From assembly GCA_031288835.1 (NCBI GenBank), contig JAITQO010000011.1, forward strand, positions 1-38,982: a stretch of 38,982 bases of DNA, written 5' to 3'. The position numbers were made by a program, and so were the translations under genes. The notes beneath the pieces were generated by a model, which saw nothing but the letters and a program-made list of their open reading frames with translations, was not told the origin of the DNA and searched no databases. Positions 1 through 38,982 of the stretch are shown piece after piece. Origin of the DNA: Rickettsiales bacterium. GTDB lineage: Bacteria > Pseudomonadota > Alphaproteobacteria > Rs-D84. Numbering within the stretch: position 1 is the first letter of the stretch; each line of letters starts with the position of its first letter.

Positions 1-4
1 CTGG

Positions 5-44
5 ATTCCGTTGTCGGCGCCATGCGGCGCCGCAACGGAATGAC
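5..44. repeat. REP-like palindrome (left copy)
   Basis: Imperfect palindrome with outer arms attccgttg (5-13) and caacggaat (33-41) and GC-rich inner arms ggcgcc. The same element, inverted, is at 2390-2432, and degenerate relatives occur near 26890 and 28870. It is a dispersed extragenic palindrome, not coding. Confidence 0.75.
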
Positions 45-53
45 GATTTGTCG

Positions 54-188
54 GCTCGAACAAAGTTTTTGCGTGCAGAATTAAAAGACCCTATTCCCGC
101 CTTCGCGGGAATGACAAGGAGAGAAGAGCGGGAATGACAAGGAGAGAAGAGCGGGAATGACAAGTATAAAAAGTGGCGGAAAGACAAG
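54..188 (+). repeat. Left arm of inverted repeat flanking the DGR module
   Basis: This stretch reappears in inverted orientation at 1978-2088. Both copies share gctcgaaca, a ttttgc segment, ttaaaagaccctattcccgc, a cgaagg palindrome and the end aagtataaaaagtggcgga. The left arm contains about 2.5 tandem copies of a 23-bp unit starting at 105, 128 and 151; the right arm lacks one unit. The two arms enclose the 108-aa gene, the TR and the target gene, but not the reverse transcriptase. Confidence 0.8.
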
Positions 189-212
189 GGATAAGAAACA
201 AGGGACATATCC

Positions 213-539
213 CTATGAAAAAGACAGATACTTTTTGTTTCTTCTGGTGATTCTGGTCGAGAACGGAATATGGGACTGATAGGCCTTGATTTGCTTCATC
301 AGAACTTTCGAGCCGGTTATCATCATTCTGTTTCTTCCGTTCACCTTCAATTGCAAATACAGGCATTCCTCGCCCTCGTTCTTTTTGATTTTGGACGGGC
401 GGATTGCGAAATCCGTCACGACGACGTCTTTGTCGAGAATCTCTTCTATGCTGATTTTCTCACCCGGGAACGGGCCGCTTTCCGCAGCCGCGAAATCCGA
501 AAATCTTTGTATTTTTGTTTTTTTAAAAAACAACCACAT
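213..539 (-). CDS. Small basic protein beside the DGR template repeat, possible accessory factor
   Basis: The gene encodes 108 residues and starts at the ATG at 539, with an AAGGAG ribosome binding site 8 bases upstream. I do not recognise the family. The N-terminus is basic (FFKKTK). The middle alternates hydrophobic and polar residues (DVVVTDFAIRPSKIKK, LYLQLKVNG, RMMITGSKVL), like a small beta-barrel of the OB type. The C-terminus is again basic (RITRRNKKYLSFS). The net positive charge suggests nucleic-acid binding; this is inference. It lies 230 bp beyond the TR on the same strand as TR and target, so one transcript could carry all three. The four-helix DGR accessory protein Avd is about this length, but this predicted mostly-beta protein does not look like it. 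An unrelated passenger gene is the alternative. Confidence 0.7.
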   Translation of the reverse strand: MWLFFKKTKIQRFSDFAAAESGPFPGEKISIEEILDKDVVVTDFAIRPSKIKKNEGEECLYLQLKVNGRNRMMITGSKVLMKQIKAYQSHIPFSTRITRRNKKYLSFS

Positions 540-769
540 ATGGCTTTCTCCTTGTTTAATTAAACCGCCTGGCGTTCGACGGGCGCGGGACGCCCCTGCC
601 TACATTGGCCAGACGGAATCACAGAGCGCTTTTTCCCCGCGCGGATTCGCCGCGCAAAGACAGACATGCCGCCCTGGCCTTGTTAAAAAACAATGCATTT
701 GTTCCCATTCTTTGTCGCGCATAGTTCAGCTGTGTTCTGCAAAACCTGAGGTCCTGTGAAACAAGGATT

Positions 770-906
770 GGCAGCGCGAGGACGGCGGAGCGAGCGCACG
801 AATTGTTCGTGCCGTTCTGAACGCAATTCGCGCAGTTGTTCGCGCAGTTGTTCGCGCAATTAGCCGCCGACGAATTCGTGTTCTCGAACACCCAAGACCC
901 GCCAAG
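770..906 (-). repeat. DGR template repeat (TR)
   Basis: 137-bp repeat matching 1360-1496 at 122 positions. The 15 mismatches are at 803, 804, 806, 815, 816, 818, 828, 848, 852, 860, 861, 875, 876, 882 and 884. Every one is T on the + strand of this copy (A on the - strand) and C, A or G in the other copy. On the - strand this copy reads GGSWVFENTNSSAANC and then CANN repeats, rich in AAC/AAT codons, which can mutate at A without producing stop codons. Of 26 adenines on the - strand, 15 are changed in the VR. The first 30 bases on the + side (the 3' end in coding sense) hold no A to mutate and are identical, as expected for the priming end. The direction of information flow follows from this asymmetry. 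Confidence 0.95.
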
Positions 907-1355
907 CCAGAGGCCCCCCGCATTACGGGCAACATGACTGGTTCGGCGGCCGCCGCGCGGGTTTGCCGCGCGCGCCGCAGAACGGGATATGCGAAAAAAC
1001 ATAAACGGCGACGGCAAGGCGATATATTCGCGCCGCCGCGGACAGTTTTCCCGACTTAAAATCTTTTTTGTTTTATCCATTCTTCTCTCTCATCTTCAAC
1101 TTGCGCCGCCCCTTGACGAAACAATTTTTTCCGCAGGGGGGCACGCCCCCCTGCACCCCCTTCGCATTTTCTCCGACGCCCTTTTTTTCTCCCTGGGGGA
1201 AGGGGTAACCGCCCCTTCCCCCAGACCCCTTTCCCCTGCGCGCCCCTCGCTACAATGCCGCTACGCGACATTTTCGCTCGCGTTCCGTTTTATGACACCT
1301 GCGCCGCTTCGGCTACGCCTCCCGCGGCGCGTCCGGTGTCATAAAACGGCAAGGC
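907..1355. other. Non-coding spacer between TR and target gene, with strong GC hairpins
   Basis: No convincing gene; the open frames here have no ribosome binding site and odd composition. There are two perfect hairpins. The first has 9-bp arms, gcagggggg (1133-1141) and cccccctgc (1146-1154). The second has 13-bp arms, 1193-1205 and 1212-1224. A third and larger hairpin at 1285-1349 is listed separately. A similar G5/C5 hairpin followed by ccccctt occurs at 24529-24560, so the first may be a dispersed element. Confidence 0.6.
1285..1349 (-). other. Long hairpin 10 bp past the VR (DGR target-site hairpin or terminator)
   Basis: Perfect 15-bp arms ccgttttatgacacc (1285-1299) and ggtgtcataaaacgg (1335-1349), then a small internal loop, then a 7-bp inner stem gcgccgc/gcggcgc (1301-1307, 1324-1330) around a 16-base loop. 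In the coding direction it starts 10 bp after the VR ends. In characterised DGRs an inverted repeat just downstream of the VR marks the site that receives cDNA. No comparable hairpin follows the TR. It could also serve as the transcription terminator of the target gene, although no clear U-run follows. Confidence 0.75.
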
Positions 1356-1841
1356 CTAGGGCAGCGCGAGGACGGCGGAGCGAGCGCACGAACCGTACGT
1401 GCCGAGCAGAACGCAATACGCGCAGTTGTTCGCGCAGCTGTACGCGCAAGGAGCCGCCGACGAAGACGTGTACACGAACACCCAAGACCCGCCAAGGTTC
1501 GGACTCGTCATTCTACACCAGCAGTTTACGTTGCTGGCTAACGTGCTTGATGGCCACATAACATTATTTGTTGATGTAGTGCCCGTATCATCAGTGCACT
1601 GCGACATGCCGCTAACTGTATGTTTTACCCCAGAACTGCCTTCATCAGATGTTACAGACCATGTTCCGATTTCCGCAGAACTTCCATAACTTGATACCGC
1701 GGCATAGGTCGAGTTAGACAACGTCCCGCTCTTGTTCTTCCAAGCCGCCAGCCAGTCAAGCTGGCACAGTTTTGCCGCAGGGGCGGCGCCCGCAATTAAC
1801 GCAAATGTTAAAGTCGAAATGAATATCCGAGTCGGTTTCAT
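1356..1841 (-). CDS. DGR target protein: secreted, Cys-rich, with diversified C-terminus
   Basis: The gene encodes 161 residues. I place the start at 1841 because GGGAG lies about 9 bases upstream, a promoter lies at 1869-1898, and the product then opens with a signal peptide (MKPTRIFISTLTFALIAGAAPAA, residues 1-23). The upstream ATG at 1898 falls inside the -35 box. The mature part has LCQLDWLAAW near its start, a Ser/Thr/Gly-rich middle, then NCWCRMTSP before the variable segment. Residues 116-161 are the VR: GGSWVF, then Cys-Ala pairs every four residues (CAYSCANNCAYC), ending two bases past the VR at TAG. Compared with the TR, 11 residues differ (E to V, Q to L, and Asn to Tyr, Ser, Pro, Leu or Gly). 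GGSW resembles the start of variable segments in C-type-lectin DGR proteins, but the CAxx repeat does not. The product is probably exported and surface-facing; its ligand is unknown. Confidence 0.92.
   Translation of the reverse strand: MKPTRIFISTLTFALIAGAAPAAKLCQLDWLAAWKNKSGTLSNSTYAAVSSYGSSAEIGTWSVTSDEGSSGVKHTVSGMSQCTDDTGTTSTNNVMWPSSTLASNVNCWCRMTSPNLGGSWVFVYTSSSAAPCAYSCANNCAYCVLLGTYGSCARSAVLALP
1360..1496 (-). repeat. DGR variable repeat (VR)
   Basis: Copy of the 770-906 template, offset exactly 590 bp, with no gaps and 15 substitutions, all opposite template adenines (coding strand). It fills the last 46 codons of the target gene, ending one base before the stop codon. Outside 1360-1496 the similarity to the TR flanks stops abruptly on both sides. 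Confidence 0.95.
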
Positions 1842-1868
1842 CGATTTTGTCTCCCTTACTTTTTTGAA

Positions 1869-1898
1869 ACTATAGTAATTTATTCCGAATCGTGTCAA
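1869..1898 (-). promoter_or_regulatory. Sigma70-type promoter of the DGR target gene
   Basis: On the - strand TTGACA (1893-1898), 18-base spacer, TATAGT (1869-1874). It lies 27 bp ahead of the chosen start codon at 1841. Readthrough from this promoter would also transcribe the TR. Confidence 0.75.
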
Positions 1899-1977
1899 GG
1901 ATAAAAATCACATTTTTTCTTAAAGGCGCACAACGTCATTCCGGCGCCTTTCTCCTTGCCATTCCTGCCCCCGTCTC

Positions 1978-2088
1978 CTTGTAGTTTCCGCCACTTTTTA
2001 TACTTATCATTCCCGCTCTTCTCTCCTTGTCATTCCCGCGAAGGCGGGAATAGGGTCTTTTAACCCGCAAGCAAAAACTCTGTTCGAG
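1978..2088 (-). repeat. Right arm of inverted repeat flanking the DGR module
   Basis: Inverted copy of 54-188, nearly identical over the ttaaaagaccctattcccgc, palindrome and aagtataaaaagtggcgga parts, and one 23-bp unit shorter. Confidence 0.8.
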
Positions 2089-2204
2089 CAATGGAAGAAT
2101 GCGGAAGCATGCAGCAAAGTGCGCTTGTTCCCTGCACATTGTTATTTGCTTTACTATTATTCGTTCTTCGTTATATGTTCTATAAAATAAAAGACGGTTC
2201 GCTT

Positions 2205-2325
2205 CGCTCACGGTTTATAGTCCCTATTCCCGCCTTCGCGGGAATGACAAGGAGCGGAGTGGAAATAACAAGGAGAGGGGGGCGGGAATGGCAAGTGTAA
2301 AGAGTAGAGGAATGACAAGGGGAAA
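2205..2325 (+). repeat. Degenerate third copy of the flanking repeat
   Basis: Carries ccctattcccgccttcgcgg and gggaatgacaaggag, followed by diverged gggaatg-acaag units, in the same orientation as the left arm at 54-188. Confidence 0.65.
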
Positions 2326-2389
2326 GGTGCCGCCATAAATCCCCGCCATTCCGGCGAGACCTGCCAAATGGCGGGAACATCCTCTCCAC

Positions 2390-2432
2390 GTCATTCCGTT
2401 GCGGCGCCGCAGGGCGCCGACAACGGAATGAC
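2390..2432. repeat. REP-like palindrome (right copy)
   Basis: Arms gtcattccgttg (2390-2401) and caacggaatgac (2421-2432) around inner arms cggcgcc/ggcgccg. Inverted relative to the copy at 5-44. Confidence 0.75.
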
Positions 2433-2537
2433 GAGTGCGGCGCGGCTATTTATCGCTTGATTCAAACATGCGATTTGTGCTAGTCATTCCAGCATTGCGC
2501 TTTCGCCCATTCCGGGAAAAGGCAACGGAGAAAAAAT

Positions 2538-3566
2538 ATGAAAACCCACAAATCCCTTTGGGAACTGCTCGTATCCCGCGAAAACTTCGACCTCGCCGGC
2601 ACGCGCGCCCTGAAGCATAAAAAGAAAACCAGAGAAATACAAAGATTCCTCGACAATCGGGAGGAGTTGACGGAACGCCTGAGGCTGTCGGTTCGGGACG
2701 GCCTTTTCACCACGTCCCAATACCGCGTCAAGACGATTCACGAGCCGAAAAAACGCGAGATTTACATCCTTCCATTCTACCCAGACCGAATCGTCCACCA
2801 CGCCATCATGAACGTTCTTATCCCCATTTGGGACAAGATGTTCATTTCGGATTCCTACGCCTGCAGGCCGGGCAGAGGCATTCATTCCGCCAGCCGCAGA
2901 TGCATGCAGTTCGTTCGCCGGAACAAATACTTCCTGCAATGCGACGTCAGAAAATTTTACCCGTCGATAAATCACCGCATCATGCTGGACTTGATATCGC
3001 ACAAAGTCAGGGATAAAAAACTGATGCGCCTGATTGAAAACATCATTCATTCCGTCGACGGCGACACGAATATGCCGATCGGAAACTTTTGCAGCCAATG
3101 GTTCGGAAACCTTTACCTGCACAGTCTGGACATGTTCGTAAAGCATGAATTGAAATGCCGGGACTATCTGCGGTATTGCGACGATTTCTGCCTGTTCTCC
3201 GACGACAAGGGCGAATTGCGCGAATGGCTTGGAAAAATGCGGGCGTTCCTGTCCGACAAACTGCGGCTGTCGTTCTCATACGCCGAGGTTTCCCCGGGCG
3301 CCGGCGGCGTCGATTTCTTGGGCTATAGGCATTTCCTCGACTGCGTTAAACTGAGAAAGTCCACGTTCTTCAGAATCCGCAAGCGGCTGAAACGGATTCT
3401 TTCAATTCCGGCCGAATCGCGCATGCAGGACAAACGGGTCATCGGACAAATCGGCTCTATGCACGGATGGCTGAAACACGCGCGCAGCAATATCAGAATA
3501 CATGCAATAATGGACGAGGAAAAAGGGACGAAAGCGACAAGCGATAAGATACAAGCGGCTGGTTAA
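2538..3566 (+). CDS. DGR-type reverse transcriptase
   Basis: The gene encodes 342 residues; the ATG at 2538 has GGAG 7 bases upstream. It would copy the TR transcript into cDNA, misreading template adenines, for transfer into the VR. The RT core is complete: QCDVRKFYPSI with the first catalytic Asp at residue 136, motif 4 IGNFCSQ (181-187), catalytic YCDD (213-216), and GVDFLGYRHF (257-266). The Ser-Gln in motif 4, where group II intron RTs have Gln-Gly, is typical of DGR enzymes. The short C-terminus has no maturase or HNH domain, and no retron msr/msd RNA is apparent. The gene is divergent from the TR and target, about 1.6 kb from the TR, which departs from the common layout where TR lies next to and co-oriented with the RT. 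No avd gene is seen. Confidence 0.93.
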   Translation: MKTHKSLWELLVSRENFDLAGTRALKHKKKTREIQRFLDNREELTERLRLSVRDGLFTTSQYRVKTIHEPKKREIYILPFYPDRIVHHAIMNVLIPIWDKMFISDSYACRPGRGIHSASRRCMQFVRRNKYFLQCDVRKFYPSINHRIMLDLISHKVRDKKLMRLIENIIHSVDGDTNMPIGNFCSQWFGNLYLHSLDMFVKHELKCRDYLRYCDDFCLFSDDKGELREWLGKMRAFLSDKLRLSFSYAEVSPGAGGVDFLGYRHFLDCVKLRKSTFFRIRKRLKRILSIPAESRMQDKRVIGQIGSMHGWLKHARSNIRIHAIMDEEKGTKATSDKIQAAG

Positions 3567-3586
3567 CGTCATTCCGTCCCATGTCT

Positions 3587-3799
3587 CTATTTCACCGGAT
3601 AGGCGCGCGGGAAATTACTGTTCGGCTTTTCGGGGTTATTCTTAACGCCGCATGCCGCAAGAGAAATAAGCAGCAGGAGACACACAAGAGAAAAAGAAAA
3701 AGGAAAAAAGAACGGGGAATGAGAGGCAGGAGATAAAAATGAGCGCCGATTCAACCCGCGCCTTTCCTCTCCCGCCCCTTTTCCCCTTTCCCTTTTCAT
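3587..3799 (-). CDS. lptM: Small LptM-like outer-membrane lipoprotein
   Basis: The C-terminal half has a lipoprotein signal with lipobox LAAC, then GVKNNPEKP and a Pro-Arg-Ala-Tyr-Pro tail. This matches the short LptM/YifL-type lipoproteins of Proteobacteria (C-G-x-K-x-x-x-x-x-P). The family is known to assist maturation of the LptD LPS translocon. The ATG at 3799 overlaps the rpoC stop (ATGA), suggesting translational coupling. However, this start leaves about 33 charged residues ahead of the hydrophobic core, much longer than a normal lipoprotein signal, so the true start may be internal (for example TTG in codon 16). The coding strand is unusually pyrimidine-rich over the signal. Confidence 0.65.
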   Translation of the reverse strand: MKRERGKGAGEERRGLNRRSFLSPASHSPFFFPFSFSLVCLLLLISLAACGVKNNPEKPNSNFPRAYPVK

Positions 3800-6700
3800 A
3801 TATCAAGCACCTGCTGTTCGCCGTTGGCGTTTTCCGCAGCCAACAGCTCGACCCGTTCCTCTTCCTTTGCAATCTCGCGAACCTTGCGGACATACGCCCC
3901 GGTGCCGACGGGAATCAGCCGCCCGACAATCAGATTCTCGTTGATTCCGGTCAGACGGTCGGTCGCCCCGTTGATTGCCGCGTCAACCAACACCTTCGTC
4001 GTCTGCTGGAACGAAGCGTTCGACAGGAACGACCGCGACGTCAGCGACGCGCGCGTCAGACCGACCAGAATCTGCCCCGCCTGGGCCGAACCGCCGCCGT
4101 TTTTGCGCACGCGCTCGTTCTCTTCTTCGAAATCCACGCGGTCGATTACCTGTCCCGTCAGGAACTTCGTGTCGCCGGGATCGGTGATTTCGACGCGCCG
4201 GAGCATCTCGCGTATCAGGATTTCAATGTGCTTGTTGTTGATGGTCACGCCCTGCAGACGATATACCTGCTGCACATTCTCAACCAATGTCTCGGCCAGC
4301 GCCTTTTCGCCAAGTATGCGCAGGATGTCCTGCAGCACCGGTTCGCCGTCAACAAGGGAATCGCCCTTCTGCACGACGTCGCCCGCGCGGACCAGTATGT
4401 TCGTCCCCTTCGGTATCAGATACTCGACCGGCACGCCGCCATCCGGCGGATTTATGCGCAGGGTAAGCCTTTGCTTGCTGTTGTCCTCGAACTCGATTTC
4501 GCCGGATATTTCCGCAAGAATCGCCGGATTCTTCGGCATTCTGACCTCGAGCAGATTTTCCACCTGCGGCAGCCCCCCGGTGATGTCGCGCGTCTTTTGC
4601 ATCTCCACCGGAATGCGCGCGATCACGTCGCCGGCCCTTACCTTCACGCCGTTTCCGACGTTCAGAATCGTATAAATCGGCAGCATGTATTCCGCGATTT
4701 TCTTGTTGCCGAGCGATACCGGCTCGCCCTGCTCGTTTTTCAGGACAATTCTCGGATTCAGGGATTTCTTCGTGCTCTGCTTCCAGTTGATGACCTTGCG
4801 CGTCGTGATTCCGGTCAGCGGGTCGACCTCTTCGGAATACGACAGGTTTTCGACCAAATCTTCAAACGAAACGATTCCGTCCTTCTCGGCGATAATCACA
4901 TTCGCATACGGGTCCCATTCGGCAAGCTTGTCGTCTTTCTTCACAACATCGCCGTCCGACACAACCAGCATGGCCGCATACGGCAGCTTTGTCTTGAACA
5001 ATTCGTTTCCGTTGCCGTCTTCAATCCTTATCCCCGCGTTCCTGGACAACACCACCTGTCGCCCGACGGAGTTCTGGATGACCTTCGCGTCAAAGTGGAC
5101 AATGCCGTCTACAGGCGTTTCAATAAAGTGCTGCCCGCCCGCGGCGTCCGCGATTCCGCCGTGATGGAACGTCCGAAGGGTCAATTGGGTTCCCGGCTCG
5201 CCCACGCTCTGCCCGGCAATCACGCCCACGGCTTCGCCGACATGCACCAGCGTCCCGCGCGACAAATCCATGCCGTAGCACTTCGCGCACAGGCCGTCGC
5301 TCTTGCATGTCAGCACCGAACGGATGTCCACGCTGGCCAGCCCAGATTCGTCAATCTCCTTCGCCACCTGCTTGGAAATCAATTCGCCAGCCGGAACAAT
5401 AACCTTTTTCGTGAACGGATTAACGATGTCTTTCGCCGCGGTGCGCCCCAAAACCACGCCGCCAAGCGATACCGACATGGTGCTGCCGTTGTATACGGGC
5501 TTCGCCGTCACGCATTCGCCGGTTCCGCAGTCGTTTTCGGTAATAACCGCATTCTGCGCCAATTCGACAAGACGGCGCGTCAGATACCCCGCCTCGGCGG
5601 TTTTCAGCGCCGTGTCGGACATTCCCTTGCGCGTCCCGTGGGTGGAGTTGAAATATTCCGCCATCGTCAGGCCTTCCTTGAAGCTGGAAATAATCGGAAC
5701 CTCCATAATCGAGCCGTCCGGCTTTTGCGTCATTCCGCGCATTCCCGCAACCTGCTGAATCTGCGACTTTGACCCGCGCGCGCCGGAATCAGCCATCATG
5801 ACGATGCTGTTCCAATTCGCGCCCTCGGTTTTCCTAAGGTTCGCAGAGGCTATGTTTCCTATCTGCGTCGCGACCTTCTGCCACATGTCAATCAATTTGT
5901 TGTGCCGCTCGCCATGCGACAGCAGCCCGTTCTGATATTGCGCCTCTATTTCCCCCGCCTCTTTTTCGGCCTTTTTTATCAGCCCCTCCTTTTCCGAAGG
6001 AATCACTATGTCATCCTGGCCGATGGAGATACCAGACCGCGCGCCCTGCTCGAACCCGGTGTTTTTCAATTGGTCGGCAAGGATAATCATTTCGTGGTCG
6101 CCGCAGGTTTCGTATACGGAAACCAAAAGTTTTTCAATCGCCGCCAGGCTCATAGGCTGGTTAACCCATTCGAACTTCACCCCCTCCCTGTTGTCGGGAA
6201 GCAGGTCGCCGAGCAGCATGCGCCCGGCCGTCGTTTTCACGCGCTCGCCCCTGAACCGCGCGATTATCGGCGTATGCAGCGTTATGACCTTGTTGTGCAG
6301 AGCAAGATGTATCTCGTCAATACCGGAGAAATACGGCGCCTTGTCGTTATGTTCGCCGTCCATCAAGGAAATGTAATAACATCCGAGTATCATATCCTGC
6401 GACGGCACAATCATCGGCTTGCCCGATGCCGGATTCAGGACATTGTTCGACGACAGCATCAGAGTGCGCGCCTCGATTTGCGCCTCCAGCGAAATCGGAA
6501 CATGAACCGCCATCATGTCTCCGTCAAAGTCCGCATTGAATCCCTTGCATACCAGCGGATGCAAACGTATCGCCTTGCCCTCAATCAACACCGGCTCGAA
6601 CGCCAGAATCGACAGGCGGTGCAACGTCGGCGCGCGATTCAGCAGCACCGGATGCTGATACACGACCTTCTCCAGAATATCCCATACTATCGACTCTACA

Positions 6701-7914
6701 TTCTCGACCATTTTGCGCGCGGCCTTCAAGGTGTTCGCGTAATCGCCGGCTATCAGCCGAGCATAAACAAACGGCTTGAACAGTTCCAGCGCCATCGTTT
6801 TCGGCAGCCCCATTTCGTGCAGTTTCAGCGTCGGGCCGGACACAATCACCGAACGGCCGGAATAATCGACGCGCTTTCCCAGCATGTTCATGCGGAACCG
6901 TCCGGATTTTCCGCGCAGCGAATCCGACAGAGATTTCAACGGGCGACGGTTTTGCGAAACCAGCGGGCGCGCCTTGTGCCCGTTGTCGAACAGGGCGTCG
7001 ACCGCTTCCTGCAGCATGCGCTTTTCATTTCTGATGATGATTTCCGGCGCATGCAGGTCCTGCAATTTTTTCAGCCGGTTATTGCGGATAATCACGCGGC
7101 GATACAAATCGTTCAGGTCCGACGTGGCGACATGCCCGGCCTCAAGCGTTACAAGCGGGCGCATGTCCGGCGGAATCACGGGCAGCACGTCCGGAAGCAT
7201 CCATTCCGGACGCGAATTGGAATCCAGAAACGACTCGACCAGTTTCAGATGCTTCGCAATCGCGCGGCGCTTCGCGTCGGACTTCGTTTCCGCCAACTCC
7301 TCTCGCAGACGGCGGCGCTCGTCCCCCATGTCCATCGCGGAAATGATTTGTCGGATGCCTTCCGCGCCGATTCCGACCTTGAAGTTGTCCTCGCCGAACT
7401 CGGTCAGCGCATCCTGATATTGCTCCTCTGAAATAACGTCATATATCTTGAGCGATGTCAACCCCGGCTCGGTCACAATATACGCGTCGTAATAAATCAC
7501 CGATTCCAGTTTTTTCTGCGGCATGTTGTTCAATAGGGTCGCAATTTTCCCTTCGCGCAAAAACCATGTATGCGACACGGGAATCGCGAGCTTTACATGT
7601 CCCATGCGCTCGCGCCGAACCTTGGAGTCCGTGACTTCAACTCCGCAGCGCTCGCAAACCAGTCCCTTGAACTTGACGCGTTTGTATTTTCCGCACGCGC
7701 ATTCGTAATCCTTCACCGGGCCGAAAATCTTTTGGCAGAACAACCCCTCCGGCTCGGGACGCATGGAATGGTAGTTTATCGTCTCCGGTTTTCTGACCTC
7801 GCCCTTGGACCAGGACAGAATCTCCTCCGGAGACGCGATGGTGATGCGCACGGAATTGAATTGTTCCTTCGTCTCTATTTGACCAAAGACTTTTTTCAGT
7901 ATGTCGTTTGCCAT
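3796..7914 (-). CDS. rpoC: DNA-directed RNA polymerase subunit beta'
   Basis: The gene encodes 1,372 residues and begins at ATG 7914 with GAGGAG 5-6 bases upstream. Beta' forms the active-site half of RNA polymerase. Visible landmarks are the N-terminal zinc site (CACGKYKRVKFKGLVCERCG, about 70-90), the catalytic loop NADFDGDMM with three magnesium-binding Asp residues, and the second zinc cluster (CGTGEC, then CKSDGLCAKCYG). The usual Q after DFDGD is M here. Length is normal for the group. It follows rpoB with a 79-bp gap holding a small inverted repeat (gcgaagcgcgcgacgcg). Its stop codon overlaps the start of the lipoprotein gene. rpsL, rpsG and fusA, often next in bacteria, do not follow. 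Confidence 0.98.
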   Translation of the reverse strand: MANDILKKVFGQIETKEQFNSVRITIASPEEILSWSKGEVRKPETINYHSMRPEPEGLFCQKIFGPVKDYECACGKYKRVKFKGLVCERCGVEVTDSKVRRERMGHVKLAIPVSHTWFLREGKIATLLNNMPQKKLESVIYYDAYIVTEPGLTSLKIYDVISEEQYQDALTEFGEDNFKVGIGAEGIRQIISAMDMGDERRRLREELAETKSDAKRRAIAKHLKLVESFLDSNSRPEWMLPDVLPVIPPDMRPLVTLEAGHVATSDLNDLYRRVIIRNNRLKKLQDLHAPEIIIRNEKRMLQEAVDALFDNGHKARPLVSQNRRPLKSLSDSLRGKSGRFRMNMLGKRVDYSGRSVIVSGPTLKLHEMGLPKTMALELFKPFVYARLIAGDYANTLKAARKMVENVESIVWDILEKVVYQHPVLLNRAPTLHRLSILAFEPVLIEGKAIRLHPLVCKGFNADFDGDMMAVHVPISLEAQIEARTLMLSSNNVLNPASGKPMIVPSQDMILGCYYISLMDGEHNDKAPYFSGIDEIHLALHNKVITLHTPIIARFRGERVKTTAGRMLLGDLLPDNREGVKFEWVNQPMSLAAIEKLLVSVYETCGDHEMIILADQLKNTGFEQGARSGISIGQDDIVIPSEKEGLIKKAEKEAGEIEAQYQNGLLSHGERHNKLIDMWQKVATQIGNIASANLRKTEGANWNSIVMMADSGARGSKSQIQQVAGMRGMTQKPDGSIMEVPIISSFKEGLTMAEYFNSTHGTRKGMSDTALKTAEAGYLTRRLVELAQNAVITENDCGTGECVTAKPVYNGSTMSVSLGGVVLGRTAAKDIVNPFTKKVIVPAGELISKQVAKEIDESGLASVDIRSVLTCKSDGLCAKCYGMDLSRGTLVHVGEAVGVIAGQSVGEPGTQLTLRTFHHGGIADAAGGQHFIETPVDGIVHFDAKVIQNSVGRQVVLSRNAGIRIEDGNGNELFKTKLPYAAMLVVSDGDVVKKDDKLAEWDPYANVIIAEKDGIVSFEDLVENLSYSEEVDPLTGITTRKVINWKQSTKKSLNPRIVLKNEQGEPVSLGNKKIAEYMLPIYTILNVGNGVKVRAGDVIARIPVEMQKTRDITGGLPQVENLLEVRMPKNPAILAEISGEIEFEDNSKQRLTLRINPPDGGVPVEYLIPKGTNILVRAGDVVQKGDSLVDGEPVLQDILRILGEKALAETLVENVQQVYRLQGVTINNKHIEILIREMLRRVEITDPGDTKFLTGQVIDRVDFEEENERVRKNGGGSAQAGQILVGLTRASLTSRSFLSNASFQQTTKVLVDAAINGATDRLTGINENLIVGRLIPVGTGAYVRKVREIAKEEERVELLAAENANGEQQVLDI

Positions 7915-7993
7915 ATTTTTCTCCTCGTAAATGCGTGACGCGAAGCGCGCGACGCGTAAACAACAATTTTCACCCTGCGCGCACGCGCCGCAA

Positions 7994-10900
7994 CTACTCC
8001 GCCTTTTGGACTAAGTTCAGCCCGAGGCCCCTGAGTTCCCGGACGAATACGTTATATGCCTCGGGCGTCCCGGTCTGAATATCGTTCGAGCCGGAAATAA
8101 TCGCCTCATACATTTTATTGCGTCCGGTGATATCGTCGGATTTCACAGTCAGCATTTCCCTTAGAAGATGCGCCGCGCCATGCGCTTCCAACGCCCAAAC
8201 CTCCATTTCTCCAAGACGCTGTCCGCCCATATGCGATTTTCCAGACAAAGGCTGCTGCGTGACCAGGCTGTATGGCCCAACGCTGCGCGCATGGATTTTT
8301 TCATCAACCAGATGATGCAATTTCATCATATACATAATTCCGACTGTCACTTCGCGGGAAAACGGCTCGCCCGTCATTCCGTCATACAGCTTGAATTGGC
8401 CGGACTCGGGAAGTTTCGCCAGTTTCAGCATTTTTTTTATGTCATCCGATGACGCGCCGTCAAACGACGGCGTTGCGAACGCCACGCCTTCGGAGAGCAG
8501 CGCGGCCTGCGCGCGGACATCGGTATCCGTCATTTTCGACAACTGTTGTTCGACGTCTTTTCCGTAAATCTTTCCGATTTGGCCGCGCAGACTGTCCATC
8601 GTCGCGCGCTTTGCCCTGATGTCCGCCAGCGTTTCGCCGATTTGGTGGCCGAGCGCCCAGCCAGCCGCGCCCATGTGCGTTTCCAAAAGCTGCCCGATGT
8701 TCATGCGCGACGGCACGCCGAGCGGATTCAGAACTATATCCACCGGCGTCCCGTCTTCCATATACGGCATGTCCTCAACGGGTACGACCTTGGATACAAT
8801 GCCCTTGTTTCCATGGCGGCCGGCCATCTTGTCGCCTGGCTGCAGCTTCGTCTTGTGCGCGATGTAAATCTTGACCTCTTTCAGCGTTCCTGCCGCCAGC
8901 GAATTCGTCTCGCGGATCTTCTCAATCCTGCTGTCCGCCCTTTCATCCATTTTTTTCAGCGCGGCGATATGCTCCTTCGCAAGTTTCGCAATCGTCTCGG
9001 CGGCGTCCTTGTTTCTGACAAACATTTTCTTGACGTCCGACGACCTCAGCTCTCTCATGATTTCCGCTGTCAGTTTTTTGCCGACAAACGGCTTGACGCT
9101 GCCCGTTCCTCCGTCAATCACCATTCCTTCGGCGATTTGGAACACCTGGTCGGCAAAGCCCTTTTCAATAATTTCCTTTTCAATTTCGCGCGCTTTGTTG
9201 ATTTCGTCAATCTTCTGCAGTTCAATCATCATAGTGCGCTCGTCTTTTTTCACGCCGTGGCGGGTCAGGACGTTCACACCGATGACCACACCCTCTTCGT
9301 TCGGCCCTACGCGCAGCGACGTATCCTTGACCGACAAAGCTTTCTCGCCGAATATGTTCCGGAGCAGCGCCTCTTCGGAAGTGAGAATCGTCTCGGCCTT
9401 CGGGGTCACGCGCCCGACCAGCAAGTCGTTCTGCTTCACATGCGCGCCGACATAAATGATTCCGGATTCGTCAAGATTTTTCAGCGATTCCTCGCTCACG
9501 TTCGGAATGTCGCGCGTGAATACTTCCGGGCCCAGCTGGGTATCCTTGCACTTGAACTCTTTCTCGATAATCTTTATCGAAGTAAACACATCATCGCGCG
9601 AAATCCTCTCGGAAATGACAATCGAATCCTCGTAATTATACCCGCGCCACGGCACGAACGCGACCAGAATGTTTTTTCCCAGCGCCAGCGAGCCGTTGCG
9701 CGTGGACGAACCGTCCGCAATCACGTCACCCGCCGCAATTCTGTCGCCGATTTTCACCAGCGGCTTTTGATGCAGAATCGTGTCGTTGTTCGAGCGGTTG
9801 AACTTTTCAAGATTATAGATATCCACGCCCGACACGACGTTGCGGCTGTTCATCCTTTTAATGACAATGCGGTTTGCGTCGACGGATTCGACGATTCCCG
9901 CGTTCTTCGCAATCTTCATCGTGCGGCTGTCGCGCGCGACATCGCGCTCTATGCCGGTTCCGACAATCGGCGCGTCGACGCGCATCAGAGGCACCGCCTG
10001 GCGCTGCATATTCGAGCCCATCAGCGCACGCTGGCCGTCGTCGCTCTCGACGAACGGTATCAAACCTGTCGCGACGGAAATGATTTGGCGCGGCGAGACG
10101 TCTATAAGTTCGATTTCATTTTTCGAAATCATCGTGAATTCGCCGTTTTCGCGCGCGGTGACAAAATCGTCGCGCAATACGCCGTTGTCGGTGATTGAAG
10201 AATTGCCCTGCGCGATTTTATATCCCTGCTCCTCGTCCGCGGTCAGATAAATGATTTCTTCCGTAACCTTGCCTTTCTGAACCTTGTAATACGGCGTTTC
10301 GATGAATCCGAACGGATTCACCCGAGCATATGTCGCCATATGGGTAATCAGGCCGATATTCGCGCCCTCAGGCGAATTGATTGGACACAGCCGGCCGTAA
10401 TGCGTCGGATGAACGTCGCGGACGTCGATTCCAGCGCGGTCGCGATTCAGTCCGCCGGGGCCTGTCGCCGATATGCACCGCTTGTGCTCCAATTCCGCCA
10501 GCGGATTGTATTGCTCCATAAATTGCGACAGTTGAGACGTTCCGAAAAACTCTGCAATCAGCGCCATCAAAGGCTTTGGATTTATGACGTCCTGCGGCTG
10601 CATGGAGGCGATATTTGGCGATGACAACTGGTCGCGCACGTTGCGCTCAATCCGCCCAAGGCCGATGCGGAACTGGTTTTCCAACAATTCGCCGACGCTG
10701 CGTATGCGGCGGTTGGACAAGGAATCTTGGTCGTCGATTGAGTCTTTCCTATCTATTATATCCACCAGAGTTTTCAGAATCGCCAGAATGTCGCTCTTTG
10801 TCAGCAGGCGGTCGTCCTCCGGCTTTTTGCCCGAATCAATTCCGACGCGCTTGTTCAGCTTGAAGCGTCCAACGGCGGACAAATCGTAATACGTATCTAC

Positions 10901-12127
10901 AAATCCCTGCTGCGCGAACAGGTTCGCCGCAGCCTCGACCGTCGGGCGCTCGCCAGGACGGATTGTGTTGTATATCTCGACCAGCGCCTCGTCGCGGCTG
11001 GTCGTTTTGTCCGCAACCAGCGTATTACGCATATGCGCGCCAACGGACGAATTGTCAATCGCGCAAATTGCAATTTCCTTGACTCCCAATTTGTCGAAAT
11101 CATTCAAGATTTCTTCGGTGATTTCGGTTCCGGGGCCGAACAGGATTTCCCCGTTGCCGTCTCTAACCGCATCGAAAAGATATTCGCCGACGATTGCATC
11201 CGGTGAGACCGCAAAATCCGTTCTGCCGATTTTCTCCAATTTCTTTTCGCTCAGACGGTCGCCTTTTTTGGCCAACTCGCGCCCCGCGAGCGTCGCAATG
11301 TCATAATTCAGTCGATATTTTTCCAATCCTTCGAACACGGATGTGTTCCCAATCCAATTCTTTCCATTGTTTGCAAGCGCGATTTTTTTATAAAAAACAC
11401 CCAGCATTTCCTCATCGGTCATGCCATTCACCACCGCGCGCCGCGGGTCAGCAGCCCATTTCTTCTCGTCTTCCTCGGTCGGCAGACATCGCAACATGAC
11501 AGACGCCGGGATTTTTCGGCGACGGTCGATGCGGACGTAAACCACGCCTTTCGATTCCTCGAAATCAATCCAAGACCCGCGTTCGGGAATAATGCGCGCG
11601 GTGTATGTCGTCGGGTTCCCGGCGATTTTCGCCTCTTTCGTCGTGCTGAACAGGACGCCCATCGCGCGATGCATCTGGGAAATCACGACGCGTTCGACGC
11701 CAGCCGCGATGAATGTCCCGCGTTCTGTCATCAACGGAACCTCGCCGAAAAATATTTCCTGTTCCTTGATATCGCGCAGCCTTCGCTTCGTCTTGTCGTC
11801 CGAGTCGACATCCCACAGCGTCATCCGTAACTTCACGCGCAGTTTCGAAGAATACGTCATGTTGCGCAGCATGCATTCCTGAACATTGTAAACCGGGTCG
11901 TCCAGACTGTATTCGACAAACTCGATTTCCGCCGCCCCGTTGTAGTCTTTCAGCGGAAACATCGTCTTGAACGCGTTTTGCAGACCGATGTTTTTCCGCT
12001 CCGCGGGCTCGACATTCGCCTGCAGGAAATTCGCAAACGACTTGTATTGCGTTTCAATCAAATCGGGAAGCTCCTCGTGCAAAAAACTGTGTCCGAACGA
12101 TTTCACGAATTTTTGTATGACTGCCAT
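7994..12127 (-). CDS. rpoB: DNA-directed RNA polymerase subunit beta
   Basis: 1,377 residues from the ATG at 12127 (MAVIQKFVKSFG), chosen because GGAG lies about 9 bases upstream; a frame-extending ATG at 12169 has none. Conserved blocks include SQFMEQYNPLAELEHKR and GPGGLNRDRAGIDVRDVHPT in the rifampicin region, KMAGRHGNKG, and near the end SHMGGQRLGEMEVWALE. The rifampicin-binding loop departs from E. coli at several drug-contact positions (see findings). The gene sits between rplL and rpoC in the usual order. Confidence 0.98.
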   Translation of the reverse strand: MAVIQKFVKSFGHSFLHEELPDLIETQYKSFANFLQANVEPAERKNIGLQNAFKTMFPLKDYNGAAEIEFVEYSLDDPVYNVQECMLRNMTYSSKLRVKLRMTLWDVDSDDKTKRRLRDIKEQEIFFGEVPLMTERGTFIAAGVERVVISQMHRAMGVLFSTTKEAKIAGNPTTYTARIIPERGSWIDFEESKGVVYVRIDRRRKIPASVMLRCLPTEEDEKKWAADPRRAVVNGMTDEEMLGVFYKKIALANNGKNWIGNTSVFEGLEKYRLNYDIATLAGRELAKKGDRLSEKKLEKIGRTDFAVSPDAIVGEYLFDAVRDGNGEILFGPGTEITEEILNDFDKLGVKEIAICAIDNSSVGAHMRNTLVADKTTSRDEALVEIYNTIRPGERPTVEAAANLFAQQGFVDTYYDLSAVGRFKLNKRVGIDSGKKPEDDRLLTKSDILAILKTLVDIIDRKDSIDDQDSLSNRRIRSVGELLENQFRIGLGRIERNVRDQLSSPNIASMQPQDVINPKPLMALIAEFFGTSQLSQFMEQYNPLAELEHKRCISATGPGGLNRDRAGIDVRDVHPTHYGRLCPINSPEGANIGLITHMATYARVNPFGFIETPYYKVQKGKVTEEIIYLTADEEQGYKIAQGNSSITDNGVLRDDFVTARENGEFTMISKNEIELIDVSPRQIISVATGLIPFVESDDGQRALMGSNMQRQAVPLMRVDAPIVGTGIERDVARDSRTMKIAKNAGIVESVDANRIVIKRMNSRNVVSGVDIYNLEKFNRSNNDTILHQKPLVKIGDRIAAGDVIADGSSTRNGSLALGKNILVAFVPWRGYNYEDSIVISERISRDDVFTSIKIIEKEFKCKDTQLGPEVFTRDIPNVSEESLKNLDESGIIYVGAHVKQNDLLVGRVTPKAETILTSEEALLRNIFGEKALSVKDTSLRVGPNEEGVVIGVNVLTRHGVKKDERTMMIELQKIDEINKAREIEKEIIEKGFADQVFQIAEGMVIDGGTGSVKPFVGKKLTAEIMRELRSSDVKKMFVRNKDAAETIAKLAKEHIAALKKMDERADSRIEKIRETNSLAAGTLKEVKIYIAHKTKLQPGDKMAGRHGNKGIVSKVVPVEDMPYMEDGTPVDIVLNPLGVPSRMNIGQLLETHMGAAGWALGHQIGETLADIRAKRATMDSLRGQIGKIYGKDVEQQLSKMTDTDVRAQAALLSEGVAFATPSFDGASSDDIKKMLKLAKLPESGQFKLYDGMTGEPFSREVTVGIMYMMKLHHLVDEKIHARSVGPYSLVTQQPLSGKSHMGGQRLGEMEVWALEAHGAAHLLREMLTVKSDDITGRNKMYEAIISGSNDIQTGTPEAYNVFVRELRGLGLNLVQKAE

Positions 12128-12246
12128 TTTTTCCGCTCCGTTTTTTGCGTGATATGCGACATGTGACACGATTCTTTTAATTCAGGCGCCGCACCCAATC
12201 ACATATTACATTTCACATATCACAAAAATAAAACCGCTTTGCGATT

Positions 12247-12609
12247 TTATTTCAACTCTACTTTCGCGCCGGCTTCTTCGAGTTTTTTCTTCAACTCTTC
12301 CGCCTCTTCCTTCTTCGCGCCCTCTTTCACCGGCTTCGGCGCGGACTCTACAAATGCCTTAGCCTCCCCCAACCCCAGTCCGGTTGCGTCCTTCACAACC
12401 TTTATGACTGCAAGCTTATTCGCTCCAGCATCCGCCAAAATCACGTCGAACTCGGTCTTTTCCTCGACTGCCGCCGCAGGACCGGCCGCAACCGCCACGG
12501 CCGCAGCCGCGCTGACGCCCCAGACATCCTCCAACTTCTTGGACAGTTCGACTGCCTCAACCACGCTCAACTTTGACAACTCGTCAACTATTTTCTGTAT
12601 ATCTGCCAT
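12247..12609 (-). CDS. rplL: 50S ribosomal protein L7/L12
   Basis: 120 residues from ATG 12609 ([14 protein letters not shown]), with AAGGA upstream. It forms the flexible ribosomal stalk that recruits translation factors. The N-terminal dimerisation helix, the Ala-rich hinge (about 35-52) and the C-terminal globular domain with [12 protein letters not shown] are all present. The longer open frame upstream to 12762 overlaps rplJ and is not used. It follows rplJ by 64 bp; rpoB starts about 120 bp further on. Confidence 0.97.
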
Positions 12610-12673
12610 TTGTTTTTCCTTTTTTTTCTGCCCGTATCCCGCGAATCGCGCGTAGAACAGGGAACCTTGTTTT

Positions 12674-13150
12674 TTACTGTTTTTTCCCGTATTCTGATGA
12701 AACCCGCGCCAGCCTCGACGCCGGTTCGACCAAAATGCGCGCAATCGTCCCGCGGATTTCAAGCAAACTTGGAAGCTTGGAAACCCCGATTACATCGCTT
12801 TGGCTCATCAGCCCGCCGTCCATCTGCCCCCCGACGATTGTCAGGTTCGGGTGGACATCTGCGAACGCCGCCAGCGCCTTCGCCGTGCCGAACGGGTCGT
12901 TCGCCAGCGCGACAGCCGTCGGATGTTTCAACAAATCCGCCACCGGCGCGAATGCCGAGCCATCCAAGGCACGCTGCATCAGCCGGTTTTTCACGACTTT
13001 GAACAACGAAACGAGCGGACGCAGCGTCCGGCGCAATTCTTCGGTCTCCTTCACGGTCAAGCCGTGATTTTCGACCACGAATACGCCCGATGCATTTTCC
13101 AGGCAATCCTTTACCTTGGAAATCAGCGATGACTTGTCTTCTCTTTTCAT
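12674..13150 (-). CDS. rplJ: 50S ribosomal protein L10
   Basis: 158 residues, start ATG 13150 with AAGGA upstream. L10 anchors L7/L12 dimers to 23S rRNA. Family motifs include [14 protein letters not shown] near the N-terminus, [11 protein letters not shown], and [14 protein letters not shown] in the middle; the C-terminal helix binds L12. In many bacteria the L10-L12 complex binds the rplJ leader to repress the operon, and a 202-bp leader is present here. Confidence 0.97.
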
Positions 13151-13352
13151 CTTTCTTTCCTTTGCGTATGGTTACACTTGTCCACCGCAGTGCGATGGGG
13201 CACTTTTTCCTGCCCCAAAAGTTTTTTAATACCTTTGTCTATGATGGGAATTAAGCAGTTCACGAACCGCGCCATCAGTCTTGGACAAGAAATCTTTTTG
13301 CGCCTGCTTTGCAAACGCATATAGGCGGCAAGCCATTCATTGCCGTCCGTCA
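13151..13352 (-). promoter_or_regulatory. rplJ leader, candidate L10 autoregulatory RNA
   Basis: The 202-bp gap between rplA and rplJ is much longer than other gaps in this operon. It contains a hairpin with ggggca/tgcccc arms (about 13195-13216) and other pairing segments. L10-(L12)4 binds this leader in other bacteria. I cannot show the kink-turn motif by eye, so the assignment rests mainly on position. Confidence 0.4.
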
Positions 13353-14030
13353 TCATTTATTCTCAACTTTCAATCCCGCGCCCTGCGTCGTCGACACGGA
13401 AACGCCCAGAATATACTGTCCCTTCACGCTTGCCGGCTTTGCTTTTTTCAGAGCATCCAGCAGCGCGTTCGCGTTTTCGACCAATTTATCGGTGGAAAAC
13501 GATATTTTGCCAATCCCGGCATGAATTATTCCGGCCTTTTCGGCGCGGTATTCAATCTGCCCGGCCCTGGACTTGGCGACCGCGTCGCCGATGTTCGCGG
13601 CGACTGTGCCAAGTTTCGGATTCGGCATCATGCCCTTCGGCCCCAGAACCTTTGCGATTTTTGCCATCGCCGGCATCATTTCCGGCGTTGCGAGAACCCG
13701 GTCGAAATCCAGAAAACCTTTCGCAACCTTGTCAATAAGGTCCGCGTCGCCGACAATATCGGCGCCGGCCTTTTTCGCCTCGTCCTGCTTGTCTTTCGTA
13801 AATACCGCCACGCGGACAATCCTGCCTGTGCCGTTCGGCAGCGAGAGCATTCCGCGGATGCTCTGGTCGGCCTTCGTTATGTCGACGCCAAGGCGAACCG
13901 CAATGTCCAGCGTCTCGTCAAACTTTCCGGAAACATGCTTTCGCAGCGCGTCGATGGCGTCGGCCAGCGCGTATGTTTTGTTCTTGTCCAATGCAGCCAT
14001 CGATTTGGCCTTCTTCGTAATCTTTGCCAT
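13353..14030 (-). CDS. rplA: 50S ribosomal protein L1
   Basis: 225 residues from ATG 14030 (MAKITKKAKSM); GGAGGG lies about 10 bases upstream inside the end of rplK. L1 forms the mobile L1 stalk at the ribosomal E site. Typical segments are ALRKHVSGKFDETLDIAVRL, the GPKGMMPNPKLGTV signature, and GKISFSTDKLVENANALLDAL. One base separates it from the rplK stop, so the two are translationally coupled. An in-frame ATG at 14051 lies inside rplK and is unlikely. Confidence 0.97.
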   Translation of the reverse strand: MAKITKKAKSMAALDKNKTYALADAIDALRKHVSGKFDETLDIAVRLGVDITKADQSIRGMLSLPNGTGRIVRVAVFTKDKQDEAKKAGADIVGDADLIDKVAKGFLDFDRVLATPEMMPAMAKIAKVLGPKGMMPNPKLGTVAANIGDAVAKSRAGQIEYRAEKAGIIHAGIGKISFSTDKLVENANALLDALKKAKPASVKGQYILGVSVSTTQGAGLKVENK

Positions 14031-14031
14031 T

Positions 14032-14466
14032 TTATTCGCCCTCCACAGCAACGCCCATGGAACGGCACTGGCCTGCGACTATGCCAACCGCCGCGTCAAC
14101 CGTGCCGCAGTTCAAATCCGGCAGCTTTTCCTCGGCGATTTTGCGAATCTCGGAAAGCGGGATTTTTCCCACAACCTCCGTTCCCGGTTTATGGGCGCCT
14201 GTTTTCAATTTCAGCGCCTTTTTTATAAAATAAGACACCGGCGGCAATTTCATTATGAAATCGAACGAGCGGTCCGTATATACGGTAATGACGCACGGGA
14301 TTGGCATTCCCGGTTCCTTATCCTCCGTCCGGTCATTAAATTGCTTGCAGAACTCCGCTATGTTCACGCCGTTCGCGCCGAGAACAGGCCCTATTGGCGG
14401 CGCGGGATTCGCCTGTTTTGCGGGAACAACCAATTTAACGATTCCCTTTACTTCTTTCTTTGCCAT
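14032..14466 (-). CDS. rplK: 50S ribosomal protein L11
   Basis: 144 residues, ATG at 14466 with GGAG 11 bases upstream. It forms the base of the L7/L12 stalk in the GTPase centre. The N-terminal GIVKLVVPAKQANPAPPIGP and C-terminal GTVDAAVGIVAGQCRSMG segments are diagnostic. It is preceded by a 186-bp gap after nusG that holds a candidate promoter, so rplK-rplA may also be transcribed separately. Confidence 0.97.
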   Translation of the reverse strand: MAKKEVKGIVKLVVPAKQANPAPPIGPVLGANGVNIAEFCKQFNDRTEDKEPGMPIPCVITVYTDRSFDFIMKLPPVSYFIKKALKLKTGAHKPGTEVVGKIPLSEIRKIAEEKLPDLNCGTVDAAVGIVAGQCRSMGVAVEGE

Positions 14467-14519
14467 AATTTAAGACTCCATTACAATTTATGAATAATGA
14501 GTTACAAATTATGAATTGC

Positions 14520-14547
14520 TTCATAACAGACCCTCATAATCCGTCAA
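14520..14547 (-). promoter_or_regulatory. Candidate internal promoter for rplKA
   Basis: On the - strand TTGACG (14542-14547), 16-base spacer, TATGAA (14520-14525), about 55 bp ahead of rplK. Confidence 0.5.
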
Positions 14548-14627
14548 GCCCTTGTGGTGCGATTTGGCAAAATCTTCCACAACTTCTTTTTACGAACCGT
14601 TAATAACAAACATCAACAATTCATAAT

Positions 14628-14658
14628 GTTTGATTTTTTGCTTCGCAAAAAATCAAAC
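14628..14658 (-). terminator. Perfect hairpin overlapping the nusG stop codon
   Basis: 14-bp perfect arms gtttgattttttgc (14628-14641) and gcaaaaaatcaaac (14645-14658) with a 3-base loop. No U-run follows, so it may be a weak terminator or an RNA-processing/stability element between nusG and rplK. Confidence 0.5.
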
Positions 14659-15183
14659 CCTTTCCACCTGCGAGAAATCCAGATTAACGCTGGTTTCGCG
14701 CCCAAAGACCGCTATCACCGCGGTCAATTTCTGCCGGACGTTGTCAACCTCCGTCACAACGCCGTTAAAGTTCGCAAACGGCCCGTCTATCACCCTTACT
14801 TCCTGCTGAACCTCATAATTCGTGTCATCAATCGATTCGGTTTCTTCCATCTGATGATGCAGCCGCGCAGCCTCGGCGTCGGTAATCGGAATCGGCTTGT
14901 TCTTCTGCCCCAAGAACATCACGACGTTCGGAGTCTGCTTCACCAACGTAAACGATTCGTTCGTCATCTCCATTTGAATGACGACATAGCCCGGGAAGAA
15001 CTTTTTTATCGTCTTTTCGCGCCGCCCTTTCTTTATCTCTACAACTTCGCGTTCCGGCACCAAAATCTCGCCGAACAGGGGATTCAGTTTCGCGGCGTCG
15101 ATTTTCTCGCGTAGCATCTGCGCCACGCGATTTTCCATTCCTGTCTGCACACTAACCATATACCAGCGCATTGTGTTTTCCAT
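14653..15183 (-). CDS. nusG: Transcription termination/antitermination protein NusG
   Basis: 176 residues. ATG 15183 is preferred over the internal ATG at 15171 because AGGGGCGG lies about 9 bases upstream. It binds RNA polymerase through the N-terminal NGN domain (MRWYMVSVQTGMENRVAQML, then KKFFPGYVVIQMEM) and contacts Rho or ribosome through the C-terminal KOW domain (EVRVIDGPFANFNGVV). It directly follows secE, the normal partner. Confidence 0.97.
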   Translation of the reverse strand: MENTMRWYMVSVQTGMENRVAQMLREKIDAAKLNPLFGEILVPEREVVEIKKGRREKTIKKFFPGYVVIQMEMTNESFTLVKQTPNVVMFLGQKNKPIPITDAEAARLHHQMEETESIDDTNYEVQQEVRVIDGPFANFNGVVTEVDNVRQKLTAVIAVFGRETSVNLDFSQVERV

Positions 15184-15199
15184 TGTTTATTCCGCCCCT

Positions 15200-15370
15200 T
15201 CAGAAAATCCACGCGACCAGCGCCGCCATGGAGCTGTCGACCAAAAACAGGAACAAGGCGAACAGACCGGAGAAAGCGAAAACAAGAATCGTGGAACGCA
15301 CCACCACGTCCCGATTCGGCCAGACAATCTTGAACCATTCCAGGCGAACGTCTTTAACAAATTGCAGCAT
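15200..15370 (-). CDS. secE: Preprotein translocase subunit SecE
   Basis: A short gene of 56 residues, MLQFVKDVRLEWFKIVWPNR followed by one transmembrane helix and ending ALVAWIF. ATG at 15370 with TTGAGG 4 bases upstream. SecE clamps the SecY channel in the inner membrane. The amphipathic helix with EWFKIVWPNR before the membrane span is diagnostic of the short, single-span form found in most bacteria. It lies between tRNA-Trp and nusG as expected. Confidence 0.95.
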   Translation of the reverse strand: MLQFVKDVRLEWFKIVWPNRDVVVRSTILVFAFSGLFALFLFLVDSSMAALVAWIF

Positions 15371-15422
15371 TTTCCTCAAGATTCACGACACCCTTTGATT
15401 CCGCCAAAACCACGGCTTTCAC

Positions 15423-15496
15423 TGGCAGGAGCGGAAGGAATCGAACCCTCATCCTTGGTTTTGGAGACCAGTACTCTACCATTGAGCTACGCCCCT
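15423..15496 (-). tRNA. trnW: tRNA-Trp (CCA anticodon)
   Basis: Reads AGGGGCGTAGCTCAATGGTA from 15496. The anticodon loop is CTCCAAA. The T-loop is GGTTCGATTCC, and the acceptor stem AGGGGCG/CGCTCCT closes with one G-U pair. The terminal CCA is encoded (15423-15425). Its place directly ahead of secE is common in bacteria. Confidence 0.96.
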
Positions 15497-15565
15497 ATTG
15501 GATGGCCAAAACCACGCCCAAGCCCCGATATGCTAGCACATCTTTTTGCGAAATCAAGCGGAAAA

Positions 15566-15594
15566 ATTGTATCATAATAAAAAAGACCAGTCAA
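15566..15594 (-). promoter_or_regulatory. Promoter of the tRNA-Trp-secE-nusG operon
   Basis: On the - strand TTGACT (15589-15594), 17-base spacer, TACAAT (15566-15571), about 70 bp ahead of the tRNA. The -35 box and spacer lie inside the 31-bp direct repeat at 15573-15603. Confidence 0.75.
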
Positions 15595-15603
15595 GCGGCA
15601 TTT
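15573..15603 (+). repeat. 31-bp direct repeat, left copy
   Basis: Identical over 31 bases to 18046-18076 (starts cataataaaaaagaccag, ends agcggcattt). The two copies bracket a two-gene cassette. Confidence 0.9.
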
Positions 15604-15690
15604 CGGACGATTTTAAATGTCAGGCAGGCGCGGCGGCGCCGACATATTTTCCAAACTTCAAAAAGGGAAATTTCTTATATCCACCTGGAA

Positions 15691-16749
15691 CTAGCGACTG
15701 TCACTGTGATTACTGAAAATCTTTCCAAAGCGCACCCATCGGACAGAATGCGGCGCGGAACGTGCAAGAACCGGCGGCATGAACGGTGCGGGGGCATAAA
15801 GCCGCCCATATCGCGTCCATTCCAAAATCTGCCGTGCGACGACCGAGGTTAGGCGATTCATGTTCTCCATATCCTCGATAATTGTCATGTCGGCATTTCT
15901 TAACCCACCTGCATGTTCGACAATTACATTCCGCAAATTTCCCCGTTTTAAACCTTTCATATAAAACTTGTCGTAAAGCTCGATGTAATCTTTGATGTCG
16001 GCTTCAAGCTTTTTAAACATCTTCCAATATTCCACAACGGCAGGCGGCCAGATTCGCCTATCTTGAAATCTGTGCAAAACGGACACATCGTCGGCAGCCC
16101 TGAATGCAGACATTAGACCATCATCTTTCAACAAGTTCGCGAAGCCCGATATACAGCCCGCTCCCCTGACGATATAAACCCATTTCGCGACGGATACGCC
16201 GCGCTTTACAAGGTTCGGATAAAACTTTCCCGATTTTTCCAACTCTCCTATGCAGTCTTTGACAAACATATCATATATATCCGGAAACTTTGACAAAAGC
16301 ATGCTGACCTTCATATCGCACAGAACTTCAAGACACGGTTTGGCGGCAAGCGAATGCAACACCGACGCGGATGCCGGAGATTGAAGCCCGTAATACAACA
16401 GGTTTATAATTCGCCTGTATGGAACGTCTGCCTTGAAAAAATCGCTTGTTCGGAGAAGCACGTCAAGTTCGGCCGCATCGTGCGGATAATTGGCCACCAG
16501 GTCGTCGCGGACGATGCCGGTTGCGCCCTGCCCCACGGCCAGAAACTGAACAAAATTCGGGGTGAACTCTCGGTCGCTTATTTTTTGGGTGTAAAGTTCC
16601 TCAGACCTTGCGATTTCAAGCAGACATTTCGCAAATCTCAGACGGAATAACGCGAATACCTTCGGGTCCGGCCGATTCGCGATTCTGACCGGCCCGGCTT
16701 CTGGCATTATACCATACTCCGTGCGAAAATTCGTGTGTCTCTGCTTCAT
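15691..16749 (-). CDS. Hypothetical protein, second gene of a repeat-flanked cassette
   Basis: 352 residues if it starts at ATG 16749, or 338 from the ATG at 16707, which has GGAG 11 bases upstream; the first has no clear ribosome site. I do not recognise a family. It looks soluble and largely helical, with no signal peptide or obvious membrane span. Stretches such as RLRFAKCLLEIARSEELYTQ, RRIINLLYYGLQSP and EADIKDYIELYDKFYMKGLK suggest helical packing. No catalytic motif is visible. It follows the 395-aa gene by 24 bp and ends inside the cassette, near the left direct repeat. The two are presumably one operon under the strong promoter at 17993-18021. Confidence 0.75.
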   Translation of the reverse strand: MKQRHTNFRTEYGIMPEAGPVRIANRPDPKVFALFRLRFAKCLLEIARSEELYTQKISDREFTPNFVQFLAVGQGATGIVRDDLVANYPHDAAELDVLLRTSDFFKADVPYRRIINLLYYGLQSPASASVLHSLAAKPCLEVLCDMKVSMLLSKFPDIYDMFVKDCIGELEKSGKFYPNLVKRGVSVAKWVYIVRGAGCISGFANLLKDDGLMSAFRAADDVSVLHRFQDRRIWPPAVVEYWKMFKKLEADIKDYIELYDKFYMKGLKRGNLRNVIVEHAGGLRNADMTIIEDMENMNRLTSVVARQILEWTRYGRLYAPAPFMPPVLARSAPHSVRWVRFGKIFSNHSDSR

Positions 16750-16773
16750 CGGGGAAACCCGACAGGTCGCGAA

Positions 16774-17961
16774 CTAGCGCCGTCTGCCGCCCCTCAGAGC
16801 CATTGCATGACCAAAAAGAGTATTTTTCGGAGACTGTTCGGAAATCCTGTCAGCAAGCAGCGCAGCATACGATACAAGCGCCAAAATCTTTTTGTTGAAA
16901 GGCCCTGTTATCTGGGCAATCTCGCGCTTGGCGGACAAATAGGCACGCAATGTATCCTTACGCGTCTCCTCTGCCATAACGAAGGCCATCGTATCAAGCC
17001 CAACACGTCTAGCCAAGTCTCGCTCTTCAAGGCTCAAGCAATAATCCTCGCCGTCTGCGCCATGTATAATAAATTCATCCTCGCCCATTTCAAAATCCGA
17101 TTCGATTTCTGGAAATAATTCGGCGACAAGCTCCTTATTTCTTTTGGCTTCTTTATACACGGCCGCATCGGTCTTAACCAGGGCAAGGAATTGCTTCTCG
17201 AACTGGTCGAATATTTCAGCTGCATCCGCGCCGATGACCAACAATCGGGCGAATGTCTTGTCGTTGTGCTTGTATGCGGCAAAAACCGCGTTTATGGACG
17301 ATATGAATTCGTTGCCCGCTGCCAATATCTCCAGCCTGTCGGCAAAGGAATCCTTATTTTTCGAAACTTTGCTCTTCTTCAACAGCTTACTGGACAACTC
17401 TATCATCTTGTAAAGTTTTATCAGTTCGAGCATATCGAACGCACTGTTGCCATCAAAAACCTCCTCAATAAGCCGCCGACCGTCCATATCGTATTTATTT
17501 GACATCATCAAACTAATCAACCTGTCGTAATCAGCATTATATTCCTTTTCGCCCCTCGACGAAAACACCTTTCCGTCCTTTGCCAGGCGAAGCATTTCAG
17601 CCTTGCCGCCCCGGGTCTCGGCGGCCATTTCCAGCAAACGGTCGCGGCCGATGAAATCACCCTTCTCAAACTCGTCTCGCTTGTAGTAGCCGCTAAGTAA
17701 ATAATTGACAAAAGTCGGCACATAGCGCGCCCCAAACGGAGCATCTTCGCCAAGGTATTCGAACAAACGATTATCATCGACGACAATATATTGGTTGGGC
17801 GGAATATTCTGCCCAATCTCAATTTCCCTGTTCGCAGACCTGACTAGAAAATTCATGTATTGCGCAAGCAATAAATCCTTTATCTTTTTCAAATCTAAGA
17901 AAGAACTTTTCTTGCCGTCCTGCGAATTTGTCTTTTTCGCTAAGACTTGATTTTGACTCAT
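16774..17961 (-). CDS. Hypothetical protein, first gene of a repeat-flanked cassette
   Basis: 395 residues from ATG 17961 (MSQNQVLAKK), chosen for the GGGGG ribosome site about 5 bases upstream and the promoter just ahead. An ATG at 18021 falls inside the -35 box. I do not recognise a family. The N-terminus is Lys/Ser/Gln-rich, followed by mainly helical sequence: FLDLKKIKDLLLAQYMNFLV, a charged middle around RLISLMMSNKYDMDGRRLIE, and an acidic patch FPEIESDFEMGEDEFIIHGA. It ends in a very basic tail (RGGRRR). No signal peptide or enzyme motif is visible. Confidence 0.78.
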   Translation of the reverse strand: MSQNQVLAKKTNSQDGKKSSFLDLKKIKDLLLAQYMNFLVRSANREIEIGQNIPPNQYIVVDDNRLFEYLGEDAPFGARYVPTFVNYLLSGYYKRDEFEKGDFIGRDRLLEMAAETRGGKAEMLRLAKDGKVFSSRGEKEYNADYDRLISLMMSNKYDMDGRRLIEEVFDGNSAFDMLELIKLYKMIELSSKLLKKSKVSKNKDSFADRLEILAAGNEFISSINAVFAAYKHNDKTFARLLVIGADAAEIFDQFEKQFLALVKTDAAVYKEAKRNKELVAELFPEIESDFEMGEDEFIIHGADGEDYCLSLEERDLARRVGLDTMAFVMAEETRKDTLRAYLSAKREIAQITGPFNKKILALVSYAALLADRISEQSPKNTLFGHAMALRGGRRR

Positions 17962-17992
17962 AATATCCCCCGTTTGTCTGTTAATTGTTGGA

Positions 17993-18021
17993 ATTATATA
18001 TACATTCTTATATTTTGTCAA
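17993..18021 (-). promoter_or_regulatory. Perfect-consensus promoter of the hypothetical cassette
   Basis: On the - strand TTGACA (18016-18021), exactly 17 bases, TATAAT (17993-17998). It lies about 31 bp ahead of ATG 17961. This is the best match to the vegetative consensus that I saw in the window. Confidence 0.85.
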
Positions 18022-18045
18022 GTCTCTACTGAAAAATAATTAACA

Positions 18046-18076
18046 CATAATAAAAAAGACCAGTCAAGCGGCATTT
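18046..18076 (+). repeat. 31-bp direct repeat, right copy
   Basis: Perfect copy of 15573-15603. Here the -35-like TTGACT is no longer followed by a good -10, so the promoter works only at the left copy. Confidence 0.9.
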
Positions 18077-18128
18077 TATCCGTCATTCAGTGATATCTTT
18101 CCCGAAACAAAGTTCGATTGCCTCCATC

Positions 18129-19436
18129 TTATCGTCCGACCGTGCGCATAATCTCATCAAATCGAACGTTTGCCGCCAAATGTCCGTCACCAGACATTCT
18201 TGTCAGATTTTTATTCTTGAACGCCTTGTCGCTGGTCACGTCAATCGGATGCAACCGCGCCAGCCAGTTCGGCAATACATACGCCGCCGGGTCTTCACTT
18301 TTCAAAAACTCTCGCTCAATCGATACGAACGACAAATCGGGACGTTCATAAAAGTCGATTTCAATGGCGCCCTTGCCGTCTGGGACCAAGGCGCGCGTCT
18401 TTCTGATTTCCTTTTCCGTCAATTGGCGCAGACGGTTGAAATCAGGGATTTTTATATCAAACTCCACCTGCGAGCGGTCGCGCCCCATATTCGCAGTCTC
18501 GCTTTTGAACGTCGCAAGATAACGCCCGCCGCGAAAGCGATAGCGAAACTCCGCGTCGTCGGGAAAGTTTCCGGCTACATCCAAAATCCCGTCGCGCACG
18601 CCGGCGGCGTCTTCGGAATCAAGCCGAAGCATCTGTTTGCCAACCACGAACAAATCGTCGCCAACCAGGGACAATTGGGGGCCAGAGGGAAGATAGCCCT
18701 GAACAATATTTTCGCTTTTTATCAGATATGAATGATTTCTCTGCAATACGAATTTCGGTAAAATCCATTTTCTTTCGCACTCGTAATTGAGATTCCGAAC
18801 ACCGCCGACCCGCGGAATTGCCAGGTCAAAATCAATACTGGTTCCGGAACGAACGATTTTCACATTACCCGGAAACTGGTATTTGCGGAAGTAATACTTA
18901 TACGCCTTGTCGTCCCCGTATCGCTTGAATCTCTTTACGAATCCGTCCGGGGCACCGCCAGGCCCGAATTCCGATATATTGCTCCAGCCGTCCGGGAGCG
19001 ACAGAACGCTCGGTTTCAAATCCTTTGACACACCGCTCACAATCACTGCCTTGAACGGCCTGTTTTTATCTTTGCGCCCCACATATGTCACGCGATGCAT
19101 TCCGTCTATCAGCAGCGGCCTGCCGTTCACCAACTCTACAATCGGCGGCATCAGGGTATATTCAGATTCGAACGTCCGGTATGTTATAAATCCCTCCTGA
19201 GACACAAAATCAATTCCATTGCTGCCGAAGTATTCGTCCAATTCGCGCATGACGTTCAACTGCTCGAAATAAACATAGGTCTGAGTCGGAAGCAAATCAT
19301 CCTGCCGGACGCTGCACACGGAAATCTTCGCGTCCAGATACGGCTGGATGTCGGGATTGCTGAACAAAACCGTATTATGTTTTAGATAATTTATCAAATC
19401 GTTCTTTTTTCTTATGTCATAAGATATAATTTGCAT
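18129..19436 (-). CDS. ParB/sulfiredoxin-like and CYTH domain fusion protein
   Basis: 435 residues from ATG 19436 (MQIISYDIRKK). Longer starts read into the opposite-strand HAD gene and are rejected. Residues about 95-135 carry PPIVELVNGRPLLIDGMHRV, resembling the ParB/Srx-fold motif in which a DGxHR segment lies in the active site. From about 220 the sequence matches a CYTH triphosphate-tunnel domain: ECERKW, IVQGYLP, YLATFKS, QVEFDIKIPD, AIEIDFYERP, SIEREF and DVTSDKAFKNKNL. The alternating Glu, Lys and Arg residues that bind metal and triphosphate are in order. CYTH enzymes include inorganic triphosphatases, thiamine triphosphatases and class IV adenylate cyclases. The ribosome site is weak. 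Substrate and the role of the N-terminal domain are unknown; the fold assignment of the N-terminal part is tentative. Confidence 0.8.
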   Translation of the reverse strand: MQIISYDIRKKNDLINYLKHNTVLFSNPDIQPYLDAKISVCSVRQDDLLPTQTYVYFEQLNVMRELDEYFGSNGIDFVSQEGFITYRTFESEYTLMPPIVELVNGRPLLIDGMHRVTYVGRKDKNRPFKAVIVSGVSKDLKPSVLSLPDGWSNISEFGPGGAPDGFVKRFKRYGDDKAYKYYFRKYQFPGNVKIVRSGTSIDFDLAIPRVGGVRNLNYECERKWILPKFVLQRNHSYLIKSENIVQGYLPSGPQLSLVGDDLFVVGKQMLRLDSEDAAGVRDGILDVAGNFPDDAEFRYRFRGGRYLATFKSETANMGRDRSQVEFDIKIPDFNRLRQLTEKEIRKTRALVPDGKGAIEIDFYERPDLSFVSIEREFLKSEDPAAYVLPNWLARLHPIDVTSDKAFKNKNLTRMSGDGHLAANVRFDEIMRTVGR

Positions 19437-19509
19437 TGCATAATTTCTTTTATCTGTGCTACGATTCCCCCGCCCCATGGGCAAATATAGTAAATGAACG
19501 GCGGACGAA

Positions 19510-20046
19510 ATGTCAAGAAAAATATATTTTGATTTGGACGGAGTATTGGCGGATTTCGAAGCGGCGGCAAAACCGATGAAAGATAACGAAGACCTCAACC
19601 ATCCGACAGACGAATTAGGCGACGCACAAAAACAGAGAAAAGTCGCATTCTGGCGCAAAATCGAGGGAACCGATTTTTTCGCGACCTTGCCGGAAATGCC
19701 GAACGCCGCGCGGATGTTGGACGCGGCGCGGACGATTGCCGGCGAAAATCTGTTCATTTTGTCAAAGGCGCCGAATGCAAAAAACTTCATATCCGGAGAA
19801 ACCTGGCAAATCCGGATTGCGGAACAGAAAACAGAATGGGTTCTGTCGCATTTCGGAAACTACTTTCCGCGCACTCATATTCTCATAGTCGCCGGCGGCA
19901 AGGAATCGATTTGCCCGACAAAAGATGATGTTTTAATCGATGACCGCGCGGAAAACATAAACGGTTGGAAGGCTGCCGGCGGCACGGGCATTTTATTCAC
20001 TACATCCGATAATGTCGTTGCGGAATTATTGAAAAACATGTCCTGA
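19510..20046 (+). CDS. HAD-superfamily 5'-nucleotidase-like protein
   Basis: 178 residues. HAD motif I is YFDLDGVLADFEAA (DxDxV with the nucleophile Asp), and motif IV is VLIDDRAENINGWKAAGGTGILFTT. This arrangement matches the small 5'(3')-deoxyribonucleotidase-like (NT5C) group, which dephosphorylates nucleoside monophosphates. The true substrate is not shown. It is divergent from the CYTH gene (74 bp between starts) and its 3' end overlaps the convergent kinase gene by 47 bp. The ribosome site is weak (GGACG). Confidence 0.85.
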   Translation: MSRKIYFDLDGVLADFEAAAKPMKDNEDLNHPTDELGDAQKQRKVAFWRKIEGTDFFATLPEMPNAARMLDAARTIAGENLFILSKAPNAKNFISGETWQIRIAEQKTEWVLSHFGNYFPRTHILIVAGGKESICPTKDDVLIDDRAENINGWKAAGGTGILFTTSDNVVAELLKNMS

Positions 20047-20983
20047 TGAACTCCGCGTTATAATCCTTGGAAAAATTTGCGAGCGAGTTATTTACAATCC
20101 CGTCATTTGGCGATTGTTTCAGGAATCGCCCCATTGCCGCCAAGTATATGAAATCCACATCGGCAATATTGATTATTTCCGAAGATATCTTGTTATATTC
20201 GGAAACCACCCTTCTCGTCAAATCCCTGTGAACAAACGATAATTTATAAAAATCGGCAACCCTTTTATTTACGGATGCGTCCCCAAAATCAAAAACCCCG
20301 TTCAACACTTTTTTCTTCGCCTTGTCTATCGCCATATTTCTACCATGCAAATCGAAGTGGCATACCGCGTCCGAATAATTCAAGTCGCCAACGGATTTTT
20401 CTATTCTGGCAAACGAGCCGCCCGGGATTTTTCCATCTAGGATTTCCTGCAATTGGCCAATCTCGTCAAACTTGAAATATTTCAAAACATCACCTTTGCT
20501 TTCGGCAATAAAATACACCGGAATTATCCCTTTGGCTTTTTCCAAAGGGATGCTGTGCATAGCATTTATAAATCCTGCCAAATCCTGCGCCAGAATTTGC
20601 CTTTGCCAGTTCGTCAGTTGGTTATAATCGACGCCATCTGTGTCGTGAAATCCATACAATACGTCGCCTTGGATTGCTTTATGCCATAAAAACGGCAAAC
20701 CCGGATTATCCACATAACTCAACAAAGACGGAATCGCCACTCCTCCGGTTTCCGCCAATTTTTCCGAATTTATGAAATCCAAGTTCTTCTTTTCATGCAA
20801 CATTTTCTGCAAGATTGCTTCATTCCTGGGAAATCGGACGGCATATTCGGTTCCGCATTTATTCTTTACCTTTAACGCCAGCGAGCCGCCGCCCTCTGTA
20901 TACGGCTCGACAGACACTGGCTCGAATGGCGCCTTGCGCAAAGCCAATCTTGCATTATCCAAATCCGGATTAAATTCCATCAT
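20000..20983 (-). CDS. APH/choline-kinase-fold phosphotransferase
   Basis: 327 residues. The catalytic region reads CHFDLHGRNMAID (Brenner HxDxxxxN motif), then GVFDFGDASV (metal-binding DFGD), the pattern of aminoglycoside phosphotransferase and choline/homoserine kinase relatives. The N-lobe has YAVRFPRNEAILQKMLHEKK with the ATP-binding Lys/Arg region. The substrate is not predictable, and the antibiotic-resistance name should not be applied. The gene starts with two ATGs and has no ribosome site; a TATAAT about 9 bases ahead suggests a leaderless message. The 3' end runs 47 bp into the HAD gene on the other strand. Confidence 0.82.
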   Translation of the reverse strand: MMEFNPDLDNARLALRKAPFEPVSVEPYTEGGGSLALKVKNKCGTEYAVRFPRNEAILQKMLHEKKNLDFINSEKLAETGGVAIPSLLSYVDNPGLPFLWHKAIQGDVLYGFHDTDGVDYNQLTNWQRQILAQDLAGFINAMHSIPLEKAKGIIPVYFIAESKGDVLKYFKFDEIGQLQEILDGKIPGGSFARIEKSVGDLNYSDAVCHFDLHGRNMAIDKAKKKVLNGVFDFGDASVNKRVADFYKLSFVHRDLTRRVVSEYNKISSEIINIADVDFIYLAAMGRFLKQSPNDGIVNNSLANFSKDYNAEFIRTCFSIIPQRHYRM

Positions 20984-20992
20984 TAAGAATGA

Positions 20993-21022
20993 TTATATCA
21001 TAACATACCAAAGAAAGCGCAA
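20993..21022 (-). promoter_or_regulatory. Promoter very close to the kinase start codon
   Basis: On the - strand TTGCGC (21017-21022), 18-base spacer, TATAAT (20993-20998). Transcription would begin within a few bases of the ATG. Confidence 0.6.
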
Positions 21023-21133
21023 TCTTAATAAATTGTTTGAATCCAGAGCAAAAAAAAAAAAAAGCGCATATTTTAGAAACTTCACTTTCGGATTTGGCGA
21101 AACGCTTGGAAATTCTGGCGTGCGGTCTTTGGA

Positions 21134-21580
21134 CTATTGAAACAACTTCATCAAATAATCCTTGACCATAGCCGGTTTTATGTCCAATGCCGGAATATCG
21201 GAAATCCTTACCGCATCGAACGCGATATGCGATTCTTGCGATTCGATTTTGTCGGCGGCCACGTATACTTGTTTCAATATGTTTATGCCATAAATCTTGT
21301 CGCCGATTACATGATATTCTATCTTGTCGGCATCGGACATGTCGTCCGGATTCACGGTCATGACATTTTCGATAACATGGCCGTCCGAATTGATTAGAAT
21401 CTGATCTCGGGATAACCCCATTTCCTCGGCCAGTTCGCGGTAAACGCAGTCGTCGATGGTTTCGCCGGACTCCAAGCCGCCGCCCGGAAGAAAATAAAAG
21501 CCCCTGCTCGGATTATGCTTGCACAGGACCAGTTTGTTATTCTGGATTATTATACAGCGGATGGTGACGTTGGTTCTCAT
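21134..21580 (-). CDS. Nudix hydrolase
   Basis: 148 residues. The Nudix box is complete: GGGLESGETIDDCVYRELAE followed by EMGL (Gx5Ex7REUxEExGU), with the catalytic glutamates present. Such enzymes cleave nucleoside diphosphates linked to another group. The N-terminus RTNVTIRCIIIQNNKLVLCK is the usual first strand pair. The substrate is not known. It lies between the kinase gene and tRNA-Tyr on the same strand; a 14-A homopolymer occurs in the gap near 21050-21063. Confidence 0.9.
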   Translation of the reverse strand: MRTNVTIRCIIIQNNKLVLCKHNPSRGFYFLPGGGLESGETIDDCVYRELAEEMGLSRDQILINSDGHVIENVMTVNPDDMSDADKIEYHVIGDKIYGINILKQVYVAADKIESQESHIAFDAVRISDIPALDIKPAMVKDYLMKLFQ

Positions 21581-21629
21581 TTTTTATTCTAATTTCTTGA
21601 CCGATTCCACATTGAAATTAATTATATTT

Positions 21630-21716
21630 TGGTGGGAGTGGGTGGAGTCGAACCACCTAAGGCATAAGCCAACAGATTTACAGTCTGCCCCGGCTCTCCG
21701 ACTCCGGCGCACGCCC
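21630..21716 (-). tRNA. trnY: tRNA-Tyr (GTA anticodon), with an acceptor-stem mismatch
   Basis: 87 bases with a long variable arm (class II) and anticodon segment GACTGTAAATC. The T-loop is GGTTCGACTCC, and the encoded 3' CCA is at 21630-21632. The acceptor stem GGGCGTG/CACTCCC has a C-U mismatch at pair 4-69. Position 8 reads C where almost all tRNAs have U. The tRNA may still be functional, but these two departures are unusual. Confidence 0.88.
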
Positions 21717-21773
21717 AAAAGCGTTGCCATTATAAATGTTTTAACGAGAATGTAAAGAAAAAATTAAATCGCC

Positions 21774-23483
21774 CTATTTCTTGCCGCCGCTATTCAGCTC
21801 GGCAATTTTTTGCTGGAATATCTGCGTCAATTCATCAAAACTGCTCATAAATGTTTGCTCATCCTGCGTTTCGATATCCGTACTTCCTGACTTGCTCCAT
21901 TTTATCTCTTCCTTCAGCAAATCCGCGGCGTCATTCAGCGCCTTTGCCGCATCATCAAGCGCAGAGCCCAGTTCCGCCGCATTCTGTGAATTCAGCGCGC
22001 TTTGCATCGCCGTGCCCAATGCGGAAGCCGCGTTCTGCAACCCTTTATTTTCGGATATCGCATTCTGCATCGCCGCAATCAGCGCGGACGCGGCATTTTT
22101 CAAGTCATTGTTTTGCGTCAATTCCTTGAACATCACATCGCTGTTGTTTCCTGATATGGTTTTCTTTAAATTCGCCACGCTGCTCTTCAATGCGGTCGCG
22201 GCGGATTTCAACTGAGAGTTGCTGTTCGCTTTCACGGCATTCGTGGCGTCGTTCAGCGCCCTTATCACCTTGTCCGCGGACGAGTTTACTTTGTCTTCCG
22301 CTTTATCTATGGCTTTCTGCTCGGCTTTTTTCGCACTATCCTGCTCCTTATTCAATTTATCCACGACATCCTGTATATTTTTCTGAACGCCGTCCGTTAT
22401 TCCGTCGTAATTCCCGCAGAGCTGGTCGACATCTTCGGAAAAAAACTTTTGACTACCAAGGTCATAACCCCTATTGTTTGTAAAATCGCTTTCAATATCA
22501 AACATTTTATTATTGCACTCGTCAACCAAATCCTGGCCGCGGGAAATAATGTCGCCAATCCTGTCGTTTACGCTGCCATTGTTCTTATTCAGCGCTTTCT
22601 TTTCCAATTCGTCGAATTTTTTCCGAATTTCTTTTCTCAATGCCTCATACTGCTTTTTGTATTCCGCCTGATATGCCTTATCGGCATCGGATTGGGTCTT
22701 CACGGCCGCACTACCAGAATTTGCGCCGCTTGTATTAGCGGCCGCAGGACGTGAGGCAGAAGATTGTGCGACGCATTTTGTTCCATCCCAAATTTTCGTG
22801 TTGTCTTTGCAATAGCATTTCCCTGCGACTGTTCCGTCATTTACATGTGTTGCTTCTCCCCTCAATTGCGCATCTATACAATTTCGATATGGCTCCACTG
22901 CATCAGCAGTGGCCGTCTCACGCTGTTGATTTTGATTCGCCCGGCTTGAAAGGGCGGGGGCTGCGGATTGCGACCTGGGCGTTGGCTGATTGCCACCGGA
23001 CGGCGCAGCCCTATCTTCGCAAAGCTTCCGCAAATCATTGTTCATCTGATTTTCGTCGATACCGCCCCTGCGGCGGCAAGTTACCGAAGGAGGATTGCTA
23101 TCGCAATTGATGGTCGCCTCGTTCAGTCCGCAATATTTGTCAAGAAAATCTGTCGAAGACATCGCTTGGGCGGGGCGGACGGCGGTATCCGCACCCGATA
23201 TAACCGCCGGAACGGATACAGGCGACGAAGATTCCGGCTCCCATTCTTTACAACATGTCACCGTCGGCGGAGTTCCATTGACCAATGCCCATTCCAAATA
23301 TCCCTTGTCTTTGCAAAATTCGATTGCCAAACTCCTGCGTTCCGTCAGACTAGGAGCCGTGCGAATCTCCGCCGGCACACTCGCAACGTTAAAATACTGC
23401 GAATCCAGGCAGTTCCTACCGAACGAAACCGACGGGAAAACCACAATGGCCGACACAATAAAAAATCCGACGGATTTTCTCAT
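21774..23483 (-). CDS. Secreted Cys-rich, coiled-coil protein
   Basis: 569 residues with a signal peptide (MRKSVGFFIVSAIVVFPSVS). The N-terminal half has three Cys-rich segments: about 25-80 ending TVTCCKEW, about 115-160 with TINCDSNPPSVTCRRR, and about 205-245 with GKCYCKDNTKIWDGTKC, which looks like a small disulfide knot. Ser/Ala/Gln-rich linkers separate them. From about 275 it is a long Lys/Glu/Ala coiled coil, with loosely repeated units near the end (NAASALIAAMQNA, NAASALGTAMQSA). No anchor is seen. Family unrecognised; probably periplasmic or surface. A perfect -10 box with extended TGC (TATAAT, complement of 23498-23503) lies just upstream. Confidence 0.8.
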   Translation of the reverse strand: MRKSVGFFIVSAIVVFPSVSFGRNCLDSQYFNVASVPAEIRTAPSLTERRSLAIEFCKDKGYLEWALVNGTPPTVTCCKEWEPESSSPVSVPAVISGADTAVRPAQAMSSTDFLDKYCGLNEATINCDSNPPSVTCRRRGGIDENQMNNDLRKLCEDRAAPSGGNQPTPRSQSAAPALSSRANQNQQRETATADAVEPYRNCIDAQLRGEATHVNDGTVAGKCYCKDNTKIWDGTKCVAQSSASRPAAANTSGANSGSAAVKTQSDADKAYQAEYKKQYEALRKEIRKKFDELEKKALNKNNGSVNDRIGDIISRGQDLVDECNNKMFDIESDFTNNRGYDLGSQKFFSEDVDQLCGNYDGITDGVQKNIQDVVDKLNKEQDSAKKAEQKAIDKAEDKVNSSADKVIRALNDATNAVKANSNSQLKSAATALKSSVANLKKTISGNNSDVMFKELTQNNDLKNAASALIAAMQNAISENKGLQNAASALGTAMQSALNSQNAAELGSALDDAAKALNDAADLLKEEIKWSKSGSTDIETQDEQTFMSSFDELTQIFQQKIAELNSGGKK

Positions 23484-23579
23484 TCTTTCTTGCGGACATT
23501 ATAGCATAAAAAGATATTTCTTGCCATATTATAAATAGTATCGCCACAAAGGAAAACTTCGCAAAAATGTATCTCTTTC

Positions 23580-24473
23580 TCACTTCACAATTTCATAGTT
23601 TTTTTTGATTGCATCGATGCTCGCGCGCAAAGCGGCGCGTTCGCTGCCATCCATTGCGGGCATGATTGTCGCGGAGACGCCGCCCGCCCCCACGATGCGC
23701 GGCATGGAGTATGCAACCCGCCTGTCGACAATGCTGACCGGCAGGATTCGGCGCTCGTCGTTCGCGATACAGCGTACCAAATCGGCGGCCGCGGCCGCGA
23801 TTCCGTCCCACGTCGCGCCGCGCCCCAGAATAATATCCATTGCCGCGCCGCGCACGCGTTTTTCAATTTCTCTCTTCCTTTTATCCGCCACTTCCGGCGG
23901 CAGGCCGCCGATGCGGGCGGACGTCCAATTCACGACCGACGAATCCCCGTGCTCGCCCAAAACATACGCGTCGACAGCCGACGCCGACACATTGAACCGC
24001 CGCGACAATTCATGGCGCAGCCGCGCGGTGTCAAGCATCGTTCCCGTGCCAATCACGCGGCCGGCTGGCAGATTTGAAATCTTTTGCGCCGCCATCACCA
24101 TGGAATCCAGCGGGTTGGACACGACGATTAGAATTATTTTTTTTCTGTCGGCGGCCGACATGATTTTCGGCACCACATCCAGCATGACCATCGCATTACG
24201 CTCAACCAGCTCCGTCCGCGACTGCCCGGTTTTTTGATTCGCGCCGGCTGAAATAATAACAATGTCCGCGTCGCCGAGATTTTCATATTTTCCGGCGGTG
24301 ATTTTCATGCCGCGCCCGAATGCCGCCGCGTGCGACAAGTCCAGGGCCGCCGCCCTGACGCGCGGCGCGTCCGTATCAATCAGCACCAATTCGCGCCCCA
24401 GATTATCCGCAACGATTCGGCTTGCAATCGCGCCGCCGACGCTGCCCGCGCCGATGATTCCGATTTTGACCAT
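23580..24473 (-). CDS. ldh: L-lactate dehydrogenase
   Basis: 297 residues, start at 24473. It interconverts pyruvate and L-lactate using NAD. The N-terminal GIIGAGSVGGAIASRI is the Rossmann loop and ELVLIDTDAPR the NAD ribose-binding Asp. The active-site loop SAGANQKTGQSR has Gln where malate dehydrogenases have Arg, which argues for lactate. SNPLDSMVM, the catalytic Asp region GTGTMLDTARLRHEL and the catalytic His motif GEHGDSSVVNW follow. Length is slightly short (typical about 310). Its presence suggests fermentative metabolism. It has its own promoter. Confidence 0.92.
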   Translation of the reverse strand: MVKIGIIGAGSVGGAIASRIVADNLGRELVLIDTDAPRVRAAALDLSHAAAFGRGMKITAGKYENLGDADIVIISAGANQKTGQSRTELVERNAMVMLDVVPKIMSAADRKKIILIVVSNPLDSMVMAAQKISNLPAGRVIGTGTMLDTARLRHELSRRFNVSASAVDAYVLGEHGDSSVVNWTSARIGGLPPEVADKRKREIEKRVRGAAMDIILGRGATWDGIAAAAADLVRCIANDERRILPVSIVDRRVAYSMPRIVGAGGVSATIMPAMDGSERAALRASIDAIKKNYEIVK

Positions 24474-24493
24474 CTCTCTCTCTCTTTGATTGA

Positions 24494-24522
24494 ATTATAG
24501 CAGATTTCAGCCTGGCCGCCAA
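24494..24522 (-). promoter_or_regulatory. Promoter of the lactate dehydrogenase gene
   Basis: On the - strand TTGGCG (24517-24522), 17-base spacer, TATAAT (24494-24499), about 20 bp ahead of the start codon. Confidence 0.7.
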
Positions 24523-24528
24523 GAGCGA

Positions 24529-24552
24529 CAAAGGGGGCGTGCGCCCCCTTTG
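24529..24552 (-). terminator. GC-rich hairpin after the 107-aa gene
   Basis: Arms caaagggggc (24529-24538) and gccccctttg (24543-24552) with a 4-base loop. No U-run, so it may be a dispersed element; it resembles the hairpin at 1133-1154, and both are followed by accccctt on the + strand. Confidence 0.5.
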
Positions 24553-24582
24553 ACCCCCTTCCTTCCGGATTGCCCGGAAACT

Positions 24583-24906
24583 TTATGCGGCTTTGCGAAT
24601 CTCGCCGCTTTCCGCGTTCAGAATCTTTTTCGCTTCGGCAAAGACCATTGTTTTCACCGCCGCCGCCAAATCCGCCGTTTCCAGCGATTCGGCCGGAACG
24701 TCGAAATTGTCTCCGCGGATTTGCAGCGAAACATACGCGCCGACCAAACTCGCCCGCGGCAAGTCCTCGATTGTCCTGACGCTTCCGTTTGTCCCAATGC
24801 TGAGCTCGTCGGCCAGCGACACAATTTGCCGCTCTCCGTTCACCCAGACCGTCGCGCCAAGTATCTTATCCAGCGCCGCCATTATTTCCTTTACGTTCCT
24901 CGCCAT
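24583..24906 (-). CDS. Conserved-looking small protein of unknown function
   Basis: 107 residues from ATG 24906 (MARNVKEIMAALDKILGATV), with GGGAG upstream and a promoter at 24980-25009. An ATG at 24933 lacks a ribosome site. The sequence has predicted helix and strand segments, including GERQIVSLADELSIGTNGSV and SLVGAYVSLQIRGDNFDVPA, and no Cys, signal or membrane span. I do not recognise the family. Confidence 0.75.
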   Translation of the reverse strand: MARNVKEIMAALDKILGATVWVNGERQIVSLADELSIGTNGSVRTIEDLPRASLVGAYVSLQIRGDNFDVPAESLETADLAAAVKTMVFAEAKKILNAESGEIRKAA

Positions 24907-24979
24907 TTTTTCTCCCTTTTGTTTCTGCTTCATTCCGTTTTTTGGCGGAAATCTGCGGTTTTTGATTGTCTATACAACA

Positions 24980-25009
24980 ACTATAAAACAAAACCGATTC
25001 GTGCGTCAA
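24980..25009 (-). promoter_or_regulatory. Promoter of the 107-aa gene
   Basis: On the - strand TTGACG (25004-25009), 18-base spacer, TATAGT (24980-24985). Confidence 0.65.
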
Positions 25010-25102
25010 GTAAAAAATTAAAATTATTTTAACTTTATTTTTATTTTTTATAATTTTATTTTGTCAAACCATAAAATACCATAAAGTTTCATAAAAATGT
25101 CA

Positions 25103-25131
25103 TTGACAACCACATTATGGCATGCTATGGT
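25103..25131 (+). promoter_or_regulatory. mraZ promoter with AT-rich upstream tract
   Basis: TTGACA (25103-25108), 17-base spacer, TATGGT (25126-25131). About 80 bp of nearly pure A/T precede it (25013-25095), as in UP elements. The message would have a leader of about 145 bases in which I see no further gene. I could not find clear TGGGN-type MraZ operator repeats. Confidence 0.75.
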
Positions 25132-25281
25132 TATTGAAAACGCGGGATATGGCGTGTAGTTTGCGAAGCGAGATTTGGTTATAGATGAAATGGTACTTCC
25201 GGAACAAAATACGGACACGCTCGAAACTTATAAGACCAGATTCGTGAACACGCGAGCCATGCCAAGGGGGCATATCTGAAA

Positions 25282-25731
25282 ATGAGTTTGTTTCTAAGCT
25301 CCTTCACAAACAAAATCGACGTCAAGGGGCGCGTGGCCGTTCCCGCGACATTCCGCGCGGCGGTCGGCGGCGGCGTATTTGCCGGCGTGGTGCTGTTTCG
25401 CTCGTTCGCGGGGAAATGCATAGAGGGAATGCCGATGGCAAGAATGGAGGCATTGGCAAACGCGACGGACCAAATGAACGTTTTTGACGCGAAGCTGGAC
25501 GAATTGACGGCGCTTTTGTTCGCGGACGCGCGGCAACTGGCGTTCGACGTCACGGGGCGGATTGTGATTCCGCCGGACTTGCTGGAGCACGCCGGAATCA
25601 CGGGCGACGCGGTGTTCGTCGGCCGCGGCAAGTCGTTTCAGATTTGGGAGCCGGCGGCGTTCCAAAAAGTGCAGGCGGAATCACTGGCAAGATTGCAAAA
25701 AGAAAAGCCGAGTTTGACACTGCGGCAATGA
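25282..25731 (+). CDS. mraZ: Transcriptional regulator MraZ
   Basis: 149 residues with the two SpoVT/AbrB-type swapped-hairpin domains: SSFTNKIDVKGRVAVPATFR at the N-terminus and AFDVTGRIVIPPDLLEHAGI at about 90-110. MraZ proteins form ring oligomers that repress the division and cell-wall (dcw) cluster, usually from its first position. Here rsmH and ftsL do not follow; the next gene is a zeta-toxin-like ATPase 17 bp downstream. AAGGGGG lies 11 bases before the start. Confidence 0.92.
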   Translation: MSLFLSSFTNKIDVKGRVAVPATFRAAVGGGVFAGVVLFRSFAGKCIEGMPMARMEALANATDQMNVFDAKLDELTALLFADARQLAFDVTGRIVIPPDLLEHAGITGDAVFVGRGKSFQIWEPAAFQKVQAESLARLQKEKPSLTLRQ

Positions 25732-25742
25732 GATGATACAAT
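25714..25742 (+). promoter_or_regulatory. Internal promoter at the mraZ 3' end, leaderless for the zeta-like gene
   Basis: TTGACA (25714-25719), 17-base spacer, TACAAT (25737-25742). The next ATG, at 25749, is 7 bases after the -10 box, at the expected transcription start. No ribosome site precedes it. Confidence 0.7.
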
Positions 25743-25748
25743 TTTCAT

Positions 25749-26309
25749 ATGAAGAAAACCCTATATCTGATTGCCGGGGCGAACGGGAGCGGGAAAACGA
25801 CGCTCGCGCACGAATTGCTAAGAGACGAGCCGGAGTTGGTGCTGCTGAACGCCGACGATGAGGCCTTAAAAATAAATGATAATTTTGGAATCCGCGCGGG
25901 AAGGATTATTCTGGAAAAATCCGACAATATGCTTGCCGCCGGAAAATCCATCGCGCTTGAATCTACGATTTCCGGCAAATACCACGAACGATTGATTAAA
26001 AAGTTTCGTGAAAAAAGATACGAGGTAATTTTCATTTACGTGTTCCTGGATTTTCCAGAGGCTAATATCGCGCGTGTGAAAAAACGCGTCGCGCTTGGCG
26101 GACACGACATTCCCGAAGCGGATATCCGGCGAAGATTCCACAAAAGCATAAGAAACTTTCGGGCGGCGGCGAAACTTGCCGACCGCTGGAAATTATTCTA
26201 TAATGGAGACGATAATTATGAGTTGATAGCAGAAGGCAACGATGTAGAGGAGCAAATAATGAACGACGATATGTATAAAAGGTTCAATAAAGGATTAAAA
26301 AATGGATAA
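25749..26309 (+). CDS. Zeta-toxin-like P-loop ATPase/kinase
   Basis: 186 residues. The Walker A motif is IAGANGSGKTTLAHELL (about 7-23); VLLNADDEALK and SIALESTISGKYHERL follow in the positions of the zeta-toxin/UDP-GlcNAc kinase-like family. The later block LDFPEANIARVKKRVALGGH and DIPEADIRRRF is also typical. True zeta toxins phosphorylate UDP-N-acetylglucosamine and block wall synthesis; many relatives are uncharacterised, so toxicity is not established. It overlaps a 46-residue gene by 8 bp, a layout known for this family. Being behind mraZ hints at a link with cell-wall control (inference). Confidence 0.85.
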   Translation: MKKTLYLIAGANGSGKTTLAHELLRDEPELVLLNADDEALKINDNFGIRAGRIILEKSDNMLAAGKSIALESTISGKYHERLIKKFREKRYEVIFIYVFLDFPEANIARVKKRVALGGHDIPEADIRRRFHKSIRNFRAAAKLADRWKLFYNGDDNYELIAEGNDVEEQIMNDDMYKRFNKGLKNG

Positions 26310-26442
26310 ACGCGATTATGAATTAACGGCAAAAATCACACGTTTGGCGAACCGGGGAATACGTAAGTCCATAAATGCCGCGAAGCGCGCAGGTATAGCC
26401 AATCCGTTCGTGATTGACGGGAACCTTGTTTTTATAAAGTAA
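26302..26442 (+). CDS. Small partner protein of the zeta-like ATPase
   Basis: 46 residues, MDKRDYELTAKITRLANRGI, then a helix RKSINAAKRAGIANPFVIDG and the end NLVFIK. The start overlaps the end of the ATPase gene, so they are coupled. From memory, zeta-like ATPases are often followed by small proteins of this ANRGI...NPFVIDG type, usually 60-80 residues; this one stops early and may be truncated. A role as antitoxin is possible but unproven. Confidence 0.7.
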   Translation: MDKRDYELTAKITRLANRGIRKSINAAKRAGIANPFVIDGNLVFIK

Positions 26443-26466
26443 ATCCGCATAGTGGATTATTTTTTG
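26442..26466 (+). terminator. Rho-independent terminator of the mraZ operon
   Basis: Stem aatccgc/gtggatt (one G-U pair) with a 3-base loop, followed by a run of six T, starting at the stop codon of the 46-aa gene. Confidence 0.75.
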
Positions 26467-26554
26467 ACTTAATACCTTCGCCCAGCAAATACGCCATGAT
26501 ACGGTAAGATAATTTATTTTTGACATCAGGGCGCTGAATTTGCGTTATTTTACA

Positions 26555-26582
26555 TAAAAAAATCGCCGCGGACGCGGCGATT
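26555..26582 (-). terminator. Rho-independent terminator of rpsU
   Basis: Perfect 9-bp stem aatcgccgc (26561-26569)/gcggcgatt (26574-26582). On the - strand it is followed by a T-run. Confidence 0.85.
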
Positions 26583-26588
26583 GGACGA

Positions 26589-26795
26589 TTAAAACCCGAA
26601 TACCATGCGCTGCTTGGATTGGCGGCGCTTTTCGTTGCGGATTGCCTCTTCCTTTTTCATTTTTCTTTGAGTCGTCGGCTTTTCATAGCGCTGGCGCTCT
26701 TTCATCTCGCGATAAAGTCCTTCTTTTTGAGACTTGCGCTTTGCGACGCGTAATGCCTGCTCGACATTATTATCGCGAACCAAAATCTTGACCAT
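26589..26795 (-). CDS. rpsU: 30S ribosomal protein S21
   Basis: 68 residues, MVKILVRDNNVEQALRVAKR at the N-terminus with the very basic C-terminus (RKMKKEEAIRNEKRRQSKQR) of S21. It helps position the 3' end of 16S rRNA during initiation. Single-gene unit with its own strong promoter (26823-26851) and terminator. Confidence 0.96.
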   Translation of the reverse strand: MVKILVRDNNVEQALRVAKRKSQKEGLYREMKERQRYEKPTTQRKMKKEEAIRNEKRRQSKQRMVFGF

Positions 26796-26822
26796 ATTTC
26801 TTCACCGCCTTTACCAAACACA

Positions 26823-26851
26823 ATTATACAAGGTTATCGCGGAAAAGTCAA
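26823..26851 (-). promoter_or_regulatory. rpsU promoter
   Basis: On the - strand TTGACT (26846-26851), 17-base spacer, TATAAT (26823-26828), about 28 bp ahead of the start codon. Confidence 0.8.
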
Positions 26852-26946
26852 ACCGGGCGCGGGACGAACAACATGGTTCGTGCTTGGTCATTCCGACGCC
26901 CGCCAATAAAAGTCATTCCGTTGTCGCCACTGGCGCCACGACGCAA

Positions 26947-27570
26947 TCATATGCAAGCTCCGGCGGCGCTGGCGACAGTATAATCTTTGACACATTTTAA
27001 ACCTTCAACATTGCAGGCTGCTTCTACTTGGGCTGCTACTCCTACAGACGACTTATAAATTACTGCGGCTCTCTCGCAATCGACTATCTTTTTGATGCTA
27101 TTACAAGCTTTTTCCCAAGAAGCACAATCAGTTACCGTTATCGCTGGAACAACCGTATCCGGCAGACGCAGGTTCCATTGGACATAGTATTCTTTCAACG
27201 TCTTTACCTTACCATTTTTTCCAAATGCAACTTTTTCCAAATTATTCCCTACGCGACATTGTATATTATTATGTTCAACAAACGCTGTAATCGCCGTTGC
27301 CACTCCGCCGACACCAAGACCGATGGCGCCGCCAAGTGCTGCACCAGCAAGCTTACCCATTCCATTTTCCTCATCCATCATCTCTATAAGTTTTGCATTA
27401 GTTATAACTACTTCCATCGGTGTTGCTGGTGCTGAGCTCACCGGTGATGGTGCTAACACTACTGCTTCTTCTGCTGTTGATTCTCCCTCGTCTTGCGCCA
27501 TAACATTCGATAAACTAACAAAACCGAACGCAAACAACATTACAAAAAATCCATAAACTATTTTTTTCAT
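26947..27570 (-). CDS. Secreted protein with glycine-zipper segment
   Basis: 207 residues with a signal peptide (MKKIVYGFFVMLFAFGFVSL, cleavage near AQDE). A glycine-zipper hydrophobic stretch, GKLAGAALGGAIGLGVGGVA (about 73-92), could insert in a membrane. The C-terminal part has six Cys residues, including CRVGN, DCASWEKACNSIKKIVDC and CNVEGLKC, likely forming disulfides in the periplasm. Family unknown. It follows the 393/386-aa gene by 40 bp, and both have a Gly-zipper and a Cys-rich tail, so they may be partners. Confidence 0.78.
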   Translation of the reverse strand: MKKIVYGFFVMLFAFGFVSLSNVMAQDEGESTAEEAVVLAPSPVSSAPATPMEVVITNAKLIEMMDEENGMGKLAGAALGGAIGLGVGGVATAITAFVEHNNIQCRVGNNLEKVAFGKNGKVKTLKEYYVQWNLRLPDTVVPAITVTDCASWEKACNSIKKIVDCERAAVIYKSSVGVAAQVEAACNVEGLKCVKDYTVASAAGACI

Positions 27571-27610
27571 ATATTAATCCTTTCTAGAAAACTGTTTAAA
27601 AACCAACCTT

Positions 27611-28771
27611 TCATTTACTACTCGTCAATAAACCACCCGCCGAATTGACTCCCTTGATAAAAATACGACAACTATCCACAGAACTAACATCATCACTTCT
27701 GCCTAATTTTTTTAATGCCTTTGCTAAGACATCACGATATTCTTTCTCTTGGCAATTCGATATATTCAGACTCGTATCAACTTTTTTATTAGACGCTAAC
27801 GCACCAACAGTGGCACCGACTACCGTCCCTCCGCCAATACCAACCACCGCCATTGTTGATGTGGCATTCATCAGGTTAAACCCAAACAATTCCTTGGCAC
27901 ATTTAAACAATTCACCAGCAGATTTCCATACTTCTGCTTTTTGTTTATCACCAGCCGCCCCCCACAACCATTCGTTCGTTATTGCACAATCTTCGTCGCC
28001 ACTACTTGTTCCTTTTCCGCCCGCAACAGCAGCAAGGTAGCCGGTAGCTCCTGTATTGCATGCCGCAATACGAACCTGACAATCACCCTCTGTCGCATCC
28101 CAACGCGCATATCTTCCTCTAGCAGTGTCACTGTCTGGCATATACCCCAGTTGCTCTTCGCTACCTTCATCGGCGATGCTTTCAAATGACGACCCACTTG
28201 TATTCTTATCTATCAGCATACAGGTATTTTCTGCCTGATTTGGCGTCAATCCTGTCCTTCTCAAAACAAACGCATAATATGATGGCTGAATGATGCGCGA
28301 GTTAAAGTCAATCCATACATCGCCTTTTCCATTATATGCATTCTTTCCATCCAAACGCTTCGCATCATGTATGCACTTCTCAATCTGACCACCACACAAA
28401 TTCATCCCGCTTATGACATTGTTACGCATATCACTATTATACATTGCCCTAATTCCTTTCGGCAATGCCCCCTCGACACAGATTTGCAAATCTTCCATGC
28501 AATTGTCGATGCTGTATGCCGGGGCGGTCGTCGTCGCCGCCGGAGTGGTCGTGGTTCCGCCTATCACGCCGCCCATGCCGCTCACCGTCGGCATGCGCAA
28601 CCCGGTCTGCGCGGCCGTCGCCGTCGGCGCCGCGGCCACCACGCCGACAATGCCGACGCGCGCGGAATCTCCGCCGCGGCCCGTCGGCTGATTTCCGCTG
28701 TAGGGAGCAGCAATTCCAGCCGACGCGAACAGCGTTCCAAGCGCGACAAACACATATAAAACTTTTCTCAT
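27611..28771 (-). CDS. Secreted Cys-rich protein with glycine-zipper segment
   Basis: 386 residues from ATG 28771 (MRKVLYVFVALGTLFASAGI), which puts the signal peptide at the very N-terminus; an ATG at 28792 adds seven residues. After a Gly/Ala/Thr-rich linker comes a Cys-rich domain (DNCMEDLQICVEGALPKGIR, NLCGGQIEKCIHDAK, EGDCQVRIAACNTGATGY), then ELFKCAKELFGFNLMNATST and a glycine zipper (VVGIGGGTVVGATVGALAS, about 312-330). A short helical tail with NCQEKEYRDVLAKALKKLG follows. Family unknown, layout like the 464-aa protein at 31877. The linker DNA is GC-rich and low-complexity. Confidence 0.78.
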   Translation of the reverse strand: MRKVLYVFVALGTLFASAGIAAPYSGNQPTGRGGDSARVGIVGVVAAAPTATAAQTGLRMPTVSGMGGVIGGTTTTPAATTTAPAYSIDNCMEDLQICVEGALPKGIRAMYNSDMRNNVISGMNLCGGQIEKCIHDAKRLDGKNAYNGKGDVWIDFNSRIIQPSYYAFVLRRTGLTPNQAENTCMLIDKNTSGSSFESIADEGSEEQLGYMPDSDTARGRYARWDATEGDCQVRIAACNTGATGYLAAVAGGKGTSSGDEDCAITNEWLWGAAGDKQKAEVWKSAGELFKCAKELFGFNLMNATSTMAVVGIGGGTVVGATVGALASNKKVDTSLNISNCQEKEYRDVLAKALKKLGRSDDVSSVDSCRIFIKGVNSAGGLLTSSK

Positions 28772-28849
28772 CTCACATGACCCCTTTGTCATTTGCGATT
28801 ATTGTATCATATTTTGCATGCAAAAAAAAGCGTTTTTTTCGTAATCCGC

Positions 28850-29010
28850 GGGGCCTGATTCATGGAATACGGTTTGTCATCCTGTTGCGGCACCGAACAG
28901 CGACGACAACGGAATCCAGGTGAATATGTGCACGGAGCAAAACCCCGCGCGTCTTTATTACCTAGATTCCGGCGTTCCCGCCATTCGGCGGGCCGCCGGA
29001 ATGGCAAACC
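28850..29010. repeat. Intergenic REP-like palindromes ahead of dnaX
   Basis: Degenerate relatives of the REP element at 2390-2432 (gtcatcctgttgcggc, then gacaacggaatccag) and a second palindrome ccgccattcggcgg near 28978-28991. The rest of 28793-29081 shows no gene. Confidence 0.55.
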
Positions 29011-29081
29011 TATATTTATCGCAATAAAACTGGAAATCGCGTTTTTTTTTGGTATCATTTTAACGCAAAGGAAAAATCACA

Positions 29082-30602
29082 ATGGATAATTACACGGTTC
29101 TCGCCAGAAAATACCGCAGCCAAAACTTTCAGGATTTAATCGGACAGGACGTTCTGGTTAAAACCCTCACCGCCGCCATCAGCACCGGACGCATCGCCCA
29201 CGCGTATATTCTGACCGGAATACGCGGAACGGGAAAGACCTCCACCGCGCGCATTCTGGCAAAGGCGCTGAACTGCGCGGCGTCGGACATGCCCACCGCG
29301 ACTCCATGCGGAACCTGCGACAACTGCCGCGCCATAGCCGCCGGGCAATTCATCGACGTAATCGAGATTGACGCCGCGTCCCACACCGGCGTCGATGACG
29401 TGCGCGACAATATTCTCGACGCCGTGCAATACCGCCCGACAAACGGACGCTATAAAGTATACATCATAGACGAGGTTCATATGCTGTCGGCCAGCGCGTT
29501 CAACGCCCTGTTGAAAACGCTGGAGGAGCCGCCGGAATATGTCATTTTCATTCTGGCGACGACGGAAATACACAAGGTGCCGATTACAATCCTGTCCCGC
29601 TGCCAGCGGTTCGACCTGGCGCGCGTGCCGGTCGAAACGCTGAAAAAGCATTTTCTTTCAATCGCCGCGGGGGAAAAGGCCGAATTGTCGGACATCGCGG
29701 CAGACCTGATTGCCCGCGCGGCCGACGGCAGCGTGCGCGACGGACTCTCGATACTAGACCAGGCAATCGCGCAGACGGGCGGCAAAGTTACGGACGAGTC
29801 GGTCATGTCCATGCTGCGCCGCGCCGACCGCCAGATGGTGTCCGATATGATGAAAATAATCCTTGCCGGCGACACCGAAGCGGCACTGAAAAAATCGGAC
29901 GAAGTCTATCAGGCAGGCAGCGACGTCACCCTGGTTCTGAACGACATGCTGGAATGGACGCATTGGGCGACGCGCGGGAAAATCGCCCCGATGTCTATGG
30001 AAAACGCGCCCTACACGCCCGACCAAAAGCAGCAGATGAGGGAAATCGCGGACGGCGCGACGCTGAACACATTATCCAGAATATGGCAGGTCATGGTCTC
30101 GGCGAACGGCGAGATGAAGGCCGCCGGTAATCCGAAGCAAAATTTTGACATGATGATTATCCGGATGATAAACATTTCCGAGCTGCCGCCTGTCAGCCAG
30201 ATATTGGAGACAAGAGACAAGAGGCAAGAAACAAGTAATATCGCATCCGAACCGCGGGCTACGAATCACGAGCCGCGCTTTTCCTCCGCAACCGATTTGT
30301 CGGCCGCCATGTCCGCGGAAAAGGAATTGACGCTGCTGGCCGAATGGAACGGAAACTGCGAGATTATCGACTTCTCGGACGGGAAAATAAAGATGCACTA
30401 TCGCGGCGAGGACGGCACCTTCGCCATGAACCTGTCCGCGTATCTGCAAAAGAAGACAGGAAGGCAATGGGAAATCGAACTGGCGGCGACGGAAAACAAA
30501 ATGACCGTCGGAGAAACGAGGAATGAGGAAATACGCGGAGACCCGCTTGTCGCGGACGCGCTGAACCTGTTTGCCGACGCAACCGTGATGTCGGTGAAAT
30601 GA
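29082..30602 (+). CDS. dnaX: DNA polymerase III subunit gamma/tau
   Basis: 506 residues, AAGGA upstream. It is the clamp-loader ATPase. Walker A is GIRGTGKTSTARILAK (about 46-61), then the zinc site CGTCDNC with an upstream Cys, Walker B YIIDEVHMLS, sensor 1 ILATTEIHKVP and the SRC arginine finger ILSRCQRF. The tau tail is short and contains a low-complexity insertion at about 375-400 (ETRDKRQETSN, ATNHEPR). Its stop overlaps the xseA start by four bases (ATGA). Confidence 0.96.
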   Translation: MDNYTVLARKYRSQNFQDLIGQDVLVKTLTAAISTGRIAHAYILTGIRGTGKTSTARILAKALNCAASDMPTATPCGTCDNCRAIAAGQFIDVIEIDAASHTGVDDVRDNILDAVQYRPTNGRYKVYIIDEVHMLSASAFNALLKTLEEPPEYVIFILATTEIHKVPITILSRCQRFDLARVPVETLKKHFLSIAAGEKAELSDIAADLIARAADGSVRDGLSILDQAIAQTGGKVTDESVMSMLRRADRQMVSDMMKIILAGDTEAALKKSDEVYQAGSDVTLVLNDMLEWTHWATRGKIAPMSMENAPYTPDQKQQMREIADGATLNTLSRIWQVMVSANGEMKAAGNPKQNFDMMIIRMINISELPPVSQILETRDKRQETSNIASEPRATNHEPRFSSATDLSAAMSAEKELTLLAEWNGNCEIIDFSDGKIKMHYRGEDGTFAMNLSAYLQKKTGRQWEIELAATENKMTVGETRNEEIRGDPLVADALNLFADATVMSVK

Positions 30603-31753
30603 CCGACCAGGCGCGAATCTTTTCCGTATCCGAAATATCCCAACTGCTGAAAGGCATGGTTGAGCAAACGTTCCCGCGCGTGAAAATCCGCGGAGAATTG
30701 TCCGGCATCACGCGCGCGTCCAGCGGGCATATCTATCTTTCCGTCAAGGACACCGATTCGGTCATCAACGGAATCATATGGCGCGGCACGGCCGTCAATT
30801 TCGATTTGGCCGACGGACTGGAGGTAATCGCGACGGGAAAAATCACGACATACCCGGCGCGCAGCAATTACCAGATGATTATAGGCGAGATTGAAATCGC
30901 GGGCGCAGGCTCAATCCTAAAAATGCTTGAGGAGCGAAAGCAGAAACTCGCAAAAGAGGGCCTGTTCGACGCGTCCCGGAAAAGGCCCCTGCCCCGGTTT
31001 CCGAAACGAATCGGAATAGTGACCAGCCCGACCGGCGCAGCGTTCCAGGACATTCGGAACAAACTCCGCGACAGGCTTCCTGTCGATATAGTCCTGTATC
31101 CCGCGCAGGTGCAGGGACAGGCCGCGGCGGCCGAGGTCGCCGCTGGCGTCCAATATTTCAATGTGAACAAAAACGTCGATGTGATTATCGTCGCGCGGGG
31201 CGGCGGCGCACTGGAAGACCTGCTGCCATTTTCGGAAGAGCTCGTCGTCCGCGCCGTCGCCGGTTCGGAAATACCGGTAATTTCCGGCGTCGGGCACGAG
31301 CCGGATTGGATGCTGATTGATTTCGCGGCGGACGTGCGGGCGCCGACCCCGACCGGCGCGGCGGAAATAGTCGTCCCGACAAAGCAAAGCCTGGCGGACG
31401 AATTGGAAAAACTGACGCGGATACTGAAAAACGGATTCATAACGCGGCTACAGAACGCCCAGATGCGATTGGATGGAATCGCGCTCAAAAGCCCGCTGCA
31501 AATAATCGCCGACCATAGCGCACGTCTGGGCGATTTATTCCATAATTTTCAGTTATTCATGAAAAACAAGCTGCAAACCGAAGTCCAGCGCGTGGCGCAC
31601 GCGGGGCAAATGCTGGAAAGCCTGTCATACAAAAATGTTTTGCACCGCGGATATGCAATCGTGCGCAAGGGCGAAAAAATAATCTCGTCAAAAAATGATT
31701 TCGCAACGCCTGCGACGATTGAGTTTGCAGACGGAACGGCAGATGTAAAGTAA
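30599..31753 (+). CDS. xseA: Exodeoxyribonuclease VII large subunit
   Basis: 384 residues, slightly shorter than usual. The N-terminal OB-fold is present (FSVSEISQLLKGMVEQTFPR, then GELSGITRASSGHIYLSVKD). The catalytic core has RIGIVTSPTGAAFQDI, VIIVARGGGALEDLLPFSEE and ISGVGHEPDWMLIDFAADVR followed by APTPTGAAE. With XseB it degrades single-stranded DNA to oligonucleotides; no xseB follows here. Start codon overlaps the dnaX stop (ATGA), so translation is coupled. Confidence 0.95.
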   Translation: MTDQARIFSVSEISQLLKGMVEQTFPRVKIRGELSGITRASSGHIYLSVKDTDSVINGIIWRGTAVNFDLADGLEVIATGKITTYPARSNYQMIIGEIEIAGAGSILKMLEERKQKLAKEGLFDASRKRPLPRFPKRIGIVTSPTGAAFQDIRNKLRDRLPVDIVLYPAQVQGQAAAAEVAAGVQYFNVNKNVDVIIVARGGGALEDLLPFSEELVVRAVAGSEIPVISGVGHEPDWMLIDFAADVRAPTPTGAAEIVVPTKQSLADELEKLTRILKNGFITRLQNAQMRLDGIALKSPLQIIADHSARLGDLFHNFQLFMKNKLQTEVQRVAHAGQMLESLSYKNVLHRGYAIVRKGEKIISSKNDFATPATIEFADGTADVK

Positions 31754-31876
31754 ATATTTACAAAAATTTTCCAAAATACAACAAAGCATGTGGCAATATA
31801 TTCTGGATTCCAAAATTAACTTCCCCGGACACAACCACACAATGATGAAATAAATAATTATTTCTTCTATGGCTCT

Positions 31877-33271
31877 TCATTTATTTGCATCATCTTTCTT
31901 CGATTCCCCCTTCTTCACATCCTCTGTCTTAGATGCTTTTTTATTTGCATCCCCTGTCTTGGGTGCCTCCCCTTCTGAATCAATTCCTGGAGCAGCGGCG
32001 TTATCCTCAGCATTTTCTGCGGCCTTCGCCGTCTTGGCTACATCCATGGCGCGACCAATAGCGCCGCTTGTCAGCGCGCCGACCGCAACGCCAGCGCCCG
32101 CGCCAAGCGCCGCGCTCGACGCCGCGGTCTGGCTCCTCGTCAGACGATATGCGTTCTCCTTGAACGTCGTGATATCGATTCCAAATTCGTCCGGATTGCA
32201 TGCATAGGCGTCGTCGCCGTGCATTTTCTTTGATGAAAACTGCGTCGATTTCCCTTCGTAATCGGCAAACAATTCCACCGTATACACGCATTGCAGAGAC
32301 CGTTCGTCAAACATTCCGCTTCCTGATTTGCACATTCCGGCCATCCGCTCGCGCAGGTCATAAAGCGATTGTTCCCATTTCTGGATATTTTTTTCCAACT
32401 CCACGCGAAGGGTCGCGAACACCTCCATTGCCCTGGCCTGCAGTCCACTGTCCGCCGTCTGGCATTTCTTATACTCCTTTTCGCATGCGGAAACCGCCTT
32501 GTCTCCGCCCGCCTTTGCCCAGCATTTTTCATAGGACTTGGCGAATCCCTTGCAATCTGCGGGCATTTTCCCACGCGCGATGCACTTCGTGTATCCGTCG
32601 TCCCCGCATATGTCGCGTATGCAGTTGTTGTATGTCTTTCCGCAGTTCAGGGTTTCATTAAATCCGGCAAGCTCGGCGTTCATGTCGCGGTCTGCCTTGA
32701 TTTCAACGGACAGGTCGGCGAACTCCTCGCCCGTGCACTTCGTGTTGCGCCGGCATGAATCAATTTTCATACCCCAGTCGGTGTCGGAATCCAGAAAGCA
32801 CTTCGGCCAATCGGGACCTCCGCATTTTGTCGCCATGCAGTTGCGCAAGGCGTTGTCGCATTCGACGGCTGTGTCCTGCCCGATTTTCGCGTTCGCCGCC
32901 TTCAGCTGAGCAGCCCGGTTGTCCGCTTTGACCGCGAGCCCCAACTTTTCCTTTTGCTCGCGGATAGATTTTTGCAGCGGGGTCTCATCCGCGGCGGCTC
33001 CGCCCAGCGCGTCGCCGCCGAACCGCTCGGCGAACGACGACGACTTATTTTCGACGTCCAATTCGGGTTTGGTCTCTTCCTCAGCCGCCTCTTCGACCTC
33101 TTCTTCTTTCGGCTCTTCCTTCGCGGCTGCGGGCGCAACAGCCGATGCCACCTTCGACACAGCGACGCCGCGGCTGCCGGAAGCGGCGCTTCCGCGGCCG
33201 CGCACAGGCGCGGCAAACCCGTTGGAAAATCCGAATAGCAATATCAGAAAAAACAAAAACACTTTTTTCAC
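31877..33271 (-). CDS. Secreted Cys-rich protein with glycine zipper and charged tail
   Basis: 464 residues, GTG start at 33271 with GAAGG upstream. Signal peptide MKKVFLFFLILLFGFSNGFA, then an Ala/Glu-rich linker (60-75 almost entirely Glu, Lys, Ala). The Cys-rich domain holds many pairs, such as CDNALRNCMATKCGGPDWPK, CGKTYNNCIRDICGDDGYTK and CEKEYKKCQ. A helical section RVELEKNIQKWEQSLYDLRE precedes a glycine zipper (AALGAGAGVAVGALTSGAIG, about 388-407) and a highly charged Lys/Asp tail. Family unknown. It follows the 298-aa gene by 31 bp and shares its Cys spacing style, so the pair is likely one operon of envelope proteins. Confidence 0.8.
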   Translation of the reverse strand: MKKVFLFFLILLFGFSNGFAAPVRGRGSAASGSRGVAVSKVASAVAPAAAKEEPKEEEVEEAAEEETKPELDVENKSSSFAERFGGDALGGAAADETPLQKSIREQKEKLGLAVKADNRAAQLKAANAKIGQDTAVECDNALRNCMATKCGGPDWPKCFLDSDTDWGMKIDSCRRNTKCTGEEFADLSVEIKADRDMNAELAGFNETLNCGKTYNNCIRDICGDDGYTKCIARGKMPADCKGFAKSYEKCWAKAGGDKAVSACEKEYKKCQTADSGLQARAMEVFATLRVELEKNIQKWEQSLYDLRERMAGMCKSGSGMFDERSLQCVYTVELFADYEGKSTQFSSKKMHGDDAYACNPDEFGIDITTFKENAYRLTRSQTAASSAALGAGAGVAVGALTSGAIGRAMDVAKTAKAAENAEDNAAAPGIDSEGEAPKTGDANKKASKTEDVKKGESKKDDANK

Positions 33272-33302
33272 GCTAGGCCTTCATTTCCGTTTTTCATCCC
33301 TC

Positions 33303-34199
33303 TTACTTTAACCTATCGCACGCGATATCGACAAACTTGCACAAAGTGGCGGACATGATTTTTTCCTCGCCATCTCCGCACAGCCCGTTTTCATCCAATC
33401 CGTTCGGCAGGTTTCCGCACATTTCAAGAATGCACGCGTCCTTGCCGCCGTTGCAAATCCGGCTTGCCGCGGCCAGTTTTTCCTCACGCTCCATCCGGCG
33501 CAGTTTTACCAAGTCGCTCAGGCGGCTTTCTCTTTTCGCAACCATGTCGTCGCGCTGCTTTTTCATTTTGTCGCGCAAAGCCGTTACGAATTCACCGCAA
33601 CCCGCCGCCTCGACCGCGCAGGCGGAGAAATTACGGTTGAACTCGTCGTCCTCCTCGCACTTCAGCATGTTTCCATCGCACTTGCCCGCGGACAGCAGGC
33701 ACAGGGACAACTCCGCATTGCATTGGTCAGACGTTTTCTTGACGGCGGCCTTTTTCATTGACGACTCATAGTCGGAATCGCCGAGCGCGATTTTGCATGA
33801 CTGGTCAATCAATTTGTCATAGTTTTCGGTCGCGTCTTCGGGCGAGCAGTCCTTCAACTTCTTCACGCACTCGGCCGTTGCCCATTTGTATCTCTCGCCC
33901 GGGTCGGACGGCGCCTTTTTCAGGTCCTTGTCCGATATGGTGTTCTTCGACGACTTTCCGACCGACAAGGATTTCATCTCGGGCGTGTCGCCGAGCGCGT
34001 ATTTCTGTTTTTCCGGCCTCTTCGCCAAAGATGTCCCGCAATTATAGCAGCGCGAGCCGGAATCCATATCATCATGGCACGCGGAGTCAAGGCACTTTTG
34101 CAAGTCAGACACCTTGCATTTCGCGGCGAAACCGTGCGACGCGCACAACAGAACCAGCGCGAAAGCAATGCCGAAAAACTTTATTCTTCCTAAAAACAT
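33303..34199 (-). CDS. Secreted Cys-rich protein
   Basis: 298 residues from ATG 34199 (MFLGRIKFFGIAFALVLLCA), chosen because GAGAG precedes it and a signal peptide results; the longer frame to 34343 has no ribosome site. At least 15 Cys residues occur, for example CKVSDLQKCLDSACHDD, CYNCGTS, CNAELSLCLLSAGKCDGNML and CNGGKDACILEMCGNLP. The last resembles the CGGPDWPK/CGDDGYTK loops of the downstream 464-aa protein. A charged helix (KMKKQRDDMVAKRESRLSDL) precedes the C-terminal Cys cluster. Function unknown. Confidence 0.8.
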   Translation of the reverse strand: MFLGRIKFFGIAFALVLLCASHGFAAKCKVSDLQKCLDSACHDDMDSGSRCYNCGTSLAKRPEKQKYALGDTPEMKSLSVGKSSKNTISDKDLKKAPSDPGERYKWATAECVKKLKDCSPEDATENYDKLIDQSCKIALGDSDYESSMKKAAVKKTSDQCNAELSLCLLSAGKCDGNMLKCEEDDEFNRNFSACAVEAAGCGEFVTALRDKMKKQRDDMVAKRESRLSDLVKLRRMEREEKLAAASRICNGGKDACILEMCGNLPNGLDENGLCGDGEEKIMSATLCKFVDIACDRLK

Positions 34200-34244
34200 C
34201 TCTCTTTCGGAAATTATATCACAAAAGCGGCTTTTATATAAACA

Positions 34245-34275
34245 AAAAAATCCGCCAAAGACGGATTTTTTATAG
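34245..34275. terminator. Bidirectional terminator-like hairpin
   Basis: An A-run then aatccg, loop, cggatt and T-run (centre near 34259). It lies between the secreted-protein operon and the metallo-hydrolase and could terminate transcription arriving from either side. Confidence 0.6.
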
Positions 34276-34407
34276 TTCCGTTCCAGTGGGTCGTTTGGGG
34301 ACATTTGGGGGCGAACTGGGCTGTTTGGGTAGGGTTTGACCAACCTACCACTTTACCGCTTTGTTAGTATTTGAAGGCGTTTCAGGCCGTATTGGGACAG
34401 CGGAAAT

Positions 34408-34449
34408 CTACATATACACTACATAAAAACTGCTACATATGCACTACAT
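34408..34449 (+). repeat. Two 17-bp direct repeats (operator- or iteron-like)
   Basis: ctacatatacactacat at 34408-34424 and ctacatatgcactacat at 34433-34449, one mismatch, period 25 bp. They lie in the 297-bp gap 34200-34496, which otherwise has no gene. Confidence 0.6.
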
Positions 34450-34473
34450 TGGCGGAACTATTCAATGTGGCGA

Positions 34474-34495
34474 CTTGTCCTTTATAAAGGACAAG
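34474..34495. terminator. 22-bp perfect palindrome after the metallo-hydrolase gene
   Basis: Arms cttgtccttta and taaaggacaag, just past the stop codon of the hydrolase gene. No U-run follows; it could be a terminator or a protein-binding site. Confidence 0.5.
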
Positions 34496-34496
34496 A

Positions 34497-35147
34497 TTAT
34501 AACTCTATCGTTTCTTCAAATTTAAGAAATTTATAATTGATTTCGTGCTGGATTAGCATGCCTTCGGCTTTTTCAATATCCACTGGAAATTTTGGGTTAT
34601 CCATATGACAAGGCAATACCAGTGTTGCTTCACATTCTTTGGCAAATAAGGCAACTTCGAATGGCGACATGACCAGACCATGTGCTGAAATCGGCGCGCA
34701 TAAAATATCACATTTGTACTCATTCTTAAAGCATATCGTGTCGCTTGTGAAATAAATTGTCTTACCTTGGGCATAAACCATCCATCCAATGTTTTCGTGT
34801 ATTTCGCTTTTGCCTTTTAGCCAAGGTATATATCCATGAAACGCATTTACGGCTTTTGCGGCTATTTCATCGGACAATTGCAACTCATCCCCAGCTTTTA
34901 TAACTGTGATTTTTAAATCGGGGTATTCGGCCGCCACTTCCGCCGACGCATATATCGGCACATTATATGCTTTTATAACTGCGGCATTGCAATGGTCGCC
35001 GTGTTTATGTGTGATTAAAATAAAATCCGCCTTTGCCCATTCGTCAGCAAAGTGTGATTCGTAAGACAAAACACCAGGGTCAACCAGAACAGTTTTCCCA
35101 TTGGTTTCAATCATAAAACAGGACTGTGGATATTTCGTGATTTTCAT
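34497..35147 (-). CDS. Metallo-beta-lactamase-fold hydrolase
   Basis: 216 residues. The metal-binding motif is THKHGDH (HxHxDH) preceded by LVDPGVLSY; later ligands are in FTSDTI and at SAHGLVMSPFEVA and LPCHMDNP. This layout fits the UlaG-like single-domain group, whose substrates vary. It is AT-richer than neighbouring genes, with a GAGG ribosome site about 10 bases upstream. Convergent repeats and palindromes lie just downstream. A recent acquisition is possible but not shown. Confidence 0.85.
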   Translation of the reverse strand: MKITKYPQSCFMIETNGKTVLVDPGVLSYESHFADEWAKADFILITHKHGDHCNAAVIKAYNVPIYASAEVAAEYPDLKITVIKAGDELQLSDEIAAKAVNAFHGYIPWLKGKSEIHENIGWMVYAQGKTIYFTSDTICFKNEYKCDILCAPISAHGLVMSPFEVALFAKECEATLVLPCHMDNPKFPVDIEKAEGMLIQHEINYKFLKFEETIEL

Positions 35148-35432
35148 TTCTTATGCCTCATATTTTATTTTCTATATTTTCAATATTGTAAATTATGGAA
35201 TCAAAATTTTCAATGGTAAAAATCTGCCATTATTGGCTTTTATGTGTGTTTCGGGGCAAGAAGTGCCCTTATGAGGCGGGAAGCGCACACATTGTAGGTT
35301 CTGCGGCAACTACCAACTCCATTGTTTTTGTAGTTTTAGCGCCCTTATGAGGCGGGATGAGGCGGCGGAAAACGACATATACGCTCCATAGAAAAAGACA
35401 TATTGTAGCCATAGAAATTGGGAAAAGAGAAA
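35148..35432. other. AT-rich intergenic region with a 17-bp direct repeat
   Basis: No gene seen. gcccttatgaggcggga occurs at 35265-35281 and 35341-35357, with a longer purine-rich extension at the second copy. It lies upstream of the hydrolase gene and downstream of the acyl-CoA synthetase terminator. Confidence 0.6.
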
Positions 35433-35467
35433 GAAAAACCCGCAAGGCTAGGTTTCCTGCGGGTTTG
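35433..35467 (-). terminator. Rho-independent terminator of the acyl-CoA synthetase gene
   Basis: Stem formed by aaacccgcaagg and cctgcgggttt (about 10 bp); on the - strand it is followed by a T-run (tttttctttc). Confidence 0.8.
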
Positions 35468-35489
35468 TCATTTTGCAATAAACTATTTT

Positions 35490-37070
35490 TTATTCCTTTC
35501 TTGCCGGGTATTTCCCGTCGACCAGATATTTCCGCACCAGGTGATGCTTTATTTTCTGCGTGGACGTCAGAGGCAGGTCGTCCGTGGTAATCGCGAAGTG
35601 CAAAACGCGCTTGTATGACGCGACCTTTTTGTTTTGCTCCGCGATTCCGTCGGCAATCTGTTCCAACGTCACGCCCTCCCCGACCTGAAACACGCCGTAT
35701 GCGACGGTCTTGCCGCGAATCTCGTGTTCAAACACCGCGACATTCTTGACCCCCGGTATTTCCATATACAACGCCTCCAGCTCGTCCGGATAGACGTTCT
35801 TTCCGGAATCCAGGACGATGACCTGCTTTCCGCGGCCGGCGAAATGCAGTTCGCCGTTCTTGTCCATGGTGACCAAGTCGCCCGTGTTGAAGAACCCGCG
35901 GTCGTCGAACGCCTCCTTGTTCGCTTCGTCGTTGTTCCAATATCCGCCAAACACATTATGCCCGCGCAGCCACAGGATACCGATGCCATCCTCGTTCTTA
36001 TTGCGGATTTCGCACTCGTTATTAGTAATCGGGCCGCCGAAGGCGAACGGCTCGCGATTCTTTCCAGGTTTGGATATGCATATCGGACCAACCGTCTCGG
36101 TCAGGCCGTATCCCTGTATATAGGTCAGGCCGAGCATGTTATAGAACGTCTCGACCTCGGGCTTCGTCGCGGCGCCGCCGCCGATAAGAAGCCGCGCCCG
36201 GCCGCCGAACACTTCGAGAACCGGCTTTTGCACTTTTCTGACCAGGAATCCGAGCCCCAGCATTTTCAGGATTTTCTGATGCTTCAATATGAACATCGCC
36301 TTGCCGTAAAGCCCCTTTTCCTTCATGCCGTCTATGATTTTGTTGCGGAAAACTTCCCACAGACGCGGCACAGCCGGAATGATTTGCGGGCGATACTTCT
36401 TAAAGTCGTCCAGTATCGCCTGCGGATTTACCGTCGGCTGCAGCAGCATATTCGCGTTGTATTCCAAGACCGCCAATATGCACACCGCGAACCCGAACAC
36501 ATGATACATCGGCAGAAATCCGTAAAGCGTGTCGCCGGCTTTGAACCACTGCCGCATATCCTGCAGCGAATGCGCGCACTCTATCAGATTGAAATGGGTC
36601 AGCGGCACCGCCTTCGGCGTCCCGGTCGAACCCGATGTGAACGACATAGTCGCGATATCGGTGCTGGATACGTCCGCCGGCTTTAAATCCGAATCCGCGT
36701 CTCCGTCCTTGGTCTCGATGTCATAGAAACGATACTTCGCCTCTTTGTAGAAAAACGATTTTTCCGCGCAGACCAGCCTGCAATCCACGAAGTTCATGAA
36801 TCCGTCATATTCGAACGGCGTCAGGTTCGTGTCCAGCAGAACGCATTTGCCGCCCAGCATCCATATGGCGAATAAAGTCAGGGGAAACTCCGGAATATTA
36901 TGCGCCAGAATCCCCACCGCGTCGCCCTTTTTGACGCCGAGTTTCACAAGCGTCGACGCGCGTTTCTTCACATCCTCCAAAAATTGGACGTATGAGACCC
37001 CCTCTCTGGTCAGGAAGGGAAGGTCTGGCATTTCCTCCGTTCTTTTCTCTAGAAACTGATACATATTCAT
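35490..37070 (-). CDS. AMP-dependent acyl-CoA synthetase (FadD-like)
   Basis: 526 residues from ATG 37070 (MNMYQFLEKR), chosen for AAGGA 9 bases upstream; the frame-extended ATG at 37151 has none and overlaps the divergent exonuclease gene. The adenylation motif MSFTSGSTGTPKAVPLTHFN, then GYGLTETVGP (A5), NTGDLV and DSGKNVYPDELE with GRGKQVIVLDSGKN are all present. The C-terminal catalytic Lys region LPLTSTQKIKHH is present too. It activates a carboxylic acid (probably fatty) to its CoA ester through an acyl-AMP. The chain length preference is not visible. It may feed phospholipid or beta-oxidation routes; no other such gene is nearby. Confidence 0.92.
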   Translation of the reverse strand: MNMYQFLEKRTEEMPDLPFLTREGVSYVQFLEDVKKRASTLVKLGVKKGDAVGILAHNIPEFPLTLFAIWMLGGKCVLLDTNLTPFEYDGFMNFVDCRLVCAEKSFFYKEAKYRFYDIETKDGDADSDLKPADVSSTDIATMSFTSGSTGTPKAVPLTHFNLIECAHSLQDMRQWFKAGDTLYGFLPMYHVFGFAVCILAVLEYNANMLLQPTVNPQAILDDFKKYRPQIIPAVPRLWEVFRNKIIDGMKEKGLYGKAMFILKHQKILKMLGLGFLVRKVQKPVLEVFGGRARLLIGGGAATKPEVETFYNMLGLTYIQGYGLTETVGPICISKPGKNREPFAFGGPITNNECEIRNKNEDGIGILWLRGHNVFGGYWNNDEANKEAFDDRGFFNTGDLVTMDKNGELHFAGRGKQVIVLDSGKNVYPDELEALYMEIPGVKNVAVFEHEIRGKTVAYGVFQVGEGVTLEQIADGIAEQNKKVASYKRVLHFAITTDDLPLTSTQKIKHHLVRKYLVDGKYPARKE

Positions 37071-37083
37071 TTTTAATTTTCCT

Positions 37084-37112
37084 TTGCGTTTTATATTGGA
37101 CGGGGGTATTAT
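37084..37112 (+). promoter_or_regulatory. Candidate exonuclease III promoter
   Basis: TTGCGT (37084-37089), 17-base spacer, TATTAT (37107-37112), 23 bp ahead of the start codon. The -35 box is weak. Confidence 0.45.
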
Positions 37113-37135
37113 AGAATAAAAAAAGACGGGTTTCA

Positions 37136-37909
37136 ATGAAAATACTGACATTAAATATAAACAGCATACGGGCGCATATCGAGAGTTTCATGCAGATTCT
37201 GGACGGCCGCGAATACGACGTCGTCGCGGTTCAGGAACTGAAAGTCGACGACGCGAACTTTCCGCACAGTCTGTTCGATACGTCCGGATACAATGTGAAA
37301 GCATTCGGACAAAAATCTTATAACGGCGTCGCCGTATTCTCAAAATACCCGATTGAGGACACTATCCGCGGCCTGCCGTCATATCCAGAAGACGCTGGCG
37401 CCCGGTTCATGGAATGCGTGCTTGATGGGCGCTTCCGCCTAATCAATGTCTATATGCCGAACGGCGACACCATCGATTCGCCGAAGTTCCCATATAAAAT
37501 CGAATGGATGACGAAGTTTACGGAATATATCTATAAATATCAAAATTCGGAGGAACCGGTTATCATCTGCGGCGATTTCAACGTCGCGCTCAAAGACGAG
37601 GACGTCTGGAATCCGCGTGGATACGAGGGGATTGCAATTGTCGCGCCGCCAGCCAGAAAAATCATGCAGGAATGGCTGGATTCAGGTTGGGCCGACGAAT
37701 GGCGGCGTTTGCATCCGGACGAAACCGGGTATACATGGTATGGTTACCGAGGACGGGATACGATTGGAAACGGGCAAGGATTGCGGCTGGACTATTTCTT
37801 GACAAATAAGAATGCTGGACATTTGGTAAAAAACTGCTACATTGACATGAGACTACGGCTGGCGGTAAAGCCGACAGACCACGCGGGTCTGGTTTTGGAG
37901 ATAAATTAA
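37136..37909 (+). CDS. xth: Exodeoxyribonuclease III
   Basis: 257 residues. This AP endonuclease/exonuclease of base-excision repair has the family's metal and catalytic residues: LTLNINSIRA (Asn), VVAVQELKVDD (Glu), GVAVFSKYP, NVYMPNGD, ICGDFNVALKDEDVW (Asp, Asn), RLDYFLTN and PTDHAGLVLEI (Asp-His). Start ATG 37136. It is divergent from the acyl-CoA synthetase and 10 bp ahead of dapA on the same strand. Confidence 0.95.
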   Translation: MKILTLNINSIRAHIESFMQILDGREYDVVAVQELKVDDANFPHSLFDTSGYNVKAFGQKSYNGVAVFSKYPIEDTIRGLPSYPEDAGARFMECVLDGRFRLINVYMPNGDTIDSPKFPYKIEWMTKFTEYIYKYQNSEEPVIICGDFNVALKDEDVWNPRGYEGIAIVAPPARKIMQEWLDSGWADEWRRLHPDETGYTWYGYRGRDTIGNGQGLRLDYFLTNKNAGHLVKNCYIDMRLRLAVKPTDHAGLVLEIN

Positions 37910-37919
37910 AGGAAAAAAC

Positions 37920-38840
37920 ATGAAAAATAAGAAAAATGTCACGACAGGCGCGCTCACCGCGATGATAACGCCGATGAAAGACGATGGCAGAGTGGATTAC
38001 AAAACCTTTGAAAAGTTGCTAGAAAGGCAATATTTGCACGGCATCCGCGGGATTGTTGTTCTCGGAACGACCGCCGAGACACCGACGCTGGACGAAAAAG
38101 AACAAAAAAAACTGGTGAAAATCGCAATAAAGCGGTTTGGTTGTTTCGAAGACACTTATGTGGTTGTCGGCACGGGAACAAATTGCACGAAGAAAACCGT
38201 AGAAAATACAAAGAAATTTGCGCGAGATATGGGCGCCGACGCCGCGCTGGTTGTTACGCCGTATTACAACAAGCCGAACGAAAACGGACTTATCATGCAC
38301 TTCGCAGAAGTTTCCAAAGTGATGCCGATTATCGTTTACGACATCAAGGGACGCACCGCACGACAGATTACAATCGACGAGTTCAAGGAACTTGCCAAAA
38401 TGGAAAACGTAATCGGGTTCAAGGCAGCCAGCGGAGACATCGGGCAAATCACGGAACTTATAAACAAAGTCGCGAAAATGTCATATTCCGTGCGTGACAA
38501 ACGATTTTACGTATGGTCCGGTGACGACAATCTGACCGTTCCAGTGCGCAAGGCTGGCGGCGACGGCGTGATTTCCGTCATATCCAATTTGGTTCCGGAA
38601 TTGGTCAAACAAATTACAGTCGGCGATGATTGGGCGGCATTGGAAAAATTGGCAAAAGAAAACGAGCCCGTGGCCAAAGCGGCGTTCGTGGAAACGAATC
38701 CGGTTCCCATAAAGCACATGATGTGGTCGACGGGATTGATTGAATCGAACGCGGTGCGTCTGCCGCTGGGGCAAATGTCCGACGAAAATAAAAAATTGAC
38801 CGAATCGGTTGCGAAAAAATACTTCAAAAAAACAAGATAA
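37920..38840 (+). CDS. dapA: 4-hydroxy-tetrahydrodipicolinate synthase
   Basis: 306 residues. It condenses pyruvate and aspartate semialdehyde in lysine and diaminopimelate synthesis, so it also feeds peptidoglycan. GALTAMITPMKDDGRVDYKT opens the TIM barrel; GTTAETPTL holds the Thr pair of the proton relay; VTPYYNKPNENG holds the catalytic Tyr; YDIKGRT supplies the substrate-binding Arg; and IGFKAASGD holds the Schiff-base Lys. GTTAE replaces the more usual GTTGE. It follows exonuclease III by 10 bp with AAGGA upstream, so the two are likely co-transcribed. Confidence 0.95.
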   Translation: MKNKKNVTTGALTAMITPMKDDGRVDYKTFEKLLERQYLHGIRGIVVLGTTAETPTLDEKEQKKLVKIAIKRFGCFEDTYVVVGTGTNCTKKTVENTKKFARDMGADAALVVTPYYNKPNENGLIMHFAEVSKVMPIIVYDIKGRTARQITIDEFKELAKMENVIGFKAASGDIGQITELINKVAKMSYSVRDKRFYVWSGDDNLTVPVRKAGGDGVISVISNLVPELVKQITVGDDWAALEKLAKENEPVAKAAFVETNPVPIKHMMWSTGLIESNAVRLPLGQMSDENKKLTESVAKKYFKKTR

Positions 38841-38876
38841 ACACATCGGAAAAAAGCAACTGCCCGCATTACTGGG

Positions 38877-38982
38877 ATGTTATCGTTTGGGATGATAAAG
38901 ATGGGGGACGGGAAGACATGCGACGGGGAGGACGAGACGGGGAAGTGCGCGAAGAAGGACATATTGCCGTATGGCAAAATCG
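38877..38982 (+). CDS. Possible partial gene at the window end
   Basis: An open frame runs from ATG 38877 (or 38901) to the window edge without stop: MGDGKTCDGEDETGKCAKKD and on. It is in the same frame as dapA, 36 bp behind its stop. No clear ribosome site and too short to judge; could be chance. Confidence 0.25.
   Translation, partial: MLSFGMIKMGDGKTCDGEDETGKCAKKDILPYGKI

Follow-up and report, generated by a model that had tools for sequence, protein, structure and literature searches.

A chromosomal diversity-generating retroelement with multiple targets, an inverted cassette and a candidate accessory protein in a Rickettsiales bacterium

In the diversity-generating retroelement (DGR) of Bordetella phage BPP-1, the reverse transcriptase (RT) requires the accessory protein Avd (PF22296), runs in the same direction as the template repeat (TR) and serves a single target. 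The differences between the TR and its variable repeat (VR) are adenine specific, the RT carries an SQ motif, a structured spacer follows the TR, and a hairpin lies behind the VR. The spacer recruits RT-Avd (PMC12875486), and efficient homing requires the hairpin (PMC3240598). A 2023 review gives the known DGR accessory types as Avd, HRDC and MSL (PMC10053308). In Treponema denticola, one RT and one TR serve two to seven distant targets of the FGE-sulfatase/C-type lectin kind, together with an HRDC accessory, and some genomes contain targets without an RT (PMC4891356). Inverted DGRs, in which the RT is encoded opposite to the strand that holds the TR, VR and target, are rare (PMC3521204; PMC6642488); examples are Group 4 of Schillinger 2012 (PMC3521204), from Shewanella, Vibrio and Photobacterium, whose RTs belong to a single cluster, and the G5 cassette of Yan 2019 (PMC6642488). 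Multiple or remote VRs, an inverted RT and adenine-specific change are all already known.

Here we describe a locus of a Rickettsiales bacterium (Alphaproteobacteria; Rs-D84) whose anatomy is closest to that of the multi-target T. denticola DGR. The window, by which we mean the whole stretch of 38,982 nt that was analyzed, is contig JAITQO010000011.1 of assembly GCA_031288835.1, a draft genome of 789 kb in 16 contigs that is 83% complete. As in T. denticola, one RT and one TR are accompanied by several distant targets (six VR sites here), and some genomes have targets without an RT; here, however, the targets match no known family, the accessory candidate is an open reading frame designated ORF108, and the TR and RT lie on opposite strands. 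We consider it very probable that the locus is a chromosomal multi-target DGR in which the RT, probably with ORF108 for Avd, copies TR RNA with misincorporation at adenines, in which the VR is replaced in cis and at no fewer than five sites in trans, and in which part of the cassette was flipped with respect to the RT. An earlier note, made from the letters of the window, had described the TR/VR pair; what it missed is the RT (2538-3566, plus strand), the open reading frame at 213-539 (minus strand), the additional VRs outside this contig and the inversion of the cassette.

The TR (770-906, minus strand; 137 nt, with 26 adenines and 11 AAC/AAT codons in the target frame) and the VR (1360-1496, minus strand) at the 3' end of the target gene form an ungapped direct repeat with an offset of 590 and abrupt ends on both sides, exactly where the earlier note had placed them. 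Read from TR to VR, all 15 mismatches fall at minus-strand TR adenines (eight A>T, four A>C and three A>G); 15 of the 26 adenines and none of the 111 other bases are replaced, reproducing the claim that G, C and T are never affected. The chance of all 15 differences falling on A is 2.0e-13 (hypergeometric; 26 A in 137), and the criterion applied in DGR surveys is that at least 75% of TR/VR differences lie at TR adenines. Eleven codons are changed (142, 143, 145, 150, 153, 154, 161, 164, 165, 168 and 169 of a 180-codon frame) and none becomes a stop, in agreement with the 11 altered residues counted before. A>N cannot turn any TR codon into a stop, and about 2e15 proteins could be encoded through the 15 variable codons. 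Because the 3' ends of the TR and VR are identical, the IMH/IMH* difference of BPP-1 is absent here. A TR-like sequence (W-FNN-NS-A-NCANNCANNCANN) occurs at the same place in relatives.

The target gene (1356-1841, minus strand) encodes a 161-aa protein with an N-terminus that by inspection resembles a signal peptide and a Cys-rich C-terminal variable domain, the VR occupying the final 137 nt ahead of the stop codon. Searches of Pfam, NCBIfam, PHROG and the PDB returned no match for this protein. A C-type lectin fold was likewise not matched in Pfam or the PDB, the single-sequence AlphaFold model had a pLDDT of 40, and viral contigs contained no relatives to deepen the alignment. Elsewhere in the window, at 21774-23483, 26947-28792 and 31877-34343, the minus strand encodes a cluster of large, Cys-containing, secreted-looking proteins without obvious function.

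Searching the draft genome with the TR identified five more VRs, each on a different contig outside the window, making six VR sites in total, which is a minimum because the genome is incomplete and many contig ends lie inside targets. In the VRs of contigs C3 and C6, 12 of 24 adenines are changed and none of 88 other bases (chance 6e-10), while those of C10, C12 and C11 are A-enriched (p 2e-5, 2e-7 and 6e-4) and show non-A drift as well. Three VRs (window, C3 and C6) are free of drift, and three have non-A changes. The C3 and C6 VRs occupy the same 119-nt contig end (C3:44343-44461 and C6:36796-36914 of this genome, G000), with 12 identical A substitutions but downstream flanks that are unrelated; the identity may stem from gene conversion, from a single retrohoming event that reached both sites or from merging by the assembler.

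The targets form a paralogous family of small secreted Cys-rich proteins, new and without a match to a known fold, and the paralogous VRs display the A-directed pattern. A genome of the same genus (G003, 83% complete), in which neither RT nor ORF108 was found, carries, spread over several contigs, no fewer than nine VR genes as well as one more VR end. Pairwise differences among the nine at codon positions 1, 2 and 3 are 0.25, 0.25 and 0.10 inside the VR and 0.41, 0.35 and 0.50 upstream of it. This codon pattern is the inverse of that left by ordinary evolution, as AAC/AAT-directed rewriting predicts. Locus L089 of the same genome (G003:C17, 87-611) has an eight-codon insertion in its VR within CAxxCAxx repeats, the kind of change that template slippage would produce. 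Genomes G030 and G035 each hold 8-11 proteins related to the secreted family, of the NCWCKMTSPAVSRWVF type; no full-length RT of the window's lineage was found in them, and the copies may be former targets whose DGR has been lost. The diversified proteins are most likely surface or secreted binders.

The RT gene (2538-3566, plus strand) encodes 342 aa in an intact frame, with the motif IGNFCSQ, which holds the SQ motif, and the catalytic YCDD. The protein matches phrog_1423 (E 2e-98), and among solved structures its best relative is 8ub7, the RT of the Bordetella phage DGR, at 147 bits; the top group II RT scores 72. A tree built from 55 RTs places it beside others from its genus (100/97, 99/95), within a lineage made up of 13 RTs of its own order and phage RTs, and the DGR RTs, this one included, are separate from two group II RTs (100/100). 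A group II intron RT was rejected as an identity: the motif is IGNFCSQ and not QGxxxSP, TIGR04416 scored 113 bits against a cutoff of 300, and there was no Rfam intron match. An Rfam search near the locus gave no credible match of any kind, and a search with the alpha_tmRNA model was negative. Searching a set of genome contigs with this RT yielded one distant locus, and an exact-peptide scan of IMG/VR for this RT yielded none. A second DGR RT lineage (YLDD/YMDD) accompanies A-biased repeats at L057 (G006:C25) and L059 (G016:C6); no ORF108 homologue was found beside the RT in this lineage (the second RT of G006 and the RT of G016).

Two putative cis elements resemble those of BPP-1. The spacer RNA between TR and ORF108 (614-750, minus strand) is predicted to form a closing helix and a stem-loop, with compensatory changes across eight sequences (the window and seven relatives). 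Double changes occur in 10 of 15 pairs; the observed covariation was reached in 0 of 500 shuffles, and it is clearly lost once the pairing partners are slid. About 10 nt behind the VR, an inverted repeat (1285-1349, minus strand) could form a hairpin or cruciform; DNA folding gives z -4.65 behind the VR and z +1.05 behind the TR. A sequence made up of the stop codon and GCCTTGCCGTTTYATGAC (1338-1358) recurs at VR ends of a sister genome, and in five same-genus genomes it occurs five times, each directly behind a VR. The hairpin is absent behind the other VRs of the window's own genome, including the two clean ones on C3 and C6, and so is not obligatory. With a DGR-type RT 1 kb away, the structured spacer, the post-VR hairpin and five more A-biased VRs, the earlier identification of the repeat pair as a DGR holds.

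ORF108 (213-539, minus strand, as the TR) encodes a conserved DGR-associated protein with a predicted OB-like fold; its homologues begin near residue 10, and an internal start is possible. Neither Pfam nor NCBIfam matches it, PHROG does so weakly, and we found no earlier description of the family in the literature searched. Homologues adjoin the RT throughout the window's order. Among 60 related genomes, ORF108 is present in 13 of the 14 with the window's RT lineage versus 1 of the 46 without it, the single exception being a fragment (Fisher 4e-11, with kinship among the 60 genomes ignored). In IMG/VR, a profile search picked out ORF108 on 41 contigs, of which at least 37 have a co-directional RT and 30 an A-biased TR/VR pair; these viral loci were gathered by ORF108, and RT adjacency there is conditioned on it. 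At L136, L137 and L138, the RT frame continues into ORF108 without a stop, forming an in-frame fusion, and the tail of L137 is 36% identical to ORF108. The archaeal virus ANMV-1 (PMC4372165) and Caudoviricetes vir525 also have a homologue directly behind the RT, annotated as hypothetical (AJP62065.1 and DBA35194.1), but these are viral elements, with a tail-type target or neighbours and all cassette genes on one strand.

BPP-1 has Avd (PF22296), whereas ORF108 gives no such match. No match to Avd (PF22296) or HRDC came from the 141 ORFs that surround the RT in 32 ORF108-type loci, with models that both detect control proteins, including BPP-1 Avd; searches of the window's genome with PF22296 and PF05635 gave weak negatives, the controls being silent too. 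An AlphaFold model of ORF108 built from 35 sequences (pLDDT 83.5) is beta-rich, with five strands and a helix after strand 3, a predicted topology that is OB-like. Neither profile searches nor Foldseek found a significant match in the PDB; weak Foldseek matches there included the OB-domain-bearing RuvB-like proteins, RPA and Pf3 SSB, and against viral models RT proteins came out on top with ssDNA-binding proteins lower. ORF108 thus looks like an unrecognized accessory that would stand in for Avd, and this accessory family, its RT fusions and the target family appear to be what is new here. We give even chances to the fuller proposal that it represents an undescribed accessory class, a nucleic-acid-binding protein of OB fold that takes Avd's place across a DGR lineage spanning the window's order, phages, archaeal viruses and some RT fusions, and that acts on TR RNA or single-stranded cDNA.

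As in the inverted DGRs described previously, the RT is on the plus strand and the TR, VR and target are on the minus strand. An inverted repeat of 41 nt with one mismatch (left arm 5-45, plus strand; right arm 2389-2429, minus strand) flanks the VR-TR-ORF108 block, and a second, longer pair has arms of 68 nt (81-148/1996-2063). Inverting the segment between the 41-nt arms would place VR, TR, ORF108 and RT on one strand, the order seen in relatives: TR-ORF108-RT lie on one strand in G004 (same genus), G018, G049, G024 and G006, with the VR ahead where visible, and G004, G018 and G049 have canonical VR-TR-RT cassettes with A-biased repeats. The inversion in the window appears to be a separate event in an otherwise co-oriented lineage. 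A dispersed repeat family (CCCTATTCCCGCCTTCGCGGGAATGACAAGG and neighbours; window 1-195 and 1926-2330) occurs at 57 places in the genome and is clustered around the cassette. Because of these 57 places, the inverted repeats were rejected as specific recombination sites; the repeats offer a route for inversion but no evidence of a switch. The VR-TR-ORF108 block was probably inverted via these dispersed inverted repeats.

Four competing readings were weighed. The first is ordinary gene duplication in which the C-terminal domain came under selection and the A bias is a coincidence. It would suit targets that are a paralogous secreted family; it does not account for a pattern with a chance of 2e-13, for the one-sided A pattern in further VRs, for third codon positions that are nearly frozen while the first and second vary, or for the adjacent DGR RT. 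We regard it as refuted because of the A-only asymmetry and the RT, and assign it a negligible probability. Another rival is a decayed DGR, a nonworking fossil of past retrohoming in which, for example, the inversion separated the TR from the RT transcript. Non-A changes in three of the six VRs speak for decay, as does an order inverted with respect to relatives with a readable cassette order, but the RT frame is intact with both motifs, three VRs lack drift, and inverted DGRs with all standard features have been reported (PMC3521204). We therefore consider decay unlikely. The earlier note had suggested recent activity and, taken as recency, this is borne out by zero drift in three VRs; recent use of the DGR is supported by this sequence pattern.

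That the inversion, or the identity of the C3 and C6 VRs, is an artefact of assembly seems about as unlikely as decay. The assembly graph used k=119, the repeats are short, and shared 119-mers stand at many contig ends, several inside target genes, with the window itself beginning at such a node; however, at 41 and 68 nt the arms fit within a single 119-nt k-mer, and collapse would not be expected. ORF108 might also be a passenger gene that lies outside the DGR, a reading to which its collection bias in the viral loci lends some room but which we find quite improbable in view of its tracking of the RT lineage (13/14 versus 1/46), its adjacent and co-directional position in at least 37 viral loci, the in-frame RT fusions and the RT proteins among its top viral Foldseek matches.

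Under the preferred reading, a multi-target DGR in recent use, we infer the mechanism and activity of the element and the roles of ORF108 and the targets from sequence. The minus-strand TR and its structured spacer would be transcribed, and the RT, probably with ORF108 instead of Avd as its partner, would copy the TR RNA and misincorporate at adenines. The resulting mutated cDNA would overwrite the target gene's terminal VR and, acting in trans, those at five or more sites elsewhere in the genome. A single RT-TR transcript is impossible because the RT is on the opposite strand; with the VR-TR-ORF108 block inverted, TR and RT would be transcribed apart. If ORF108 acts as proposed, mutagenic retrohoming can run with a partner other than Avd, and the family would offer a second system in which to address cDNA priming, protection and delivery. 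For the organism itself, the locus would mean that in a reduced-genome bacterium one TR diversifies a whole family of secreted proteins.
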